From contig NC_019973.1 of the NCBI RefSeq assembly GCF_000230995.2, positions 620,001-684,000 of the forward strand: DNA of 64,000 nucleotides, given 5' to 3'. The position numbers and the translations under genes were made by a program. This document shows, piece by piece, positions 1 to 64,000 of this stretch. The notes below the pieces were generated by a model, which saw only the letters and a list, made by a program, of their open reading frames with translations, searched no databases and had not been told where the DNA came from. The stretch's first letter is position 1; each line of letters opens with the position of its first letter. The DNA comes from Mesorhizobium australicum WSM2073 (GTDB lineage Bacteria; Pseudomonadota; Alphaproteobacteria; Rhizobiales; Rhizobiaceae).

Positions 1-1
1 A

Positions 2-772
<771 letters not shown>

Positions 773-784
773 GCGGAGACGACG

Positions 785-1780
785 ATGACAAAGAAAGATC
801 TCGGCCTGCTGATCCTGATCCTGGTGGTCGGGGCGATCGTCGCCATCATCAATCCGCGCTTCCTCTTGCCGATCAACCTCGCCAACACCTCGAACCTGAT
901 CGGCCTGTTCGGCATCCTCTCCATCGGCCAGGCCTTCGTCATCATCACCGGCGGCATCGAACTGTCCGTCGGCTCCGTTGTCGCGTTGCTGGGCACGCTG
1001 TTCATCGACTTCATCGCCGTGCGCGGCATGGGATGGCCTGTTGCCTTCGTGCTCATCCTGGTGCTCGGCGCCATCATCGGCCTGGCGCATGGCTGGCTGA
1101 TCACGCGGCTCAAGCTGCAGCCCTTCGTCGTGACCTTGTGCGGGCTTTTGATCTATCGCGGCGTCGCGCGCTTCTACACCGCCGACGGCACCGCCGGTTT
1201 CGCCTTCGGGCAGAATTTTCCCGATCTCGAATTCCTGACCGCCGGCCGCTCCTGGGGCGTGCCGAACTCCTTCTTCGCGCTGATCGTCATCGCCATCGTC
1301 ATGTGGGTGGTGCTGCACCGCTCGGTGTTCGGGCGCTATCTCTACGCCATCGGCAAGAACGAGGAAGCGGCGAAATATTCCGGCATTCGCACCGGCCGCG
1401 TCGTCATGGCGGCTTACGTCATCTGCGGCGTGCTTACCGCGCTGTCGGCGATCTATTTCGCCATGTACACGCGCTCGATCTCGCCGGCCAGCCACGGCCA
1501 GTTCTACGAGCTCTACGCCATTGCGGCCGCGGTGCTTGGCGGCTTCTCTCTGCGCGGCGGCGAGGGCTCGCTGATCGGCGTCATCCTCGGCACGGTGCTG
1601 CTGCAGGAACTGCAGAACCTCGTCAACCTGCTCGGCATTCCCTCCTCCCTCAACTTCGCGGTGATGGGTGGCGTCATCCTCATCGGCGTGCTGGTCGACC
1701 AGCAATGGGGTGTGTTCCGGGCGCGCCGGCGGATGGTCGATGCCGCCCGTAAGGGCGCGGTCGGCGCCGCCGCCGAATAG
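785..1780 (+). CDS. Sugar ABC transporter permease, RbsC/XylH type
   Basis: This 331-residue polytopic membrane protein belongs to the BPD_transp_2 family, which pairs with duplicated CUT2 ATPases such as the one directly upstream. The segment GQAFVIITGGIELSVGS, around residues 60-76, is the family's conserved signature, and hydrophobic helices fill the rest of the chain. A GGAGACGACG stretch just before the ATG supplies the ribosome binding site. The periplasmic binding protein is presumably upstream of the window. Substrate is unknown; a pentose, ribose-like sugar or polyol is usual for CUT2. Confidence 0.93.
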   Translation: MTKKDLGLLILILVVGAIVAIINPRFLLPINLANTSNLIGLFGILSIGQAFVIITGGIELSVGSVVALLGTLFIDFIAVRGMGWPVAFVLILVLGAIIGLAHGWLITRLKLQPFVVTLCGLLIYRGVARFYTADGTAGFAFGQNFPDLEFLTAGRSWGVPNSFFALIVIAIVMWVVLHRSVFGRYLYAIGKNEEAAKYSGIRTGRVVMAAYVICGVLTALSAIYFAMYTRSISPASHGQFYELYAIAAAVLGGFSLRGGEGSLIGVILGTVLLQELQNLVNLLGIPSSLNFAVMGGVILIGVLVDQQWGVFRARRRMVDAARKGAVGAAAE

Positions 1781-1823
1781 GTTCCTCCCGGCAGAAATAG
1801 CTTACCGGTGCTGGGCGCTGACG

Positions 1824-1849
1824 GGGTGGCGTGCCTTTCGCGGCCACCC
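1824..1849. terminator. Possible hairpin between convergent genes
   Basis: Seven-base arms GGGTGGC and GCCACCC flank a 12-base loop in the gap between the converging permease gene and the small membrane gene. No T-run follows on either strand, so this is a weak candidate for a shared terminator. Confidence 0.3.
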
Positions 1850-1881
1850 TCTGGTGATCCGCCATGCGGCTTTGGCTGAAA

Positions 1882-2097
1882 TTACCTGCCGCTCTGGCGT
1901 GCGGCGCGGCGAACGCTTTGCAACAGGATGGCAAGGCAGCCGACCAGCAACAGCCCACCGCCAAGCAGCGGCGGCAGCGCGAGCAACTTCACCGCCGCGG
2001 TCACGGCGGCCACCAGGACCAGCGCCAGCAGCGCCAGATTGCCGTCATCGACGAACATGCCGAAGACTTCCCTGGCAACGAGACGAAGGACGTTCAT
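1882..2097 (-). CDS. Small two-helix membrane protein
   Basis: This 71-residue protein begins MNVLRLVAREVFGMFVDDG and continues with two hydrophobic segments (about residues 20-37 and 42-60) before a short basic tail, so it should sit in the inner membrane. The ATG overlaps the stop codon of the upstream membrane-protein gene in an ATGA junction, which indicates translational coupling and a shared role. A longer reading upstream is Arg-rich antisense-like sequence and was not chosen. I do not recognise a family. Confidence 0.6.
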   Translation of the reverse strand: MNVLRLVAREVFGMFVDDGNLALLALVLVAAVTAAVKLLALPPLLGGGLLLVGCLAILLQSVRRAARQSGR

Positions 2098-2849
2098 CGG
2101 GCGAGCCCTCCGGCTGCCGTTGGACTGATGCCGCGCAGCCAGCGCACCATGGCGAAGGACGCTAGCGCGACGATGGCGAAGATGGCCAGCAGGGCAAGAT
2201 CGGCGCCAGGCCAATCGGCGCCGATGCCTTCGCCGGTCCAGAAGATACCAAAGCTGGTCAGCATCAGCCCGACCACGAATTTGAGCGCATTCTCGGGCAC
2301 GCGCGCCAGCGGCCGGTGGACGGCCAGGCCGACAAGCATCACCAGGACGAAAGCCGCCAGCGCACCCATGCTGGCGTAAAATGTCTGCCCATGCGCGGCG
2401 CCGACGGCAATGACGATGAACACCACCTCGACACCCTCGAGCAGCACCGCCTTGAACGAGGCCAGTCCGGCGAGGTAGTCGGCGCGCCGGTCGGCGGCCT
2501 GCCGGTGCAGGGCCGCGGTTTCCTTGGCGAAGGCCGCTTCCTCGTCATGCAGGGCAATGACGCCGACGCTGCGCAGGATGGCTTTTCGCAGCCAGCGCAT
2601 GCCAAACAGGATGAGCAGCACCCCGACGACGAACTGCAGGGTGGTGATCGGGACCAGCGCCAGCAGCGGGCCGAAGGCCAGCACCAGGGCCGCCAGCACC
2701 GCCAGCGCCAGCGCGGCGCCGGTCAATGCCGGGCGCCAGCTGCGTGTCACCCCCACCGCGAGCACGATGGTGAAAGCTTCGACGACCTCGACCAGGGAGG
2801 CGAGAAATGCCGCCGTGACTGTCGAGAGGATGGGTGTCAGTGTCTGCAT
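2094..2849 (-). CDS. COG4280-like integral membrane protein, putative transporter
   Basis: This 251-residue protein has about six or seven hydrophobic helices. It looks like the uncharacterised COG4280 membrane proteins. Two similar acidic helices recur, VEVVEAFTIVLAVG near residue 21 and LEGVEVVFIVIAVG near residue 137. Each carries two glutamates inside a hydrophobic stretch, which suggests an internal duplication as in several cation transporter families. A hydrophilic, His- and Glu-bearing loop lies between the halves (about residues 100-125). The transported ion, if any, is unknown. It is coupled to the 71-residue gene downstream. Confidence 0.75.
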   Translation of the reverse strand: MQTLTPILSTVTAAFLASLVEVVEAFTIVLAVGVTRSWRPALTGAALALAVLAALVLAFGPLLALVPITTLQFVVGVLLILFGMRWLRKAILRSVGVIALHDEEAAFAKETAALHRQAADRRADYLAGLASFKAVLLEGVEVVFIVIAVGAAHGQTFYASMGALAAFVLVMLVGLAVHRPLARVPENALKFVVGLMLTSFGIFWTGEGIGADWPGADLALLAIFAIVALASFAMVRWLRGISPTAAGGLAR

Positions 2850-2981
2850 GAAGCTTCCTGTCTGGCTCGCCCCTGATTCCTGGGGCGAATTCCCGGAGCG
2901 TAATCCAGAATCACCCTATGCGGCCAGCGGCCCGGAGCATTTCCAGCGACAGCGCAAGCAGGCGGGTGAAACAAGTCCGGA

Positions 2982-3611
2982 TCAGATCAGGCCCGACATG
3001 TCGGAAAACGCCATGGCCTTGCGCAGCACTTCGGCGAAACGCTCGCCGGCCACTTCGCGCGGACCGCTGTTGTCGATCGACGTGACGCCAGGGCCGGACA
3101 AGCTCATATTGGCGCTGCGCGCCAGCCGCGCCAGCACCTCGCCGCGCGACTCGCGGCCGCGCATGGCCAGCCGCTCGGCCAGCACCTCGGGCGAAGCGGT
3201 GATCTCGACGATCGCCAGATTGGCATAGCGCTCGCGCAAGGTGGGGATGATCGCGCGCGACACGTTGGCGACGGCGACATGTCCATTGGAAACAGACCAG
3301 TCGACATCGGCAGGCAGGCCATAGCGCAGGCCATGCGCTTCCCAAGAGACGGCGAAAGCGCCGTCGGCATCGGCCTCGGCGAAGGCGGCGTCGGCCAGCG
3401 TATCGTGGTCCTCGCTCGCCGCATCGCTCGGCCTGGTGATGACGCGGCGCACGAACTCCAGCTGCGTCTCGTCGGCAAACAGCGCCTTGGCGTAGCCGAT
3501 CACCGTGTCCTTGCCGGCACCGCTGGGGCCCACGACGGCGACAAAGACGCCGTGACGGATCGGAAAGGTTTCGGCGGACAGTTCGCGCTCGATCGAGGCC
3601 GACACCATCAT
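2982..3611 (-). CDS. phnN: Ribose 1,5-bisphosphate phosphokinase PhnN
   Basis: PhnN phosphorylates ribose 1,5-bisphosphate to PRPP, the salvage end of the C-P lyase phosphonate pathway. The 209-residue protein has a guanylate-kinase-like fold. Its P-loop VGPSGAGKDT lies near residue 28, followed by the RRVITRPSD segment typical of PhnN. The start ATG overlaps the phnM stop (ATGA), so the two are translationally coupled. The gene is the last of a three-gene minus-strand unit. Length and motifs are normal for the family. Confidence 0.93.
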   Translation of the reverse strand: MMVSASIERELSAETFPIRHGVFVAVVGPSGAGKDTVIGYAKALFADETQLEFVRRVITRPSDAASEDHDTLADAAFAEADADGAFAVSWEAHGLRYGLPADVDWSVSNGHVAVANVSRAIIPTLRERYANLAIVEITASPEVLAERLAMRGRESRGEVLARLARSANMSLSGPGVTSIDNSGPREVAGERFAEVLRKAMAFSDMSGLI

Positions 3612-4747
3612 GCCACCCGGCGCCCCTGCCGCCAGACGGTGCGTACGACCGGAACATGATCGTCGACGCGCACGCGCACCAGATCGGCGCGACGGCCCTG
3701 CTCGATGACGCCGCGGTCGTCGAGGCCGACGGCCTGCGCCGGGTTCTTGGAAACCATGGCGACGGCCTGCGGCAGCGAAATGCCTTCCACCATGTCGCCC
3801 AGGAAGAAGGCCGACTGGATCAGGCTGAAGGGAATGTAGTCGGACGACAGGATGTCGAGCAGGCCATCGCTGGCCAAGGTGCGTGCCGAGACATTGCCCG
3901 AATGCGAGGCGCCGCGCATGACATTGGGCGCGCCCATCAGCACGCCGAGCCCGGCGGCCTTCGAGGCCCGCGCCGCTTCCTCGGTGGTCGGGAACTCGGC
4001 GACCCGCACGCCCTGCTCGACGGCCTCGTCGACATGAGCCGACGTGGCGTCGTCATGGCTGGCGAGCACGATGCCGCGCTCCTGGCAGGCGGCGGCGATG
4101 AAGACGCGGTTCGGCCCGGAGTTGCGTGCCGATTCGGCCATCCGCTTCTCGCAGAATTTCTGGAAATCGCGATCCGAGAGTTTCAGCTTGCGCTGGTAGT
4201 AGTAGGCATAGGTTTCAAGGTTGACGAACTGGCGCTGGCCTGGCGCATGGTCCATCAGCGACGCCAGCTTGACCCGTTCGTCACCGTCGAAATTGGCGAA
4301 TGCGTCGAGGCAATCCGGTGCTGAAACCTCGCAGCGAAGATGCAGGAAGTGATCGGCCCGCAGACGATCCCGCGCGACGCTGTCCTCGATCGCATCGGCC
4401 AGCTTGCGAATGTCGTCCAATGTCAGGTCGGCGTCCTCGTCCATGCCGACGCGCAAGGCATCGAGCACGGTCGTGATGCCGGCGGTCGCCACCTGCGCGT
4501 CATGGGCGAGCACCGCGGCGATCGGGTTCCAGCGCACTTTCGGCCGCGGCGCATAATGGCCCTCGAGATGGTCGGTGTGGAGTTCGACCAGCCCTGGAAT
4601 GATAAAGTCGCCGCCCATGTCCTCGCCGGTCCGGGCAGCATCGCCATCGATGCCGGCGATCAAGCCATCGCGCAGCACCAGTGACCCTTCGACGATCTCG
4701 TCGGCAAGAACGATGCGGGCGTTGGAAAGAACAGTTTCGGCGGTCAT
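3608..4747 (-). CDS. phnM: Alpha-D-ribose 1-methylphosphonate 5-triphosphate diphosphatase PhnM
   Basis: PhnM removes pyrophosphate from ribose 1-methylphosphonate 5-triphosphate before C-P bond cleavage. The 379-residue protein is an amidohydrolase. The metal-binding segment ELHTDHLEGH, around residue 55, and the following PRPKVRWNP are characteristic of PhnM, and ASHDDATSAH near residue 230 provides further ligands. It is followed by overlapping phnN and preceded 36 bp upstream by the DUF1045 gene. The phnG-phnL core is not in this window, so this is either a split locus or the tail of the pathway placed elsewhere. Confidence 0.95.
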   Translation of the reverse strand: MTAETVLSNARIVLADEIVEGSLVLRDGLIAGIDGDAARTGEDMGGDFIIPGLVELHTDHLEGHYAPRPKVRWNPIAAVLAHDAQVATAGITTVLDALRVGMDEDADLTLDDIRKLADAIEDSVARDRLRADHFLHLRCEVSAPDCLDAFANFDGDERVKLASLMDHAPGQRQFVNLETYAYYYQRKLKLSDRDFQKFCEKRMAESARNSGPNRVFIAAACQERGIVLASHDDATSAHVDEAVEQGVRVAEFPTTEEAARASKAAGLGVLMGAPNVMRGASHSGNVSARTLASDGLLDILSSDYIPFSLIQSAFFLGDMVEGISLPQAVAMVSKNPAQAVGLDDRGVIEQGRRADLVRVRVDDHVPVVRTVWRQGRRVA

Positions 4748-4783
4748 TGCGGGTAGTCCTTGGTTCTTGCAGTCGGGTTTCGT

Positions 4784-5491
4784 TCAGGCGGTTTTCCGGG
4801 CCGGGCGGCGTCCGAGCGCGTGCTGGGAAAGCACCATGAATGGCGCGCCGGGTTCGGGTTCGACGAACAATGTCAGCGCATCCACCAGCACGGGCTGGCG
4901 CAACACATCGGCGAAAAGGCTGTCGATGGCGGCGCGCAGGCGAGGGCTTTCCTGTGGGCCGGCCCGGCCGGACAGGGTCATGTGGAAGCGGAAGGTCTCG
5001 AAGACATAGGGATAGCCCCATTGGCAGAGATTGCGAAACTCGGCCGGCTTCAGCGAATCCGGGCTGCGCCGCTCGATCTCGGCCTCTGACAGCGGTGCGC
5101 GAAACCGGTCGAAATCGCGTACCACATTGTCGGCGAAGCGGTTGAGCGGCGGCAGCGGCCCTTCCGGCACCAGCGCGAAGAAGCTGTCGATCTGGCTGAC
5201 GATAAGGCGCGGGATCGTGACGACAGGCGTAACCTCGGCAAAATGATCCAGCGCCGCGCGCAGCGAGGTCTCGGTCTCCGTGGCAGCCAGATGGAAGGGC
5301 GCCTTCAGCGTCGCGTGAAAGCCATAGCGGCGTGCCGAGGCCGTGTGGAAGGCCACTTCCGCTGCCGACAGATCGGCAACGGCCTCAACCGGCCTGGTCG
5401 CGGCACCGAAGGGATCGCGGCCTAGCCAGTCGGCGGCGATGCGCGCCAGCGGCTCGTCCTGCCTAGGAGTGAAATAAATGGCATAACGCAT
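4784..5491 (-). CDS. DUF1045 / phosphonate-operon 2H-phosphoesterase-like protein
   Basis: The 235-residue protein begins MRYAIYFTPRQDEPLARIAA, the usual opening of the DUF1045 (TIGR03223) family that travels with phn genes. H-x-[ST]-type motifs of the 2H phosphoesterase fold are visible: FHATLKAPFHL near residue 59 and FRFHMTLSG near residue 170. Members are thought to process cyclic or phosphorylated ribose intermediates, but the exact reaction is not settled here. It heads the unit DUF1045-phnM-phnN. A candidate Pho box lies about 50 bp upstream of its start. Confidence 0.85.
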   Translation of the reverse strand: MRYAIYFTPRQDEPLARIAADWLGRDPFGAATRPVEAVADLSAAEVAFHTASARRYGFHATLKAPFHLAATETETSLRAALDHFAEVTPVVTIPRLIVSQIDSFFALVPEGPLPPLNRFADNVVRDFDRFRAPLSEAEIERRSPDSLKPAEFRNLCQWGYPYVFETFRFHMTLSGRAGPQESPRLRAAIDSLFADVLRQPVLVDALTLFVEPEPGAPFMVLSQHALGRRPARKTA

Positions 5492-5538
5492 GGGAAGTCC
5501 TCGTCAGAACCGTTGCCATAGGTGATTTCCATGACGGA

Positions 5539-5556
5539 TTGACGAAGCTTTGACGG
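5539..5556 (-). promoter_or_regulatory. Candidate Pho box upstream of the DUF1045-phnM-phnN unit
   Basis: On the minus strand the sequence CCGTCAAAGCTTCGTCAA carries two GTCA cores spaced 11 bp apart, the helical repeat of PhoB boxes (CTGTCAT-N4-CTGTCAT). A third CGTCA follows 8 bp later. It lies 48 bp before the DUF1045 start codon. Phosphonate genes are commonly PhoB-controlled. The match is partial, so this is a suggestion. Confidence 0.4.
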
Positions 5557-5643
5557 GTTTTAGAAGGCAAATCGACCCCTAGGGTCCTTAGCCGACGATT
5601 TTTCCCAGCTGGACCAATAAGTTCGGCCGGAAACGCGAGACGG

Positions 5644-6456
5644 TCAGGCCTTCATCAACCATTCGTGCTCGGGCGCATTGTGGAATTTCCAGGTCCGCTT
5701 CGGTCCGGCCATCACATTGAGATAATAGAGGTCATAGCCGTGGCAGGCGGCACAGGGGTGATAGCCCTTGGGCACCAGCACCACATCGCCGTCCTCAATC
5801 GCCATGGCTTCGTCCAGCGCGCGATGTCCGCTTTTGTCGGCATCGGTGTAGACGCGCTGGAAGGCAAAACCCTGCGGCGGGTTGAGGCGATGGTAGTAGG
5901 TTTCCTCGAGATAGGATTCGGCAGGCAGATTGTCCTGGTCGTGCTTGTGCGGCGGGTAGCTCGAGGTGTGACCGCCGGGCGTGATGACCTCGACGACCAG
6001 CAACGAGTCGGCCGGCTGGCCTTCCGGCAGGATGTTGGTGACGTAGCGCGTATTGGTACCCTTGCCGCGCACCTCCTGGCCGAGATCGTTCGGTCCGATG
6101 ACCCGGACCGGGAGGCCACCACCAAGACCAGGCGCCGAGCAGACGCCAAGTTCCAGCTCGGTATCGGCCGTCACCGACCAGTCCGATCCCTGCGGCACGT
6201 AGACCGACCACGGCTTGCCATCGAAGGGCGACATGCGCTCGCCGAGCAGGCCGAGATCCTTGCCGCCGGCTTTCGCGGTACCCTTGCCGGTCACGAACAC
6301 CAGGCCGATTTCGCGGTCGTCCGTCCTTCCCGAGGCGCTTTCGCCTGGCTTCAGCCGATGCAGGTCGAAACCGACATAGGTCCAGCCGGCGCTTTTCGGC
6401 GTCACATGGGCGACGCGGCCATGGCCCTTGTCGGCCTTGACGAGCAGTTTCGACAT
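5644..6456 (-). CDS. iolB: 5-deoxy-glucuronate isomerase IolB
   Basis: IolB isomerises 5-deoxy-D-glucuronate to 5-dehydro-2-deoxy-D-gluconate in myo-inositol catabolism. The 270-residue protein is a cupin-type isomerase. The segments HTSSYPPHKHDQDN (about residue 157) and GYHPCAACHGYDLYYLN (about residue 232) hold the conserved metal and active-site residues, and length matches the family. It is the last gene of the minus-strand iol block. A 176-bp gap containing a palindromic repeat separates it from the small membrane gene upstream, so it may have its own promoter or depend on read-through. Confidence 0.95.
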   Translation of the reverse strand: MSKLLVKADKGHGRVAHVTPKSAGWTYVGFDLHRLKPGESASGRTDDREIGLVFVTGKGTAKAGGKDLGLLGERMSPFDGKPWSVYVPQGSDWSVTADTELELGVCSAPGLGGGLPVRVIGPNDLGQEVRGKGTNTRYVTNILPEGQPADSLLVVEVITPGGHTSSYPPHKHDQDNLPAESYLEETYYHRLNPPQGFAFQRVYTDADKSGHRALDEAMAIEDGDVVLVPKGYHPCAACHGYDLYYLNVMAGPKRTWKFHNAPEHEWLMKA

Positions 6457-6483
6457 TTTGTCTCTCCTATCCTAGCCTTCCAA

Positions 6484-6545
6484 CTTCGTCATCCTGGGGC
6501 GGAGCAGGAGCGAAGCTCCGTCGCGAAGACCCTAGGATGACGAAG
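6484..6545. repeat. Rhizobial-type palindromic intergenic repeat
   Basis: Outer arms CTTCGTCATCCTGGG and CCCTAGGATGACGAAG pair almost perfectly, and an inner GGAGC-GAA-GCTCC hairpin lies between them. The GTCATCCT/AGGATGAC ends resemble abundant dispersed palindromes of rhizobial genomes. It sits just upstream of iolB and could act as an RNA processing or weak termination signal in the iol transcript. Confidence 0.65.
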
Positions 6546-6632
6546 CGAGGGGCGTTTCGGCCAATCGCCGACGTGTGCGATCCGTTACGCTCGCAGTATC
6601 CAATCCACAAAACTGCTCGCGCCATGGACCGC

Positions 6633-6845
6633 CTATTCCTTCGGATCGGCCGGAGGCTTCGTCTCGTCGGCCGGCTTATAAAGATAAAAAAATTGCCAGG
6701 CGCCGTAGCCGGCAAAGCCGAGCGCGATGACGCCCCAGAACGGCGTGCCGGTGGCGAACTCGATGACCGACCAGATGAGGCAGACCGCGACGACGGCGAC
6801 ACGCCGCCACAATGGCCGGAAGAAGGGGTGCTCGGAATCTTTCAT
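6633..6845 (-). CDS. Small membrane protein inside the iol block (DUF3329-like)
   Basis: The 70-residue protein starts MKDSEHPFFRPLWRRVAVV, has two hydrophobic segments (about residues 14-29 and 35-50) and ends in a charged Lys/Pro/Asp tail. This resembles small DUF3329-type rhizobial membrane proteins, but I am not certain of the family. It lies 40 bp downstream of iolE on the same strand and should be cotranscribed. No known inositol enzyme corresponds to it. Confidence 0.65.
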   Translation of the reverse strand: MKDSEHPFFRPLWRRVAVVAVCLIWSVIEFATGTPFWGVIALGFAGYGAWQFFYLYKPADETKPPADPKE

Positions 6846-6885
6846 CTGGCCAGCCTACAGCAAGCCCGGCCTGGCGAGAACCCGA

Positions 6886-7803
6886 TCAGGCATTCGGAAA
6901 CCCTTGCGTCTCCACCGTGTAACCGGCTGATGTCATCACCCGCATCAGCTCCTTGTGGCCAACCTGCGCCATCTTCAGCGGCGGGTTCTTCTTCGGGTCC
7001 TGCTCGGCCTCGACCACGAACCAGCCTTCATAGCCGTGGTCGGCGAAGCGCTGCACGATGGCGCCGAAATCGAGCGAACCGTCGCCCGGCACGGTGAAGG
7101 CGCCGAGCGCCACGGCATCGAGGAAGGACTGCTTCGTACGGTCGAGCTTCTCGATCACGCCCATGCGCACGTCCTTCACATGGACGTGGCTGATGCGCTT
7201 GTGGTGGTTGTCGATGGCGCGCAGCACGTCGCCGCCGGCAAAGGCGAGGTGTCCGGCATCGAGCAGCAGTGGGATGCCTTCGCCGGAATGGCGCATGAAG
7301 GCATCGAGCTCCGGCTCGGTCTCGACCACAGCCGCCATGTGATGGTGATAGGACAGCGGCATGCCTTGCTCGGCGCACCATTCGCCGAATTCGGTCAGGC
7401 GCCGCGCGTAGGCCTTCATCTCGTCGCCAGTGAGCTTCGGCTTGGTGGCGAGCGGCTTGGAACGGTCGCCCTGGATCGAGCGGCCGACCTCGCCATAGAC
7501 GATGCAGGGCGCGTCGACTGCCTTGAACAGGTCGATCATCGGCTGGATGCGGTCCTTGTTGGCAGCCATCTCCTCATCGACCAGCGTGCCGGAAAACCAG
7601 CCGCCGCACAGCGTCACGTCGGCGGCCTTCAGGATCGGCAGCATGATGGCGGGGTCGTTGGGAAAGCGCCGGCCCATCTCCATGCCGGTGAAGCCGGCAG
7701 AGCGCGACTGGCGCAGACATTCCTCCAGCGACACGTCATCGCTCAGTTCGGCAAGATCGTCGTTCCACCACGCGATGGGGGACATGCCCAATTTGGCTTT
7801 CAA
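6886..7803 (-). CDS. iolE: Inosose dehydratase IolE (TTG start)
   Basis: IolE dehydrates 2-keto-myo-inositol to the trihydroxycyclohexanedione used by IolD. The product is a 305-residue xylose-isomerase-like TIM barrel. KLGMSPIAWWNDDL at the N-terminus and conserved metal ligands in GIPLLLDAGHLAFAGGD and RISHVHVKD support the call. I place the start at a TTG (read MKAKLGM) because a GGAG lies 7 bases upstream and because family members begin there. A TTG nine codons further upstream has no comparable ribosome binding site. It follows iolD by 100 bp. Confidence 0.93.
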   Translation of the reverse strand: MKAKLGMSPIAWWNDDLAELSDDVSLEECLRQSRSAGFTGMEMGRRFPNDPAIMLPILKAADVTLCGGWFSGTLVDEEMAANKDRIQPMIDLFKAVDAPCIVYGEVGRSIQGDRSKPLATKPKLTGDEMKAYARRLTEFGEWCAEQGMPLSYHHHMAAVVETEPELDAFMRHSGEGIPLLLDAGHLAFAGGDVLRAIDNHHKRISHVHVKDVRMGVIEKLDRTKQSFLDAVALGAFTVPGDGSLDFGAIVQRFADHGYEGWFVVEAEQDPKKNPPLKMAQVGHKELMRVMTSAGYTVETQGFPNA

Positions 7804-7837
7804 GTCGTCACTCCGGATTAGACAGTTCAATTTTTTT

Positions 7838-7897
7838 GGCGCTAGCGCCGCCCCTCATCCGCATGCCCGCACCCGTATAGTGAGCGGGAGAAGGGAG
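7838..7897. repeat. Partial copy of the GGCGCCGCCCCTCAT mosaic element
   Basis: The iolD-iolE gap holds the palindrome GGCGCTAGCGCC, then CGCCCCTCATCCGCATGCC and a GTATAGTGAGCGGGAGAAG stretch. These match one half of the larger elements at about 28.5 kb and 50.5 kb. Only one outer arm is present, so this is a degraded or half element within the iol transcript. Confidence 0.55.
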
Positions 7898-7903
7898 CTG
7901 GCG

Positions 7904-9754
7904 TCAATCGCCGACGCTCTGCATCCGCCGCTTCTCGTCATAGGCCTTGCGCGCGGCGTTCACCTGAGGCCGCGCCGAAACCTCGGGCACCGCCACGTCC
8001 CACCAATGGCCACCGGCATCGGTCGAAACCAGCGGATCGGTGTCGATGACCAGCACGGTGGTGCGGTCGTTCTTCTTGGCTTTTTGCAGCGCGTTTTCCA
8101 GCTCGGCAACCGACGGCACTTTCTCTGATATCGCACCCATGCTCGCCGCATGCGCGGCAAAGTCGATGTCAGGCAGGATTTCATAGCGCGAGTCCTGCAA
8201 GAGATTGTTGAAGTTGGCGCCGCCGGTCGCCATCTGCAGCCGGTTGATGCAGCCAAAACCCCTATTGTCGAGCAGCACCACGGTCAGCTTCAGGCCGAGC
8301 ATCACCGAGGTGGCGATCTCGGAGTTGAGCATCAAGTAGGAGCCGTCGCCGATCATGACGACGACCTCCTCGTCGGGCTTGGCCATCTTGGTGCCGAGCC
8401 CGCCGGCGATCTCGTAACCCATGGTCGAGAAGCCATATTCGGCGTGGTAGGAGCCCGGCGCACCGGCCTGCCAGAGCTTGTGCAGTTCGCCGGGAAGTCC
8501 GCCTGCCGCATGCAGCAGCGTCACGCCTGAGCCCATGGCGCGCTGCACGGCGCCGATCACCTGCGCATCCGAGGGGAAAGCAGCGTTGGTCGAGGCCGTC
8601 ACCTTGGCCGCATCGGCCTGCCAGGCCTTCTTGCCGGCGGCCGCATTGTCGGTCCAGGCGGCGGGCGCCTTCCAGCCTTGCAGAGCGGTTGCCAACTCGG
8701 CCAGCCCTTCCCAGGCATCCGCGACCAGCGGCAGCGCCCGGTGCTTGCCGGCATCGAAGGGCTGCACGTTGAGCCCGATGATGGTCTTGCCGGAATTCTT
8801 GAACAGCGCCCACGAGCCGGTGGTGAAATCCTGCAGCCGCGTACCGATGGCCAGCACGACGTCGGCCTCTTCCGCCAGCCGGTTGGCAGCAGAGGTGCCG
8901 GTAACACCGACGGCCGCCATGTTGAGTTGGTGATCGTCCGGCAGCGAGGACTTGCCGCCTTGCGTTTCGCAGACCGGAATACCGGCGGCTTGGGCGAACT
9001 TGGCCAGTTCGTCGGAAGCCTGGGAGTAGAGCACGCCGCCGCCGGCGATGATCAGCGGCTTCCTGGCCCCCTTGAGCGCCGCGACGGCCGCCGCCAGTTC
9101 GTCACGGTCCGGACGCGGCCGGCGCTGGCGCCACAGCCGCTCGGCAAAGAAGCTCTCGGGATAGTCATAGGCCTCGGCCTGCACGTCCTGGCAAAGCGAC
9201 AAAGTCACCGGTCCACATTCGGCCGGATCGGTCAGCACCTGCATGGCGCGACTCAGCGCCGGGATGATCTGCTCCGGCCGGGTGATGCGGTCGAAATAGC
9301 GCGACACGGGGCGGAAGCAGTCGTTGACCGTCGCCGTGCCGTCGGAAAAATCCTCGGCCTGCTGCAGCACGGGATCGGGAATGCGGTTGGCGAAGACGTC
9401 GCCCGGCAAAAACAGGACGGGCAACCTGTTTACGTGGGCGAGGGCCGCCGCCGTCACCATGTTCATCGCGCCAGGGCCGATCGAAGAGGTCGCGGCCATG
9501 AAGCGGCGGCGGAAATTGGCCTTGCCATAGGCGATCGCCGCATGCGCCATCGCCTGCTCGTTGTGGGCGCGGAAGGTCGGCAACTCGTCGCGCACCTGGT
9601 AGAGCGCCTCGCCGATGCCGGCGACATTGCCGTGGCCGAAGATCGCCCAGACGCCGCCGAAGATCGGCGTTTTTTTCCCGTCGACCTCGGTCATCTGGCG
9701 GGACAGGAAGCGGGTCAGCGCCTGCGCCATCGTCAGGCGGATTGTCTTGCTCAT
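7904..9754 (-). CDS. iolD: 3D-(3,5/4)-trihydroxycyclohexane-1,2-dione hydrolase IolD
   Basis: IolD is the ThDP-dependent ring-opening enzyme that yields 5-deoxy-glucuronate. The 616-residue protein has the three-domain ThDP fold. An activating Glu lies in HNEQAMAHAAIAYGKA (about residue 65), and the ThDP/Mg motif GDGSYLMLNSEIATS lies near residue 475. The ATG at 9754 was chosen because GGAGG lies 8 bases upstream and the product begins MSKTIRLTMAQALTRF as in homologues. A much longer in-frame reading to 10663 overlaps iolC and is rejected. The iolC stop lies 38 bp upstream. Confidence 0.96.
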   Translation of the reverse strand: MSKTIRLTMAQALTRFLSRQMTEVDGKKTPIFGGVWAIFGHGNVAGIGEALYQVRDELPTFRAHNEQAMAHAAIAYGKANFRRRFMAATSSIGPGAMNMVTAAALAHVNRLPVLFLPGDVFANRIPDPVLQQAEDFSDGTATVNDCFRPVSRYFDRITRPEQIIPALSRAMQVLTDPAECGPVTLSLCQDVQAEAYDYPESFFAERLWRQRRPRPDRDELAAAVAALKGARKPLIIAGGGVLYSQASDELAKFAQAAGIPVCETQGGKSSLPDDHQLNMAAVGVTGTSAANRLAEEADVVLAIGTRLQDFTTGSWALFKNSGKTIIGLNVQPFDAGKHRALPLVADAWEGLAELATALQGWKAPAAWTDNAAAGKKAWQADAAKVTASTNAAFPSDAQVIGAVQRAMGSGVTLLHAAGGLPGELHKLWQAGAPGSYHAEYGFSTMGYEIAGGLGTKMAKPDEEVVVMIGDGSYLMLNSEIATSVMLGLKLTVVLLDNRGFGCINRLQMATGGANFNNLLQDSRYEILPDIDFAAHAASMGAISEKVPSVAELENALQKAKKNDRTTVLVIDTDPLVSTDAGGHWWDVAVPEVSARPQVNAARKAYDEKRRMQSVGD

Positions 9755-9792
9755 GGTGTTTTCCTCCGCAGTCCCTACGCCGTTGCGCCTTG

Positions 9793-11727
9793 TTATGCCG
9801 CCTTGCGGCCGCGCGCGACAAGCCACGCTTCGGTCAACTGTTCGAAGCGCGACGCCATGTCGGCGACAGCCTCGTCGTCCGACATCCTGCCGGCCAGCCA
9901 TTGTTCGGCTGCGTGGACGAAGATGGTGCGCCCGACGGCAAAGCCCTTGACGATGGGCGCGTTGGCCGTAGCGGCGAAAGCGGCCTCCAGTTCGTCCTGC
10001 GGCGCCTCCAGGCCAAGCAGCACGATGCCCCGGCACCAGGGATCGTGCTTCAGGATCACCGCCTCGATCCTGGCCCAGGCGCCGCTCGACGCCTGCGGTT
10101 CGAGCTTCCACCAGTCCGGCTTGATGCCGAGCGCATAGAGTTCCTCCAGCGCGCGCGGGATCGTCGTGTCGTCGAGCTTGCCGTGCTTGCCGGCGATGAT
10201 CTCGATGAGAAGTTCGCGTCCAACTTTGCGCGCGGCCTCGAACAGCGCGCGCAGCTTCTGCTGCTGTTCTTCCTTCAGTTCCGCCGGATCGTCGGGATGA
10301 TAGAAGCACAGGCACTTGATGCAGTGGTCGACGGGCCATTCGGTAAGCTGCGAGCCGATGTCCTGCGAGAATTCGAAGCGCAACGGCCGCGAGCCCGGCA
10401 GTTCCACCGGGCGTCCGAGCCAGGCGAAGGGGTGGCGAGCGAATTCGAACATCGCCTCGCGGCCATGTTTCTCGTCGATCAGCATGCCATAGCCGTCGCG
10501 GCCGGCCGCGACCTTGGCTGCTGCCTTGACCGCCAGCACCTTGAAATCGCGGACGCGCGCCGGATCGGCGCCGGTCTTGGCCACCACATCCTCGAGCTGC
10601 ACACGGTGGTCGCAGGCGAGCGCCATCAGCGAGGGGATGTCGCGCCGGCGTGTCGTCGCCCAATGGATGTGATTGATCGCCTCGTCCTTGCGCAGCGCGC
10701 GATGCTTGCTGCCGTTCTCGAGAAAGAACCGCAGCTCCTCGAAGGTCGGATATTCCGGCGCGCAGAGCAGCCGCGACACGGCGAAGGCGCCGCAGGCATT
10801 GGCCCAGGTCGCCGCCGTGGCAAGGCTTTCACCGCCGAGCCAGCCGCGCAGCAGACCGGACATGAAGGCGTCACCGGCGCCCAGCACATTGTAGATCTCG
10901 ATCGGGAAACCCTTGCCCACGACGCCGTCCTCGAGATCGTCGCTGATCGGTCCGTCATAGACGATGCAGCCCATGGCGCCGCGCTTCAGGACGATGGTGG
11001 CCGAGGACAGGGAGCGGATCGTCTTCAGCGCGCTCAGGCAGTCGTCGGCGCCGGACGCGATCATGATCTCTTCCTCGGTGCCGACGATGAGGTCGCAATC
11101 GGGCAGCACCGTCTTCAACTGGGCCGAGACGCGGTCGGATTTGACATAGCGCTCAAAGCCTTCGGCGTGGCCGGCAAGGCCCCACAAATTCGGGCGATAG
11201 TCGATATCGAACACGACCTTGCCACCCCTGGCCTTCATGATGCGGATCGCCTTGCGCTGGGCGGCATCGCTGTTGGGGCGGGAAAAATGCGTGCCGGTGA
11301 CGACGATCGAACGGGCCGAGGCAATAAACGCTTCGTCGATATCCTCCTCGGCCAGCGCCATGTCGGCACAGTCGGATCGGTAGAAAATCATCGGCGAAAC
11401 GCCTTCGCTCTCGACCGAAAGCAGAACCAGCGCGGTCAACCGCTCCTTGTCGGTCTTCAGACCGTCGGTGTTGACGCCTTCGCGTTTCAGCTGCTCGCGG
11501 ATGAAGCGGCCCATCTGTTCGTCGCCGACGCGCGTCAGCAGAGCCGAGCGCAGCCCGAGCCGCGCCGTGCCGACGGAAATATTGGCCGGGCAGCCGCCGA
11601 CCGACTTGGCGAAGGAGGTGATGTCCTCCAGCCGCGAGCCGATCTGCTGGCCATAGAGGTCGACGGACGCGCGGCCGATGGTGATGACATCGAGCGGCGC
11701 CTGTCTTGCGTCCACGGCTTCGCTCAT
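9793..11727 (-). CDS. iolC: Bifunctional 5-dehydro-2-deoxygluconokinase IolC fused to DUF2090 (putative aldolase)
   Basis: The 644-residue protein has two parts. Residues 1 to about 330 form a PfkB-family sugar kinase with VGGCPANISVGTARLG near residue 43 and the catalytic GAGDAFMSGLL near residue 260. It phosphorylates 5-dehydro-2-deoxygluconate. Residues about 340-640 are a DUF2090 domain (MALACDHRVQLED, EIIAGKHGKLDD), thought to supply the IolJ-type aldolase step that gives DHAP and malonate semialdehyde. This fusion is the usual rhizobial form. It is the first structural gene of the operon, with candidate IolR sites upstream. Confidence 0.94.
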   Translation of the reverse strand: MSEAVDARQAPLDVITIGRASVDLYGQQIGSRLEDITSFAKSVGGCPANISVGTARLGLRSALLTRVGDEQMGRFIREQLKREGVNTDGLKTDKERLTALVLLSVESEGVSPMIFYRSDCADMALAEEDIDEAFIASARSIVVTGTHFSRPNSDAAQRKAIRIMKARGGKVVFDIDYRPNLWGLAGHAEGFERYVKSDRVSAQLKTVLPDCDLIVGTEEEIMIASGADDCLSALKTIRSLSSATIVLKRGAMGCIVYDGPISDDLEDGVVGKGFPIEIYNVLGAGDAFMSGLLRGWLGGESLATAATWANACGAFAVSRLLCAPEYPTFEELRFFLENGSKHRALRKDEAINHIHWATTRRRDIPSLMALACDHRVQLEDVVAKTGADPARVRDFKVLAVKAAAKVAAGRDGYGMLIDEKHGREAMFEFARHPFAWLGRPVELPGSRPLRFEFSQDIGSQLTEWPVDHCIKCLCFYHPDDPAELKEEQQQKLRALFEAARKVGRELLIEIIAGKHGKLDDTTIPRALEELYALGIKPDWWKLEPQASSGAWARIEAVILKHDPWCRGIVLLGLEAPQDELEAAFAATANAPIVKGFAVGRTIFVHAAEQWLAGRMSDDEAVADMASRFEQLTEAWLVARGRKAA

Positions 11728-11809
11728 TGGAACCTCCCGTCGGTCTTGTCGTCATGGACAACATTGTTTTGGGTAACACGCGCGAGCGGCTGCGTGGCGC
11801 CGGCAATAT

Positions 11810-11823
11810 GAAATAATAATTCC
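11810..11823 (-). promoter_or_regulatory. Candidate IolR site 1 upstream of iolC
   Basis: GAAATAATAATTCC matches the GGAA-N6-TTCC pattern described for rhizobial IolR with one mismatch (GAAA-N6-TTCC). It lies 83-96 bp before the iolC ATG. Almost the same core, with GAAATA and ATTCC ends, occurs upstream of the inositol transporter operon. Confidence 0.55.
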
Positions 11824-11839
11824 AATCCATAGTCAATAT

Positions 11840-11853
11840 GGAATGAGCATTCC
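11840..11853 (-). promoter_or_regulatory. Candidate IolR site 2 upstream of iolC
   Basis: GGAATGAGCATTCC is an exact GGAA-N6-TTCC palindrome, 30 bp from the first site. The repressor gene iolR lies immediately upstream on the same strand. Two sites roughly three helical turns apart suit cooperative repressor binding. Confidence 0.65.
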
Positions 11854-11885
11854 CTAGGCTAAAATTGCCTTGAAGGGACGCCTGA

Positions 11886-12731
11886 TCAAGCCTTGCGCTT
11901 ACGGCTCGCGTCGCGCCGCTTCTCGCCGACGCCGACGGTCAGCGCCATGGCCAGCGCCATTGTCGCCGACAGCGAGCGGAAGCCGGCGAAATCCGCCTCG
12001 GCAACCTCGAACCAGACCCTGGCGAACTGGGCGAGCGGCGAGAACGAGCTGTCGGTGATGGCGACGATCGGCACGCCCTGCTCGGAAATGGCGCGCGCCT
12101 CCTCGATCGTGGCCGGCGCGTAGGGCGAGAAGCTGATGGCGATGACGGCGTCCGCCGGTGTGGCGAAGCCGACCATCTCGGCATTCAGGCCGGCGGCCGA
12201 TTCGATCAACTGGTTGCGGATCTTCAGCTTGCCGAGCGCATAGGCGATGTAGGAAGCCACTGGATAGGAGCGTCGCTTTGCCAAGACATAGATGGTCTGC
12301 GCCTTCGCCAGCAGTGAAATCGCGTCTTCCAGATGCGCATCGTCCAGCGTGCGGGAAATGTCGTTGAGCGAGGTGCTGGCGGCGGCGATGAAGCCGTCGA
12401 AGATCGCCCGGTGGCCGGCACCGCCCTCGGCCTTGGCGCGCAGCGCCTGCAGCCGCTCGTCATAGGAAGAGTTGCGCTCGCGCAGACGTTCCCGGAACAC
12501 CTGCTGCAGGCTGGTAAAACCGTCGAAGCCGAGTTGCTGGGCAAAGCGGATCAGGGTCGAGGGCTGCACGCCGGCCGAAGCGGCGATGCTGGCGGCGGTA
12601 CCAAAGGCGATGTCGTCGGGATTGTCGAGCGCGTAGGCGGCGATCTGGGCGATGCGCTTGGGCAGGCTCTCGCGCCGGTCCAGAATCGTGGCACGCAGCG
12701 TCTCGAAGTCGCGAGGTACCTGTTCGTCCAT
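11886..12731 (-). CDS. iolR: RpiR-family repressor of inositol genes, IolR
   Basis: The 281-residue protein has an N-terminal RpiR-type helix-turn-helix (FGTAASIAASAGVQPSTLIRFAQQLGFDG, given here only as its position, about residues 47-75). A C-terminal SIS sugar-phosphate-binding domain lies at about 130-260. It would repress iol genes and release DNA on binding an inositol catabolite, as shown for rhizobial IolR. The ATG at 12731 is preceded by GAGGG; a TTG five codons upstream is less likely. It stands upstream of iolC on the same strand and divergent from a Gfo/Idh/MocA gene. Confidence 0.9.
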   Translation of the reverse strand: MDEQVPRDFETLRATILDRRESLPKRIAQIAAYALDNPDDIAFGTAASIAASAGVQPSTLIRFAQQLGFDGFTSLQQVFRERLRERNSSYDERLQALRAKAEGGAGHRAIFDGFIAAASTSLNDISRTLDDAHLEDAISLLAKAQTIYVLAKRRSYPVASYIAYALGKLKIRNQLIESAAGLNAEMVGFATPADAVIAISFSPYAPATIEEARAISEQGVPIVAITDSSFSPLAQFARVWFEVAEADFAGFRSLSATMALAMALTVGVGEKRRDASRKRKA

Positions 12732-12819
12732 CGTCCCTCTGCCCAAGCCTGTCTGGACACCCTCTCTGCCCCATCATAGCGAGCCTGCGCAAGAACGCCA
12801 TAAAAAATGAGGCAGACAT

Positions 12820-12840
12820 TCCATTCCTGAAAAAAATGGA
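12820..12840. promoter_or_regulatory. Inverted repeat in the iolR / dehydrogenase divergent region
   Basis: TCCATT and AATGGA arms separated by nine bases (CCTGAAAAA) lie in the A/T-rich part of the gap between iolR and the divergent dehydrogenase. A direct ATTCC-ATTCC repeat overlaps the left arm. It is not a GGAA-N6-TTCC site, so which regulator binds, if any, is open. Confidence 0.3.
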
Positions 12841-12883
12841 CTAATTCATCCACTCAGCTTCTATGGCAGCGGAGGAACGAAAA

Positions 12884-13993
12884 ATGGTCGGCGTCGGTCT
12901 TATCGGCACGGGTTTCATGGGCAAATGCCACGCCATCGCGTGGAGCGCCGTCGGGGCCGTCTTCCCCGATGCGGCCAAGCCACGGCTCGTCCATCTCGGC
13001 GAGGTCAATGAGGAGCTCGCCAGGCGCAAGGCAGGCGAGTTCGGCTTCGCCAAGGCCACCAGCGACTGGCGCGCCGTCGTCGACGACCCGGAGGTCGATA
13101 TCGTGTCGCTGACAACCCCCAATCAGTTCCATCCGGAAATGGCCATCGCTGTCCTCGAAGCCGGCAAGCATCTGTGGTGCGAAAAACCGATGGCACCGAG
13201 CTTTGCCGAAGCCGAGGCGATGGCGGCCGCGGCGAAGAAATCAGGCAGGGTCGCCGCGCTTGGCTACAACTACATCCAGAGCCCGGCCATCCGCCACATC
13301 GGCGCGCTGCTCGACGAGAAGATCATCGGCGAGGTCAACCATCTGCGCATCGAAATGGACGAGGATTTCATGGCCGATCCCGAGGCGCTGTTCTTCTGGA
13401 AGCACGAGGCGACTTCCGGCTACGGCGCGCTCGACGATTTCGCCGTGCATCCGCTGTCGCTGGTCTCCGCGCTGTTCGGCCGCGTCGGCAGCGTCATCTG
13501 CGACATGGCCAAGCCCTATGCCGACCGCAAGCTGGCCTCAGGCGGCCGGCGCGCGGTGGAGACCTACGACATTGCCAGCGTGCTCGTGCATCTGGAGAAC
13601 GGCATTGCCGGCACGCTGCAGGTCAACCGCTCGGCCTGGGGCCGCAAGGGCCGCATCGCCATCCAGATCTTCGGGTCCAAGGGATCGATCCTGTTCGACC
13701 AGGAGCGGATGAACGAATTCCAGCTCTACCTGACGTCCGACCGACCCACCGAACAGGGCTACCGCACCATTCTGGTGGCGCCGCAGCACAGGCCCTATGA
13801 CCTCTTCGTGCCGGCGCCCGGCCACAGCCTCGGCTTCAACGACCTCAAGATCATAGAATGCCATGAATTGCTGACACGGCTTGCCGGCAAGCCGGCCCGG
13901 CTCATCGAGTTCGCCGAAGGACTGGAGATCGAGCGCACCGTGCACGCCATGGCGCGCTCCTTCGAGGAGAAGCGCTGGGTGGACGTAAGGTAG
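12884..13993 (+). CDS. Gfo/Idh/MocA-family oxidoreductase, putative inositol-type dehydrogenase
   Basis: The 369-residue NAD(P)-dependent dehydrogenase has the nucleotide-binding GTGFMGKCHA at residues 8-17, the family motif CEKPM near residue 101, and a catalytic Asp/His segment DDFAVHPLSL near residue 185. I chose the second ATG because GGAGGA precedes it by 7 bases; the ATG seven codons earlier has no ribosome binding site. Divergence from iolR and closeness to iol genes suggest an inositol isomer or inosose substrate, possibly scyllo-inositol, but sequence alone does not settle it. Confidence 0.85.
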   Translation: MVGVGLIGTGFMGKCHAIAWSAVGAVFPDAAKPRLVHLGEVNEELARRKAGEFGFAKATSDWRAVVDDPEVDIVSLTTPNQFHPEMAIAVLEAGKHLWCEKPMAPSFAEAEAMAAAAKKSGRVAALGYNYIQSPAIRHIGALLDEKIIGEVNHLRIEMDEDFMADPEALFFWKHEATSGYGALDDFAVHPLSLVSALFGRVGSVICDMAKPYADRKLASGGRRAVETYDIASVLVHLENGIAGTLQVNRSAWGRKGRIAIQIFGSKGSILFDQERMNEFQLYLTSDRPTEQGYRTILVAPQHRPYDLFVPAPGHSLGFNDLKIIECHELLTRLAGKPARLIEFAEGLEIERTVHAMARSFEEKRWVDVR

Positions 13994-14013
13994 GGTTCGC
14001 TATGCTGGTCGCT

Positions 14014-14712
14014 TTAGCCGGCGGCCGCTGCATTGACTTCCCATCCGTCGACCCAGACCTGCCGCAAACGATCGCCTTCGCCCTTGAAACGTAGCCCGGT
14101 CGGCCGGCAATCCTCGATGCGGTCGCTGCGGAAGTTGCGGATCGCCTGGCGCAACTCGCACCAGGCGACGATGTTGGCGGTTTCGGCGTAATAGATCAGA
14201 GCGATCGGGCGGATGAGGCGCTCGGAAGCGCGGCCAAGCTCGTCGCGATAGGAGAGCTCGAGCTTCTCCTCGTCGCGTATGGCGCGGCGCACCAGCGCCA
14301 GATCGATCGCGCCTGCGGAGGGCGCGGCGAAGCCCCAGGCGTGCAACGCATTGGCGTCGAGCGTCTGGCGCAAGGGCGACGGCACCGCGCCGGCGATCTT
14401 GGCGCCGACGCGCTTGGCCGCCTGCTTGAGCTCGTCGTCGCCCGTGCGCTCGAGCAGCGCCAGCGACAGGACGATCGCCTCCATTTCCTCGATCGAAAAC
14501 ATCAGTGGCGGCAAGTCGAAGCCGGGGCGCAGGATGTAGCCGATGCCACGCCCGCCCTCGATCGGCACGCGTATCGCCTGCAGCGCCGCGATGTCGCGAT
14601 AGATCGAGCGGATCGTCACTTCCAGTTGCCCGGCGATCATTGCCGCCGTCACCGGCTGCCGCGCCAGCCGCAGGATCTGGATGATCTCGAACAGGCGCGA
14701 GGCCTTGCGCAT
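14014..14712 (-). CDS. WYL-domain transcriptional regulator (YafY type)
   Basis: The 232-residue protein has an N-terminal HTH_11 winged helix (MRKASRLFEIIQILRLARQP, then VTIRSIYRDIAALQ). The WYL ligand-binding domain spans about residues 130-220, with ALIYYAETANIVAWCELR. Members are often single-gene repressors or activators of a divergent neighbour. Here the divergent neighbour is a LysE exporter 128 bp away, which is the probable target. Confidence 0.88.
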   Translation of the reverse strand: MRKASRLFEIIQILRLARQPVTAAMIAGQLEVTIRSIYRDIAALQAIRVPIEGGRGIGYILRPGFDLPPLMFSIEEMEAIVLSLALLERTGDDELKQAAKRVGAKIAGAVPSPLRQTLDANALHAWGFAAPSAGAIDLALVRRAIRDEEKLELSYRDELGRASERLIRPIALIYYAETANIVAWCELRQAIRNFRSDRIEDCRPTGLRFKGEGDRLRQVWVDGWEVNAAAAG

Positions 14713-14840
14713 TTTTCTGACCTGGTACCGATCACAACTGACACACCATCGTCAGTTGGGCCTGCCTATAGGACTGCCTATCGATTTGAAAATCAACAGG
14801 TTCCGCCGAGGCTGGCCGAGCGGGACAACAGGCAACTGAC

Positions 14841-15476
14841 ATGGGCTATGCTGAAAATCTCTGGCTGTTCTTTATCCTCCTGTTCGGCATCATCGCCGTT
14901 CCAGGCATGGACATGCTGTTCGTGCTTGCCAATGCGTTGACCGGCGGCCGCGACAGGGGTCTTGCCGCGACCGGCGGCATCATGGTCGGCGGCATGGTGC
15001 ACACGCTGAACGGCGCTATCGGCGTCGGCCTGCTGATGCATTTCTTGCCGATCCTGTTCAAGCCGCTGCTGTTAGCGGGCGCCGCCTACATGGCCTTCAT
15101 CGGCATCACGCTGATGCGCAGCTCCATCACCGTCGGCAACGAGAGCCCCGCCGGCAGCCGCTCGGCATGGAAGGCGTTTCGCCAGGGCTTGGTGACCTGC
15201 CTGATCAACCCGAAGGCCTACCTCTTCGTGCTCGCCGTCTATCCGCAGTTCCTGAAACCGGACTACGGCCCGATCTGGATGCAGGCGACGATCATGGGCC
15301 TGCTGACCATGCTGACGCAGGCCGCGGTCTATGGCGGGCTCGCAATATCGGCCGGCCGCAGCCGCAAGCTTCTGATCGCCAATCCACGGGTGACCATCCT
15401 TGCCGGCCGGGCGGCCGGGCTGCTGCTCTTCGCGGTCTCCGTGTTCACCGCATGGGAAGGGCTGAGGGCGGCGTAG
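14841..15476 (+). CDS. LysE/RhtB-family amino-acid exporter
   Basis: The 211-residue inner-membrane protein has about six helices. The family signature lies near the N-terminus as IIAVPGMDMLFVLANAL, and NPKAYLF near residue 128 marks the second conserved loop. It would export an amino acid or a related small molecule by proton exchange. Divergent from the WYL regulator. Substrate unknown. Confidence 0.88.
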   Translation: MGYAENLWLFFILLFGIIAVPGMDMLFVLANALTGGRDRGLAATGGIMVGGMVHTLNGAIGVGLLMHFLPILFKPLLLAGAAYMAFIGITLMRSSITVGNESPAGSRSAWKAFRQGLVTCLINPKAYLFVLAVYPQFLKPDYGPIWMQATIMGLLTMLTQAAVYGGLAISAGRSRKLLIANPRVTILAGRAAGLLLFAVSVFTAWEGLRAA

Positions 15477-15518
15477 TCTCGGGCTGAACCGAACCGCCGC
15501 CTTCTGGCGCCTGCCGGA

Positions 15519-16034
15519 TCAGGCGGCGCCGTGCCGCAGCGTGGCGAGAAGCTCGTCCAACTGCCCGAACGTCTCGGCCATCGCATCCGCCGCCCCGGTA
15601 CCGGCGGCGTCGAGGGCCTCCTTCGAGGGATAGACCTCGTGCATGACCAGCAGCGTCTTGCCGCCTTTTTCCTCGAAGGTCACTGTGGTCACGGGTCCAC
15701 CGTCACCACCTTCGTCATTGGTCCAGACGAGGCGCGAGGGCGGTGTCACTTCGAGATACCTGCCGAAGAACTCGGCGGGGTGCGAGTCATCATGCCCGAA
15801 CACCAAGCGGTACCCGCCTCCCACACGAACATCCATCTCACAGGAACGCAGGAACATGCCCATCGATTTCGGCGTCCACCACTGCTTGAACAGCTCGGGC
15901 TTTGTCCAGGCCTCGAACACGATGCGGGCCGGCGCGTCGAAGGTTCGCGTGACGACCAGCTCGCGGTCGGACTTCCGTTCCACCGTCGTGCGGTTCTGCA
16001 TGGGGGTGGGCTCATTCGCTCTTGTTTCGTCCAT
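15519..16034 (-). CDS. SRPBCC (AHSA1/START-like) domain protein
   Basis: The 171-residue protein contains an Aha1-type hydrophobic ligand-binding fold with the conserved FDAPARIVFEAWTKPELFKQWW (about residues 33-54) and a GGGYRLVFG strand. Such proteins are typically paired with an ArsR regulator, as here. The start overlaps the end of the arsR-like gene by 23 bp, so the two are one transcript. An internal ATG at residue 12 is an alternative start. Ligand unknown. Confidence 0.87.
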   Translation of the reverse strand: MDETRANEPTPMQNRTTVERKSDRELVVTRTFDAPARIVFEAWTKPELFKQWWTPKSMGMFLRSCEMDVRVGGGYRLVFGHDDSHPAEFFGRYLEVTPPSRLVWTNDEGGDGGPVTTVTFEEKGGKTLLVMHEVYPSKEALDAAGTGAADAMAETFGQLDELLATLRHGAA

Positions 16035-16377
16035 CGGCTTCCTCCTTCCGTTTCATTTCCTCGACAACCTTGTCCAGCTCGTCGAAGCGTGCGGCCCAGA
16101 GCTGGCGGTATCTCTCGATCCATCCCGTCTCCTCCTCCAGGCGGCGCAGGCCGAGCTTGCAGGTCCGCACGCGCCCGACCTTCCGCGTCGTGACGAGGCC
16201 TGCCTGCTCCAGAACGCCGACATGCTTCTTCATGCCCGTGAGGGTCATATGGAATTTCTGGGCCAAGTCCGTGATCGAGGCATCCGCACGGCCGAGCTGC
16301 TCCAGAACGCCGCGTCGGGTGGCGTCCGAAAGCGCGGCGAACGAGGCATCCAGGCGGGCAGGAGAATACTGAACCAT
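16012..16377 (-). CDS. ArsR-family transcriptional regulator
   Basis: The 121-residue protein has a winged helix: LDASFAALSDATRRGVLEQL (residues 9-28) and then the recognition segment MTLTGMKKHVGVLEQAGLV. The metal-binding CxC motif of true arsenic or metal sensors is absent, so this belongs to the non-metal branch usually paired with SRPBCC proteins. Its ATG lies inside a near-perfect palindrome, consistent with autoregulation. An extension upstream of the ATG runs into antisense aroG and is rejected. Confidence 0.88.
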   Translation of the reverse strand: MVQYSPARLDASFAALSDATRRGVLEQLGRADASITDLAQKFHMTLTGMKKHVGVLEQAGLVTTRKVGRVRTCKLGLRRLEEETGWIERYRQLWAARFDELDKVVEEMKRKEEADGRNKSE

Positions 16378-16389
16378 TTGGTTCAGTAT
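16366..16389. promoter_or_regulatory. Palindromic operator overlapping the arsR-like start codon
   Basis: Perfect 11-bp arms ATACTGAACCA and TGGTTCAGTAT are separated by TT. The start codon of the ArsR gene lies within the left arm. A protein bound here would block both promoter clearance and translation initiation, so it is a strong candidate for the regulator's own operator. Confidence 0.75.
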
Positions 16390-16469
16390 GTAACACGCGG
16401 ATCGGTGACATGCAAGGAGGTGAGCGCTGCGGGGCCTAGGAGCGGCATGGTCCTGGACTGAAACTGGAA

Positions 16470-16504
16470 GCGCCGCCCTTATGCTCCCCCAGATCAGGCG
16501 GCGC
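16470..16504 (-). terminator. Hairpin at the end of the DAHP synthase gene
   Basis: Eight-base arms GCGCCGCC and GGCGGCGC span the stop codon of the gene, with a 19-base loop. Only a weak T-rich stretch follows. It may help end transcription, but it is not a classic intrinsic terminator. Confidence 0.3.
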
Positions 16505-17585
16505 CTTGCCGGCTGTCCAGCAAGTTGCGGCGCGCCGACCGGCGCCATTCCACGGCGCCGGCAAGGCCGTGCAGCACCGTCTCCGTGGTCGCCCAGTCGA
16601 TGCAGCCATCGGTGATGCTCTGGCCGTAGACCAGTGGCTTGCCGGGCACGACATCCTGCCGGCCGGCGACGAGATTGCTCTCGATCATGACGCCGATGAT
16701 GCGCTCGTCGCCAGCCGCCACTTGGCCCGCGACATCGGCCGCGACCTTGGGCTGGTTCTCCGGCTTCTTGGCTGAGTTGGCATGGCTGACGTCGATCATC
16801 AGACGGGGGGCGATACCGATGCGGACGAGTTCGACCGATGCGGCCTCGACGCTTGCCGCATCGTAGTTGGGCTGAACGCCACCACGCAGGATGACATGGC
16901 AATCCTCATTGCCGGTGGTCGCCGCGATGGCGCTGCGTCCGCCCTTGGTCACCGCCATGAAATGATGCGGCTGGGCGGCCGACTTCACCGCCTCGCCGGC
17001 GATCCTGAGATTGCCGTCGGTGCCGTTCTTGAAGCCGACCGGGCAGGAGAGACCCGAGGCCAGCTCGCGATGGATCTGGCTCTCGGTCGTGCGCGCGCCA
17101 ATGGCGCCCCAGGCGACGAGGTCGGCAATGTATTGCGGCGTCGTCATATCGAGGAATTCGGTCGCCGCCGGCAGGCCGAGATTGTTGACGGCGGAAAGCA
17201 CGTTGCGTGCCGTCCGCAACCCCTTGTCGATGTTGAAGCTGCCATCCAGGTCGGGATCGTTGATCAGGCCTTTCCAGCCGACCGTGGTGCGCGGCTTCTC
17301 GAAATAGACGCGCATGACGATCTCGAGCCGGTCGGACAGAGCCTCGCGCAGCGCCGCCAGACGGCTGGCATAATCAACGGCCGCGACCGGATCGTGGATG
17401 GAACAAGGGCCCACGATGACAACAAGCCGATCGTCGGCCCCGGTGAGGATGGAGTGAATGGCGTTGCGCGAGGCGGCAACGGTGCGTGTCGCCGTGAGTG
17501 AGCGCGGTATCTCGCGCATCACCTCGTCCGGCGTGCTCAGCAGTCTCAGTTCCTTGACCCGGAGGTCGTCTGTGGTGGTCAACAC
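16494..17585 (-). CDS. aroG: 3-deoxy-7-phosphoheptulonate synthase (DAHP synthase), class I AroG/F type
   Basis: This enzyme condenses PEP and erythrose 4-phosphate, the entry to the shikimate pathway. Landmarks in the 363-residue product are VGPCSIHDPVAA (about residue 63), EKPRTTVGWKGLINDP (about residue 98) and DVSHANSAKKPENQ (about residue 265). I place the start at a GTG with AGGAG nine bases upstream. The in-frame extension to 17669 would translate through an intrinsic terminator and lacks homology, so it is rejected. The 159-base leader contains a complete attenuator with an aromatic leader peptide. Confidence 0.93.
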   Translation of the reverse strand: MLTTTDDLRVKELRLLSTPDEVMREIPRSLTATRTVAASRNAIHSILTGADDRLVVIVGPCSIHDPVAAVDYASRLAALREALSDRLEIVMRVYFEKPRTTVGWKGLINDPDLDGSFNIDKGLRTARNVLSAVNNLGLPAATEFLDMTTPQYIADLVAWGAIGARTTESQIHRELASGLSCPVGFKNGTDGNLRIAGEAVKSAAQPHHFMAVTKGGRSAIAATTGNEDCHVILRGGVQPNYDAASVEAASVELVRIGIAPRLMIDVSHANSAKKPENQPKVAADVAGQVAAGDERIIGVMIESNLVAGRQDVVPGKPLVYGQSITDGCIDWATTETVLHGLAGAVEWRRSARRNLLDSRQGAA

Positions 17586-17623
17586 GGCTTTCTGCTCCTG
17601 TTTGGGAACCTGCCGGCTGAAAC

Positions 17624-17648
17624 AAAAAAGCCGCCAGGTCTGGCGGCT
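17624..17648 (-). terminator. Attenuator terminator in the aroG leader
   Basis: On the minus strand AGCCGCCAG-AC-CTGGCGGCT is followed directly by six T residues, a textbook intrinsic terminator. It lies between the leader peptide and aroG rather than after a gene. Its 5' arm GCCGCCAG is exactly complementary to CTGGCGGC inside the leader peptide coding sequence (17695-17702), which provides a competing antiterminator. Confidence 0.88.
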
Positions 17649-17672
17649 GTTCGGATCTTGTTGCTGCAATCT

Positions 17673-17744
17673 TCAGATCGAGCGCAATCCTCCCGCCGCC
17701 AGCGAGCTCCTAAAGTACCAATACGTGGCGGTCAGGTTGATCAT
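17673..17744 (-). CDS. Aromatic leader peptide of the aroG attenuator
   Basis: This 23-codon reading frame has Tyr-Trp-Tyr-Phe at residues 8-11 and ends in TGA 24 bases before the terminator stem. Codons 15-17 (Leu-Ala-Ala) contain the CTGGCGGC antiterminator arm. A ribosome stalled on the aromatic codons leaves that arm free to pair, whereas one that finishes covers it. This is the arrangement expected for control by aromatic aminoacyl-tRNA supply. There is no Shine-Dalgarno sequence, and the promoter is so close that the transcript probably begins at or within a base or two of the ATG. Confidence 0.82.
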   Translation of the reverse strand: MINLTATYWYFRSSLAAGGLRSI

Positions 17745-17751
17745 GCGTCGG

Positions 17752-17779
17752 CTATAGCTGAACTTGCGTTGAATGTCAC
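17752..17779 (-). promoter_or_regulatory. Housekeeping promoter of the aroG leader
   Basis: A -35 element GTGACA (17774-17779) and a -10 element CTATAG (17752-17757) are separated by 16 bases. They resemble the rhizobial sigma-70 consensus CTTGAC-N17-CTATAT. Seven bases separate the -10 from the leader ATG, which puts the transcription start at about the A of the start codon. Confidence 0.65.
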
Positions 17780-17822
17780 GCACCTGATAGCGACCTTGTT
17801 TGAATATGTAAGAAGGTATATG

Positions 17823-17835
17823 TTGGATATTCCAA
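17823..17835. promoter_or_regulatory. Candidate VapB operator
   Basis: TTGGA-TAT-TCCAA is a short perfect palindrome 15 bp before the vapB start, and GGATAT is repeated 14 bp downstream. Toxin-antitoxin operons are normally autoregulated through such repeats. Confidence 0.4.
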
Positions 17836-17850
17836 AAAGGATATGCTCCA

Positions 17851-18096
17851 ATGCCGCTTTATGTGAAGGACCGGGAAGTCGACCGGCTGGTACTTGAGGT
17901 GCAGCGCCTCACGAAGGCGCCGAGCAAAGCCGAGGCGGTTCGCCGGGCCCTGACGCATGAAATTGAGCGCGCCCGCAGTGCCCAAACTGTGTCGGAACGC
18001 TTGGCGGAGGCAGTCAGAATGGCTGGCGAAATCGGAGCGGATAATCCTGACTTCGATATGAGAGCCTATTCGGACGAGCTTTCAGGGGGACTATGA
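17851..18096 (+). CDS. vapB: VapB-type antitoxin
   Basis: The 81-residue protein has a short ribbon-helix-helix-like N-terminus (MPLYVKDREVDRLVLEVQRL) and a charged helical tail, as in PSK-family VapB antitoxins. It would bind and neutralise the PIN toxin encoded next and repress its own promoter. The stop overlaps the toxin start by four bases, the standard coupling of type II modules. An AAAAAGGA stretch precedes the ATG. Confidence 0.88.
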   Translation: MPLYVKDREVDRLVLEVQRLTKAPSKAEAVRRALTHEIERARSAQTVSERLAEAVRMAGEIGADNPDFDMRAYSDELSGGL

Positions 18097-18518
18097 GCTT
18101 GTTCATTGACGCTTCGGCGGTCGTCGCTCTGTTGCGTCCGGAGCCCACGGCAGGAGAACTCGCCGCCCGGATGGACGCCCATGGCGGGCCTTTCTTCATT
18201 TCGGCGATCGTTCGTTTCGAGACCGCGATGGCCTTGGCGCGTTCAAAGACCCCCCTGCCTTCACCCATCCAACCGGCGGCAGTCGCAAAGGCGAATGCGG
18301 CCGTGGACCGTTTCGTGCAGGATTTGGGAATCGGCGAGGTCCTCATTTCGGCCGAAGTCGGGCGGCTCGCCATCGAAGCCGCACGCAGTTACGGCAAGGG
18401 TGTCGATTCGCCGGCGCAGCTCAATATGGGCGATTGCTTTTCCTACGCCTGTTGCAAGGCATATAATTTGGCTTTGCTCTACACCGGTCAGGATTTCAAA
18501 AAGACAGACATAGGATAG
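18093..18518 (+). CDS. vapC: VapC-type PIN-domain ribonuclease toxin
   Basis: The 141-residue PIN domain carries the acidic active-site residues: Asp6 in FIDASAVVALL, Glu about 42 in VRFETAMALAR, Asp about 117 in NMGDCFSYACC, and a further Asp in TGQDFKKTDI. VapC toxins cleave specific RNAs such as tRNAs when freed from VapB. The motif is intact, so the toxin is probably active. Module placement beside the aroG promoter has no obvious functional link. Confidence 0.92.
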   Translation: MSLFIDASAVVALLRPEPTAGELAARMDAHGGPFFISAIVRFETAMALARSKTPLPSPIQPAAVAKANAAVDRFVQDLGIGEVLISAEVGRLAIEAARSYGKGVDSPAQLNMGDCFSYACCKAYNLALLYTGQDFKKTDIG

Positions 18519-18553
18519 ATTCAAGGTGCGCCACGCAGATCGCTCGCATGAAC

Positions 18554-19348
18554 CTACTCCGGCGACGACCCGGCGACACTCTGATCGTAGTCGACCAGCG
18601 ATCCGGTCATGACGCCCGATTGCGGGCTGACCATGTAGCTGATCAGCCGTGCGAGCTGGTCCGGCTTGACCAACTGGCCCATCGGCTGCGCGGCTTCGGC
18701 CTTCGCCAGCCAGTCGTCGGGCGCATCGTGCCATTTCTTCTGCACGATGTCCTCGCCCTCGGTGTCCATCCAGCCGGGCAGCACGGCGTTGCAGCGGATG
18801 CGGTTGAAGCGATAAGCGTTGGCGACGTTCTTGGTCAGCGTCATCAGCGCGCCCTTGCTGGTCGAATAGGGCGTCAGGAAGGACTGCCCGGTATGCGCCG
18901 ACATCGACAGCACGTTGACGATCGATCCGGGCGCCTTTTTCTCCAAGAGATGCGCCACCACGCCCTGCATCAGAAAAAACGGGCCGCGCACATTGGTGTC
19001 GAAGATCTGGTCGAACAGCTCTTCTGAGGTCTCGACCAGCGAGCCGCGCGCCGAGGTGGCGGCGGCGTTGACCAGGGCGTTGATCGTACCGAAATGCGAG
19101 AGCGCGGTGGCGACCGCGCGCTTGCAGTCGGCAACCTTGGAGACATCGGCGCTGATGAAGATGGCGTCGACGCCTGATTTCCTGAAATGAGCGACAGCCT
19201 TGTCGCCCTTCTCCTGCGAGCGGCCGATGAGCGCCAGCGCCCGGCAGCCTTCGTCGGCCAGCGCTTCGGCGACCGCGAATCCTATGCCTTGCGCACCGCC
19301 GGTGACGATGGCGCGTGTGTTCGAATTGCGATCGGCGGATGCGCTCAT
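18554..19348 (-). CDS. Short-chain dehydrogenase/reductase at the end of the inositol transporter operon
   Basis: The 264-residue SDR has the nucleotide-binding TGGAQGIGFAVAEAL (about residue 16), the NAAA segment, and catalytic Ser and YSTSKG (Tyr/Lys near residues 160-164). It follows iolG by 30 bp on the same strand. Position suggests oxidation or reduction of an inositol or sugar derivative; the substrate is not identifiable. Confidence 0.87.
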   Translation of the reverse strand: MSASADRNSNTRAIVTGGAQGIGFAVAEALADEGCRALALIGRSQEKGDKAVAHFRKSGVDAIFISADVSKVADCKRAVATALSHFGTINALVNAAATSARGSLVETSEELFDQIFDTNVRGPFFLMQGVVAHLLEKKAPGSIVNVLSMSAHTGQSFLTPYSTSKGALMTLTKNVANAYRFNRIRCNAVLPGWMDTEGEDIVQKKWHDAPDDWLAKAEAAQPMGQLVKPDQLARLISYMVSPQSGVMTGSLVDYDQSVAGSSPE

Positions 19349-19378
19349 CGCTCTGCTCCTGTGCGTTGGGTCCGGTTC

Positions 19379-20374
19379 TTATTTGTCGAGACGAATGGTC
19401 TTGCCCGTGGTCGCCGACTTCAGCGCCGCATCGGCCAGCTTCAGCGCCACGAGGCCATCAGCGCCGCTCGGCGCCGCCTTCTTGCCGGATGTCGCCGCAG
19501 CGATGAAGGCGGCGATCTCGAGGGCATAGGCGTCGAGGTAGCGGGTCATGAAGAAGTCGTGCAGCGGCGGGCGCGTGTAGCCCTTCTCGTTGGCGAGCTC
19601 GATCGACACCGGCCGCTGGTTCTCGGCCGCCACCATGCCCTTCGAGCCGTGCACCTCGATGCGCTGGTCGTAGCCATAGGTGGCGCGGCGCGAATTGGAG
19701 ATGACTGCCTGCTTGCCCGAAGCCGTTTCGAGGATGACGCTGACCGAGTCGAAATCGCCGGCTTCGCCGATTTTCTTGTCGACCAGCACCGAGGCGTGCG
19801 CGCTGACCGCGACAGGCTCCTCGCCGAGCAGGAAGCGCGCCATGTCGAAATCATGGATGGTCATGTCGCGGAAAATGCCGCCCGAGCGCTTGATGTAGTC
19901 GATGGGTGGCGCGCCGGGATCGCGCGAGGTGATGGTGACCATCTCGACGGTGCCGATGGCTCCGTCGTCGATCGCCTTGCGCACGGCGGCGAAATGCGGG
20001 TCGAAACGCCTGTTGAAGCCGACCATCAGGGTCGCCTTGGCCTTGTCGACAACGGCCAGGCACTGCTCGACCCGCTTGACGTCGAGGTCGATCGGCTTCT
20101 CGCAGAAGATCGCCTTGCCGGCCTTGGCGAAGCGCTCGATCAGATCGGCATGGGTGTCGGTCGGCGTGCAGATGACGACCGCGTCGATGTCCTTGGACTT
20201 CTCGATTTCGTCGATGCTGCGCACCTCGGCGCCATAGGCAACAGCCAATTCGCTCGCCGCCTTCTCGAAGGCATCGGCCACGGCGACCAGTTTTGCCTGG
20301 GGGTTGGAACCCACGGCGCGGGCGTGGACCTTGCCGATGCGGCCGGCACCAAGGAGGGCGAAGCGAACAGTCAT
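19379..20374 (-). CDS. iolG: Inositol 2-dehydrogenase (IolG/IdhA type)
   Basis: This enzyme oxidises myo-inositol to 2-keto-myo-inositol with NAD+. The 331-residue protein has GAGRIGKVHARAV at residues 8-20, CEKPIDLD near residue 93, and the catalytic segment GGIFRDMTIHDFDMARFLLG near residue 165. Length matches rhizobial IdhA. The ATG at 20374 follows a GAGGA, and a longer upstream reading lacks homology. It sits downstream of the ABC transporter genes, so uptake and first oxidation are cotranscribed. Confidence 0.9.
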   Translation of the reverse strand: MTVRFALLGAGRIGKVHARAVGSNPQAKLVAVADAFEKAASELAVAYGAEVRSIDEIEKSKDIDAVVICTPTDTHADLIERFAKAGKAIFCEKPIDLDVKRVEQCLAVVDKAKATLMVGFNRRFDPHFAAVRKAIDDGAIGTVEMVTITSRDPGAPPIDYIKRSGGIFRDMTIHDFDMARFLLGEEPVAVSAHASVLVDKKIGEAGDFDSVSVILETASGKQAVISNSRRATYGYDQRIEVHGSKGMVAAENQRPVSIELANEKGYTRPPLHDFFMTRYLDAYALEIAAFIAAATSGKKAAPSGADGLVALKLADAALKSATTGKTIRLDK

Positions 20375-20489
20375 GGATATTTTCCTCTGGGGATGGTTCG
20401 AAGCGGGGCGCCGGTCATGGGCGCTGAATGATTTTACGGTCAAGACAAATCGACGGGAAGGCGATGACCATCGCCTCCGAGCCCGGCCC

Positions 20490-21272
20490 TTAGGCCGCGA
20501 GTTCCGCCTCGCCGGTCTTGGCGCCGGTGATATAGGATACGATGTCCTGCCCGTCGGTATTTTCCTTGCGCAGATTGGCGACGATGCGGCCGCGCCGGAA
20601 CACCACGATACGGTCGCAAAGGTCGAACACCTGGCGCATGTTGTGGCTGATCAGGATCAGCGGCTCGCCATTGTCCTTCAGCGTGCGGATGATGTTTTCG
20701 ACCTGCGCCGTCTCCTGCACGCCGAGAGCCGCCGTCGGCTCGTCCATGATGATCAGCTTGGAGGCAAAGGTCGCCGTCCTGGCGATCGCCACGCACTGCC
20801 GCTGGCCGCCCGACATGTGGCGGATGGTGTTGGAGAGGTTGGGGATCTTGACCGCGGTGCGGACCAGCGCCGCCTCGGTTGCCTTGCGCATGTATTTGCG
20901 GTCGAGGATCGAAAATGGCCCGAGATTGAACAGCACCTTTTCACGGCCGAGGAACAGGTTCGACGGCACGTCGAGGTCGTCGGCCAGCGCCAGGTTCTGG
21001 AACACCGTCTCGATGCCTGCCTCGCGGGCCTCGATCGGACCGGCGAAATTCACTTCCTTGCCATCGAACCAGACTTGGCCGCTGGTCCGCTGCTCGACGG
21101 CGGTGATCTGGCGCACGAAGGTCGACTTGCCGGCGCCGTTGTCACCCATGATGGCGACATGCTCGCCCTTGCGCAGCTCGAAATTGGCGCCTTCAAGCGC
21201 ATGCACGCCGCCATAGCGCTTGGTGAGGTTCTCGGTTTTCAGGACGATGTCTGTCGTGGAGATATCTGGCAT
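20490..21272 (-). CDS. iatA: Inositol-type ABC transporter ATP-binding protein (single domain)
   Basis: The 260-residue ATPase has Walker A GDNGAGKST (about residue 42), signature MSGGQRQCVAIARTA and Walker B LIIMDEPTAALG. Unlike the duplicated CUT2 ATPases, this is a single domain, as in the rhizobial inositol transporter set IbpA-IatP-IatA. It starts two bases after the permease stop. The gene symbol rests on gene order plus the neighbouring iolG and is an inference. Confidence 0.82.
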   Translation of the reverse strand: MPDISTTDIVLKTENLTKRYGGVHALEGANFELRKGEHVAIMGDNGAGKSTFVRQITAVEQRTSGQVWFDGKEVNFAGPIEAREAGIETVFQNLALADDLDVPSNLFLGREKVLFNLGPFSILDRKYMRKATEAALVRTAVKIPNLSNTIRHMSGGQRQCVAIARTATFASKLIIMDEPTAALGVQETAQVENIIRTLKDNGEPLILISHNMRQVFDLCDRIVVFRRGRIVANLRKENTDGQDIVSYITGAKTGEAELAA

Positions 21273-21274
21273 GG

Positions 21275-22351
21275 TCAACCCCTCAATGCCCGCATGCGTT
21301 GGCGCCACTGGTCGAGAACGACCGCGCCGACGATGATCACGCCCTTGACCATCTCCTGGTAGTAGGCGTCGAGGCGCAGGAAGGTGAAGCCGGAGATGAT
21401 GACGCCGAAGATCAGCGCGCCGATCACCGTGCCGATGATGGAGCCGCGGCCGCCCGACAGCGAGACGCCGCCGATGACCGCCATGGCGATGGCATCGAGT
21501 TCGTACATGACGCCCATGCCGGCCTGGGCGGTGAGGTTCTTGGAGGAGAGCACGACGGCGGCGAGTGCTGCAAGAATGCCGGCGATGACATAGACAAGGA
21601 TCTTGTGGTTGGCGATCTTGATGCCAGACATGCGCGCGGCGTCCTCGTTGGAGCCGATCGCGTAGCAGTGCTTGCCATATCTGGTGTAGGTCATGATCAG
21701 CTGGAACAGCACGGCCAGCGACAGGAAGATGATGACGGGCATCAGGCCCTTGCCGATGGCGGCGAAACTGTCCGTCGGGAACGAGATCGGCTGGCCCTTC
21801 GACCACCATTTGGCGATGCCCCGCGCGGTCACCATCATGCCGAGCGTGGCGATGAAGGGCGGGATGCGCGTGTAGGCGATCAGCGCGCCGTTGACGAGGC
21901 CGGCGAGCAGGCCGCAGCCGATCGCCACCAGCACCGGGACGATCACGGGCAGGTCGGTCCAGCCTTGGGCCAGAAACATCGCCTTAGGGTTGGGATTGCC
22001 GTTGACGGTCGCGACCTGGGCAAAGCTCATGGCGATCATGGCCGTCGCGCCGACGATCGAGCCGGAGGATAGGTCGATGCCACCCGTAATGATCACCTGC
22101 GTGACGCCGATGGCGATGATGCCGACGATCGACACCTGCAGAATGATGATCTGCAGGCGCGCCTCGTTGAAGAGGCCGGAGACGTCGCTGCGGGTGTTGA
22201 ACAGGAAGCTGTCGCCGAGAAAGACCCGGCCGATCAGTTCGAAGATGACGACGAGGATGACGAGCGCCAGGAAGACGTTGAATTCGGCCGGCCATGTGCG
22301 CTTCCTGGCGTCATAGCTGACCCCGCCGACGCCGTGAGATGTCTGTGCCAA
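21275..22351 (-). CDS. iatP: Inositol-type ABC transporter permease
   Basis: The 358-residue BPD_transp_2 family permease has the signature GVTQVIITGGIDLSSGSIVGA near residue 82 (only its first 20 residues quoted elsewhere in the family) and about eight to ten helices. It is flanked by the binding protein and the ATPase genes on the same strand, with idh-type iolG downstream. Specificity for inositol is inferred from that context and from candidate IolR sites upstream of the operon. Confidence 0.85.
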   Translation of the reverse strand: MAQTSHGVGGVSYDARKRTWPAEFNVFLALVILVVIFELIGRVFLGDSFLFNTRSDVSGLFNEARLQIIILQVSIVGIIAIGVTQVIITGGIDLSSGSIVGATAMIAMSFAQVATVNGNPNPKAMFLAQGWTDLPVIVPVLVAIGCGLLAGLVNGALIAYTRIPPFIATLGMMVTARGIAKWWSKGQPISFPTDSFAAIGKGLMPVIIFLSLAVLFQLIMTYTRYGKHCYAIGSNEDAARMSGIKIANHKILVYVIAGILAALAAVVLSSKNLTAQAGMGVMYELDAIAMAVIGGVSLSGGRGSIIGTVIGALIFGVIISGFTFLRLDAYYQEMVKGVIIVGAVVLDQWRQRMRALRG

Positions 22352-22459
22352 TTCTTCTATCCTCCGTCAGCCGCGGTCGTTCCCCGAGCATCTTCGGGCG
22401 CCGAGGGAAGCGGAGCGGCGCTGTCGCTGCGCGAGAGCGCCGCTCCGTATGTCCGCGGC

Positions 22460-23401
22460 TCAGTTCTTCTTCAGGAACTTGTCGATGTTGGCCGGCGTGA
22501 CCAGCTGGAACGGGACATAGACCTTGTGCTCGACCTTCTCGCCCTTGGCGAGCTTCAGCGCGGCATCCAGCGCCCCCGCGCCCTGGCCGGCGGCGTCCTG
22601 GAAGACGGTGGCATCAAGGTCGCCCGCCTGCATGGCGGCAAGCGCGTCCTGGGTGGCGTCGACGCCGCCGACGACAACCGACTTCATGTCGATGTTGGCG
22701 GCCTTCATCGCCTGGATGGCGCCGATGGCGCTTTCGTCATTGTTGGCAATGACGCCGTCGAACTTCTTGCCGGTCGACAGCCAGTTGGTCATCAGGTTCT
22801 GCGCCTGGTCGCGATCCCAGTTCGAGGTCTGCTTGTCGATGATCTTGATGAAGCTGCAGTCCGGTGTGGCGATGACATCGTCGATGTCCTTGGTGCGCTG
22901 CACGGCGGCCTGGTTGGAAAGCTCGCCCATGATCACATAGACATTGGCTTCCTTCTTGCCGGCTTCCTTGAACAGGCGGCAGACTTCCTTGGTTTCGAGC
23001 GTGCCGGAATCGGCCTCGTTCGAGGCGACGAAGGCCTGGTTGTCTGGCAGCGTGTCGACATTGACCGGCTGGCGGTTGACATAGACCAGCGGGATCTTGG
23101 CCGCGGCCGCCGCATCCGACATCGCCTGCGTGGCCGAGGTGTCGACCGGGTTGACGATGATGGCGTCGACGCCCGAAGCGGCGAAGTTCTTGATCTGGTC
23201 GAGTTGCTTGGCGACGTCGTTCTGCGCGTCCTCGACCTGCAACTCGACGCCGCTCATGCCCTTGGCCTGCTCGATCATGCCGTTGCGCAGCACGGTGAGG
23301 AAATTGTCGTCGAACTTGGCCATCGACACGCCGATCTTGGCGGCCATGGCCGATGAACTCATCAGCGCCGCGAAGGCGACGCCCAAAAGCAGTTTCTTCA
23401 T
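22460..23401 (-). CDS. ibpA: Inositol-type ABC transporter periplasmic binding protein
   Basis: The 313-residue protein starts with a signal peptide (MKKLLLGVAFAALMSSSAMA, cleaved before AKIG). It then shows the Peripla_BP_4 fold of ribose-binding-like proteins: DAIIVNPVD, DGVIANNDESAIGA and VVVGGVDAT. It captures the sugar or inositol in the periplasm and delivers it to the permease. GGAGGAG lies ten bases before the ATG. It heads the operon ibpA-iatP-iatA-iolG-SDR. The inositol assignment is by context. Confidence 0.86.
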   Translation of the reverse strand: MKKLLLGVAFAALMSSSAMAAKIGVSMAKFDDNFLTVLRNGMIEQAKGMSGVELQVEDAQNDVAKQLDQIKNFAASGVDAIIVNPVDTSATQAMSDAAAAAKIPLVYVNRQPVNVDTLPDNQAFVASNEADSGTLETKEVCRLFKEAGKKEANVYVIMGELSNQAAVQRTKDIDDVIATPDCSFIKIIDKQTSNWDRDQAQNLMTNWLSTGKKFDGVIANNDESAIGAIQAMKAANIDMKSVVVGGVDATQDALAAMQAGDLDATVFQDAAGQGAGALDAALKLAKGEKVEHKVYVPFQLVTPANIDKFLKKN

Positions 23402-23539
23402 TGTATTTCTCCTCCACTTTTGGTGTCCGGTTGCACCGATCTCTCCGGAATCCCCGTTCTGCCTGGGGAATCTCTCCCGATTACCGTCTCTCTCCCCGGG
23501 TTGCGCCTGCCGTTTGCTGGAACGCCAAGGCCTCTTGAT

Positions 23540-23553
23540 GAAACAGATGTTCC
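23540..23553 (-). promoter_or_regulatory. Candidate IolR site 1 upstream of the inositol transporter operon
   Basis: GAAACAGATGTTCC fits GAAA-N6-TTCC, one mismatch from the IolR pattern, about 140 bp before the ibpA start. A perfect GTTCCGGAAC palindrome (23549-23558) overlaps its right half. The 334-bp gap around it otherwise shows no gene. Confidence 0.45.
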
Positions 23554-23583
23554 GGAACGAAAGAACCAAAATACGTGACTGGT

Positions 23584-23597
23584 GAAATATTTATTCC
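23584..23597 (-). promoter_or_regulatory. Candidate IolR site 2 upstream of the inositol transporter operon
   Basis: GAAATATTTATTCC fits GAAA-N6-TTCC and is nearly the same sequence as the site at 11810-11823 upstream of iolC (12 of 14 bases identical). Two such sites in front of each operon support a shared regulon. Confidence 0.55.
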
Positions 23598-23735
23598 ATT
23601 TGCTCGGGAGGCGTCAAGGGAGATTCCAGAACCGGATGTGCGATTTTGGCGGACACGGGAATGCGGTGCGGAGCCGACGGCGTCTGCGCGCCGGGTCCAT
23701 TCCTTGGATGCCGTCGGCGGGCGATGGCATGGCGT

Positions 23736-24527
23736 TCAGAAATGCCAGATGTCTCTCTGCAACAAGAGATCGAGCGGCGCTCTCCAGACCCTGCACGACG
23801 CCGCCTGCTTCACCTGCCGTTCGACACTGAGCTTGCCGTTGAGATCGAAGAAAGCTCCAATTCGCCTTCGGGCATGGAGCTTCTTTCCCCTGGTACTGTA
23901 GTTGCGGATCGGCAGCCAGTGGCGGCTGATCGTTCGCCCGTCCTGGGATAGCGCGACGCCGGTACAGAATTGTTCCGGGGTGTGCAAATGCACGATTTCA
24001 CTGACTTTCTCGCTGGCCGCGTATGCTCGCTCCAGCGCCGGAATGTTGTGATGATGAACGCCAAGGACGCCGCTCGCCCACATCGTTTCATCTCCGATCA
24101 GGATGCGGCCTCCAATGGAGAGCCCCTCGCCTTCGAGCGAGCGATAGGGAGCCTTTGGGCGCCCTTCGCACCGCCACATTATCGAGGACAAGGCTGAAAT
24201 TCGGTTGAAACAGCGCGATATGTCGCCGGTCGGATACATGTCCGCATCCATGAAGAACAGGCGCTCGCAACGTTGAAGCAGATCGATGATGCCGGCGGCC
24301 TTGATGCCAAATCTGTATCGATTGCCGAAGGACATCTCGGTCTGTCTCTGGGCCGTGAGCTCGATCGCTTCGATGGGATAGCCGTCGAAAATGGAGGGTC
24401 GGTCGGTCAGCACCGTGATCCTGGCACCCGGGCAATAGTGAAGCAAGCGAAGCGCGCTGAAGAGCGCGCCACGCGCATAGAGCTCGTCGCTCCCAAAAGC
24501 GATATACCCAAACCCATCCCCGTCCAT
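23736..24527 (-). CDS. Glycosyltransferase-like protein (GT-A fold, DxD motif)
   Basis: The roughly 263-residue protein has a GT-A-like layout: ITVLTDRPSIF near residue 35, then RLFFMDADMYPTGDIS near residue 88, where DAD is a typical metal/nucleotide-sugar motif. It looks like the family-8-like hexosyl transferases, but I cannot name a substrate. The ATG chosen has no Shine-Dalgarno; an AT-rich TATATA box lies just upstream, so leaderless expression or an upstream TTG start are both possible. Base composition is lower in GC than its neighbours, and it stands alone, which hints at horizontal transfer. Confidence 0.65.
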   Translation of the reverse strand: MDGDGFGYIAFGSDELYARGALFSALRLLHYCPGARITVLTDRPSIFDGYPIEAIELTAQRQTEMSFGNRYRFGIKAAGIIDLLQRCERLFFMDADMYPTGDISRCFNRISALSSIMWRCEGRPKAPYRSLEGEGLSIGGRILIGDETMWASGVLGVHHHNIPALERAYAASEKVSEIVHLHTPEQFCTGVALSQDGRTISRHWLPIRNYSTRGKKLHARRRIGAFFDLNGKLSVERQVKQAASCRVWRAPLDLLLQRDIWHF

Positions 24528-24604
24528 TGGGTATGTATATATTAGCGATCGGTAATGCGTCAATTTGGATGCAGGTCGGGCGCTATGCTTTAGGCCAAAG
24601 CTCG

Positions 24605-25636
24605 CTAGATGTTCTCGGGCAGGTAGATGTCGAACGGCAGGAAGGTCTGGCCGGGTGCGTTGGCCGCGCCCGTCTCGATGGCATGCGCCATGAGGCCGAG
24701 CAGTTCGCGGCACAAGGCAGCCAGCGGCGTGGAGATCACCATGGTCAGCACCCCGTCCGCCAGGGCGGACCGCGAGACCGCCGATATCTCGTTGCAGACG
24801 ACCGCCGGCATCTCGGCGGGCCTGGCCTGCCGCAGCGCCGCGACCGCGCCTTCCATGCCGCCGCCCGCGACGTAGCAGCCGACGAGGTCCGGGTGGCGGC
24901 CGAGCAGGTCGAGCAGCGTGTCCTGCGTGATTTGGTTGGCCTCGAGATTGACCAGCGTTTCCAGCAAGGTGAAGTCCGGCGCCTGCTCGCGGAAGAATGA
25001 GCGGAAGCCGATCTCGCGCAGTTCATGGCCGTGGAAGCGGTGGCTGCCGACGAAGAGCGCGACCTTGCCCGGCCGCTTCGCCGCCTTGGAGATCATCCAG
25101 GCCGCGGTGCGGCCGACCTTGCGGTTGTCAAGGCCGACATAGCCCTCGCGAATGCCGGCCGCGAAGTCGGACAGCAGGGAAAAGACCGGCAATCCCTTGG
25201 CCTTCATCTCCTCGACGGTGACCGTCAGCGCCGGATGATCGGGCCCGACCAGGGCGACCGCCCTGCATTTGGCCGCCAGCTTGCGCGTGCGCTCGACGAT
25301 TTCATCCGGCGTCAGCGAACTGGCGAAGTCGATGATGGCGACGCCGCGGAAGCGCTGCGATTGCGACACCGCGAGTTCGAGCTGCCGCGCGAACTCCGTG
25401 TAGAAGACGTCGTTGCCTCTCAAAAGCAGGAAGCCCAGCCGGTATTCCGGCAGCTCGTGGCGCATCCTCTGCTTGATCAGGCCGGCGGCATGATAGCCGA
25501 TCTCGGTCGCGGTCTCGTAGACGCGGCGCGCCGTTTCCTCGCGCACCGGCAAGCGATTGTTGAGCACGCGGTCCACCGTGGCGACACTGACGCCGGAGAC
25601 GCGCGCCAGATCAGTGATGGTCGGCCGTTTCGCCAT
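24605..25636 (-). CDS. LacI-family transcriptional regulator
   Basis: The 343-residue regulator has the LacI helix-turn-helix (ITDLARVSGVSVATVDRVLN, residues 6-25) and a periplasmic-binding-protein-like ligand domain. It is divergent from the oxygenase genes 135 bp away, whose expression it probably controls in response to a sugar or polyol. The ATG at 25636 opens MAKRPTITDLARVSG, and longer readings lack homology. Ligand unknown; an inositol derivative would fit the neighbourhood. Confidence 0.9.
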   Translation of the reverse strand: MAKRPTITDLARVSGVSVATVDRVLNNRLPVREETARRVYETATEIGYHAAGLIKQRMRHELPEYRLGFLLLRGNDVFYTEFARQLELAVSQSQRFRGVAIIDFASSLTPDEIVERTRKLAAKCRAVALVGPDHPALTVTVEEMKAKGLPVFSLLSDFAAGIREGYVGLDNRKVGRTAAWMISKAAKRPGKVALFVGSHRFHGHELREIGFRSFFREQAPDFTLLETLVNLEANQITQDTLLDLLGRHPDLVGCYVAGGGMEGAVAALRQARPAEMPAVVCNEISAVSRSALADGVLTMVISTPLAALCRELLGLMAHAIETGAANAPGQTFLPFDIYLPENI

Positions 25637-25687
25637 GATCGTCCCCGCTCGATTGCCTGATATCGATACCTTACTTTGATAGGAAAT

Positions 25688-25700
25688 GATAGAAACTATC
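25688..25700. promoter_or_regulatory. Candidate LacI-regulator operator
   Basis: GATAG-AAA-CTATC is a perfect 5-bp-arm palindrome in the divergent region. A second GATAG (25678) and a second CTATC (25716) flank it symmetrically, giving nested repeats. It is suitable for control of both the LacI gene and the oxygenase operon. Confidence 0.45.
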
Positions 25701-25771
25701 TTTGTGATGTTGAGTCTATCATGGCGCGGCGTTATTTCTGGGTATCGAGCCCGTTGCCTTGGGAGGCAATC

Positions 25772-26863
25772 ATGACCGCAGCGCCGTCCCGGCGTGACTA
25801 CAGCCTGATCGGCCGCGACGCCCGGCTTGCCGTCGAGAACGGCCTGTCGGCCGCCGAGTGGTATCACACCGACATTCCCCGCAAGCAGATGAAGGAGCTG
25901 ATGCAGCGCTCCGATGGCCCGGCGATCCGCGACACCGCGATCTGGCTGGCCGCCCTCATCGTCAGCGGCGCCGGCGGTGCCTGGTTCTGGGGCAGCTGGT
26001 GGTGCGTGCCGTTCTTCTTCGTCTATGGCGTGCTCTACGGCTCGTCGACCGATTCACGCTGGCACGAATGCGGCCATGGAACCGCGTTTCGCACGCAGTG
26101 GATGAATGACGCGGTCTATCAGATCGCCTGCTTCATGATCATGCGCAACCCGGTGACCTGGCGCTGGAGCCACACGCGCCATCACACCGACACCATCATC
26201 GTCGGCCGCGATCCCGAGATCTCGGTGATGCGGCCGCCGGACCTGGCGCGCCTCGTCCTCGGTTTTGTCGGCGTGCTCGACGCCTGGCACGCGATGTCGG
26301 ACATGCTGCGCAACGCCGCAGGCAACATCAGCGCTGCGGAAAAAACCTTCATTCCCGAACAGGAGCAGCCCAAGGCGATCCATATTGCCCGCATCTGGAC
26401 GGCGATCTATGCAGCGACTATCGCGCTGGCACTCTATACCGGGTCGTTCCTGCCTTTGATGCTGGTCGGCCTGCCCCGGCTCTACGGCGCCTGGCATCAT
26501 GTGATGGTCGGCCTGCTGCAGCATGGCGGCCTTGCCGACAACGTCACCGATCATCGGCTGAACAGCCGTACCGTCTACATGAACCCGATCAGCCGCTTCA
26601 TCTACTGGAACATGAATTACCATGTCGAGCATCACATGTTCCCGATGGTGCCCTACCATGCGCTGCCCAGGCTGCACGCGCTGATCAAGCACGATTTGCC
26701 GGCGCCGACGCCCTCGATCCTGGCCGGTTACCGCGAGATGATCCCGGCCTTCCGCCGCCAGCTGCGCAACGAGGATTATTTCCTCAAGCGCGAGCTGCCG
26801 CCGACCGCCAGGCCGTACCGCGAGGAATTCCACAACGACATCGTCGCCGCGGCGGCGGAATGA
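25772..26863 (+). CDS. MocD-like membrane oxygenase of the fatty acid desaturase superfamily
   Basis: The 363-residue protein carries the three histidine boxes of membrane di-iron oxygenases: HECGHGT (about residue 98), HTRHH (about residue 135) and HVEHH (about residue 287), with hydrophobic helices between. The next two genes encode a Rieske ferredoxin and a ferredoxin reductase, so electrons reach it by a dedicated chain. The same trio is the rhizopine genes mocDEF, where it demethylates 3-O-methyl-scyllo-inosamine. Hydrocarbon or fatty acid oxidation is the alternative. GGGAGG five bases before the ATG sets the start. Confidence 0.85.
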   Translation: MTAAPSRRDYSLIGRDARLAVENGLSAAEWYHTDIPRKQMKELMQRSDGPAIRDTAIWLAALIVSGAGGAWFWGSWWCVPFFFVYGVLYGSSTDSRWHECGHGTAFRTQWMNDAVYQIACFMIMRNPVTWRWSHTRHHTDTIIVGRDPEISVMRPPDLARLVLGFVGVLDAWHAMSDMLRNAAGNISAAEKTFIPEQEQPKAIHIARIWTAIYAATIALALYTGSFLPLMLVGLPRLYGAWHHVMVGLLQHGGLADNVTDHRLNSRTVYMNPISRFIYWNMNYHVEHHMFPMVPYHALPRLHALIKHDLPAPTPSILAGYREMIPAFRRQLRNEDYFLKRELPPTARPYREEFHNDIVAAAAE

Positions 26864-26890
26864 CATCCGACAACTCCAGGGGAGGACTGA

Positions 26891-27205
26891 ATGAGCGATT
26901 GGGTCGAGGCCTGTGCCGCCGGTGACATCGACGAAGAAGATGTGATGCGCTTCGATCATGGCGGGCGTACCTTCGCCATCTATCGCAGCCCTGACGACGA
27001 TTATTTCGCCACCGACGGACTTTGCACGCATGAGAAGGTGCATCTCGCCGACGGGCTGGTGATGGACGACATCATCGAATGCCCCAAGCACAATGGCCGC
27101 TTCAACTACAAGACGGGCGCGGCCAGGGGCGCGCCGGTCTGCGTCAACCTAAGGACCTATCCGGTCAAGGTCGACGCCGGCAAAGTGCTGGTTCAGATCG
27201 GGTAA
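26891..27205 (+). CDS. Rieske [2Fe-2S] ferredoxin, MocE type
   Basis: The 104-residue protein binds a Rieske cluster through CTH (about residue 43) and CPKH (about residue 62), the C-x-H and C-x2-H pairs of the family. It would carry electrons from the following reductase to the oxygenase. GGGGAGG precedes the ATG by seven bases, and the gene follows the oxygenase by 27 bp. The first motif continues as EKVHL, a normal MocE variant. Confidence 0.92.
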   Translation: MSDWVEACAAGDIDEEDVMRFDHGGRTFAIYRSPDDDYFATDGLCTHEKVHLADGLVMDDIIECPKHNGRFNYKTGAARGAPVCVNLRTYPVKVDAGKVLVQIG

Positions 27206-27210
27206 AGGGC

Positions 27211-28440
27211 ATGACGCCGGGAATGGTGATCATCGGGGCCGGCGAATGCGGCGGACGGGCAGCACTGACGCTGCGCGATCTCGGCTATGACGGGCCGGTG
27301 ACGCTGGTCGGCGACGAGCCGCATCTGCCCTATGAGAGGCCACCTCTGTCCAAGGAGGCGATGGCCAGCGACGCGCCTGCAATCAAGGCGATTGCCAGCG
27401 ACGAAATCCTGGCGGGAAAAGCGATCCGGCATATCCATTCCGTTCAGGCGATCGCGATCGATCGCGCGGCGCACACGGTGCGCCTGTCCGACGGCTCGGT
27501 GCTGCCCTACGACAAGCTGCTGCTGGCCACTGGCTCGACCCCACGCAAGCTGCCGATGCCTGGCCTTGGCGGGCGCTGCGTCTATCTCAGGACCTTCGCC
27601 GATGCGCTGGCCATCCGCGCTCATCTCAGCGCCGGCAATCGCATCGCCGTCATCGGCGGCGGCTTCATCGGCCTCGAGCTTGCCGCGGCGGCGCGCAAGC
27701 TCGGCGCAGATGTCACCGTCATCGAGGCGCAGTCGCGCATCCTGATGCGCGGCGTTCCGGCCGAGATCGCCGAAATCATCCATGACGCGCATGTCGCCGA
27801 GGGTGTCGACGTGATCTGCGGGGAAGGCATCTCCGCCGTCGCCGACGACGGCGAGGAGGTGCGGGTGACGCTTGCCGGCGGGCGCGAGATCATTGCCGAC
27901 CTCGCCGTGATCGGCATCGGCGCCGTGCCGGTGACCGGGCTGGCGGCGGAGGCCGGCCTGGCCATCGAAAACGGCATCGCGGTCGACGCAGAACTGCGCA
28001 GCAGCGATCCCGACATCTTCGCCGCCGGCGACTGCTGCTCGTTCCCGCTTGCCATCTATGGCGGCCGCCGCGTGCGGCTGGAAGCCTGGCGCAACGCGCA
28101 GGAACAGGGCGCACTGGCGGCCAGGAACATGCTGGGCGCCGGCGAGCCGCATGCCGCGGTGCCGTGGTTCTGGTCGGATCAGTATGGCCTGTCCCTGCAG
28201 ATCGCGGGATTATCCGACGAAGGCCGTAGCACCGTGCGCCGCGATCTCGGTGACGGCGCCTTCATCCTCTTTCATCTGGCCGAAGACGGCAGGCTGGTGG
28301 CGGCCAGCGGCATCGGCCCGGGCAATGCGGTGGCGCGCGACATCAGGCTGGCCGAGATGCTGATCGCGAAGCGGGCAAAACCGTCGGCGGACGCGCTGGG
28401 ATCGCCTGAAGTCAAGCTGAAGGCGTTGCTGGCGGCATAG
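27211..28440 (+). CDS. FAD-dependent ferredoxin reductase, MocF/rubredoxin-reductase type
   Basis: The 409-residue flavoprotein has an FAD-binding VIIGAGECGGRAAL at the N-terminus and an NAD(P)-binding IAVIGGGFIGLELAAAARKLG segment near residue 146. The second FAD motif DIFAAGDCCSFP lies near residue 268, and a C-terminal dimerisation domain follows. It transfers electrons from NAD(P)H to the MocE-like ferredoxin encoded 5 bp upstream. The operon oxygenase-ferredoxin-reductase is complete. Confidence 0.92.
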   Translation: MTPGMVIIGAGECGGRAALTLRDLGYDGPVTLVGDEPHLPYERPPLSKEAMASDAPAIKAIASDEILAGKAIRHIHSVQAIAIDRAAHTVRLSDGSVLPYDKLLLATGSTPRKLPMPGLGGRCVYLRTFADALAIRAHLSAGNRIAVIGGGFIGLELAAAARKLGADVTVIEAQSRILMRGVPAEIAEIIHDAHVAEGVDVICGEGISAVADDGEEVRVTLAGGREIIADLAVIGIGAVPVTGLAAEAGLAIENGIAVDAELRSSDPDIFAAGDCCSFPLAIYGGRRVRLEAWRNAQEQGALAARNMLGAGEPHAAVPWFWSDQYGLSLQIAGLSDEGRSTVRRDLGDGAFILFHLAEDGRLVAASGIGPGNAVARDIRLAEMLIAKRAKPSADALGSPEVKLKALLAA

Positions 28441-28463
28441 GGGTCGTGCACCTTGTGGATGTC

Positions 28464-28691
28464 GGCGCCGCCCCTCATCTGCCTGCCGGCATCTTCTCCC
28501 CGTGGAACGGGGAGAAGGGGGCTATGGCAACCTCGCCGCAATTCATGCACCGATTGGCGAAATCATTGATAACAGCGTCTTTTTCTCCGTCACTATACGG
28601 GGAGTTGAGAAGTGGTCCGCGCAGCGGACGAAAAGCCAATTGCTTGGCTTTTCGAACGACGAACGTCCGGCAGGACAATGAGGGGCGGCGC
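28464..28691. repeat. Mosaic palindromic intergenic element (copy 1)
   Basis: Outer inverted arms GGCGCCGCCCCTCAT and ATGAGGGGCGGCGC bracket about 200 bp. Inside are TCTCCCCGT/ACGGGGAGA hairpins, a GTCCG-CGGAC hairpin and a perfect AAAAGCCAA-TTGC-TTGGCTTTT stem (28631-28652). The same arm and CCGTCACTATACGGGGAG module recur near 50.5 kb. It fills most of the 287-bp gap after the reductase gene; I see no gene in it. Confidence 0.75.
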
Positions 28692-28727
28692 GGCTTTGGC
28701 AATCAACGTCAGCGCGCCGGGTCCGCC

Positions 28728-29687
28728 CTAGAAAAGCGCCTTCAGCTCCGGCAATTTGTCGTTGACCAGCCAGCCGTAATAATTCTCTTCCGGCAGCTTC
28801 TCCGGCTCGCCGGTGGCGCGGCGTTTTTCGTTTTCCGCCTTCAGCGCATAGGCGCGCTGTTCCGGATTGCCGACATTGTAGAGCGTGGCGGTCAGGCCCG
28901 GATTGCCCGAAATGTCGAAGCCGGCGATGCTCTTATAGGCGTCGATCGACTTCCTGATCGTCGCGGCGACGTAAGGAAGCGTCAGGTCCGGATCCATGAT
29001 GGTCTTGTAGACCGAATTGGGATCGGAGACGTCGAGCTTCGGCAAGCCCGACACCTTGTGCACGAGATCGCTCATCTGCAGGGCGGTCAGCGGGTTGAGC
29101 TGGCCGAGGCCGAAGGTCTGGCCGGCATAATAGGGCTGGAAGAAGGTGGCGCCGAACCGGTTGTCGGGGAAATCCTCGCCGCCGACGGTCTTGCCGCGAA
29201 ACGAGCGGTTCCAAACCTGTTCGCGGCATTCCCACAGATCGTAGCTGTCCGAAATCGCGGCGCACTTCCTGAATTCCGGCCGCTGCACGAAATCGCTGAT
29301 GTCCTCGCCATCATAGGCGAAGGAGAGCTTGCTCGAGAGGTAGGAGATCGCCTTGACATAATAGGTCTGCAGCCGGTCATAGGCGTCGACATTGTAGGTG
29401 TGCTCGCCGACGATGGCGCCGACGATGTGCGTCGGGTCGATGCCATAGGCGCTTGCCGCCTTCTTGATCTTGCCGCGCAGGTCGGCGTCGTTCTGCAGCA
29501 AGGCATAGACCTTGCGATACTTCGCCTGGAAGCTGGTGTTGGTCGCCTGGGTGCGGCGACTGGAGGCGCCGGGAATGTCAGGCTGCTCGGCATTGCGGTT
29601 TCCCGGCGGCACCAATGTCGCCGCGTCGGCGGCGAACAGCGTCGCCGCCAGCGTCAAGCCGAGAATGACCAGGATGAGTTTTTTCAT
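28728..29687 (-). CDS. DUF1402 family exported protein
   Basis: The 319-residue protein has a signal peptide (about residues 1-22, ending AADA) and matches the DUF1402 family known from rhizobia. Conserved-looking features are DPTHIVGAIVGEHTYNVDAYD (start near residue 88, 20 quoted at most) and GQTFGLGQLNPLTALQMSD near residue 190. The Glu in GEH followed by a GLGQLNPLTAL stretch recalls lysozyme-like or transglycosylase folds, but that is only a suggestion. Periplasmic location is likely. It stands alone downstream of hslU on the same strand. Confidence 0.8.
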   Translation of the reverse strand: MKKLILVILGLTLAATLFAADAATLVPPGNRNAEQPDIPGASSRRTQATNTSFQAKYRKVYALLQNDADLRGKIKKAASAYGIDPTHIVGAIVGEHTYNVDAYDRLQTYYVKAISYLSSKLSFAYDGEDISDFVQRPEFRKCAAISDSYDLWECREQVWNRSFRGKTVGGEDFPDNRFGATFFQPYYAGQTFGLGQLNPLTALQMSDLVHKVSGLPKLDVSDPNSVYKTIMDPDLTLPYVAATIRKSIDAYKSIAGFDISGNPGLTATLYNVGNPEQRAYALKAENEKRRATGEPEKLPEENYYGWLVNDKLPELKALF

Positions 29688-29772
29688 GCGCCGCCGCCTA
29701 GAGAATTGCCGCGCAAACTAGGTAAAGCACCTGGTCGAGTCGAGAGCGCCTCTTCATCCGGCGAGACGAAAG

Positions 29773-29798
29773 GTGGCCAGATGATACCATCTGGCCAC
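29773..29798 (-). terminator. Terminator hairpin downstream of hslU
   Basis: Perfect 11-bp arms GTGGCCAGATG and CATCTGGCCAC with a four-base loop lie 60 bp after the hslU stop. On the minus strand a short CTTTCGTCT follows. It is the likely end of the hslV-hslU transcript. Confidence 0.6.
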
Positions 29799-29857
29799 AC
29801 ATGGCTCCTGCCGGAGTTGTTACTCGATGCCGCGCCGGACCGCTCCGGCGTCTTCGT

Positions 29858-31168
29858 TCAGAGGATGAACCGCGACAGATCGGTGTTTCTGGAGAGGTCT
29901 CCGACATGCTTCTGGACATAGGCGGCGTCGATGGTGACGGCCGTGCCGTTGCGGTCGGGCGCATCATAGGAGATCTCGTCCAGCACCCGCTCCATCACCG
30001 TCTGCAGCCGCCGCGCGCCAATATTCTCGATGCTGGCATTGAGGTCGACGGCGACGCCGGCCAGCGAATCGATGGCGTCGTCGGTGAAGGTCAGCTCGAC
30101 GCCCTCGGTTTTCATCAGCGCGATATACTGCTTGATCAGGCTGGCCTCGGTCTCGGTCAGGATGCGGACGAAATCGTCCTTCTCCAGCGCACGCAGTTCG
30201 ACGCGGATCGGCAGGCGGCCCTGCAATTCCGGCAACAGGTCCGACGGCTTCGAGACGTGAAACGCGCCCGAAGCGATGAACAGGATGTGGTCCGTCTTCA
30301 ACGGCCCGTATTTGGTCGCCACCGTGGTGCCCTCGACCAGCGGCAGCAGGTCGCGCTGCACGCCTTCGCGCGACGGGCCGCCCGAAATGTCCGACCTGGC
30401 GGCAATCTTGTCGATCTCGTCGAGGAAGACGATGCCGTCATTTTCCGCTGCGTCCAGAGCCCGGCGCACCACCTCGTCCTGGTCGAGCAACTTGTCGGAC
30501 TCGTCGCTGACCAGCAGGTCGTAGGACTCCTTCACCGTCGTCTTGCGCAGCTTGGTCTTCTTGCCGCCCATTGCCTTCGACAGCATGTCGTTGATGTTGA
30601 GCACGCCGATATTGGCGCCCGGCATGCCGGGAATTTCGAAGCCGGGCATGCCGCCATTGCCGGTGTCGGCCACCTCGATTTCGATTTCCTTGTCGTCGAG
30701 TTCGCCGTCGCGCAGCTTCTTGCGGAAACTATCGCGCGTCGCCGGGCTCGCCGTCTTGCCGACCAACGCTTCCAGCACGCGTTCCTCGGCGTTGACGTGG
30801 GCGCGTGCCTTCACGTCCTCGCGCATCTTTTCGCGCACCAGCCCGATGGCGATTTCGACCAGATCGCGGATGATCTGCTCGACGTCGCGACCGACATAGC
30901 CGACTTCGGTGAACTTGGTCGCTTCGACCTTGACGAAAGGCGCGCCGGCCAGCCGGGCCAGGCGGCGCGAGATCTCGGTCTTGCCGACGCCGGTCGGGCC
31001 GATCATCAGGATGTTCTTCGGCATCACCTCTTCGCGCATCTGGCCTTCGAGCTGCTGGCGGCGCCAGCGGTTGCGCAAGGCAATGGCCACGGCGCGCTTG
31101 GCGTCCTTCTGGCCGATGATGAAGCGGTCGAGTTCCGAAACGATTTCGCGGGGAGAAAATGTGCTCAT
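29858..31168 (-). CDS. hslU: ATP-dependent protease ATPase subunit HslU
   Basis: HslU is the AAA+ unfoldase of the HslUV protease. The 436-residue protein has Walker [16 protein letters not shown] (about residue 59), the pore loop GYVGRD (about residue 90), Walker [12 protein letters not shown] (about residue 250) and the C-terminal LSRFIL tail that activates HslV. I use the ATG at 31168; a GTG five codons upstream overlaps the preceding gene. Two small genes separate it from hslV. Confidence 0.97.
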
Positions 31169-31172
31169 ATCA

Positions 31173-31772
31173 CTAAATTCCACTTTGCCACTGCTTGATG
31201 GCCTCGAACGGATGCAGCAGCATGATCACGTTGAGTGTAAGATTGTCCCGGATAAGATAGCCGGTACCCAGTTCGAAGAGGATGGCGAGGCTGACGATCA
31301 CCCATATAGGTAGCCTTCGCGCCATCACAAATCCCAGCACCATGGCCAGTGTGTCGGACACCGAATTGATGATCGAGTCGCCGTAATAATCGAGCGAAAT
31401 GGTGCCGGCGCGGTAGCGCTCGATGATGAACGGGCTGTTTTCGAGGATTTCCCAGCCGCCCTCGACGAGGACGGCGAATGCCAGCCGCAAGCCGATCGGC
31501 GAGCGCGGGAACAGGAACCGGGCCAGCGCATAGAACAGGAAGCCGTGGATGATGTGCGAGAAAGTGTACCAGTCCGAAATGTGCTGGGAGTTCTCCGAAC
31601 TGTTCACCACGCCATGCCACAGCTTGACATAGCCGCAGGTGCAGATCGGCGGATGGCCCATCAGATAGAGCGTGAGAGCCTGGGCGACGAGCAGGCCGGC
31701 GACGATCAGCAGCCCCATCCGCCAGCTGTCCTCGTAGGCCGAAAGGCTCTTGTCCTCGCTGGATGTGACCAT
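31173..31772 (-). CDS. DUF2585 / UPF0314 membrane protein
   Basis: The 199-residue protein has several hydrophobic helices and the family landmarks [12 protein letters not shown] (about residue 43) and [16 protein letters not shown] (about residue 70). UPF0314 proteins of rhizobia are found next to hslU, as here. Function unknown. It lies 4 bp upstream of the hslU start, so the two are coupled. Confidence 0.85.
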
Positions 31773-31780
31773 GCCCTGGA

Positions 31781-32296
31781 TTACCCCTCTTGCGCGTCTT
31801 CGGCATCGATCGCCATCAGCACGACGTCGCCATAGATCGACTGCCTGCGATCAATGGCCAGGAAACCCGCCTTTTCATAGGCGCGGATGGCCCTGAGATT
31901 GGCGGGGTCGGGATCGATGATGACACGCGGCACGCCTTCCTCGAACAGGTCTTCGACGAACTGACGCACGATGGCAGAGCCATGGCCGATGCCGATCAGT
32001 TCCGGCCGGCCGATCGAGACATCGATGCCCAACGTGCCGAACGGCTGATCGGCATAGGGATGGCCGTCTTCCATGTGCGGATCATAGCTCTGCAGATAGG
32101 CGATCGGCTTTCCGTCGAGCTCAACAATCAGCGGCTCGACGGAAATCGAGTCTATGTGATCGGCAATCTCCGCGATTTCCGTCTCGGGATCGTCCCACCA
32201 CTCCGCAACATGAGGCTCGGCGAGCCAGCCGGCGATCATCGGCAGGTCCTTTTTGGTCACCGGCCGAAAATCGTAGCTACTTTCTTGTTTGACCAT
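31781..32296 (-). CDS. GNAT-family N-acetyltransferase
   Basis: The 171-residue protein looks like the aminoglycoside 6'-acetyltransferase-like branch. It has [13 protein letters not shown] near residue 32, the acetyl-CoA loop [19 protein letters not shown] near residue 101, and [11 protein letters not shown] near residue 136. It lies between hslV and DUF2585-hslU on the same strand. Substrate unknown; housekeeping context argues against a dedicated resistance role. The ATG at 32296 follows GGAAAAGATC. Confidence 0.85.
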
Positions 32297-32343
32297 GATC
32301 TTTTCCGAAAACCGGTTCCCACCTTGCGGGGTCATGGTCTGGT

Positions 32344-32895
32344 TCAGGCGGCATCGAGCGTTTCGACGACGAAATTGTTGTTGGTGTAGACGCAGATATC
32401 GGACGCGATCTGCATCGCCCTGCGGGCGATCTCCTCGGCATCCTTGTCCGTATCCATCAGCGCGCGTGCCGCGGCCAGCGCGTAATTGCCGCCCGAACCG
32501 ATGGCCATGACGCCATGTTCGGGTTCCAGCACATCGCCATTGCCGGTCAGCGCCAGCGAGACCGATTTGTCGGCGACCAGCATCATCGCCTCCAGCCGGC
32601 GCAGATAGCGATCGGTGCGCCAGTCCTTGGCGAGCTCGACGCAGGCGCGCGTCAGTTGGTCGGGATATTGTTCGAGCTTGGCTTCGAGGCGTTCCAGCAG
32701 CGTAAAGGCGTCGGCGGTAGCGCCCGCGAAACCGGCAATCACATTGCCGCCCTTGCCGATGCGGCGCACTTTGCGGGCATTGCCCTTCATGATGGTCTGG
32801 CCCAGGCTGACCTGGCCGTCGCCGGCGATCACCACCTTGTTGCCCTTGCGCACCGTCACGATGGTCGTGGCGTGCATGGTCAATTCATTGGACAT
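32344..32895 (-). CDS. hslV: ATP-dependent protease peptidase subunit HslV
   Basis: HslV is the threonine peptidase of HslUV. The catalytic pair sits at Thr10-Thr11 in [12 protein letters not shown], followed by [18 protein letters not shown] and a [14 protein letters not shown] segment. In E. coli the threonine directly follows Met1; here nine residues precede it, as in other rhizobial HslV, so maturation must remove a short propeptide. The gene heads the unit hslV-GNAT-DUF2585-hslU, divergent from hisB. Confidence 0.96.
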
Positions 32896-33128
32896 TTCTT
32901 GGCTCCGATTCGCACCATCCCTTCAAAAGGCGATTTGGCGCGGTACGAGTGACTTTGATCGGCCATATGTATGCACGGGGCCAATGATTGCAAACCGCTC
33001 GATAGCGGCCGGGATCGCAACTGGCAATCGCCGGATCATGCTGCTAGAAGGCTCTCGTTTTCAAGCCAGCGAGCGCTTGAGACCCGTGAACCGGTCACGA
33101 TCTGAACCACTGGCACAAGGATAGAGTG

Positions 33129-33728
33129 ATGGCGCCTCGTTCCGCCGATGCAAGCCGCAAGACTGGGGAAACCGATATCTCCGTGTCGATCCATGTCGAC
33201 GGCTCCGGCAAATCGGACATCGCCACCGGCGTCGGCTTCTTCGACCATATGCTGGACCAGCTTTCCCGCCATTCCCTGATCGACATGACAGTCAGGGCGA
33301 CGGGCGACCTGCATATAGACGACCACCACACGGTCGAGGACACCGGCATCGCGCTCGGGCAGGCCTTGACCAAGGCGCTGGGCGAGCGGCGCGGCATCAT
33401 GCGCTACGCCTCGATCGACCTTGCCATGGACGAGACGCTGACGCGCGCGGCGATCGACGTGTCGGGCCGCCCCTTCCTGGTCTGGAACGTGTCGTTCTCG
33501 TCGCCGAAGATCGGCACCTTCGACACCGAACTGGTGCGCGAATTCTTCCAGGCGCTGGCGCAGAACGCCGGCATCACGCTGCATGTCACCAACCATTATG
33601 GCGCCAACAACCATCATGTCGCCGAGACCTGCTTCAAGGCGGTGGCGCGCGCGCTGCGCGCCGCGCTCGAGCGCGATCCGCGCCAGCCTGACGCGGTTCC
33701 CTCCACCAAGGGTTCTTTGAAGGGATAG
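33129..33728 (+). CDS. hisB: Imidazoleglycerol-phosphate dehydratase HisB
   Basis: HisB catalyses the sixth step of histidine synthesis. The 199-residue protein has the duplicated metal motifs [24 protein letters not shown] (about residue 60) and [17 protein letters not shown] (about residue 158). It is monofunctional, without the phosphatase domain found in enterics. GTG and ATG are adjacent; I took the ATG after AAGGATAGA. It begins the histidine gene block. Confidence 0.96.
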
Positions 33729-33732
33729 CCTC

Positions 33733-34209
33733 ATGACCGCCTATGTCGTGATGGAGCCACCTGGCCGCAGCGAGAAAGTCGACACGACGACCTTAGTCCG
33801 CGACGGCTTCACCTGGCTCGGCCTGCTTGTGCCGCCGCTGTGGCTTGCCTGGCACCGGATGTGGGTCGAAGCGGCGCTCGCCTTTGTCGTCATGGGCGTG
33901 CTGTCGATGCTTGGCGAGAGACTTGGGCTCGGTGTGGCCGGCTCGCTTTTGTCGCTGCTCGTCTCGCTCTATGTCGGACTGGAAGGACAGGGCTTGCGCA
34001 TCGCGGCACTGCGCCGCCGCGGTTGGCATGAGTGGGGCGTCGTCGAGGCCGGCTGGCTCGCCGACGCCGACATGCGCTATGCCCTTGAGGTCGAAGGGCT
34101 TTCGGATGAAGCGGCACCCGCGCCGCGCATCGTCCCAGATGCCGCTTTGGCGCGCCCGGCACAGCCAGGCATGGCGCTGGGGCTGACCCACATTCCGGGA
34201 CGGCGCTGA
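33733..34209 (+). CDS. DUF2628 membrane protein in the his operon
   Basis: The 158-residue protein has a short soluble N-terminus and then two or three helices ([21 protein letters not shown] near residue 28, [19 protein letters not shown] near residue 70). [13 protein letters not shown] follows, which is typical of DUF2628. It lies 4 bp after hisB and 1 bp before hisH. Function unknown; presence between hisB and hisH recurs in rhizobia. Confidence 0.82.
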
Positions 34210-34210
34210 G

Positions 34211-34861
34211 ATGCGGGTTGCGATCATCGATTACGGTTCGGGCAATCTGCGCTCGGCCACCAAGGCCTTCGAGCGCGCCGCGCGCGAGGCCGGCATCGCG
34301 GCCGAGATCGACCTGACGGCCGATGCCGACCGGGTGCGCACCGCGGACCGCATCGTCCTGCCCGGCGTCGGCGCTTACGCCGATTGCGCGGCCGGCCTGC
34401 GTGCCGTGGACGGCATGTGGGAGGCGGTCGAGGACGTCGCCATCGCCAAGGGCCGGCCTTTCCTGGGAATTTGCGTCGGCATGCAGCTGATGTCCGAGCG
34501 CGGCCTCGAAAAGACCGTCACCAACGGGTTCGGCTGGATATCGGGCGACGTCAAGGAGATCACGCCTTCCGATCCGGCGCTGAAGATCCCGCAGATCGGC
34601 TGGAACACGATCGAATTGAGGCATAAGCACCCATTGTTCTCCGGCATTCCGACCGGCGCGGCGGGACTGCATGCCTATTTCGTCCACTCCTACCATCTCG
34701 ACGCAAAAAAACCGGACGAGATCCTCGCGGTCGCCGACTATGGGGGCCCGGTGACGGCCACGGTCGCCCGTGACAATCTCGCTGGCACGCAGTTCCATCC
34801 TGAGAAGAGCCAGGCGCTGGGCCTGGCGCTGATCACCAATTTCCTGCGCTGGAGGCCCTGA
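34211..34861 (+). CDS. hisH: Imidazole glycerol phosphate synthase glutaminase subunit HisH
   Basis: HisH supplies ammonia to HisF. The 216-residue class I glutamine amidotransferase has the nucleophile in [13 protein letters not shown] (Cys about 85) and the His/Glu pair in [11 protein letters not shown] (about residue 196), plus [11 protein letters not shown]. It is part of the hisB-hisH-hisA-hisF series. Confidence 0.97.
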
Positions 34862-34864
34862 ACC

Positions 34865-35155
34865 ATGAGCAAGAAGGGCTACTGGATGGTAATGCTGACG
34901 GTGACAGATCCGGAAGGGTATCAGCGTTACCGCGACGCCATCGGCGACGCGGTTTCGTCTTTCGGAGGCCGCTATCTTGTGCGCGGCGGACAAGTGACCA
35001 ATCCCGAAGGATCGGAATTTGACAGGCAGGTGGTGGTCGAGTTCGACTCTTATGAAACCGCGCTCAGCTGCTATCGATCGCCAGCCTACCAGACAGCGTT
35101 GCAGAACAGGCTGGCGGCTTCGACCGGACATTTCGCGATCGTCGAGGGTGCCTGA
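34865..35155 (+). CDS. DUF1330 family protein
   Basis: The 96-residue protein begins MSKKGYWMVMLTVTDPEGY and has FGGRYLVRGGQ and VVVEFDSYETALSCYRSPAYQ, the pattern of DUF1330 ferredoxin-fold dimers. Function unknown. It lies 3 bp after hisH, and its TGA directly precedes the hisA GTG, so it is cotranscribed and probably coupled. Confidence 0.88.
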   Translation: MSKKGYWMVMLTVTDPEGYQRYRDAIGDAVSSFGGRYLVRGGQVTNPEGSEFDRQVVVEFDSYETALSCYRSPAYQTALQNRLAASTGHFAIVEGA

Positions 35156-35905
35156 GTGATCCTGTTTCCAGCCATCGACCTCAAGGACGGCCAATGCGTG
35201 CGGCTGAAGCACGGCGATATGGCGACCGCGACGATCTACAATGACGACCCCGCCGCGCAGGCAAAAGCCTTTGAAGGGCAGGGCTTCGAGTGGCTGCATG
35301 TCGTCGACCTCAACGGCGCCTTCCAGGGCCAGAGCGTCAACAGCGCCGCGGTCGGGGCCATCCTGAAGGCGACCAAGAACCCGGTGCAGCTCGGCGGCGG
35401 CATTCGCACGCTGGAGCAGATCGAGGACTGGCTAGACCGTGGACTGGCCCGCGTCATCCTCGGCACGGTGGCGGTGCGCGATCCCGATCTGGTCAGGCAG
35501 GCCTGCAAGGCATTTCCGGGCAAGGTCGCCGTCGGCATCGATGCCAAGGGCGGCAAGGTGGCGGTCGAAGGCTGGGCGGAAGCCTCGAGCCTCGGCGTCA
35601 TCGAACTGGCGAGGAAATTCGAAGGCGCCGGCGTCGCCGCCATCATCTATACCGACATCGACCGCGACGGCGTGCTGACCGGCATCAACTGGGACGCCAC
35701 CATCGACCTCGCCGACGCGGTGTCGATCCCGGTCATCGCCTCGGGCGGGTTGGCTTCGATCGCCGACATCGTGCGCATGACCATGCCCGATGCGAAAAAA
35801 CTCGAAGGCGCGATCTCGGGCCGTGCCCTCTATGACGGCCGCATCGATCCCACAGAGGCGCTGGCCATCCTGCGGGGCCGGCCGGCGATGGAGACGCGGT
35901 CGTGA
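35156..35905 (+). CDS. hisA: Phosphoribosyl isomerase HisA
   Basis: HisA isomerises ProFAR to PRFAR in histidine synthesis. The 249-residue beta/alpha barrel has the catalytic Asp8 in [14 protein letters not shown] and the second catalytic Asp in [14 protein letters not shown] (about residue 163), with phosphate loops QLGGGIRT and IASGGLAS. The start is a GTG immediately after the previous stop. The stop overlaps the next gene by four bases. Confidence 0.97.
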
Positions 35906-36738
35906 AGGTTTCGCTCATCCTGGCCCCCTATGACAGCGGCCACTATCATGGCGGCATGGGCCAGGGACCGGACGCGCTGATATCGGGCGGGCTCGTCGAT
36001 GCCCTGACCCTTGCCGGCCACGACGTCACGGTCGAGGATATCGGCAGGGTCGGCGACGGCCAGGAGCGCGAGATCGCCACGGGTTTTGCCGTCTGCAACG
36101 CCGTCTCGGGCGAGGTCCGCATGGCCCGCGACAGGGGGCGGTTTCCCATCGTGCTGGCCGGAAACTGCCTGACGTCAGCCGGCGCGGTCGCCGGCGAAGG
36201 CGCCGACGCGATCATCTGGGCAGACCAGCATGGCGACCTCAACACGCCCGAGACCTCCGTCTACGGCTTTCTCGACGGCATGGCGCTGTCGACGGTGCTC
36301 GGCCTGTGCTGGCGTCCGATGGCGGCCGCCATTCCCGGCTTCAGGCCGATCGATCCCGCGCGCTGCGTGCTCGTCAACGCCCGCGATCTCGATCCGGCGG
36401 AGGAAGAACTACTCGAAACATTGCCTGTCATCCGGACGGAATGTCCAGGCGTGGCGCAAGCGACGGAAAAACTGAAGGCCGCCGGCGCCAACAGCGTGCA
36501 CATGCATCTCGATCTCGACGTGCACGATCCCAAGGCGCTGCAGGCCAACCGTTACGTCACATCAGGCGGACCGAACCCGGAGCAGCTGCGCGACGCGGCC
36601 TGCGCCATGGCGCTTGCGGTACCGGTCGTCGGCATCACCGTTTCCGCTTACGATCCGGCCTTCGATGCCCAAGCCGATGTGCCGCCGTTGGTCGGTCAGC
36701 TGCTCAACGATCTGCTTGCCACGATAGAGGGCCGCTGA
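35902..36738 (+). CDS. Arginase/agmatinase-superfamily protein inside the his operon
   Basis: The 278-residue protein has the ureohydrolase fold. Two of three metal motifs are present: [12 protein letters not shown] (D-x-H-x-D, about residue 110) and [11 protein letters not shown] (about residue 198). The first motif, normally GGDHS, reads AGNCLTS near residue 92, so the usual His ligand is absent. That may change metal content or mean a non-arginase hydrolase. It overlaps hisA by 4 bp and hisF by 1 bp, so it is tightly coupled. No role in histidine synthesis is known for it. Confidence 0.78.
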
Positions 36739-37529
36739 TGCTGAAAGCCCGCGTCATCCCTTGCCTCGACGTCAAGGACGGCCGTGTCGTCAAGGGCGTC
36801 AATTTCGTCGACCTCATCGACGCCGGCGATCCGGTGGAGGCCGCCAAGGCCTATGATGCCGCCGGCGCCGACGAACTCTGCTTTCTCGACATCACCGCCT
36901 CGTCGGACAATCGCGAGACCATCTTCGACGTCATCGCCCGCACCGCGGAACAATGCTTCATGCCGCTGACCGTCGGCGGCGGCGTGCGCCAGGTGGCCGA
37001 CATCCGAAAATTGCTGCTGGCCGGGGCCGACAAGGTGTCGATCAACACGGCGGCGGTGAAGAACCCGGATTTCGTCGCCGAAGCGGCCGACAAGTTCGGC
37101 AACCAATGCATCGTCGTCGCCATCGACGCCAAGAAAGTCTCCGGCCCCGGCGAGGCCGACCGCTGGGAGATCTTCACCCATGGCGGGCGCGAGAAGACCG
37201 GCATCGACGCCGTGGAATTCGCGCGGAAAATGGTCGATCGCGGCGCCGGCGAGATCCTGTTGACCTCGATGAACCGCGACGGCACCAAGGCCGGCTACGA
37301 CATCGCGCTGACCCGCGCGGTGTCGGACGCGGTGCGCGCGCCGGTCATCGCTTCGGGTGGCGTCGGCACGCTCGACCACATGGTCGAAGGCATTCGCGAC
37401 GGCCATGCGGGTGCTGTGCTGGCGGCCTCCATCTTCCATTTCGGCACCTACACCATCGCCGAAGCCAAGGCGCATATGGCCAAGGCCGGCCTGCCGATGC
37501 GGCTGGACTCGCTGGGCAACAGGTCCTAG
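36738..37529 (+). CDS. hisF: Imidazole glycerol phosphate synthase cyclase subunit HisF
   Basis: HisF closes the imidazole ring and releases AICAR, with HisH as ammonia source. The 263-residue barrel has catalytic Asp11 in [14 protein letters not shown] and Asp about 130 in [11 protein letters not shown], with VGGGVRQ and IASGGVGT phosphate loops. The ATG overlaps the upstream stop by one base. Confidence 0.97.
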
Positions 37530-37589
37530 AGCATGCTCCCGAAGCCGGCGTTCGGAAAAAACCCGGCTTAAACAAGAAGATAGATCGAC

Positions 37590-37913
37590 ATGGCCGAGTT
37601 TTCGCTCTCCGACCTGGAAAAAATCGTCAGCGACCGCGCCCATTCCGGCGATCCGGATTCGTGGACGGCCAAGCTTTACGCCCGGGGCATCGACAAGGCG
37701 GCGCAGAAACTCGGCGAGGAGGCGGTCGAGACCGTGATCGCCGCCGTCAAGGGCGACAAACAGGGCCTCGTTTCCGAAAGCGCCGATCTTATATATCATT
37801 GGCTTGTCGTTCTCGGCATCTCGGGTGTCCCGTTGAACGACGTGCTCAAGGAGCTTGAAGCCCGTACCGGGCGTTCGGGCATCGCCGAAAAGGCGTCGCG
37901 GCCCAAGGGCTGA
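37590..37913 (+). CDS. hisE: Phosphoribosyl-ATP pyrophosphatase HisE
   Basis: HisE hydrolyses phosphoribosyl-ATP at step two of histidine synthesis. The 107-residue protein has the MazG-like acidic motif [17 protein letters not shown] (about residue 35) and [12 protein letters not shown] (about residue 61). It is a monofunctional HisE, 60 bp after hisF. Confidence 0.95.
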
Positions 37914-37937
37914 TCGGGAGGAAGGGCAGGTATCTCG

Positions 37938-38897
37938 ATGGATCAGCTCGCGCCAACCGAGAAATATTCTCCGTTTCGCTTCTTCTCAGCCGAGCAATGG
38001 TCGCGGTTCCGAGCCGATACGCCGCTGACGCTGAGCGAGGACGAGTTCCGCCGCCTGCGTTCGCTCAACGACCCGGTCGACCTCGAAGAGGTCAAGCGCA
38101 TCTATCTGTCCTTGTCGCGGCTTTTGTCGGCGCATGTCGAGGCGAGCCAGCTTCTGTTCCGGCAGCGCCAGGCCTTCTTCAACGCCGCCGACGTGGCCAA
38201 GACGCCGTTCATCATCGGCATTGCCGGTTCTGTCGCGGTCGGCAAATCGACCACGGCGCGCGTGCTGAAGGAATTGCTGGCGCGATGGCCGTCGAGCCCG
38301 AAGGTGGACCTCATCACCACGGACGGCTTCCTGCTGCCCAACGAGGTGCTGCGCCGCCAAAACCTAATGGAGCGCAAGGGTTTCCCCGACAGCTACGATG
38401 TCGGCGCGCTGCTGCGTTTCCTCTCGGGTATCAAGTCGGCGTTGCCCGATGTCCGCGCGCCGGTCTATTCGCACCTTACCTATGACGTCATCCCCGGCGA
38501 GTTCGTCACCATCGACCGGCCCGACATCCTGATCTTCGAAGGCATCAACGTGCTGCAGCCGGGCAAGCTGCCGCAGGACGGCAAGATCGTGCCCTTCCTG
38601 TCGGACTTCTTCGACTTCGCCATTTACATCGATGCCGACGAGAAGCTGATCCACAATTGGTATATTTCCCGCTTCATGCGGCTGCGCGAAACCGCCTTCC
38701 GCGATCCGGACTCCTTCTTCCACCGCTATTCGCAGCTGTCGGAGGATGCGGCCAAGGCGATCGCCGAGGGCCTGTGGACCAACATCAACCTGAAGAACCT
38801 GCGCGAAAACATCCTGCCGACGCGTGCCCGCGCCGACTTGATCCTGCGCAAGGGCGCCGACCACCTGATCGAGGAAGTGGCGCTGCGCAAGTTGTAG
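37938..38897 (+). CDS. coaA: Type I pantothenate kinase CoaA
   Basis: CoaA phosphorylates pantothenate, the first committed step to coenzyme A. The 319-residue P-loop kinase has [21 protein letters not shown] near residue 94 (first 20 residues), [12 protein letters not shown] near residue 128 and the conserved [10 protein letters not shown]. It ends the his transcript 24 bp after hisE and is followed by a strong hairpin. Confidence 0.96.
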
Positions 38898-38907
38898 CCA
38901 ACCGAAC

Positions 38908-38943
38908 CGGCGTGGCGGGCTCGTCCGCAAGCCCGCCACGCCG
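38908..38943. terminator. Bidirectional terminator between coaA and the Deg protease gene
   Basis: Fourteen-base perfect arms (CGGCGTGGCGGGCT and its complement) with an eight-base loop occupy the short gap between two convergent genes. A GCTGTTTATGTT stretch follows on the plus strand. It should stop both transcripts. Confidence 0.8.
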
Positions 38944-38953
38944 CTGTTTATGT

Positions 38954-40501
38954 TCAGCCATTGGCGAACGGCACGGCGACATAGATCTGGGTGTCGCCGC
39001 GCTCCACCAGAAGCAGCACCGATTTGCGTCCGGATTTGCCGGCTTGGGCAATCGCTTGGGTCACCTGCCTGGCGCTCTTCACCGGAGCCTGGTTGACGGC
39101 GACGATGACATCGCCCGGCTGGATGCCGGCAGTCGCTGCCGGCTTGTCGGGATTGACGCTCGCAACCACCGCGCCGTGCTCGTTCTCGGGGAGGTTCATC
39201 TGCTGGCGGATGTCCGGCGTGATATCCATCAAGCCGAGGCCGACGGCCGGCACGCGGGAACCCTGTTCGGTGCCCGGCGCGCTGGAGTCATCCGTAGACG
39301 CCGTTTTCACATCGTCGCTGTTGCGTCCGACCTCCACCGAGATCTGCATGGCCTTGCCCTTGCGCCAGACATCCAGTCTCTCCTTGGCACCCGGCGCGAC
39401 GTCGGCGACGGCTCGTGACAGGTCCTTGGGATCCTTGACGTCCTGCCCGGCGAAGCCGGTGATGACGTCGCCGGTCTCGACGCCGGCCTTGGCCGCGGGC
39501 GAGCCGTCATTGACCTGCGAGACCAAGGCACCGCTGGGACGGTCCAGCCCGATGGCGCTTGCCACATCCGGGGTGACGGGCTGGATCTCGACGCCGAGAT
39601 AGCCGTATTCGATGTTGCCGCCCTTCATCAGCTTGGCGACCACCTTCTCAGCCTGGTCAGACGGAATGGCGAAACCGACACCGACGCTGCCGCCATTGGG
39701 CGAATAGATCGCCGTGTTGATGCCGACGACATTGCCATTGACGTCCACCAGCGGGCCGCCGGAATTGCCGTGATTGATCGGCGCGTCGATCTGGATGAAA
39801 TCGTCGAACGGCCCGCTATGCAGGTCGCGGCCACGCGCCGAGACGATACCGGCTGTTACCGTGGTGCCGATGCCGAACGGATTGCCGATCGCCAGCACCT
39901 GGTCGCCTGTCATGAGCTTGTCGGAGTCGCCCCACTTCACGGTTGGCAACGACTTGCCGGCGTTGATCTTCAGCACGGCGAGGTCGTTCTTGGCATCGTG
40001 ACCGACCAGCTTGGCCGGGAGCTCCGTGCCGTCGTCGAGCGTGACCTTTATCGAGGAAGCGCCGTCGACGACATGGTTGTTGGTGACGATGGTGCCGTCG
40101 GCACCGACGATGAAGCCCGAACCGAGCGCTTCGGCCCGCGGCAACCGCTGTTGCGGAGGCGTCTTGGGAGCGGGCATGCCCTGATCGCCGAAGAACTGGC
40201 GGAAATAGTCGTCGAAGGGCGAGGCGCCATCGAAGGGCGACGCTTCGTTCATTGCTTCCGGCTGTCCTTTCATGACCGTGGTCACGGTCACGACGGCCGG
40301 CTTGGTCGTGGCCACGATCGGCGCCAACGAACCGCTCGGGGCCGTGGTCCCGGCAACGGGGGTCTGCGTCGTTGCAACCGTGTTGCCCGTGCCGACGCCG
40401 TTCGCGCTGTCGGCGAATGAGACGACAAAGGGAGAAACCAGCAGCGCGGCGCCCAGCAGGGCGGCGATGCGATGCCTACGAAGAATGCTCAGGTTTGACA
40501 T
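38954..40501 (-). CDS. degP: Periplasmic serine protease of the Deg/HtrA family
   Basis: The 515-residue protein has an N-terminal signal or anchor (about residues 10-30) and a low-complexity Thr/Pro region. The trypsin-like domain follows with the triad His in VTNNHVVDGASS, Asp in DAKNDLAVLK and Ser in INHGNSGGPLVD. Two PDZ domains (about residues 300-390 and 420-510) complete it. It degrades or refolds damaged envelope proteins. The start is ATG at 40501; an upstream reading is not supported. The symbol marks the family, since rhizobia carry several paralogues. Confidence 0.93.
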   Translation of the reverse strand: MSNLSILRRHRIAALLGAALLVSPFVVSFADSANGVGTGNTVATTQTPVAGTTAPSGSLAPIVATTKPAVVTVTTVMKGQPEAMNEASPFDGASPFDDYFRQFFGDQGMPAPKTPPQQRLPRAEALGSGFIVGADGTIVTNNHVVDGASSIKVTLDDGTELPAKLVGHDAKNDLAVLKINAGKSLPTVKWGDSDKLMTGDQVLAIGNPFGIGTTVTAGIVSARGRDLHSGPFDDFIQIDAPINHGNSGGPLVDVNGNVVGINTAIYSPNGGSVGVGFAIPSDQAEKVVAKLMKGGNIEYGYLGVEIQPVTPDVASAIGLDRPSGALVSQVNDGSPAAKAGVETGDVITGFAGQDVKDPKDLSRAVADVAPGAKERLDVWRKGKAMQISVEVGRNSDDVKTASTDDSSAPGTEQGSRVPAVGLGLMDITPDIRQQMNLPENEHGAVVASVNPDKPAATAGIQPGDVIVAVNQAPVKSARQVTQAIAQAGKSGRKSVLLLVERGDTQIYVAVPFANG

Positions 40502-40687
40502 GGTCGTTCTGTCCGGGCGAGGGGTTGATCCGCGCCGCGGGTCTTCCTGGGAGAAGTGCCCGTCAGCGTGCCGACGGCCCGGGTTGCCTGCCTCGCCACG
40601 CATGGCAGCCGGCCGGATCGACAACAACTATCTAGGGCGCCGATCTGCGCGATTTAGGGTTTTAGCCCGACCTTACGAAGATTTAAT

Positions 40688-41407
40688 TCAGAGTGCGCTT
40701 ACGGATCGCAGATAGGCCGACGCGATTTCGCGCATGCGCCCGCCGTCGAAGCTCGGGCCGTGGCCGCCATGGCCGATCCTGATCGGCAGGTCGAGCAGCC
40801 GGCGCATCGTGTTGCGATAGGCCTCTCGGTCGGAATCCGGCAAATCGTCGATCAGCGTGTCGTCATAGATGGCGTCGCCGCTGAAAAACAGGCCGTCGGC
40901 CTCATCGAAAAGCGCGATCGAATCCGGCGAATGTCCGGGGAGATGCAGCACCCGAAACCGGCGGTCTCCTAGATCGACCACGTCGCCTTCGTCGAGCATA
41001 CGCGTCAACGGTGCCGGCGCTATCGCATAGTCGGCCGACTTCCAGCCAGGCGCCGGCAATTTCGAAACGGCGCCCTCGAGATCGTGGAACATGTAGGCGT
41101 AAGTCGCGGCCTCATCCATGCTCTCGAATTGCGCTGCGCTCATCCTTGGCCCGGCCCGCAGCGGAAATTCGTGCAGCGAGCCGACATGGTCGAGGTGAAT
41201 ATGGGTGGCGACGACCAGAAGCGGCTTGCCTTCGAGCGTCCTTATCTCCGGCGCCAGCGGACAGATGCCCATCCCGGTGTCGACCAGAAGGTCGGCGTCG
41301 CGGCCGGTGAAATGCCAGATATTGGCGCGCACATAGTCGTGCACGAACGGCTCGGTCAGCATCGTCGTCCTGCCGTCGACGATGCGCCTGGAGAACCAGC
41401 TATCCAT
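40688..41407 (-). CDS. Metallo-beta-lactamase-fold hydrolase
   Basis: The 239-residue protein has the zinc motif ATHIHLDHVGSLHEF (H-x-H-x-D-H, about residue 65) and the further ligand segments LHLPGHSPDS and FFSGDAIYDD. It probably hydrolyses a thioester, lactone or glutathione conjugate; the substrate is unknown. I chose the ATG that follows an 18-bp tandem repeat. Two upstream in-frame ATGs lie inside the repeat and would add the repeated MPGSHL peptide. Confidence 0.85.
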   Translation of the reverse strand: MDSWFSRRIVDGRTTMLTEPFVHDYVRANIWHFTGRDADLLVDTGMGICPLAPEIRTLEGKPLLVVATHIHLDHVGSLHEFPLRAGPRMSAAQFESMDEAATYAYMFHDLEGAVSKLPAPGWKSADYAIAPAPLTRMLDEGDVVDLGDRRFRVLHLPGHSPDSIALFDEADGLFFSGDAIYDDTLIDDLPDSDREAYRNTMRRLLDLPIRIGHGGHGPSFDGGRMREIASAYLRSVSAL

Positions 41408-41410
41408 TAA

Positions 41411-41462
41411 GTGTGAGCCGGGCATCAGGTGTGAGCCGGGCATCAAGCGAACCCGGCATCAG
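41411..41462. repeat. 18-bp tandem repeat, about 2.9 copies
   Basis: GTGTGAGCCGGGCATCA recurs at 41411 and 41429, and a third diverged copy ends near 41462. It fills the short gap between two minus-strand genes, and each full unit contributes an in-frame ATG to the downstream hydrolase. Confidence 0.75.
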
Positions 41463-42625
41463 ACGAACGGCTTTCCGACCTTGTATTTTTCCGGCACCAG
41501 CCGTTTGAGATAGGCCATGCCGGCCTCGGACAGCTGGTTGGCGTCGGGCTTCATGAAATCGTCGGGCATGTGACGGGTCTTGCCGGCGACGTTCTTCAGC
41601 GGCACCTTCTTCAGCACTATCTTGCTGCCATCATATTGCAGCGCCACCGAGCCGCCGCCCTGTTCGGCGACGCCGACGGCAAAGGCGCCGGCATCGAAGG
41701 CCTCCTGCGCATCGACCGGGCTGATGGAGCCGACATAGCCGCGCGGCATGTAGCCGAGTGCGTCGACGCGGGCACGCTTGCCCGGCAGCCCCTCGGCCAA
41801 TGCCCGTTCGAGCGCCGCCGGCAGGTCGCTGCCCGAGAGTTTGACGTTGCCGTGCTGGTCGCGCTCGAGCTTGTCCGCCGGCACCAGGCTTTCGACCAGT
41901 GCCTTGCCGTCGGCGGTGCTGACGCCTTCCGACACGGCGACGATGCAGCGCTTGTGGCGGTCGAGGGTGGCGCGCACGTCGTCGATGAAACCGGCGGCGG
42001 AGAACGGCCGCTCCGGGACGTAGACCAGATGCGGGCCGCTGTCGGAATCGAGCTGCCAGGCCGCCGACGCCGCGGTCAGGAAGCCGGCATGGCGGCCCAT
42101 GACGATGCCGACATAGATGCCGGGAAGCGCGCGAAAATCGAGATCGACGGACAGGAAGGCGCCAGCGACGAATTCGGCCGCGGACATGAAGCCCGGCGTA
42201 TGGTCGTTTTCCTCGAGATCGTTGTCGATGGTCTTCGGCGCATGGACGAAAGCGATCTTGCCGCCGGCGGCATCGGTCAGGATCTGCTGCGTGCCCGAGG
42301 TGTCGTTGCCGCCGATATAGATGAAAGCGTCGGCGCCCGCCTTCTGCAGGCCCTTCAGGATGACCTCGCAATAGGCGGCATCCGGCTTGTCGCGCGTCGA
42401 CCCGAGGGCGGCGCTCGGCGTTCCGGCGATCAGCCGCAGCCGGTCCTCCGGGATGGCGGAGAGGTCGACATAGTTGCCGTCACGGATGCCGCGCACGCCG
42501 TGCAGGGAGCCCAGCACCTTGGCACCGGGATGGCGCCTGCGGATCTCCAGCGCGGCGCCCACGACCGTCTGGTTGATGACGGCGGTCGGGCCGCCGCCCT
42601 GCGCGATGACGAAAGTTCCAGCCAT
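41459..42625 (-). CDS. Pyrophosphate-type 6-phosphofructokinase
   Basis: The 388-residue protein interconverts fructose 6-phosphate and fructose 1,6-bisphosphate. The phosphate donor motif reads IGGNDTSGTQ (about residue 101), where ATP enzymes have GGDGS, and PKTIDNDL follows (about residue 130); both favour PPi over ATP. GIVMGRHAGFLTAASA and the C-terminal domain are intact. It could run glycolysis or gluconeogenesis reversibly. No operon partner is clear. Confidence 0.92.
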   Translation of the reverse strand: MAGTFVIAQGGGPTAVINQTVVGAALEIRRRHPGAKVLGSLHGVRGIRDGNYVDLSAIPEDRLRLIAGTPSAALGSTRDKPDAAYCEVILKGLQKAGADAFIYIGGNDTSGTQQILTDAAGGKIAFVHAPKTIDNDLEENDHTPGFMSAAEFVAGAFLSVDLDFRALPGIYVGIVMGRHAGFLTAASAAWQLDSDSGPHLVYVPERPFSAAGFIDDVRATLDRHKRCIVAVSEGVSTADGKALVESLVPADKLERDQHGNVKLSGSDLPAALERALAEGLPGKRARVDALGYMPRGYVGSISPVDAQEAFDAGAFAVGVAEQGGGSVALQYDGSKIVLKKVPLKNVAGKTRHMPDDFMKPDANQLSEAGMAYLKRLVPEKYKVGKPFV

Positions 42626-42778
42626 GCTTGATGTCTCCCTAGGGCATGACGCCGAAAGAGACGGATTCGGATTTCAGGTCGAACGGACCTGAAATCATCC
42701 GGCTCTAGGCGATGGTTTTCAGGTCACCTTGGCCTGTCTTGCCGCATCGCGCAACGGGAGAAACGGAGGGCTGGACGA

Positions 42779-43546
42779 TCACATGACGACGACGGGGTTT
42801 TTCTTCGACACCCGGCTGTAGAGGTCGATGATGTCCTGGTTGATCAGGCGCACGCAGCCCGACGACATCGCCTGGCCGATGCTCCACCATTCCGGCGAGC
42901 CATGGATGCGGTAGCCGGTGTCCTTGCCGTCCTGGTAGATGTAGAGCGCACGCGCCCCGAGGGGATTGGTCAGGCCGCCGGGCTGGCCGCCCTGCCACTT
43001 CACCAGTTCCGGCTTGCGCTGGATCATTTCGGGCGGCGGCGTCCAGGTCGGCCACTCCCTGCCGTACTGGATGTTGGCGCGGCCGGACCAGCGGAAACCG
43101 TCCTTGCCGATGCCGACGCCGTAGCGGATGGCGTCGCCACCCGGCTGGACGAGATAGAGCATGCGTTCCTTGAGATGCACGACGATGGTGCCGGGCGCCT
43201 CGCCGGTCGTATCGACGACGATCTGGCGACGGAACTCCGGCTTGACCTTGAGATAGGGCACCTCGGGCACGTTGAAGCCGTTATCCGTCAAGGAGGCATA
43301 CATGACGTCGGGGCTGGTGATGTTCTTGTCGACGCTGATCGAGGGCCGGATCGGCACCGAACCGGTGACCGTATCGTCGAGCTGCAGCGCCGGCAGATCG
43401 ACACCACCCGAGGTCGAGCAGCCGGCGACGCCGAGCAATGCCAAAGCGCCCGCCCCGGACAGGACGGCGCGGCGGGAAAGAAGAAGATCGGTTTCGACTG
43501 CGTCGCCGTTTCGTGGCGGCGTCGGACCTTGCGGCAACTCACGCAT
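42779..43546 (-). CDS. L,D-transpeptidase (YkuD/ErfK family), likely Tat lipoprotein
   Basis: The 255-residue protein begins with a twin-arginine-like signal (LLLSRRAVLSGAGALALLG) ending in a lipobox GVAGC, so it may be a lipoprotein. The catalytic motif HGSPEWWSIGQAMSSGCVRL (about residue 214) has the His and Cys of the YkuD domain that cross-links peptidoglycan or anchors proteins to it. I chose ATG at 43546; a GTG 11 codons upstream is possible. Confidence 0.92.
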   Translation of the reverse strand: MRELPQGPTPPRNGDAVETDLLLSRRAVLSGAGALALLGVAGCSTSGGVDLPALQLDDTVTGSVPIRPSISVDKNITSPDVMYASLTDNGFNVPEVPYLKVKPEFRRQIVVDTTGEAPGTIVVHLKERMLYLVQPGGDAIRYGVGIGKDGFRWSGRANIQYGREWPTWTPPPEMIQRKPELVKWQGGQPGGLTNPLGARALYIYQDGKDTGYRIHGSPEWWSIGQAMSSGCVRLINQDIIDLYSRVSKKNPVVVM

Positions 43547-43878
43547 ATACCCAAATCCTACGCTGTCGGCGGGAAGCACGGTCCGGCCGGATAGTGGGCA
43601 TTTTCATCATTCATGGTTGATAAAGCGTGAATGCCTTGCGCTGCTTGCGTTTGCGCCTTGCCGAGGCGCCGCTCCGCCCTCCCGCGCGGTCGCCATTAAA
43701 CATCTGCAAGACGTTGAAACCGTCATCAAGCTTTTTGCCGCTGGCGCAATTGACGTCGCGGTCCCGTAAGAGTCGTGCCGGTTGCCCGGCCGGAATACGC
43801 AAAAACAAGGATTCGGTCCCTTTACATTCTTCGGGAGCCAAGGATTTATCCTCTTCTTTGAGCTCAAAGGAGACGAGC
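43547..43878. other. Intergenic region with no supported gene
   Basis: The 332-bp gap lies between divergent genes and holds their promoters. Small antisense reading frames across it are Arg/Ser-rich, lack a ribosome binding site and run into the lysE-like gene. I see no RNA gene or clear operator in it. Confidence 0.5.
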
Positions 43879-44502
43879 ATGTCCTTCGAAAACTGGGCCG
43901 CCTTCGCTGCCGCGTCGACCATCCTCCTCATCATCCCGGGCCCGACGATCCTTCTGGTCGTCTCCTATGCGCTGGGCCAGGGCTGGCGCACCGCTTTGCC
44001 GATGGCGGTCGGCGTGGCGCTCGGCGACTTCACCGCCATGACCTTGTCGATGCTGGGCATCGGCGCGCTGCTTGCCGCTTCGGCTGGTGTCTTCACCATC
44101 CTGAAACTGATCGGCGCCGGCTATCTGATTTATCTCGGCGTGAAACTGTTCCGCGCCGGCGGCGCGCTGAAGGCCGAACCCCGCACCGACGCGGTGTCGT
44201 CGGCCAAGATGATGGCGCATGCCTGGCTGGTCACCGCGCTCAACCCGAAAAGCATCACCTTCTTCGTCGCCTTCCTGCCGCAGTTCCTCGACCGGCACGC
44301 CGACTTCCGGACGCAGATGCTGATCTTCGAGACGACCTTCCTGGCGCTCGCCTTCGCCAACGCTTTCGGTTACGCGCTGATCGCGGCACGCGCCCGCAAC
44401 GTGGTCCGCAATCCCAAGGCGATCCGCATCTTCAACCGTACCGGCGGCACGCTCCTGGTCGGCGCCGGCATCGCCACGGTGGCGATGCGTTCCGGCAATT
44501 GA
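43879..44502 (+). CDS. LysE/RhtB-family exporter
   Basis: The 207-residue membrane protein has the family N-terminus with LIIPGPTILLVVSYALGQG (residues 17-35) and the second conserved loop ALNPKSITFFVAFLPQF near residue 118. It would export an amino acid or analogue. AAAGGAGA lies seven bases before the ATG. A good hairpin follows the stop. Substrate unknown. Confidence 0.9.
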   Translation: MSFENWAAFAAASTILLIIPGPTILLVVSYALGQGWRTALPMAVGVALGDFTAMTLSMLGIGALLAASAGVFTILKLIGAGYLIYLGVKLFRAGGALKAEPRTDAVSSAKMMAHAWLVTALNPKSITFFVAFLPQFLDRHADFRTQMLIFETTFLALAFANAFGYALIAARARNVVRNPKAIRIFNRTGGTLLVGAGIATVAMRSGN

Positions 44503-44514
44503 TGTCCCGACGCG

Positions 44515-44537
44515 GGTGAGGCCCGGAGGGCCTCACC
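44515..44537 (+). terminator. Intrinsic terminator after the LysE-type gene
   Basis: Perfect ten-base arms GGTGAGGCCC and GGGCCTCACC with a GGA loop are followed by ATTTTA on the plus strand. The right arm covers the stop codon of the convergent autotransporter gene. Confidence 0.8.
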
Positions 44538-47319
44538 ATTTTACGCTGAAGCCCAGATTGCCCTCGAGGATGCGGCGTTTGTCGCCGCCCAGATTGGTGG
44601 TGTAGTCGCCGGTGGCAAAGATGCTGACCTTGTCCGTCACCTTGGCGACGATACCGCCGCCGAACTCGAACGAGGTCGACCTGCCCTCCGTCGAGATGTC
44701 GGTGGTGTCGAAACTGACACGATCGGTGCCGCCAAAATCATGCCAGATATTGGCCTTGAGGTAGGGCTGCAGCGCTATTCCATTGACAACGGACTCGCCC
44801 TGCAGCCGAGCCCCGATCCGGCCGGTGACGCTGCCCTCGCTATCGAAGGAAACCGACGAGAAACGATCCTTGGCATCGTCGAGCGACAGATGCTGCCAGA
44901 TCAGTTGCGCCTGCGGTTCGAGCGTCCAGCCCTGCGCCAGCGCAATGGGATGGCCGCCCTCCAGCGAGGCGGTGACACCTGTTCCGCCAATGTCGATGCC
45001 GACGTTGCGCGACGACGTCGCGTCGCCGCCGAAGAAGGTGGCCATGAGGACGCCGTCGAGGTACCAGCCGCCTTGGCCGATGCGGGTCCAGTAACCGCCG
45101 ACGCTGGTGCCGCTGACATCGATGCCGCCGACGGACAGATCATTCTGCCCCAGCGCCTGGCCGCGCACATCGCCCTTCATGCTGGCATAGGCGACGAACA
45201 GGCCGGCGCGATCGATCCCGCCCGACGCGGTTTCGCGTCCGAAGACGTCGAAGCCCGCCTGCAGGCCGAACAAGGTGCCGTCGAAGGACGGCGACACCGT
45301 TCCCGACCAGCCCACCTTGGCGTCCTGGCCGTAGATGCGGCCCCAGACCGGCGACAGCTCCGTGTTCGACAACAGGCTCTGTTCGCCGCGCCGCTCATGG
45401 AAGGTGCCAAGTGTCGTCATCGCCAGATGCTCGGCCACAGGCGGCACCGCGGAATAGACCGGCACCTCGACGCGATAGAGCAGGATTTCCTCCCCTGCCG
45501 CGGGCATCGGAAGATCGGGCACGGCGGTCGGGACCGGCGGGGGCGGTGGCGGTGGATCAGCCGCCGGCGCCGGCGGCGGCGGTGGCGGCGGCACGGGCAC
45601 CGGATCGCTAGCCTGCACGGGCGGCGTCGGGTCGGCCGGCGGAGTGTTGATGTCGCCCTCGGTCGGCGCCGGCACCGGCGGCAGCGCGGATGGCGGCGGC
45701 GGAGGTTCGGTCTCGGGCGGCACCGGTTCCGGCGCGGGTGTTGGTTCTGCCGCCGGCGGCGCCGCGGCCGGCGATGTCGGCGTTATCAGCGACGAGCGCA
45801 GGTACCAGTTCTCCGCGCTGCCGGCGGTGACGCCACCCTTGAACAGATAATATTCGAAGGCGCCTGCCGCGACCGGCACGTCGAGCGCGAAGGCGCTTGA
45901 GGTGGAGGTGGCGCCGTTGACCGCCTGGACGACCATGATGCCGTCCTGCATCGTTTCGGCCCCCGCGCCGCCGACATTGACCACCGCGATGCCGGTCGAG
46001 CCGGAAGCCGTGCCGCCCGAAAGCACCAGCCTGTCCGACGCCGACGAATCATCGCCGAGCTCGGTCTGGATGAGCAGCAGGCCGCCGAGCCCGGTGTAAT
46101 TGCCCGAAATCGTCAGCCGGTCCGTCGCGCCGGTACTGCCGTTGGTCAGGTCGATGCGGCCTGCGTTGACGACGTCCGCAAGCTGGCCCGACGTAAAGGC
46201 CTGGATCGACCCGTTGAAGCCGCCGCCATAGAGCGTGCTCGCGGCATCGACATTAAGCGATCCCGTGCCGGTGCCGCTGTCTCCAAGCACGAGATTGCCG
46301 TCCAGCGTGAGCTGGGTGTCGTTGGTGGCGTCGACGGTTTCCCAGTTCTGGATCCGGCTGATGCCGTCGAGCTTGACGTTATCGAAGGTCAGCGTATCGG
46401 TGCCGAGACCGCCATTCAGCGCGTCGGCGCCGCCCAGATTGGCTTTGGTCAGGTTGCTCAGCTTTGCCGTATCGTTGTCGCCGCCGAGGTCGACGGCGCC
46501 ATAGATGATGCCGCCGCCGTTCCACACGAAATTGTCCGCGCCGAAGCTCATCAGCACATCGCCGCCGACGGTGCCGCCCGTGATCGTCACGCTGTCGTTG
46601 CCGCCGCTGACGCTGATGTTGCCGCCGATCGTGCCGCCGGAGAGAATGATGGTGTCCTGGTCGAAGCCGGTGACCAGGTTGCGGTCGATGATGCCGCCCG
46701 ACATGTTGAAATAGTTCTTGTCGAGCTTCATGTTGACGCGGCCGATGCGGCCGTCGGTCATCACGGCACGGTCGCCATCGTCGAAGAAATCGACGATGCG
46801 CCCGCCGCTCATGGTAAAGGTGTCCAGCCCGTCGCCCTGGTTCAGGGAACCGATCTGGCCGCCGCTCATATTGAAGTCGTCAATGCCTGCGCCCTGCTGG
46901 ACATTGCCGGCGACGGTGCCGCCGCCGATGGTGAAGAAATCCGTGCCGTCGCCCTGATCGACCGTGCCGGTGATGGTGCCGGACTGCATGTTGATGCGGT
47001 CCGTGCCCGGGCCGAAGGTGACGTTGCCGCTCACCTGGCCGGTGCCGCCGGCGGGAAAGTTCAGCGTGTTGTTGCCGATGGTGTCGTTGAGGCTGCCGCC
47101 CGAATCGCCACTATCGCAAGTGAAGACGTCATTGCCCGGAGACGGAACCAGCAGGCATGCCGCCAGGGCCGCGGAGTTCGGCAGCAACATAAAGGTCGTA
47201 GTTGCAAGCAAGCTAATAAACCCAACATTGATCCGCCTGGGCCTTCGCCGCAGCAAAGAAACAGCCCGGCCAATGTGCTCCGAACCGCTGTTCGGACCCT
47301 GTATTTCAAAATGCCGCAT
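44533..47319 (-). CDS. Autotransporter with outer-membrane beta-barrel
   Basis: The 928-residue protein has an extended signal peptide (hydrophobic stretch about residues 32-52). A Gly/Asp-rich passenger of short repeats follows, with SGG-I/T-I-G turns spaced about 20-25 residues apart, suited to a beta-helix. A long Pro-rich linker spans about residues 545-640, and the C-terminal barrel ends LGFSVKW, the terminal aromatic typical of autotransporters. It is expected on the outer membrane with the passenger exposed. Adhesion or surface interaction is the usual role, but the target is unknown. The linker's length and proline content are unusual. Confidence 0.9.
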   Translation of the reverse strand: MRHFEIQGPNSGSEHIGRAVSLLRRRPRRINVGFISLLATTTFMLLPNSAALAACLLVPSPGNDVFTCDSGDSGGSLNDTIGNNTLNFPAGGTGQVSGNVTFGPGTDRINMQSGTITGTVDQGDGTDFFTIGGGTVAGNVQQGAGIDDFNMSGGQIGSLNQGDGLDTFTMSGGRIVDFFDDGDRAVMTDGRIGRVNMKLDKNYFNMSGGIIDRNLVTGFDQDTIILSGGTIGGNISVSGGNDSVTITGGTVGGDVLMSFGADNFVWNGGGIIYGAVDLGGDNDTAKLSNLTKANLGGADALNGGLGTDTLTFDNVKLDGISRIQNWETVDATNDTQLTLDGNLVLGDSGTGTGSLNVDAASTLYGGGFNGSIQAFTSGQLADVVNAGRIDLTNGSTGATDRLTISGNYTGLGGLLLIQTELGDDSSASDRLVLSGGTASGSTGIAVVNVGGAGAETMQDGIMVVQAVNGATSTSSAFALDVPVAAGAFEYYLFKGGVTAGSAENWYLRSSLITPTSPAAAPPAAEPTPAPEPVPPETEPPPPPSALPPVPAPTEGDINTPPADPTPPVQASDPVPVPPPPPPPAPAADPPPPPPPVPTAVPDLPMPAAGEEILLYRVEVPVYSAVPPVAEHLAMTTLGTFHERRGEQSLLSNTELSPVWGRIYGQDAKVGWSGTVSPSFDGTLFGLQAGFDVFGRETASGGIDRAGLFVAYASMKGDVRGQALGQNDLSVGGIDVSGTSVGGYWTRIGQGGWYLDGVLMATFFGGDATSSRNVGIDIGGTGVTASLEGGHPIALAQGWTLEPQAQLIWQHLSLDDAKDRFSSVSFDSEGSVTGRIGARLQGESVVNGIALQPYLKANIWHDFGGTDRVSFDTTDISTEGRSTSFEFGGGIVAKVTDKVSIFATGDYTTNLGGDKRRILEGNLGFSVKW

Positions 47320-47545
47320 CGCGTCCCCTCTCAGATCGCGATTTCAAGCCCCTTGCCCGCGCCGCAATCAAGCCACAATTCGTCCAGTTTTACAAAGCCT
47401 ATTCTGTCTCCCATGGTTGATGAACTGCAAAAATGTCTGACATGCCGCGGCGCGACTCGTGAAATGGCGTAGCCGTGGCCTATGCTTTAAGATCACGCTG
47501 GACCGTGGGCACCATGCCCATCGGACCTCGACCAGGGACTCTCGC

Positions 47546-48871
47546 ATGGCCATCAGGGACGCATTTGGCCTGGCATTTTCGGGCGCGACGGAAGCCGGAT
47601 TCGCGCCCTACGGCCAGGCCGTGCGCGAATTGCAGTGTTTCATCGGCGATCCCGTGAAATCCGTCGATCGCGCCATCGCGCGGGACCCCGGTTTTGTCAT
47701 GGCGCATGTCTTCAAGGGCTACCTTTTCGGCCTTGCCACCGAACCGGAGGCGACGGCCGTGGCCAGGATCTGCCACGAGGCGGCGCTGCCGCTTGCCGCG
47801 ACAACGCGTGAGCGGGCGCATGTCTCGGCCCTCGGCCACCTCGCCAACGGGCGCTGGCATCAGGCCTCCGGCATTCTGCGGGACATAGCGATCGATTTTC
47901 CGCTCGACGCCGTGGCGCTCCAGGTCGGACACCAGGTCGATTTCTTCACCGGCAACGCCCGCATGCTGCGCGACCGCATCGCCCGCGCCCTGCCATCATG
48001 GCAGGCGGACATGCCGGGGTATCACGCCATTCTCGGCATGCAGGCCTTCGGGCTCGAAGAGATGGCTGAGTATGCGCAGGCCGAAAGGCTCGGCCGTACG
48101 GCGGTCGAGATCGAACCGCGCGATGGCTGGGCGCAACATGCGGTCGCGCATGTGATGGAGATGCAAAGCCGGCAAAGGGACGGCATCGCCTGGATGCGTA
48201 CCGATCCCGAAGCCTGGACGAAGGAGAGCTTCCTCCAGGCCCACAATTGGTGGCACCTGGCGCTGTTCCACTACGATCTCGGCGAGACCGGCGAGGTGCT
48301 GGCGCTCTATGACGGGCCGATCTATGGCAGCAGATCGACGCTGGCGCTCAACATGGTCGATGCATCGGCGATCCTGTGGCGGCTTCATCTCGGCGGCGTC
48401 GATGTCGGCGACCGCTGGACGGCGCTGGCCGCCAATTGGGTGCCCAAGGCCGCTGCCTCCATCTACGCCTTCAACGACGCCCACGCGATGATGGCCTTTG
48501 TCGGCGCCGGGCTCGATGCTCCGGCCCGGACCTTGCTGGAGGCACAGCGCGAAGCGATGCGGGGCGGTGACGACAATGCCGCTTTCACGCGGGATGTCGG
48601 CCATCCCCTGACGCTTGCGATCAAGGCGTTCGGAGAGGGCAACTACGCCGAAACCATCCGACTGATCCGGCCGATCCGGACCATCGCCCATCGATTTGGC
48701 GGCAGCCACGCGCAGCGCGACGTCATCGATCTGACGCTGATAGAAGCCGCCCTGCGTGCCGGCGACGGTGCACTGGCCAGGGCGCTGACGACGGAGCGTT
48801 CGGCCGTACGCCCGGACAGTCCGCTGTCGGCGCTGTTTTCGAGACGTGCCGCCGATTTGTCAGAGAATTGA
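47546..48871 (+). CDS. Tetratricopeptide-repeat protein, TTC38-like
   Basis: The 441-residue alpha-helical protein has segments such as AHVMEMQSRQRDGIAWM and FLQAHNWWHLALFHYDLGE near residues 210-255. These resemble TTC38 family proteins. No signal peptide is seen, so it is probably cytoplasmic. Function is unknown. The ATG at 47546 follows AGGGA. It lies between the autotransporter and xylB without an obvious link. Confidence 0.75.
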   Translation: MAIRDAFGLAFSGATEAGFAPYGQAVRELQCFIGDPVKSVDRAIARDPGFVMAHVFKGYLFGLATEPEATAVARICHEAALPLAATTRERAHVSALGHLANGRWHQASGILRDIAIDFPLDAVALQVGHQVDFFTGNARMLRDRIARALPSWQADMPGYHAILGMQAFGLEEMAEYAQAERLGRTAVEIEPRDGWAQHAVAHVMEMQSRQRDGIAWMRTDPEAWTKESFLQAHNWWHLALFHYDLGETGEVLALYDGPIYGSRSTLALNMVDASAILWRLHLGGVDVGDRWTALAANWVPKAAASIYAFNDAHAMMAFVGAGLDAPARTLLEAQREAMRGGDDNAAFTRDVGHPLTLAIKAFGEGNYAETIRLIRPIRTIAHRFGGSHAQRDVIDLTLIEAALRAGDGALARALTTERSAVRPDSPLSALFSRRAADLSEN

Positions 48872-48951
48872 CCCGGAGCGGATCTTGCCTTAAAAACTGG
48901 CTCAAACATATTTTTCGGGTTCCGAAAAAAATAAGAACGTGGGAGGAAACC

Positions 48952-50406
48952 ATGTATCTCGGCCTCGACCTGGGCACATCGGGCGTCAAGGCGCTGCTGA
49001 TCGATGCCGGACAGGGCGTCATCGGCTCCGGCCATGGCACGCTTGATGTTTCTCGCCCTCATCCGGGCTGGTCCGAGCAGGATCCCCTGCACTGGATACG
49101 CGCCTGCGAAGATGCGATCGCCGACCTGAAGGCGGCACATCCCGGGCAGTTCGCGGCAGTCAAGGGCATCGGCCTGTCGGGCCAGATGCATGGCGCGACC
49201 TTGCTCGATGCGGCCGATCAGGTGTTGCGCCCCTGCATCCTGTGGAACGATACGCGCAGCCATGTCGAGGCGGCGGCACTGGACGCCGATCCGCGCTTCC
49301 GCGCGCTCACCGGCAACATCGTCTTTCCCGGCTTCACCGCGCCCAAGCTCGCCTGGGTGAAGAACAATGAACCCGCTGTCTTCGCCAAGGTGGCAAAGGT
49401 GCTTTTGCCCAAGGATTTCCTGCGGCTCTGGCTGACCGGCGACTACATGTCGGAAATGTCGGATTCGGCCGGCACATCCTGGCTCGATGTCGGCAAGCGG
49501 CGCTGGTCTTCCGAGTTGCTCGCTGCGACCTCGCTTGAGGAAAAGCAGATGCCGTCGCTGGTCGAGGGCACGGAAAAAGCCGGCGCCCTGCGCGCCGAAC
49601 TCGCGTCGCGGTGGGGCATCGCGGCCGGCACTCCGGTGGCTGGCGGGGCCGGCGACAATGCGGCTTCCGCCTGCGGCATGGGCACGGTCGGCGCCGGCCA
49701 CGCTTTTGTCTCGCTCGGCACATCGGGTGTGCTGTTTGCCGCCAACGCCGCCTATCTGCCCAACCCGGCCAGCGCGGTGCACACCTTCTGCCATGCGCTG
49801 CCCAACACCTGGCACCAGATGGGCGTCATCCTGTCGGCAACCGATTCGCTCAACTGGCTGTCGGAGATCACGGGCAAGGGCGCGGGCGAACTGACATCGG
49901 AACTCGGCGAGACGCTCAAGGCGCCGACCGGCGTGTCCTTCCTGCCCTATCTCTCTGGCGAGCGGACGCCACACAATGATTCCGCCATTCGCGGCTCATT
50001 CACAGGCCTGGCGCATGAATCGGGCCGCCCGGTGTTGACCCAGGCCGTGCTCGAAGGCGTCGCCTTTGCCTTCCGCGACAGCCTGGAGGCATTGAAAACC
50101 GCCGGCACGACCTTGACGCGCGTGACCGCGGTCGGCGGCGGCTCGCGCTCGCGCTACTGGCTGAAGGCGATCGCCACCGCGCTGCAATTGCCGGTGGATA
50201 TTCCGGCTGATGGCGATTTCGGCGCTGCGTTTGGAGCGGCCAGGCTTGGCCTGATCGCGGCGACGGGCGCCGATCCGCTGGCCGTGTGCTCCGCGCCGAG
50301 GACAGATGCCACGATCGAGCCGGATGCAGCTCTTGGCGGCGCCTTCGCCGATGCCTATCACCGCTACCGCGCGCTCTATCCGGCGATCAAGGCCGTAACC
50401 GCGTGA
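48952..50406 (+). CDS. xylB: Xylulokinase XylB
   Basis: XylB phosphorylates D-xylulose to xylulose 5-phosphate. The 484-residue FGGY kinase has LGLDLGTSGVKALLID at the start, LSGQMHGATLLD near residue 75 (the Gln-Met-His substrate motif) and GGAGDNAASACGMG near residue 229. GGGAGGAAACC precedes the ATG. With xylA 775 bp downstream it forms the xylose entry pathway; the gap between them holds a repeat and a small minus-strand gene. Confidence 0.94.
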   Translation: MYLGLDLGTSGVKALLIDAGQGVIGSGHGTLDVSRPHPGWSEQDPLHWIRACEDAIADLKAAHPGQFAAVKGIGLSGQMHGATLLDAADQVLRPCILWNDTRSHVEAAALDADPRFRALTGNIVFPGFTAPKLAWVKNNEPAVFAKVAKVLLPKDFLRLWLTGDYMSEMSDSAGTSWLDVGKRRWSSELLAATSLEEKQMPSLVEGTEKAGALRAELASRWGIAAGTPVAGGAGDNAASACGMGTVGAGHAFVSLGTSGVLFAANAAYLPNPASAVHTFCHALPNTWHQMGVILSATDSLNWLSEITGKGAGELTSELGETLKAPTGVSFLPYLSGERTPHNDSAIRGSFTGLAHESGRPVLTQAVLEGVAFAFRDSLEALKTAGTTLTRVTAVGGGSRSRYWLKAIATALQLPVDIPADGDFGAAFGAARLGLIAATGADPLAVCSAPRTDATIEPDAALGGAFADAYHRYRALYPAIKAVTA

Positions 50407-50441
50407 GTTGGCGCTTGTCCCATTCCTTTCGTCCGGGCGCT

Positions 50442-50624
50442 GGCGCTGCCCCTCACCTGCCTGCCGGCATCCTCTCCCCGCATAGAGACGGAGAGAGGGG
50501 CGCTGTCATTGCTGGTTTCGCCAATCACCAACGTCGCAGGAAGGGCGTCGAGATTGCCGCCGGCCCCCTTCTCCCCGTCACTATACGGGGAGAAGTGCCC
50601 GGCAGGGCGATGAGGGGCGGCGCC
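50442..50624. repeat. Mosaic palindromic intergenic element (copy 2)
   Basis: Outer arms GGCGCTGCCCCTCA and TGAGGGGCGGCGCC bracket about 180 bp with a CCGTCACTATACGGGGAG module and a TCTCCCCG/GGAGAG hairpin. The same arms and module occur at 28464-28691. It fills most of the 299-bp gap between xylB and the NTF2-like gene; no gene is seen in it. Confidence 0.75.
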
Positions 50625-50705
50625 GACTTCGCCAATCGGTCCCCTCTACAGATTGGACAAGCAACTACTGTAAGCGTGGGAGCCACTCAACTTGCCAGCA
50701 AGACC

Positions 50706-51068
50706 TCACTGCGCCGGCACCTTGTCGAGGAAGCCGGTGACGCTCTTCAGGCGGCCGTTCTCGATGATGCCGATGTCAGTGCCTTCGATGACGGAAGCAG
50801 TGCCCTCGGGCCCGAGATTCCAGGAGAAGCGGATCTTGTCGGCAAAGCCGTCCGGCGTGCCCTTCAGCGAGAAGCGGAAGCCGGCAAAGCGCTGCTGGAC
50901 GCCGCCGATCAGCGCCGCGACGCCTTCATGGCCGTCCCCCTGCATGAGCGGATCGCGATAGCTGACGTCCTCGGTGAAGACAGCCTTGAGCAAGGCCGCC
51001 CGGCGGTCGGCATCGCTTTCGTTCCAGGCGGTGATGTAGTTCAGGGCGATCGTGTCGAGGTCGGTCAT
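50706..51068 (-). CDS. NTF2/SnoaL-like protein
   Basis: The 120-residue protein has the cone-shaped fold signature with YITAWNESDADRRAALLKAV (residues 11-30), VSYRDPLM, and FRFSLKGTPDGFADKIRFSW. It may be an isomerase or hydrolase or simply a small-ligand binder. It is divergent from xylA and has no evident partner. Confidence 0.85.
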   Translation of the reverse strand: MTDLDTIALNYITAWNESDADRRAALLKAVFTEDVSYRDPLMQGDGHEGVAALIGGVQQRFAGFRFSLKGTPDGFADKIRFSWNLGPEGTASVIEGTDIGIIENGRLKSVTGFLDKVPAQ

Positions 51069-51181
51069 GGTCTGTCTCCTTCGTTTGACGGTTTTGACAG
51101 GACCGTTTTCGACCAGCCTCGGCGTGAAACCAATTACGCCTGAGGTAATCGGGCAAACCTATCTTGGAGAGGAAGAGAACC

Positions 51182-52507
51182 ATGAGCAGCGGCTTTTTCG
51201 GCGATATCCAGACAATCAAATATGAAGGACCGGATTCGACCAATCCGCTGGCCTACCGTTTCTACAATCCCGACGAAGTGGTGGCCGGCAAGCGGCTGGA
51301 AGACCATCTGCGCTTTGCCGTCGCCTACTGGCATTCCTTCGCCTGGCCGGGCGGCGACCCGTTCGGCGGCCAGACCTTCGACCGTCCCTGGTTCCCCAAG
51401 GCCGGCGGGATCGACACGATGGAACTGGCGAAACTCAAAGCCGATGTCGCCTTCGAGATGTTCTCGCTGCTCGGCGCTCCCTATTTCTGCTTCCACGACG
51501 CCGATGTGCGGCCCGAGGGCAAGGATTTCTCTGAAAGTGCGGCCCGCCTCGATGAGATCGCCGATTATTTCGCCGGCAAGATGAAGCAGACCGGCGTCAA
51601 GCTTTTGTGGGGCACGGCGAACCTGTTCTCCAACCGCCGCTTCATGTCGGGCGCGGCGACCAATCCCGATCCGGATGTGTTCGCCTACGCGGCGGCGACG
51701 GTGAAGAGCTGCATCGACGTCACCAAGCGGCTGAAGGGCGAGAACTACGTGCTGTGGGGCGGGCGCGAGGGTTATGAGACGTTGCTCAACACCGACCTTG
51801 CCCGCGAGCAGGAACAGGCCGGCCGTTTCCTGAACCTCGTCGTCGACTACAAGCACAAGATCGGCTTCAAGGGCACGATCCTGATCGAGCCGAAGCCGCA
51901 GGAGCCGACAAAACACCAGTATGACTACGACGTCGCGACCGTCTACGGCTTCCTCAAGCGCTTCGGCCTGGAGAAGGAGGTCAAGCTCAACATCGAGCAG
52001 GGCCACGCCATCCTGGCCGGCCACTCCTTCGAGCACGAACTGGCGCTGGCCAATGCGCTCGGCGTCTTCGGCTCGATCGACATGAACCGCAACGACTACC
52101 AGTCGGGCTGGGACACCGACCAGTTCCCCAACAACGTGCCGGAAATGGCGCTGGCATATTACCAGGTGCTCCAGGCCGGCGGTTTCAAGACAGGCGGCAC
52201 CAATTTCGACGCCAAGCTGCGCCGCCAGTCGCTCGACCCGCAGGACCTGCTGATCGGCCATATCGGCGGCATGGATTCCTGCGCGCGCGGCCTCAAGGCG
52301 GCAGCGAAGATGGTAGAGGACAAGGCGCTATCGGGTCCGCTCGCCGAGCGCTATGCCGGCTGGAACAGCGCCGAGGCCAAGGCGATGCTGTCGGGCAAGC
52401 GGACGCTGGAAGAGATCGCCGAGCGCGTGGTGAAGAAGAAGATCGAGCCGCAACCGCGCTCCGGCCGCCAGGAACTGCTCGAAAACATCGTCAACCGCTA
52501 CGTCTGA
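51182..52507 (+). CDS. xylA: Xylose isomerase XylA
   Basis: XylA interconverts xylose and xylulose. The 441-residue barrel has the conserved [12 protein letters not shown] (about residue 101), [16 protein letters not shown] (about residue 191), and the metal ligands in [17 protein letters not shown] and [35 protein letters not shown] precedes the ATG. Length matches class II xylose isomerases. Confidence 0.96.
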
Positions 52508-52715
52508 CGCTGCCTGACCGTCGGCAATCCAAGCCGGCGCACTATGCGATTCGAAAGCTTGGCGCGCGGAAACTTTCTGCGCGCCATGCTGAAATCGACG
52601 ACAAGGTTTTGCCCCTTGCCGCCTCTCAATGACCTCGCTCTTGCCTTCAAACTGCCGTCACGAATCTCGTATAGGTATGGCTCGTGGCGGGAGAGGAAGA
52701 AGGAGGCGAACCGAT

Positions 52716-52925
52716 ATGCAGAACGAACGTGAAATCGACGCCCTGCTCTCACCTGGCGAGGCCGGATCGATCATCGACCGGCTGATGGCAATGCCGCATC
52801 CCAGGGATGGCGCGCGCCGGTCCAACGAATGGGATCGTGCTGTTGCCAGCCGTTTCGAGACCCATCTGGCCAGACAGATGCGCTCGCAGATCGATGGCGG
52901 CAGCGACCGGCAAAACGCCGCCTGA
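52716..52925 (+). CDS. Small hypothetical protein
   Basis: This 69-residue reading frame follows a good AGGAGG eight to nine bases before its ATG. The product, MQNEREIDALLSPGEAG and onward, is Arg/Asp/Ala-rich with no membrane segment or recognised domain. It lies between xylA and the convergent AraC regulator. The ribosome binding site is the main support. Confidence 0.5.
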   Translation: MQNEREIDALLSPGEAGSIIDRLMAMPHPRDGARRSNEWDRAVASRFETHLARQMRSQIDGGSDRQNAA

Positions 52926-52936
52926 GCCGCCTGGAT

Positions 52937-53914
52937 TCAACCTCGGCGAAGCCTGACAGGGGCTTCGCCAAAAGCCCTTGAAAATGCTCTCGAAAAGGCC
53001 GCGGCAGACGAGAACCCCGTCCGCCCGGCGATATCCGCCATGGCGATCCGCGTGTCGACAACGAGCCGGCGCGCGGCGCCCAGGCGCAGCCTGAGATAGT
53101 AGGCGCCCGGCGTCTCGCCGATCGACTTGCGAAAGATGCTTTCCAGGGTCCGCGCCGTCACCCCGGCGCGCCTGGCCACCGCGTCGATGGTCAGCGGCTG
53201 GTCGACATGCGCTTCCATCAAGCGGATCGCTTGCGCGAGGCGCGGATCGTAGCCGTCGAGCCGGCCGAGCGAGACCAGCGGCTGGGCATCGGTCGCGGCA
53301 CGCGCCTGGTCGTAGATGAAGACGCTGGCGACATCGAGCGCCACCGCCATGCCGAGCCGCGTGCGAATCAAGTGCAGCATCAAGTCGAAGGTCGGCGAGG
53401 CGCCGCCCGAGGTGAACACCGGCCCATCGATGACATAGCGGTCCGGCCGGACATCGACGCCGGGAAAAGCGGACGAAAAATCCTCCATGTCTTCCCAATG
53501 GGTGGTGGCGCTGCGGCCCTCCAGCAGGCCGGCGCGCGCCACCAGCCAGGTGCCGGCCTCGACGCCGCCGCACGCGCGGGCCGCCCGCGCCGCCCTCCGC
53601 AAGCCTGAAAGCAGGGCCGACGTCGCGTAGTTCTGGGTGCCGAAACCGGCGACGACGACGAGAACGTCGGTTGTCTCCTTGGCGTCGAAACGGCCGCTGA
53701 CCGCCACCGGCAGGCCGCAGGTGGTAACCGGCGCCTCGCCTGTCACCGAGACCAGCTTGAAGTCGAACAGGGTCTCGCCGGAAATGCGATTGGCGGCCCG
53801 CAGCGGGTCGACGGCGGAGGCGACGCACATGATCGAGGAGCCGGAAAACACCAGGAACGTTACCTTGAGGGTCTCACGTTCGGCGCGAAAGACGGATTTT
53901 TCGCTTTTGATCAT
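52937..53914 (-). CDS. cdhR: GlxA/AraC-type regulator of carnitine genes (CdhR-like)
   Basis: The 325-residue protein has an N-terminal DJ-1/PfpI-like domain (VTFLVFSGSSIMCVASAVDP, near residue 16) and a C-terminal AraC DNA-binding domain (IDAVARRAGVTARTLESIFR, near residue 245). This is the architecture of GbdR/CdhR activators that sense betaine or carnitine. It is divergent from the carnitine cleavage gene 79 bp away. Symbol by analogy with the Pseudomonas carnitine activator. ATG at 53914 follows AAGGTGAC. Confidence 0.82.
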   Translation of the reverse strand: MIKSEKSVFRAERETLKVTFLVFSGSSIMCVASAVDPLRAANRISGETLFDFKLVSVTGEAPVTTCGLPVAVSGRFDAKETTDVLVVVAGFGTQNYATSALLSGLRRAARAARACGGVEAGTWLVARAGLLEGRSATTHWEDMEDFSSAFPGVDVRPDRYVIDGPVFTSGGASPTFDLMLHLIRTRLGMAVALDVASVFIYDQARAATDAQPLVSLGRLDGYDPRLAQAIRLMEAHVDQPLTIDAVARRAGVTARTLESIFRKSIGETPGAYYLRLRLGAARRLVVDTRIAMADIAGRTGFSSAAAFSRAFSRAFGEAPVRLRRG

Positions 53915-53993
53915 GTCACCTTCGTAAAACGCAAAGCAGCTTTGATCAAGTCGAGCGATGGTAGGGGCTGTTTCGAATGGGAGGAGAGTTTCG

Positions 53994-54911
53994 ATGCCGC
54001 TCGCGATGAACCGTGAGGTCTTCATTACCTGTGCCGTGACCGGGTCCGGCGGCTCGCAGGATCGCTCACCCCACGTACCGCGCTCGCCCAAGCAGATCGC
54101 CGATTCGGCCATCGACGCGGCCAAGGCCGGCGCTGCCATCGTCCATTGCCATGTGCGCGACCCCGAAACCGGCAAGCCCAGGCGCGACGTGCATCTCTAC
54201 CGCGAGGTGACCGAGCGCATCCGCGCGGCGGATGTCGACATCATCCTGAACCTCACCGCCGGCATGGGCGGAGACATGGTGTTCGGCTCGCCCGAAGCGC
54301 CGCTGCCGCTCAACGAAAAAGGCACCGACATGGGCGGCGCCACCAACCGCATGGAACATGTGCGCCAGTGCCTGCCGGAAATCTGCACGCTCGACTGCGG
54401 CACCATGAATTTCGCCGAGGCCGACTATGTCATGACCAACACGCCCGGCATGCTGCGCGCCATGGGCGGCATGATGACGGCGCTCGGCGTCAAGCCCGAG
54501 ATCGAGGCCTTCGACACCGGGCATCTCTGGTTCGCCAAGCAACTGGTCGAGGAAAAGGTGCTCGATCCGGACGCGCTGGTGCAGCTCTGCATGGGCGTGC
54601 CGTGGGGGGCGCCCGACGACCTCAACACCTTCATGGCGATGGTCAACAACGTGCCGTCGACATGGAACTGGTCGGCTTTCGCCATCGGCCGCAATCAGAT
54701 GGCCTACGCCGCTGCCGCCGTGCTCGCCGGCGGCAATGTCCGCGTCGGCCTCGAGGACAATCTGTGGCTCGACAAGGGCGTGCTGGCGACCAATGCGCAA
54801 TTGGTCGAGCGTGCCGCCTCGATCGTCACCAATCTCGGCGCCCGGATCCTGGGGCCGGAAGAAGTGCGCAAGAAGCTCAACCTGACCAAGCGAGCGCCGA
54901 TCGCGGCATAA
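53994..54911 (+). CDS. Beta-keto acid cleavage enzyme (BKACE), probable dehydrocarnitine cleavage
   Basis: The 305-residue barrel has the zinc motif IVHCHVRDPETG (about residue 42), a GGDMVFGSP loop and MGVPWGAPDD. In other bacteria the enzyme next to carnitine dehydrogenase converts 3-dehydrocarnitine plus acetyl-CoA to betainyl-CoA and acetoacetate. Here it is also divergent from a CdhR-like regulator and followed by carnitine dehydrogenase. GGAGGAG eight bases before the ATG defines the start. Confidence 0.9.
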   Translation: MPLAMNREVFITCAVTGSGGSQDRSPHVPRSPKQIADSAIDAAKAGAAIVHCHVRDPETGKPRRDVHLYREVTERIRAADVDIILNLTAGMGGDMVFGSPEAPLPLNEKGTDMGGATNRMEHVRQCLPEICTLDCGTMNFAEADYVMTNTPGMLRAMGGMMTALGVKPEIEAFDTGHLWFAKQLVEEKVLDPDALVQLCMGVPWGAPDDLNTFMAMVNNVPSTWNWSAFAIGRNQMAYAAAAVLAGGNVRVGLEDNLWLDKGVLATNAQLVERAASIVTNLGARILGPEEVRKKLNLTKRAPIAA

Positions 54912-54933
54912 ATTATTCGCAGGGAGGGTCGAT

Positions 54934-55563
54934 ATGGCTACTGTAAAATTCACCGCCATGAAGGATGGCGACAGGCAAGACTACGAGTTCCTGACCGCGC
55001 ACGAGATCGACTACGCGGCCAGGACCGGCGAGCGGCTGCTGGACGCGCTGGTGCAGCTCGACGAAGGCCTGTCCGGCTACAAGATCACCCGGCTGGGTCA
55101 TTCGCTGCAGGCTGCCACGCGGGCCTGGCGCGACGGCGCCGACACCGACTGGATCGCCTGCGCCGTGCTGCACGACATCGGCGACATCTACGCGCCCTAC
55201 AATCACGACGAATACGCCGCTTCGATCCTGAAACCTTTCGTGCGCGAGCAATGCACCTGGGTGGTGGAGAAGCATGGCGACTTCCAGCGCCTCTATTACG
55301 CCCACCACCTCGGCGGCAATCGCCATGCGCGCGACCGTTTCGCCGGCCATGCCTATTTCGACGATTGCGACCAGTTTTGCGAACGCTGGGACCAGTCGAG
55401 CTTCGACCCTGATTATGAGACGCTGCCGATCGACTTCTTCCGGCCGTTCGTGCTCGAAGTCTTCGCCCGCAAAGCCTACGACCCATCGGTCATCCGCGCC
55501 GGCGAGCGCGTGCCTCTCACCGATCCCGAAACCGCCAGGACAAGAACCGGAGCCTCTCAATGA
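54934..55563 (+). CDS. HD-domain protein in the carnitine operon (possible di-iron oxygenase or hydrolase)
   Basis: The 209-residue protein has an HD-type metal site: His in RLGHSLQAATRA (about residue 55), HD in VLHDIGDIY (about residue 80), further His in the next helices and a late Asp in the WDQSSFDPDYE segment. This spacing recalls PhnZ/MIOX-like mixed-valent di-iron oxygenases as much as phosphohydrolases. It lies between BKACE and carnitine dehydrogenase and overlaps the latter by 4 bp. The reaction is unknown. Confidence 0.75.
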   Translation: MATVKFTAMKDGDRQDYEFLTAHEIDYAARTGERLLDALVQLDEGLSGYKITRLGHSLQAATRAWRDGADTDWIACAVLHDIGDIYAPYNHDEYAASILKPFVREQCTWVVEKHGDFQRLYYAHHLGGNRHARDRFAGHAYFDDCDQFCERWDQSSFDPDYETLPIDFFRPFVLEVFARKAYDPSVIRAGERVPLTDPETARTRTGASQ

Positions 55564-56654
55564 GCATCATCAACAAGGCGGCCGCCATCGGCGGCGGTGT
55601 CATCGGCGCCGGCTGGGTGGCGCGGCTCCTGCTCAACGGCATCGACGTGTCGATCTTCGATCCCGATCCCGAAGCTTCGCGCAAGGTCTCGGAAGTGATG
55701 AAGGGCGCGCGCCGCGCCTATAGGCAGATGGTGCCGGGCGGCCTGCCCAAGGAGGGCAAGCTGACCTTCGCCAAGACCATCGCCGAGGCGGTCGCGGATG
55801 CCGACTTCGTCCAGGAAAGCGTGCCGGAACGGCTCGACCTCAAGCACAAGGTGCTGGCCGAGATCGACACCCACGCGCCGGCCAACGCCATCGTCGGTTC
55901 GTCGACCTCTGGAATCAAGCCGACCGACATGCAGGTGGCGATGAAGAGGCACCCGGAACGGCTGGTCGTCGGCCATCCGTTCAATCCGGTCTATCTGCTG
56001 CCGCTGGTCGAGATCGTCGGCGGCGACCAGACTTTCCCGGAAGCCATCGAAGTCGCCAAGGAGATCTATGCCTCGATCGGCATGAAGCCGGTCGTCATCC
56101 GCAAGGAGATCGAGGCTTTCGTCGGCGACCGCCTGCTCGAAGCCGCCTGGCGTGAGGCTCTGTGGCTGATCAAGGATGGCATCTGCACGGTCGAGGAACT
56201 CGACGACATCATGCGCTACGGCTTCGGCCTGCGCTGGGCGCAGATGGGCATGTTCCAGGTCTATCGCGTCGCCGGCGGCGAGGCCGGCATGCGCCACTTC
56301 ATGGCGCAGTTCGGGCCGTGCCTGAAATGGCCGTGGACCAAGCTGATGGACGTGCCGGAGTTCAACGACGAGCTGGTCGACCTGATTGCCACCCAGTCGG
56401 ACGACCAGGCGCACGGCCTGTCGATCCGCGAGCTGGAAAAGATCCGCGACGACAATCTGGTCGCGATCATGGATGCGCTGTCGAAGCAGAACAAGGGCAA
56501 GGGGTGGGGTGCCGGCGCGCTGCACAAGGACTATACGAAGCAACTGGCCAAGCTGGCGGCGAAGAAGCCCGTGGCCTCGAAGGCAGCGGAAAGGGCCAGG
56601 GCCGCCAAGCCGGTGAAGAAAGCCGAAAAGCCGAAGAAAAAGAAGAAGGGCTGA
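55560..56654 (+). CDS. lcdH: L-carnitine 3-dehydrogenase, with Lys-rich tail
   Basis: This enzyme oxidises L-carnitine to 3-dehydrocarnitine with NAD+. The 364-residue protein has a 3-hydroxyacyl-CoA-dehydrogenase-like fold: IGGGVIGAGWVARLLLNG at residues 10-27, GHPFNPVYLLPLVEIVGG near residue 138, and conserved Arg/Trp-rich helices. Some family members carry a fused thioesterase at the C-terminus. Here the chain instead ends with about 45 residues rich in Lys and Ala (KKPVASKAAERARAAKPVKK and on). GTGG overlap with the HD gene shows coupling. Confidence 0.92.
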   Translation: MSIINKAAAIGGGVIGAGWVARLLLNGIDVSIFDPDPEASRKVSEVMKGARRAYRQMVPGGLPKEGKLTFAKTIAEAVADADFVQESVPERLDLKHKVLAEIDTHAPANAIVGSSTSGIKPTDMQVAMKRHPERLVVGHPFNPVYLLPLVEIVGGDQTFPEAIEVAKEIYASIGMKPVVIRKEIEAFVGDRLLEAAWREALWLIKDGICTVEELDDIMRYGFGLRWAQMGMFQVYRVAGGEAGMRHFMAQFGPCLKWPWTKLMDVPEFNDELVDLIATQSDDQAHGLSIRELEKIRDDNLVAIMDALSKQNKGKGWGAGALHKDYTKQLAKLAAKKPVASKAAERARAAKPVKKAEKPKKKKKG

Positions 56655-56658
56655 GACC

Positions 56659-57822
56659 ATGGATTTCGGTCTTTCGGAAGAGCAGAAACTCATTGTCGAG
56701 ACGACGCGCGCCTTCGTCGAGAGCGAGCTTTATCCGCACGAGCGCGAGGTCGAGCGCACTGGCGTGCTGCGCCGCGAGCTGATCGAGGAGATCAAGGCGA
56801 AGGCGATCGAGGCGGGCCTCTATGCCGCCAACATGCCTGCCGATGTCGGCGGCGCGGGGCTCGATACGGTGACCTGGCTGCTCTACGAGAAGGAACTCGG
56901 CCGCGCCAATTACGCACTGCACTGGACCTGCGTGGCGCGCCCCTCCAACATCCTGCTCGCCGGCACGCCGGAGCAGCGCGAAAAATATCTTTTCCCCTGC
57001 ATCCGCGGCGAGAAATGGGACTGCCTGGCGATGACCGAGCCGGGCGCCGGCTCCGACCTGCGCGGCATGAAGGCGACCGCCGTGCAGGATGGCGACGACT
57101 GGGTGCTGAACGGCACCAAGCATTTTATCTCCCACGCCGATCTCGCCGATTTCGCCATCGTCTTCATGGCCTCGGGCGAAGAGGATTCACCGCGCGGAAA
57201 GCGCAAGAAGATCACCGCCTTCTTCGTCGACAAGGGCACCAAGGGATTCACGGTGCGCGACGGCTATCGCAACGTCTCGCATCGCGGCTACACCAACGCC
57301 ATCCTCGAATTCGACGATTGCCGCCTGCCGGCATCCCAGGTTCTGGGCGAGGTGCACAAGGGCTTCGACGTCGCCAATTCCTGGCTCGGCGCCACGCGCC
57401 TGCAGGTCGGCGCCACCTGCCTCGGCCGTGCCGAGCGAGCGCTCGGCCATGCGGTCGAATATGCCGCGCAGCGCCAGCAGTTCGGCCAGCAGATCGGCAA
57501 ATTCCAGGGCGTGTCGTTCAAGCTCGCCGACATGGCGACGGAACTCAAGGCCGCCGACCTGATGGTGTTCGAAGCCGGCTGGAAGTACGATCAGGGAACC
57601 GTCACCGACCAGGACATGGCCATGGCCAAGCTGAAGGCCACCGAAATGCTCGCCTTCGTTGCCGACGAGGCCATCCAGATCCATGGTGGCATGGGGCTGA
57701 TGGATGACCTGCCGCTGGAGCGCATCTGGCGCGACGCCCGCGTCGAGCGCATCTGGGAAGGCACGTCGGAGATTCAGCGACATATTATTTCGCGGGCGCT
57801 GCTGCGTCCGTTCGGGGCTTGA
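56659..57822 (+). CDS. Acyl-CoA dehydrogenase (candidate butyrobetainyl/crotonobetainyl-CoA enzyme)
   Basis: The 387-residue flavoprotein has the FAD segment AMTEPGAGSDLRGMKAT (about residue 123), YAAQRQQFGQQIGKFQG (about residue 270) and the catalytic Glu in WEGTSEIQRHI near the end. Between carnitine dehydrogenase and a CoA ligase plus CaiD, it probably oxidises butyrobetainyl-CoA or reduces crotonobetainyl-CoA. Sequence alone gives only the superfamily. It starts 4 bp after lcdH. Confidence 0.88.
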   Translation: MDFGLSEEQKLIVETTRAFVESELYPHEREVERTGVLRRELIEEIKAKAIEAGLYAANMPADVGGAGLDTVTWLLYEKELGRANYALHWTCVARPSNILLAGTPEQREKYLFPCIRGEKWDCLAMTEPGAGSDLRGMKATAVQDGDDWVLNGTKHFISHADLADFAIVFMASGEEDSPRGKRKKITAFFVDKGTKGFTVRDGYRNVSHRGYTNAILEFDDCRLPASQVLGEVHKGFDVANSWLGATRLQVGATCLGRAERALGHAVEYAAQRQQFGQQIGKFQGVSFKLADMATELKAADLMVFEAGWKYDQGTVTDQDMAMAKLKATEMLAFVADEAIQIHGGMGLMDDLPLERIWRDARVERIWEGTSEIQRHIISRALLRPFGA

Positions 57823-57825
57823 TCG

Positions 57826-59904
57826 ATGCATAAACTTGAACGCCTCCTGCGCCCCAAATCGATCGCCGTGTTCGGCGGCGTGCAGGCCGCCGCCGTCGTC
57901 GCGCAATCGATCAAGATGGGCTTTGCCGGCGAGATCTGGCCGGTGCACCCAACCAAGGACGAAGTGGCCGGACGCAAGGCCTACCGATCCGTCGCCGATT
58001 TGCCCGGCGCGCCGGACGCCGCCTTTGTCGGCGTCAACCGGCACCTCACCATCGAGGTGGTCAAGGCGCTGGCCGAACGCGGCGCCGGCGGCGCCGTCTG
58101 CTTTGCCGCCGGCTTCCTCGAGACCGAGGCCTATGACGAGGACGGCGAAAGGCTGCAGGCCGAACTGGTGGCCGCCGCCGGCCAGATGCCGATCATCGGA
58201 CCGAACTGCTACGGCCTGATCAATTATGCGGACGGCGCGCTTTTGTGGCCAGACCAGCATGGCGGCATCAGGCTGGAAGGCGGCGGCAAGGGTGTCGCCA
58301 TCATCACCCAGTCGTCCAACATCGCCATCAACATGACGATGCAGAAGCGCGGCCTACCGATCGCCTTCCTGATGACCGCCGGCAACCAGGCGCAGACCGG
58401 CCTGTCCGAAATGGCGCTCGGCCTGATCGAGGACGAGCGCGTCACCGCGCTTGGCCTGCACATCGAGGCGTTCGATTCGGTAGCCGGCTTCGAGCGCCTG
58501 GCGGCAAGGGCACGTGAGCTCAAGAAGCCGATCATCGCTATGAAGGTCGGCCGCTCCGAGCAGGCGCGGCAGGCAACCGTCTCGCACACGGCGTCACTCG
58601 CCGGCTCGGACGCTGCTTCCGGCGCCTTCCTGAAGCGGCTTGGCATCGCTCGCGTCGATTCCATCCCCTCCTTCATCGAGGCGCTGAAGCTGCTGCACAT
58701 CACCGGCCCGCTGCCTGGCTATACCTTGTCGTCGATGAGCTGTTCGGGCGGCGAGGCATCGGTCATGGCCGACAGCGCCGAAGGCCGATGGGTCAACTTC
58801 CCGGTCCTGAACGACACCCATCGCGCCCATGTCAAATCGACGCTCGGGCCGCTGGTCGCGGTGGCCAATCCCCTGGACTATCACACCTTCATCTGGAACA
58901 ACGAGCCGGCGATGACCGCCACCTTCACCGCCATGGTGTCGGGCGGCTTCGACCTCAACATGCTGGTGCTCGACTTCCCGCGTCCCGATCGCTGCTCGGT
59001 GACCGACTGGTGGGCGACGCTGCGCGCCTTCGAATCGGCGCTAAAGACCAACAAGGCGCATGGCGCCATCGTCTCCTCGTTGCCGGAGAACCTGCCGGAG
59101 GAATACACCGCCGAGCTGATGGCGCGGGGCATGGTGCCGCTGTTCGGCATTTCCGAGGCGATGGATGCGGCCCAAGCCGCGGCCTTCATCGGCTGGGCCT
59201 GGCGCGAACCGCAGGCGCAGCCGGTGGATACATCGGCGTCGGGCGCGGCCGGTGGCGATCATGTTACGCCCGACGAGGCGCAAGCCAAGGCGCGGCTGAT
59301 CAAGGCCGGGCTTCCAGTGCCAAAAGGCGAACGCGCCGGCAATGCGGTCGAAGCGGTGATCTCGTCGATGGCGCTCGGCTTTCCCGTCGCCCTGAAGGCG
59401 CTTGGCGTCACCCACAAGTCCGAGGTCGGCGCCGTCAGGCTGAACCTCAAGGACGCCGAATCGGTCAGCACCGCGGCGCATGACCTGTTGCCGCTCGGCA
59501 CCGGGCTCTATGTCGAGCGCATGGTGCGCGACGGCGTCGCCGAACTGATCGTCGGCTTCACCCGCGACCCGATGTTCGGCGCCGTGATGACGCTGGGCAC
59601 CGGCGGCGTGCTGGTCGAATTGCTGCGCGACAGCGTCACGCTGATGCTGCCGGCAACGCGCGACGACATCGAGGCCGCACTGCGCGGCCTGAAACTGTTC
59701 CCGCTGCTCGAAGGCTATCGCGGTCGGCCGAAGGCCGATCTCGCGGCCGCCATCGACGCCATCGCGGGCATTGCCGGCTTCGTGCAGGAGAATGCCGGCG
59801 AGATCGAGGAACTCGACATCAATCCACTGATCGTCTGCTCCGAGGGCAAGGGTGCCTGGATCGCCGATGCATTGCTGGTGCTGGGAGAAAACAAGAATGC
59901 CTGA
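57826..59904 (+). CDS. ADP-forming acyl-CoA synthetase (fused alpha/beta)
   Basis: The 692-residue protein has a CoA-binding domain (about 1-130), succinyl-CoA-ligase-like domains (about 150-450) and a C-terminal ATP-grasp domain (about 470-690, with FPVALKALGVTHKSEVGAV). Such fused ADP-forming ligases activate carboxylic acids reversibly. Between the acyl-CoA dehydrogenase and CaiD it may form carnitinyl- or butyrobetainyl-CoA in place of the AMP-forming CaiC. Substrate is inferred. It overlaps caiD by 8 bp. Confidence 0.87.
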   Translation: MHKLERLLRPKSIAVFGGVQAAAVVAQSIKMGFAGEIWPVHPTKDEVAGRKAYRSVADLPGAPDAAFVGVNRHLTIEVVKALAERGAGGAVCFAAGFLETEAYDEDGERLQAELVAAAGQMPIIGPNCYGLINYADGALLWPDQHGGIRLEGGGKGVAIITQSSNIAINMTMQKRGLPIAFLMTAGNQAQTGLSEMALGLIEDERVTALGLHIEAFDSVAGFERLAARARELKKPIIAMKVGRSEQARQATVSHTASLAGSDAASGAFLKRLGIARVDSIPSFIEALKLLHITGPLPGYTLSSMSCSGGEASVMADSAEGRWVNFPVLNDTHRAHVKSTLGPLVAVANPLDYHTFIWNNEPAMTATFTAMVSGGFDLNMLVLDFPRPDRCSVTDWWATLRAFESALKTNKAHGAIVSSLPENLPEEYTAELMARGMVPLFGISEAMDAAQAAAFIGWAWREPQAQPVDTSASGAAGGDHVTPDEAQAKARLIKAGLPVPKGERAGNAVEAVISSMALGFPVALKALGVTHKSEVGAVRLNLKDAESVSTAAHDLLPLGTGLYVERMVRDGVAELIVGFTRDPMFGAVMTLGTGGVLVELLRDSVTLMLPATRDDIEAALRGLKLFPLLEGYRGRPKADLAAAIDAIAGIAGFVQENAGEIEELDINPLIVCSEGKGAWIADALLVLGENKNA

Positions 59905-60679
59905 CGTCATTTCGACCCGCCGCGAAGGCTTGATCCTCGAGGTCACGCTCGACCGCCCCAAGGCCAATGCCATCGATCTGAAAACATCGCGGCTGATGGG
60001 CGAAACCTTCAAGGCGTTCCGCGACGATCCCGACCTGCGCGTCGCCATCGTCAAGACCGCCGGCGACAAGTTCTTCAGCGCCGGCTGGGACCTGAAGGCC
60101 GCCGCGAGCGGCGACGCGGTCGACGGCGACTATGGCGTCGGCGGTTTCGCCGGTCTGCAGGAACTGCGCGACCTGAACAAGCCGGTCATCGCCTGCGTCA
60201 ACGGCATGGCGGTGGGCGGCGGCTTCGAGCTGGCGCTGTCCTGCGATCTCATCTACGCCTCCGATCATTCCTCCTTCGCGCTGCCCGAAATCCGCGCCGG
60301 CACGCTGGCCGACGCGGCGACGATCAAGCTGCCGAAGCGCATCCCCTATCATGTCGCCATGGACCTTTTGCTCACCGGCCGCTGGATGGATGTCGCCGAG
60401 GCGCATCGCTGGGGCCTGGTCAACGAGGTGCTGCCCAAGGAAAAGCTCGAGGACCGCGTCTGGGAGATCGCCCGGCTGCTCGCCAGCGGCCCGCCGCTGG
60501 TGTTCGCAGCGATCAAGGAGACCGCGCGGGTGGCGGAATCGCTGACCTTCCAGGAGGCGATGAACAAGGTGACGCGCCGGCAACTGCCGACGGTCGATGC
60601 GCTGTACGGTTCCGAGGACAATATGGAAGGTTTCCGCGCGTTTGCGGAGAAGCGGGAGCCGGTTTGGAAGGGGAAATAA
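59897..60679 (+). CDS. caiD: Crotonobetainyl-CoA hydratase, CaiD-like
   Basis: The 260-residue crotonase-fold enzyme is close to E. coli CaiD from end to end: DRPKANAIDLKTSRLMGE near residue 19, FFSAGWDLKAAASG near residue 59, VGGGFELALSCDLI, and the final AEKREPVWKGK. It would hydrate crotonobetainyl-CoA to L-carnitinyl-CoA or the reverse. It ends the operon and is followed by a palindromic repeat. Length matches CaiD. Confidence 0.9.
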   Translation: MPDVISTRREGLILEVTLDRPKANAIDLKTSRLMGETFKAFRDDPDLRVAIVKTAGDKFFSAGWDLKAAASGDAVDGDYGVGGFAGLQELRDLNKPVIACVNGMAVGGGFELALSCDLIYASDHSSFALPEIRAGTLADAATIKLPKRIPYHVAMDLLLTGRWMDVAEAHRWGLVNEVLPKEKLEDRVWEIARLLASGPPLVFAAIKETARVAESLTFQEAMNKVTRRQLPTVDALYGSEDNMEGFRAFAEKREPVWKGK

Positions 60680-60700
60680 TTCAGAGATGACGGCGCCTGT

Positions 60701-60858
60701 CACCCCCCTCTGCCCTGCCGGGCATCTCCCCCGCAAGGGGGGAGATCGGATGACGTTTCCGCCTTCGCCAATCGCCAGCGCTGCGACAAAAGCACCGCAG
60801 GCGAAGCTGCCAATCTCCCCCCTTGCGGGGGAGATGGCCGGCAGGCCAGAGGGGGGTG
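60701..60858. repeat. Palindromic element with 12-bp terminal inverted repeats
   Basis: Terminal arms CACCCCCCTCTG and CAGAGGGGGGTG are perfect complements. Within them lie two ATCTCCCCC/GGGGGAGAT hairpins (60724-60746 and 60813-60835) in opposite orientation. It is a different family from the GGCGCCGCCCCTCAT elements, although both contain a CGCCAATC module. It separates caiD from the esterase gene. Confidence 0.75.
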
Positions 60859-60892
60859 CCTGGGCTCGATCTTCGAAGTCGGTCCAAGCAGC

Positions 60893-61834
60893 ATGACCGA
60901 CTACATCAAACTCATCGACGCCGAGACCTGGGCCTTCATCGAGCGGACGAATTCCTATTATCCGCCCGACACGATCGATTACACGATCGCGCAGCAGCGC
61001 GAGATCTACGATCGCATGTGCCGCGAGTTCTTTGCCGGCTATCCGCAAGGCGTGACGGCCGAGACGACCGCTATTGCCGGGCCGGCATGCGATGTCCCGA
61101 TGCGCATCTACCGCAACGCAAAGCCGGACCATGCCGCCATGGTGCTCTACCTCCATGGCGGGGGCTTCATCCTCGGCGGGCTGGACAGCCATGACGACGT
61201 CTGCGCCGAGCTTTGCGGCCGCACCGGTTATGAGGTGGTCTCGGTCGACTACCGGCTGGCGCCGGAGCATCTGCATCCGGCCGCTTTCGAGGATGCGATG
61301 AGCGCCATCGAATGGGCCGCCGGGACCTACGACCGCCCGGTCTTGCTGTGCGGCGACAGCGCCGGCGGCAATCTTTGCGCCGCCGTTGCGCACGCGACAC
61401 GTGGCCACGCGAAAAAGCCGATCGGCCAGGTGCTGATCTATCCCGGCCTCGGCGGCGATCGCGCGCGCGGCTCCTATGTGACGCATGCCGAAGCGCCGAT
61501 GCTGACGGTGCGCGACCTTGAATTCTACAAACACATCCGTACCGGCGGCGTGGACCAGACCGGTGACATCACGCTTTATCCGCTGGCCGATGCCGATTTC
61601 GCCAATCTGCCGCCGACCGTGCTGATTACCGCCCAGTGCGACCCGCTGTCATCCGATGGCGAGGCTTATCGCGACCGCATCGTCGCGGCGGGCGGGCGCG
61701 CCGCCTGGTTCGAGGAGCCCGGCCTGGTGCACGGCTATCTCAGGGCCCGGCATGCCGTTGGCCGCGCCCGCGCGAGCTTCACCCGGATCGTCGACGCGGT
61801 GGCCACGCTCGGAAAGGGCGCCTGGACCTGGTAG
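60893..61834 (+). CDS. Alpha/beta hydrolase of the hormone-sensitive-lipase family
   Basis: The 313-residue esterase has the oxyanion motif LHGGGFILGG (about residue 86) and the nucleophile GDSAGGNL (Ser about 161). Asp/His lie in the C-terminal QCDPLSSDG and GLVHGYLRA segments. Next to carnitine genes it could hydrolyse short acyl-carnitines or another ester; this is context only. The repeat upstream makes a separate promoter likely. Confidence 0.88.
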   Translation: MTDYIKLIDAETWAFIERTNSYYPPDTIDYTIAQQREIYDRMCREFFAGYPQGVTAETTAIAGPACDVPMRIYRNAKPDHAAMVLYLHGGGFILGGLDSHDDVCAELCGRTGYEVVSVDYRLAPEHLHPAAFEDAMSAIEWAAGTYDRPVLLCGDSAGGNLCAAVAHATRGHAKKPIGQVLIYPGLGGDRARGSYVTHAEAPMLTVRDLEFYKHIRTGGVDQTGDITLYPLADADFANLPPTVLITAQCDPLSSDGEAYRDRIVAAGGRAAWFEEPGLVHGYLRARHAVGRARASFTRIVDAVATLGKGAWTW

Positions 61835-61851
61835 GATGAATGGCTGTCCGC

Positions 61852-62685
61852 TCAGGACGCCTTGGCCAGGAAGCTCTGATAATCCGATTTCGCCTGCAGC
61901 AGGCGCAGCACGTTCTCGCGCGAACCGCGCACATGCGCGCGGGCCAGCGCGCCGGCGCGGCTGATATCATTTGCGCAGATCGCCTCGACGATCTCGGCGT
62001 GTTCGTCGCGGGCGATCTTCCATTCATCGAGCCACAAGAGTTCGGTCCAGACATAGTGCTGGCACTTGTCGAGGATGCCGCACAGCATGCCATGCAGCAT
62101 GACATTGCCGCTGATCTCGGCAATGACGCGGTGGAGATCGATGCCGACCTCCAGCTCCTGGAATTTTTCCCGCGTCGTGCGGTCGGGAATGGCGGCCAGC
62201 CGCTCGCATTCGGCCAGCATGGCGCGCAGCCGCGCCTTGTCCTTCTCGGTCGCGGCGGCCGCCGCCAGTTCGGTCGCATGACCGTCGAGCAGTTCGCGGA
62301 TGGCGAAGGCCTCGCGGAACATGTTGATGTCGAACTCGGTGACGGCATAGCCCTGGCGCGGCCGGCCGGTGACCAGCCCGTCGCGCTCCAGGCGGTTGAA
62401 GGCTTCGCGCACGGGGGTGCGGCTGACATTGAGTTTCGCCGCGATGTCGCTTTCGGTGACGCGTGAACCCGGCGAAATCTGGCCGGTCACGATCATCGCC
62501 TTGAGCGCGGAATAGACCGAGTCGCGCAGCGTGTTTTTTGGTTCCTTGGCCAAGTTCCGTTTCCAGTTCTCCGGCCGCTTTAGCCGGACATCGCCTCGTT
62601 TGTAGTCGCAGTCGGCGTAATTTGCCACGCCCCGCGGCGCCGTTCCCGCCGTCCAACCGATCGCGCCCGTCGCAGTTGACAACAC
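61852..62685 (-). CDS. GntR/FadR-type (FCD) transcriptional regulator
   Basis: The regulator has a winged helix (ESDIAAKLNVSRTPVREAFN) and an all-helical FCD ligand domain with metal-type ligands EVGIDLHRVIAEISGN. The start is uncertain. The maximal frame begins with a GTG at 62685, but homology begins near a TTG at 62553, which would give a protein of about 233 residues. It is divergent from the transporter operon, which it probably controls through the TTGTATACAA site. Confidence 0.87.
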   Translation of the reverse strand: MLSTATGAIGWTAGTAPRGVANYADCDYKRGDVRLKRPENWKRNLAKEPKNTLRDSVYSALKAMIVTGQISPGSRVTESDIAAKLNVSRTPVREAFNRLERDGLVTGRPRQGYAVTEFDINMFREAFAIRELLDGHATELAAAAATEKDKARLRAMLAECERLAAIPDRTTREKFQELEVGIDLHRVIAEISGNVMLHGMLCGILDKCQHYVWTELLWLDEWKIARDEHAEIVEAICANDISRAGALARAHVRGSRENVLRLLQAKSDYQSFLAKAS

Positions 62686-62708
62686 CGATCTCTCGGCTAC
62701 ATTCTAAA

Positions 62709-62718
62709 TTGTATACAA
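62709..62718. promoter_or_regulatory. Candidate GntR (FCD) operator
   Basis: TTGTATACAA is a perfect palindrome matching the TNGTNNACNA pattern of FadR/GntR regulators. It lies in the divergent promoter region between the GntR gene and the binding-protein gene, about 50 bp before the latter's ATG. Confidence 0.6.
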
Positions 62719-62768
62719 AATCGCATGCCAAATCAAAAACAAATGGGAACACCGGTCGGAGAACCGAA

Positions 62769-63809
62769 ATGAACAGGACCACCAGCTTTAGAACTCTAGC
62801 GATAGCCGGGCTCATTGCCTCCGTGGCAGTGCCCGCGGTCGCCGCCGACACGATCACCGTCGCCTCATGGGGCGGCACCTATCAGGAGGCACAGACCAAG
62901 GCCTTCTTCAAGCCGACCGCCGATGCGCTCGGCATCACCATCAAGGAAGACACGACCAACGGCCTCGATGACGTACGCCTGCAGGTGACCGGCAATGCGG
63001 TGAAATGGGACATCACCGAACTCGGCGCCGACGAATGCGCGCGCGGCTCGAAGGAAGGGCTGTTCGAAAAGCTGGATTACGGCATCATCGACAAGAGCGG
63101 CATCAACCCCAAGCTGGTGCATGACGATTGGGTCGGCATTTCCTACACGTCCGTCGTGCTGATCTACCGGACCGACGTCTTCGGCGACAAGGGCCCGAAG
63201 ACATGGGCCGACTTCTGGAACGTGGAAAAGTTTCCGGGACGGCGTGCGCTGAGCAGCAGCCAGGCGACGGAGACGCTGAGCGTCGCAGCGCTTGCCTCCG
63301 GCCTGCCGATCGACAAGGTCTATCCCGTCGACATCGACGGCGCGCTGAAATCGGTCGACAAGATCCGTGGCCATGTCGACGCCTGGTGGACCTCCGGCGC
63401 CCAGGCCATGCAACTGGTGAAGGATGGCGAAGTCGACATGGCGAGCATCTGGAACGGCCGCGCCGGCACTTTGAAGAAGGAAGGCGCGCCGGTCAGCTTC
63501 TCCTTCGACCAGGGCGTGCTCACCGCCGATTGCATGGTCATCCCCAAGGGCGCCAAGAACAAGGACGCGGCGATGAAGGCGCTGGCCATGTTCGTCAGCC
63601 CGCAACTGCAGGCCAATCTGCCGCTCTATGTCGACAATGGACCGGTGAACGAGAAGGCCTTCGAAACCGGCAAGATCCCGCCGGAGCGGATCAAGGACAT
63701 CAATTCGGCGCCCGAAAACGTCAAGAAGCAGGTGTTGCAGGATGCCGCATTCTGGCGCGACAACCTCGTCGAGGCGACGGAGAAGTTCAACAACCTGATC
63801 CAGCAATAG
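62769..63809 (+). CDS. Polyamine-type ABC transporter periplasmic binding protein
   Basis: The 346-residue protein has a signal peptide ending near AVPAVAA, then TITVASWGGTYQEAQTKAF as in PotD/PotF-like binding proteins. It would deliver a spermidine/putrescine-like or other cationic solute to a MET/POPT-type importer whose ATPase gene begins at the right edge. The ligand could be a quaternary amine given the neighbourhood, but that is speculative. Confidence 0.9.
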   Translation: MNRTTSFRTLAIAGLIASVAVPAVAADTITVASWGGTYQEAQTKAFFKPTADALGITIKEDTTNGLDDVRLQVTGNAVKWDITELGADECARGSKEGLFEKLDYGIIDKSGINPKLVHDDWVGISYTSVVLIYRTDVFGDKGPKTWADFWNVEKFPGRRALSSSQATETLSVAALASGLPIDKVYPVDIDGALKSVDKIRGHVDAWWTSGAQAMQLVKDGEVDMASIWNGRAGTLKKEGAPVSFSFDQGVLTADCMVIPKGAKNKDAAMKALAMFVSPQLQANLPLYVDNGPVNEKAFETGKIPPERIKDINSAPENVKKQVLQDAAFWRDNLVEATEKFNNLIQQ

Positions 63810-63883
63810 GCCGGAATCCTGACATTGCGGGACGGCACCAGCGCCGCCCCGCTGCTTCAGTCTCTGCCTCGGAGATAACGATC

Positions 63884-64000
63884 TTGTCCATTGCACCATC
63901 CGCGCTGCCGATCGGCATGCGCGCGATCGAGAAACGATTTGGCAGCGTGCCGGTGCTGCGCGACCTGAACCTCGATGTCGAGGCCGGCGAGTTCCTGACG
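63884..64000 (+). CDS. ABC transporter ATP-binding protein, N-terminal fragment (cut by window)
   Basis: A TTG start with GGAG nine bases upstream opens a reading frame that stays open to the window edge. The 39 visible residues (RAIEKRFGSVPVLRDLNLDV and so on) are the first strand region of PotA/UgpC-type ATPases before the Walker A loop. It follows the binding protein by 74 bp and continues outside the window. Confidence 0.8.
   Translation, partial: MSIAPSALPIGMRAIEKRFGSVPVLRDLNLDVEAGEFLT

Follow-up and report, generated by a model that had tools for sequence, protein, structure and literature searches.

A probable ribosome-mediated attenuator with aromatic leader codons upstream of class I DAHP synthase genes in Mesorhizobium and other Pseudomonadota

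The aroR leader of Corynebacterium glutamicum was reportedly described by Neshat in 2014. It encodes Phe-Tyr-Phe before the aroF operon, and ribosome-stalling attenuation has been reported for it (PMC11802643, PMC4046766); according to the available part of one of these sources, the aroF leader responds to Phe and not to Tyr (PMC11802643). The leader studied here, from Mesorhizobium australicum WSM2073, resembles aroR in placing aromatic residues before a DAHP synthase gene. It differs in that C. glutamicum belongs to another phylum and that the three aromatic residues named in those excerpts include no Trp, the likeness drawn here being one of description. In Acholeplasma, the predicted motif uORFC-13-1 precedes aroF and, in the portion of text at hand, has 24 representatives from Acholeplasma and environmental sequence (PMC8632094). 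Like the present leader, it lies before a DAHP synthase gene and consists of a short ORF with one or more Phe codons beside an intrinsic terminator; unlike it, the motif as excerpted is described with at least one Phe codon (PMC8632094).

The Rfam family Phe_leader (RF01859), which comprises leaders of pheA and pheS, shares the design of a Phe leader ORF with a switchable terminator, but serves other genes and is dominated by Phe codons. The window, by which we mean the whole 64 000-nucleotide stretch of DNA analysed, scores 19.2 bits against this model (E = 0.9; gathering score 55) and is not a member. No family of Rfam 15 reaches its gathering score in the window or in ten relatives. The trpL leader of Sinorhizobium meliloti has three Trp codons. 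It too attenuates an aromatic pathway gene, in a species of the same order, and has a leaderless ORF on a small RNA, but as far as the excerpted source goes it controls trpE and encodes a 14-residue peptide (PMC10117765). The attenuation mechanism itself is classical and of a known kind. A literature search, which did not cover the 2004 survey of proteobacterial attenuators (Vitreschak), found no leader before DAHP synthase for Pseudomonadota.

On the minus strand of the window, a promoter-like GTGACA-N17-TATAGC is followed, after six bases, by a leader ORF, a terminator, a Shine-Dalgarno sequence and the class I DAHP synthase gene. The features are as follows.

17774..17779, minus strand: -35-like box GTGACA, from sequence; box and spacing recur in 72 of 105 loci
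17751..17756, minus strand: -10-like box TATAGC, from sequence; 17 bases after the -35-like box and 6 before the leader ATG
17673..17744, minus strand: leader ORF MINLTATYWYFRSSLAAGGLRSI, 23 codons and stop, without a Shine-Dalgarno sequence, from sequence and genus comparison
17711..17722, minus strand: putative sensor, aromatic codons 8-11 (TAT TGG TAC TTT), from sequence and codon-by-codon conservation in the genus
17724..17741, minus strand: segment 1 (approximate limits), 5' side of the 1:2 hairpin, from the minimum-energy fold of the window
17695..17702, minus strand: segment 2, antiterminator partner CTGGCGGC in codons 15-17, from pairing and alignment
17640..17647, minus strand: segment 3, terminator 5' arm GCCGCCAG, from terminator scan, pairing and alignment
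17630..17637, minus strand: segment 4, terminator 3' arm CTGGCGGC, from terminator scan, pairing and alignment
17624..17629, minus strand: terminator U tract TTTTTT, from sequence and terminator scan
17595..17599, minus strand: DAHP synthase Shine-Dalgarno sequence AGGAG, from sequence
16494..17585, minus strand: class I DAHP synthase gene, AroF/G/H type, from TIGR00034 and solved relatives

The gene product scores 518.8 bits against TIGR00034, for which the cut-off is 173.2, and is thus a DAHP synthase; its best solved relatives are also DAHP synthases (E = 4.9e-139). The start codon is GTG at 17585 or TTG at 17582. The leader extends from the ATG at 17744 to the TGA at 17675-17673. An earlier reading made from the sequence only had described a 23-codon frame with four adjacent aromatic codons followed by an intrinsic terminator, and this is what the minus strand contains: the terminator reads GCCGCCAG-AC-CTGGCGGC-TTTTTT, and the terminator scan reports the same hairpin. 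On its two strands together, the window has 788 short ORFs with distinct stops and a length of 12-40 codons. Two of them contain at least four aromatic codons in six, and only the MINLTATYWYFRSSLAAGGLRSI leader is followed by a terminator. Folding of the minus strand is more stable than that of shuffled sequences (z = -2.28), with one of 200 shuffles as low. The leader-terminator arrangement is thus real and beyond chance.

Divergent from the leader, two overlapping ORFs without an NCBIfam match lie on the plus strand (17851-18518); we take them to resemble a VapB/VapC toxin-antitoxin pair. Farther upstream on the minus strand (18554-20443) are genes for an SDR oxidoreductase (NF004847) and an inositol 2-dehydrogenase (TIGR04380). 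Just past the U tract (17600-17623) there is a GCCGGC/GCCGCC-like stretch, kept in many alpha- and gammaproteobacterial loci. Pairing of segment 4 with this GCCGSC-like stretch was considered and is unsupported overall (p at most 0.05 in 10 of 55 sequences, mean p 0.42).

The element very likely controls the class I DAHP synthase gene as a ribosome-mediated transcription attenuator and would very probably raise the level of the enzyme when Tyr, Trp and Phe run short. RNA polymerase would start at or beside the leader ATG, and a ribosome would load on the probably leaderless RNA. When the supply of charged Tyr, Trp or Phe tRNA is low, the ribosome would stall on codons 8-11 and occupy segment 1, leaving segment 2 free to pair with newly made segment 3; no terminator would form and the gene would be transcribed. 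When charged tRNAs are available, a ribosome moving through codons 12-22 would cover segment 2 while segments 3 and 4 emerge, so that the terminator could form. In RNA without a ribosome, termination would be favoured by the 1:2 hairpin, the earliest to be made. The parts, their conservation, the complementarities and, with an assumed ribosome footprint, the spacing rest on sequence and comparison; the start site, stalling, timing, termination and amino acid response are what we infer from them. For control by all three aromatic amino acids, the codons themselves are the only indication.

Leader and gene differ in their translation signals: an anti-Shine-Dalgarno energy of -6 or lower is found before one of 153 leaders, whereas 130 of the 153 gene starts have one. 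In Alphaproteobacteria, 72 of 105 loci have a promoter-like box pair (at least 72 per cent identity) with a 17-base spacer, placed 6-8 bases ahead of the leader ATG; among the others, 15 match when the spacer is read as 19 and 18 have no match. The missing Shine-Dalgarno sequence and the proximity of the boxes to the ATG suggest that the leader ORF is leaderless, and it probably starts at the first base of the RNA, as does trpL in Sinorhizobium. By eye, TGTGNTATCANT-like boxes lie near the ATG in most of nine Xanthomonadales sequences, and in Burkholderiales, where the alphaproteobacterial spacing is not seen, TATA-like boxes are placed about 25-40 bases upstream of the leader ATG. The Burkholderiales leader is thus probably not leaderless.

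The resemblance to Sinorhizobium also raises the possibility that the terminated RNA or the peptide has a trans-acting role in addition to control in cis, as rnTrpL and peTrpL have in S. meliloti. The build is the same, rnTrpL being described in the consulted part of the source as a small terminated RNA with a leaderless ORF (PMC10117765), but the sequence and length of the peptide differ between classes, and we regard such an additional role as unlikely. Still less probable is a role of the leader ORF in translational control of DAHP synthase, through coupling, reinitiation or an arrest peptide, with the hairpin not being the main switch. The ORF does lie about 90 nt before the gene, and its C-terminal GGLRSI is kept in the genus. 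Against this, the gene has its own Shine-Dalgarno sequence in the 130 loci mentioned above, a terminator separates it from the ORF in 151 of 153 loci, and the stretch coding for the C-terminal residues overlaps with the RNA partner of the terminator arm.

Transcription attenuation, the preferred reading, calls for two competing helices, and both are conserved. The terminator was not found at two of the 153 loci (L058 and L067); four others with a wrong automatic pick (L029, which does carry a leader, L042, L065 and L073) were left out of the terminator and pairing counts, and identical sequences were counted once in the structure counts. The terminator 5' arm can pair over at least 6 bp with the leader in 133 of 151 loci, as compared with 3 of 151 for a control stretch of equal length upstream of the ATG. 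On the alignment, 96.1 per cent of the cells of the terminator helix are paired, with double changes in four of eight pairs. The antiterminator helix has 86.0 per cent of its cells paired and double changes in 15 cells, a number above all 500 shuffles (which give 3.8), although these ignore relatedness. The eighth 2:3 pair is not kept (unpaired in 33 of 55 sequences). Three-way changes are seen as AGGCGG with CCGCCT in L024 and L025, and as CCGGCGG with CCGCCGG in L050. The covariation is modest because the GGCGG core hardly varies. The alternative pairing of the terminator 5' arm with codons 15-17, which the sequence-only reading had put forward, is upheld by the presence of CTGGCGGC in these codons and by the double changes in both helices.

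Fold predictions were made for 42 sequences, chosen from 55 non-redundant ones for a pairing of at least 6 bp. Segment 2 is predicted to pair with upstream RNA in 35 of them, forming the 1:2 hairpin. With the upstream RNA removed, 41 of 42 have 2:3 as their minimum-energy fold; once segment 4 is included, only 12 of 42 retain it.

The position of the ribosome was modelled with an assumed footprint that extends 18 nt upstream and 12 nt downstream of the first base of the A-site codon. At equilibrium, the antiterminator of the window is free with the A site up to codon 11 (probability 0.98), falls to 0.06 at codon 12 and is near zero to codon 22; it returns to 0.70 at codon 23 and to 1.00 at the stop codon, the value also obtained with no ribosome. 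The same calculation was applied to 39 leaders with a pairing of at least 6 bp and a GGCGG core. With this footprint, the masked zone starts at the last aromatic codon in nine of them and at the next codon in 19 (28 of 39 together). For 229 of 253 aromatic codons that precede the core, the antiterminator exceeds 0.5; it does so in 23 of the 39 leaders when the ribosome is at the stop codon. Measured from the first base of the last aromatic codon, the GGCGG core starts 14 nt downstream in 105 of 130 loci, or 23 of 39 non-redundant ones.

The core of the earlier interpretation, a leader-peptide attenuator, is well supported by comparison; that interpretation had overlooked the 1:2 hairpin and the probable leaderless start. 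Its proposal that completed translation would cover the pairing segment does not agree with the model, in which the segment is masked at codons 12-22 and free at the stop: segment 2 would be covered by a ribosome in transit over the tail of the leader and not by one that has finished. Since the antiterminator of the window prevails at equilibrium on free RNA as well as with a ribosome at the stop codon, termination in these states would rest on timing. The modelled preference of the free RNA for 2:3 speaks against simple termination in the absence of translation, which would be possible only if the 1:2 hairpin formed first and held.

Within the genus Mesorhizobium (named near relatives have 93-98 per cent identity), the leader is present at 76 of 76 loci, whose upstream regions come from 73 genomes. 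Together with the conserved helices, this agrees with the conservation of leader codons and stem complementarity that the earlier reading had proposed to examine. The class I DAHP synthase gene is carried by 138 of 146 genus genomes. A covariance model of the element, R1 (133 positions, built from 55 non-redundant sequences of several classes), gives a full-length match (E at most 2.8e-17) in 138 of these 146 genomes, and the same eight genomes lack both gene and full-length match; among the eight, four have no R1 match and four have weak ones (E = 1.1e-6 to 5e-4). The adjacency of leader and gene was established at the 76 loci read, among the 138 genomes with matches. Codon 8 is TAT, TTT or TTC, which switches Tyr and Phe but keeps an aromatic residue. 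Codon 11 is TTT in 39 of 39 distinct genus leaders, and the C-terminal end GGLRSI is likewise kept. One relative (L101) has a natural variant in which the Trp codon is changed, YWYF becoming YRYF.

Nucleotides fixed beyond the amino acid, such as the invariant TTT of codon 11, are what would be expected to accompany a metabolite or protein binding the leader RNA directly, as in a riboswitch or repressor site, with an incidental ORF. Such binding is nevertheless highly improbable: the aromatic codons are kept even where the encoding at codon 8 shifts between Tyr and Phe, their end lies at a fixed distance from segment 2, and no Rfam family is matched at gathering score in the window or the ten relatives.

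The element is not confined to the Rhizobiales, the frame in which the sequence-only reading had placed it. Leaders of the same build precede class I DAHP synthase in other Alphaproteobacteria (Bradyrhizobium, Devosia, Methylosinus and Phenylobacterium), in Xanthomonas, Stenotrophomonas, Dyella and Rhodanobacter, and in Bordetella, Burkholderia and its kin, and Massilia and its kin. Among 80 named loci (L002-L081), 62 have a leader, 15 have none and three have spurious picks only; one of the 15 (L035) has merely 52 nt of upstream sequence. The named loci in which no leader was found include those of Erwinia, Citrobacter, Photobacterium, Enterovibrio, Methylotenera, Thauera and Dechloromonas. 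In the order of the studied strain, the class I gene is found in 46 of 297 sampled genomes.

In a phylum sample of 397 genomes, the 55 best R1 matches, all full-length and from 55 genomes (nine of them in the genus), lie directly before a DAHP synthase gene with an aromatic leader, without exception; three weaker matches do likewise. The next matches include six before genes read from their translations as pheS or pheA. All five of these that were tested belong to Rfam Phe_leader, a known attenuator, whose recovery among the weaker matches serves as a positive control for the model. For six further weak matches, four of them inspected in sequence, neither a DAHP synthase gene nor such a leader was recognised. 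On a tree of 82 DAHP synthases, 64 with a leader, the distribution of the leader requires six changes, as compared with a shuffled mean of 16.5. That a chance ORF merely precedes a constitutive terminator, or one belonging to the opposite strand, is next to inconceivable: the hairpin is nearly palindromic and a weak partial match (17.2 bits) exists on the plus strand, but the scan gives a T run for the hairpin on the minus strand only, the leader is one in 788 short ORFs of the window, and its conservation in the genus and in other classes contradicts such an origin.

Leaders vary between lineages. The Trp codon is missing from some betaproteobacterial leaders. A leader type with few adjacent aromatics, for example MSFAHAYASRFYSYRCSQRRRACA, occurs in Rhizobium tropici and family relatives (L047, L229, L232, L239 and L240), and the Trp codon is absent in some members. 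In Candidatus Burkholderia humilis (L042), the aromatic leader continues in a shifted frame without a stop before the terminator and looks as if decayed; its near relatives have intact leaders. Two contigs with class I DAHP synthase, labelled as Melainabacteria and Anaerolineae MAGs (L049 and L067), are placed among Pseudomonadota in the tree and are possibly misbinned.

A class II DAHP synthase was found in all 12 genomes searched, namely eight without the class I gene, that of the studied strain and three others. The attenuated enzyme of this strain is therefore a second, class I DAHP synthase. An aromatic leader before the class II gene was sought in four genomes, and there is none in that of the strain or in G060. 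Short aromatic ORFs occur before the class II gene at two loci and were rejected as chance: the one at L160 because no T run follows it (by eye) and because it is missing from three other genomes without the class I gene, the one at L162 because it lies more than 500 nt upstream. Upstream of the class II gene (L159, L161, L162 and L112-L114), a stretch like TTCATGTATTGAGCC is kept, and a short CCCCAT..GGGG repeat is present.

TrpR and TyrR are repressors known from Escherichia coli. In the available portion of a regulon survey, they are described as conserved in gammaproteobacteria and absent in other classes (PMC5343134). We tentatively propose, as a possibility that falls somewhat short of even chances, that the leader acts as an OR gate, in which any Tyr, Trp or Phe codon stalls the ribosome and frees the antiterminator, and that the element, missing under TyrR/TrpR control, would be a general and ancient means of regulating class I DAHP synthase in those Pseudomonadota that lack the two repressors. 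With codons for three end products of one pathway mixed in a single leader, the share of each can be tested codon by codon, and R1 provides a ready covariance model for an element unmatched by any Rfam 15 family. For many alpha- and betaproteobacteria and for Xanthomonadales, the attenuator suggests a way in which entry into the aromatic pathway is controlled.
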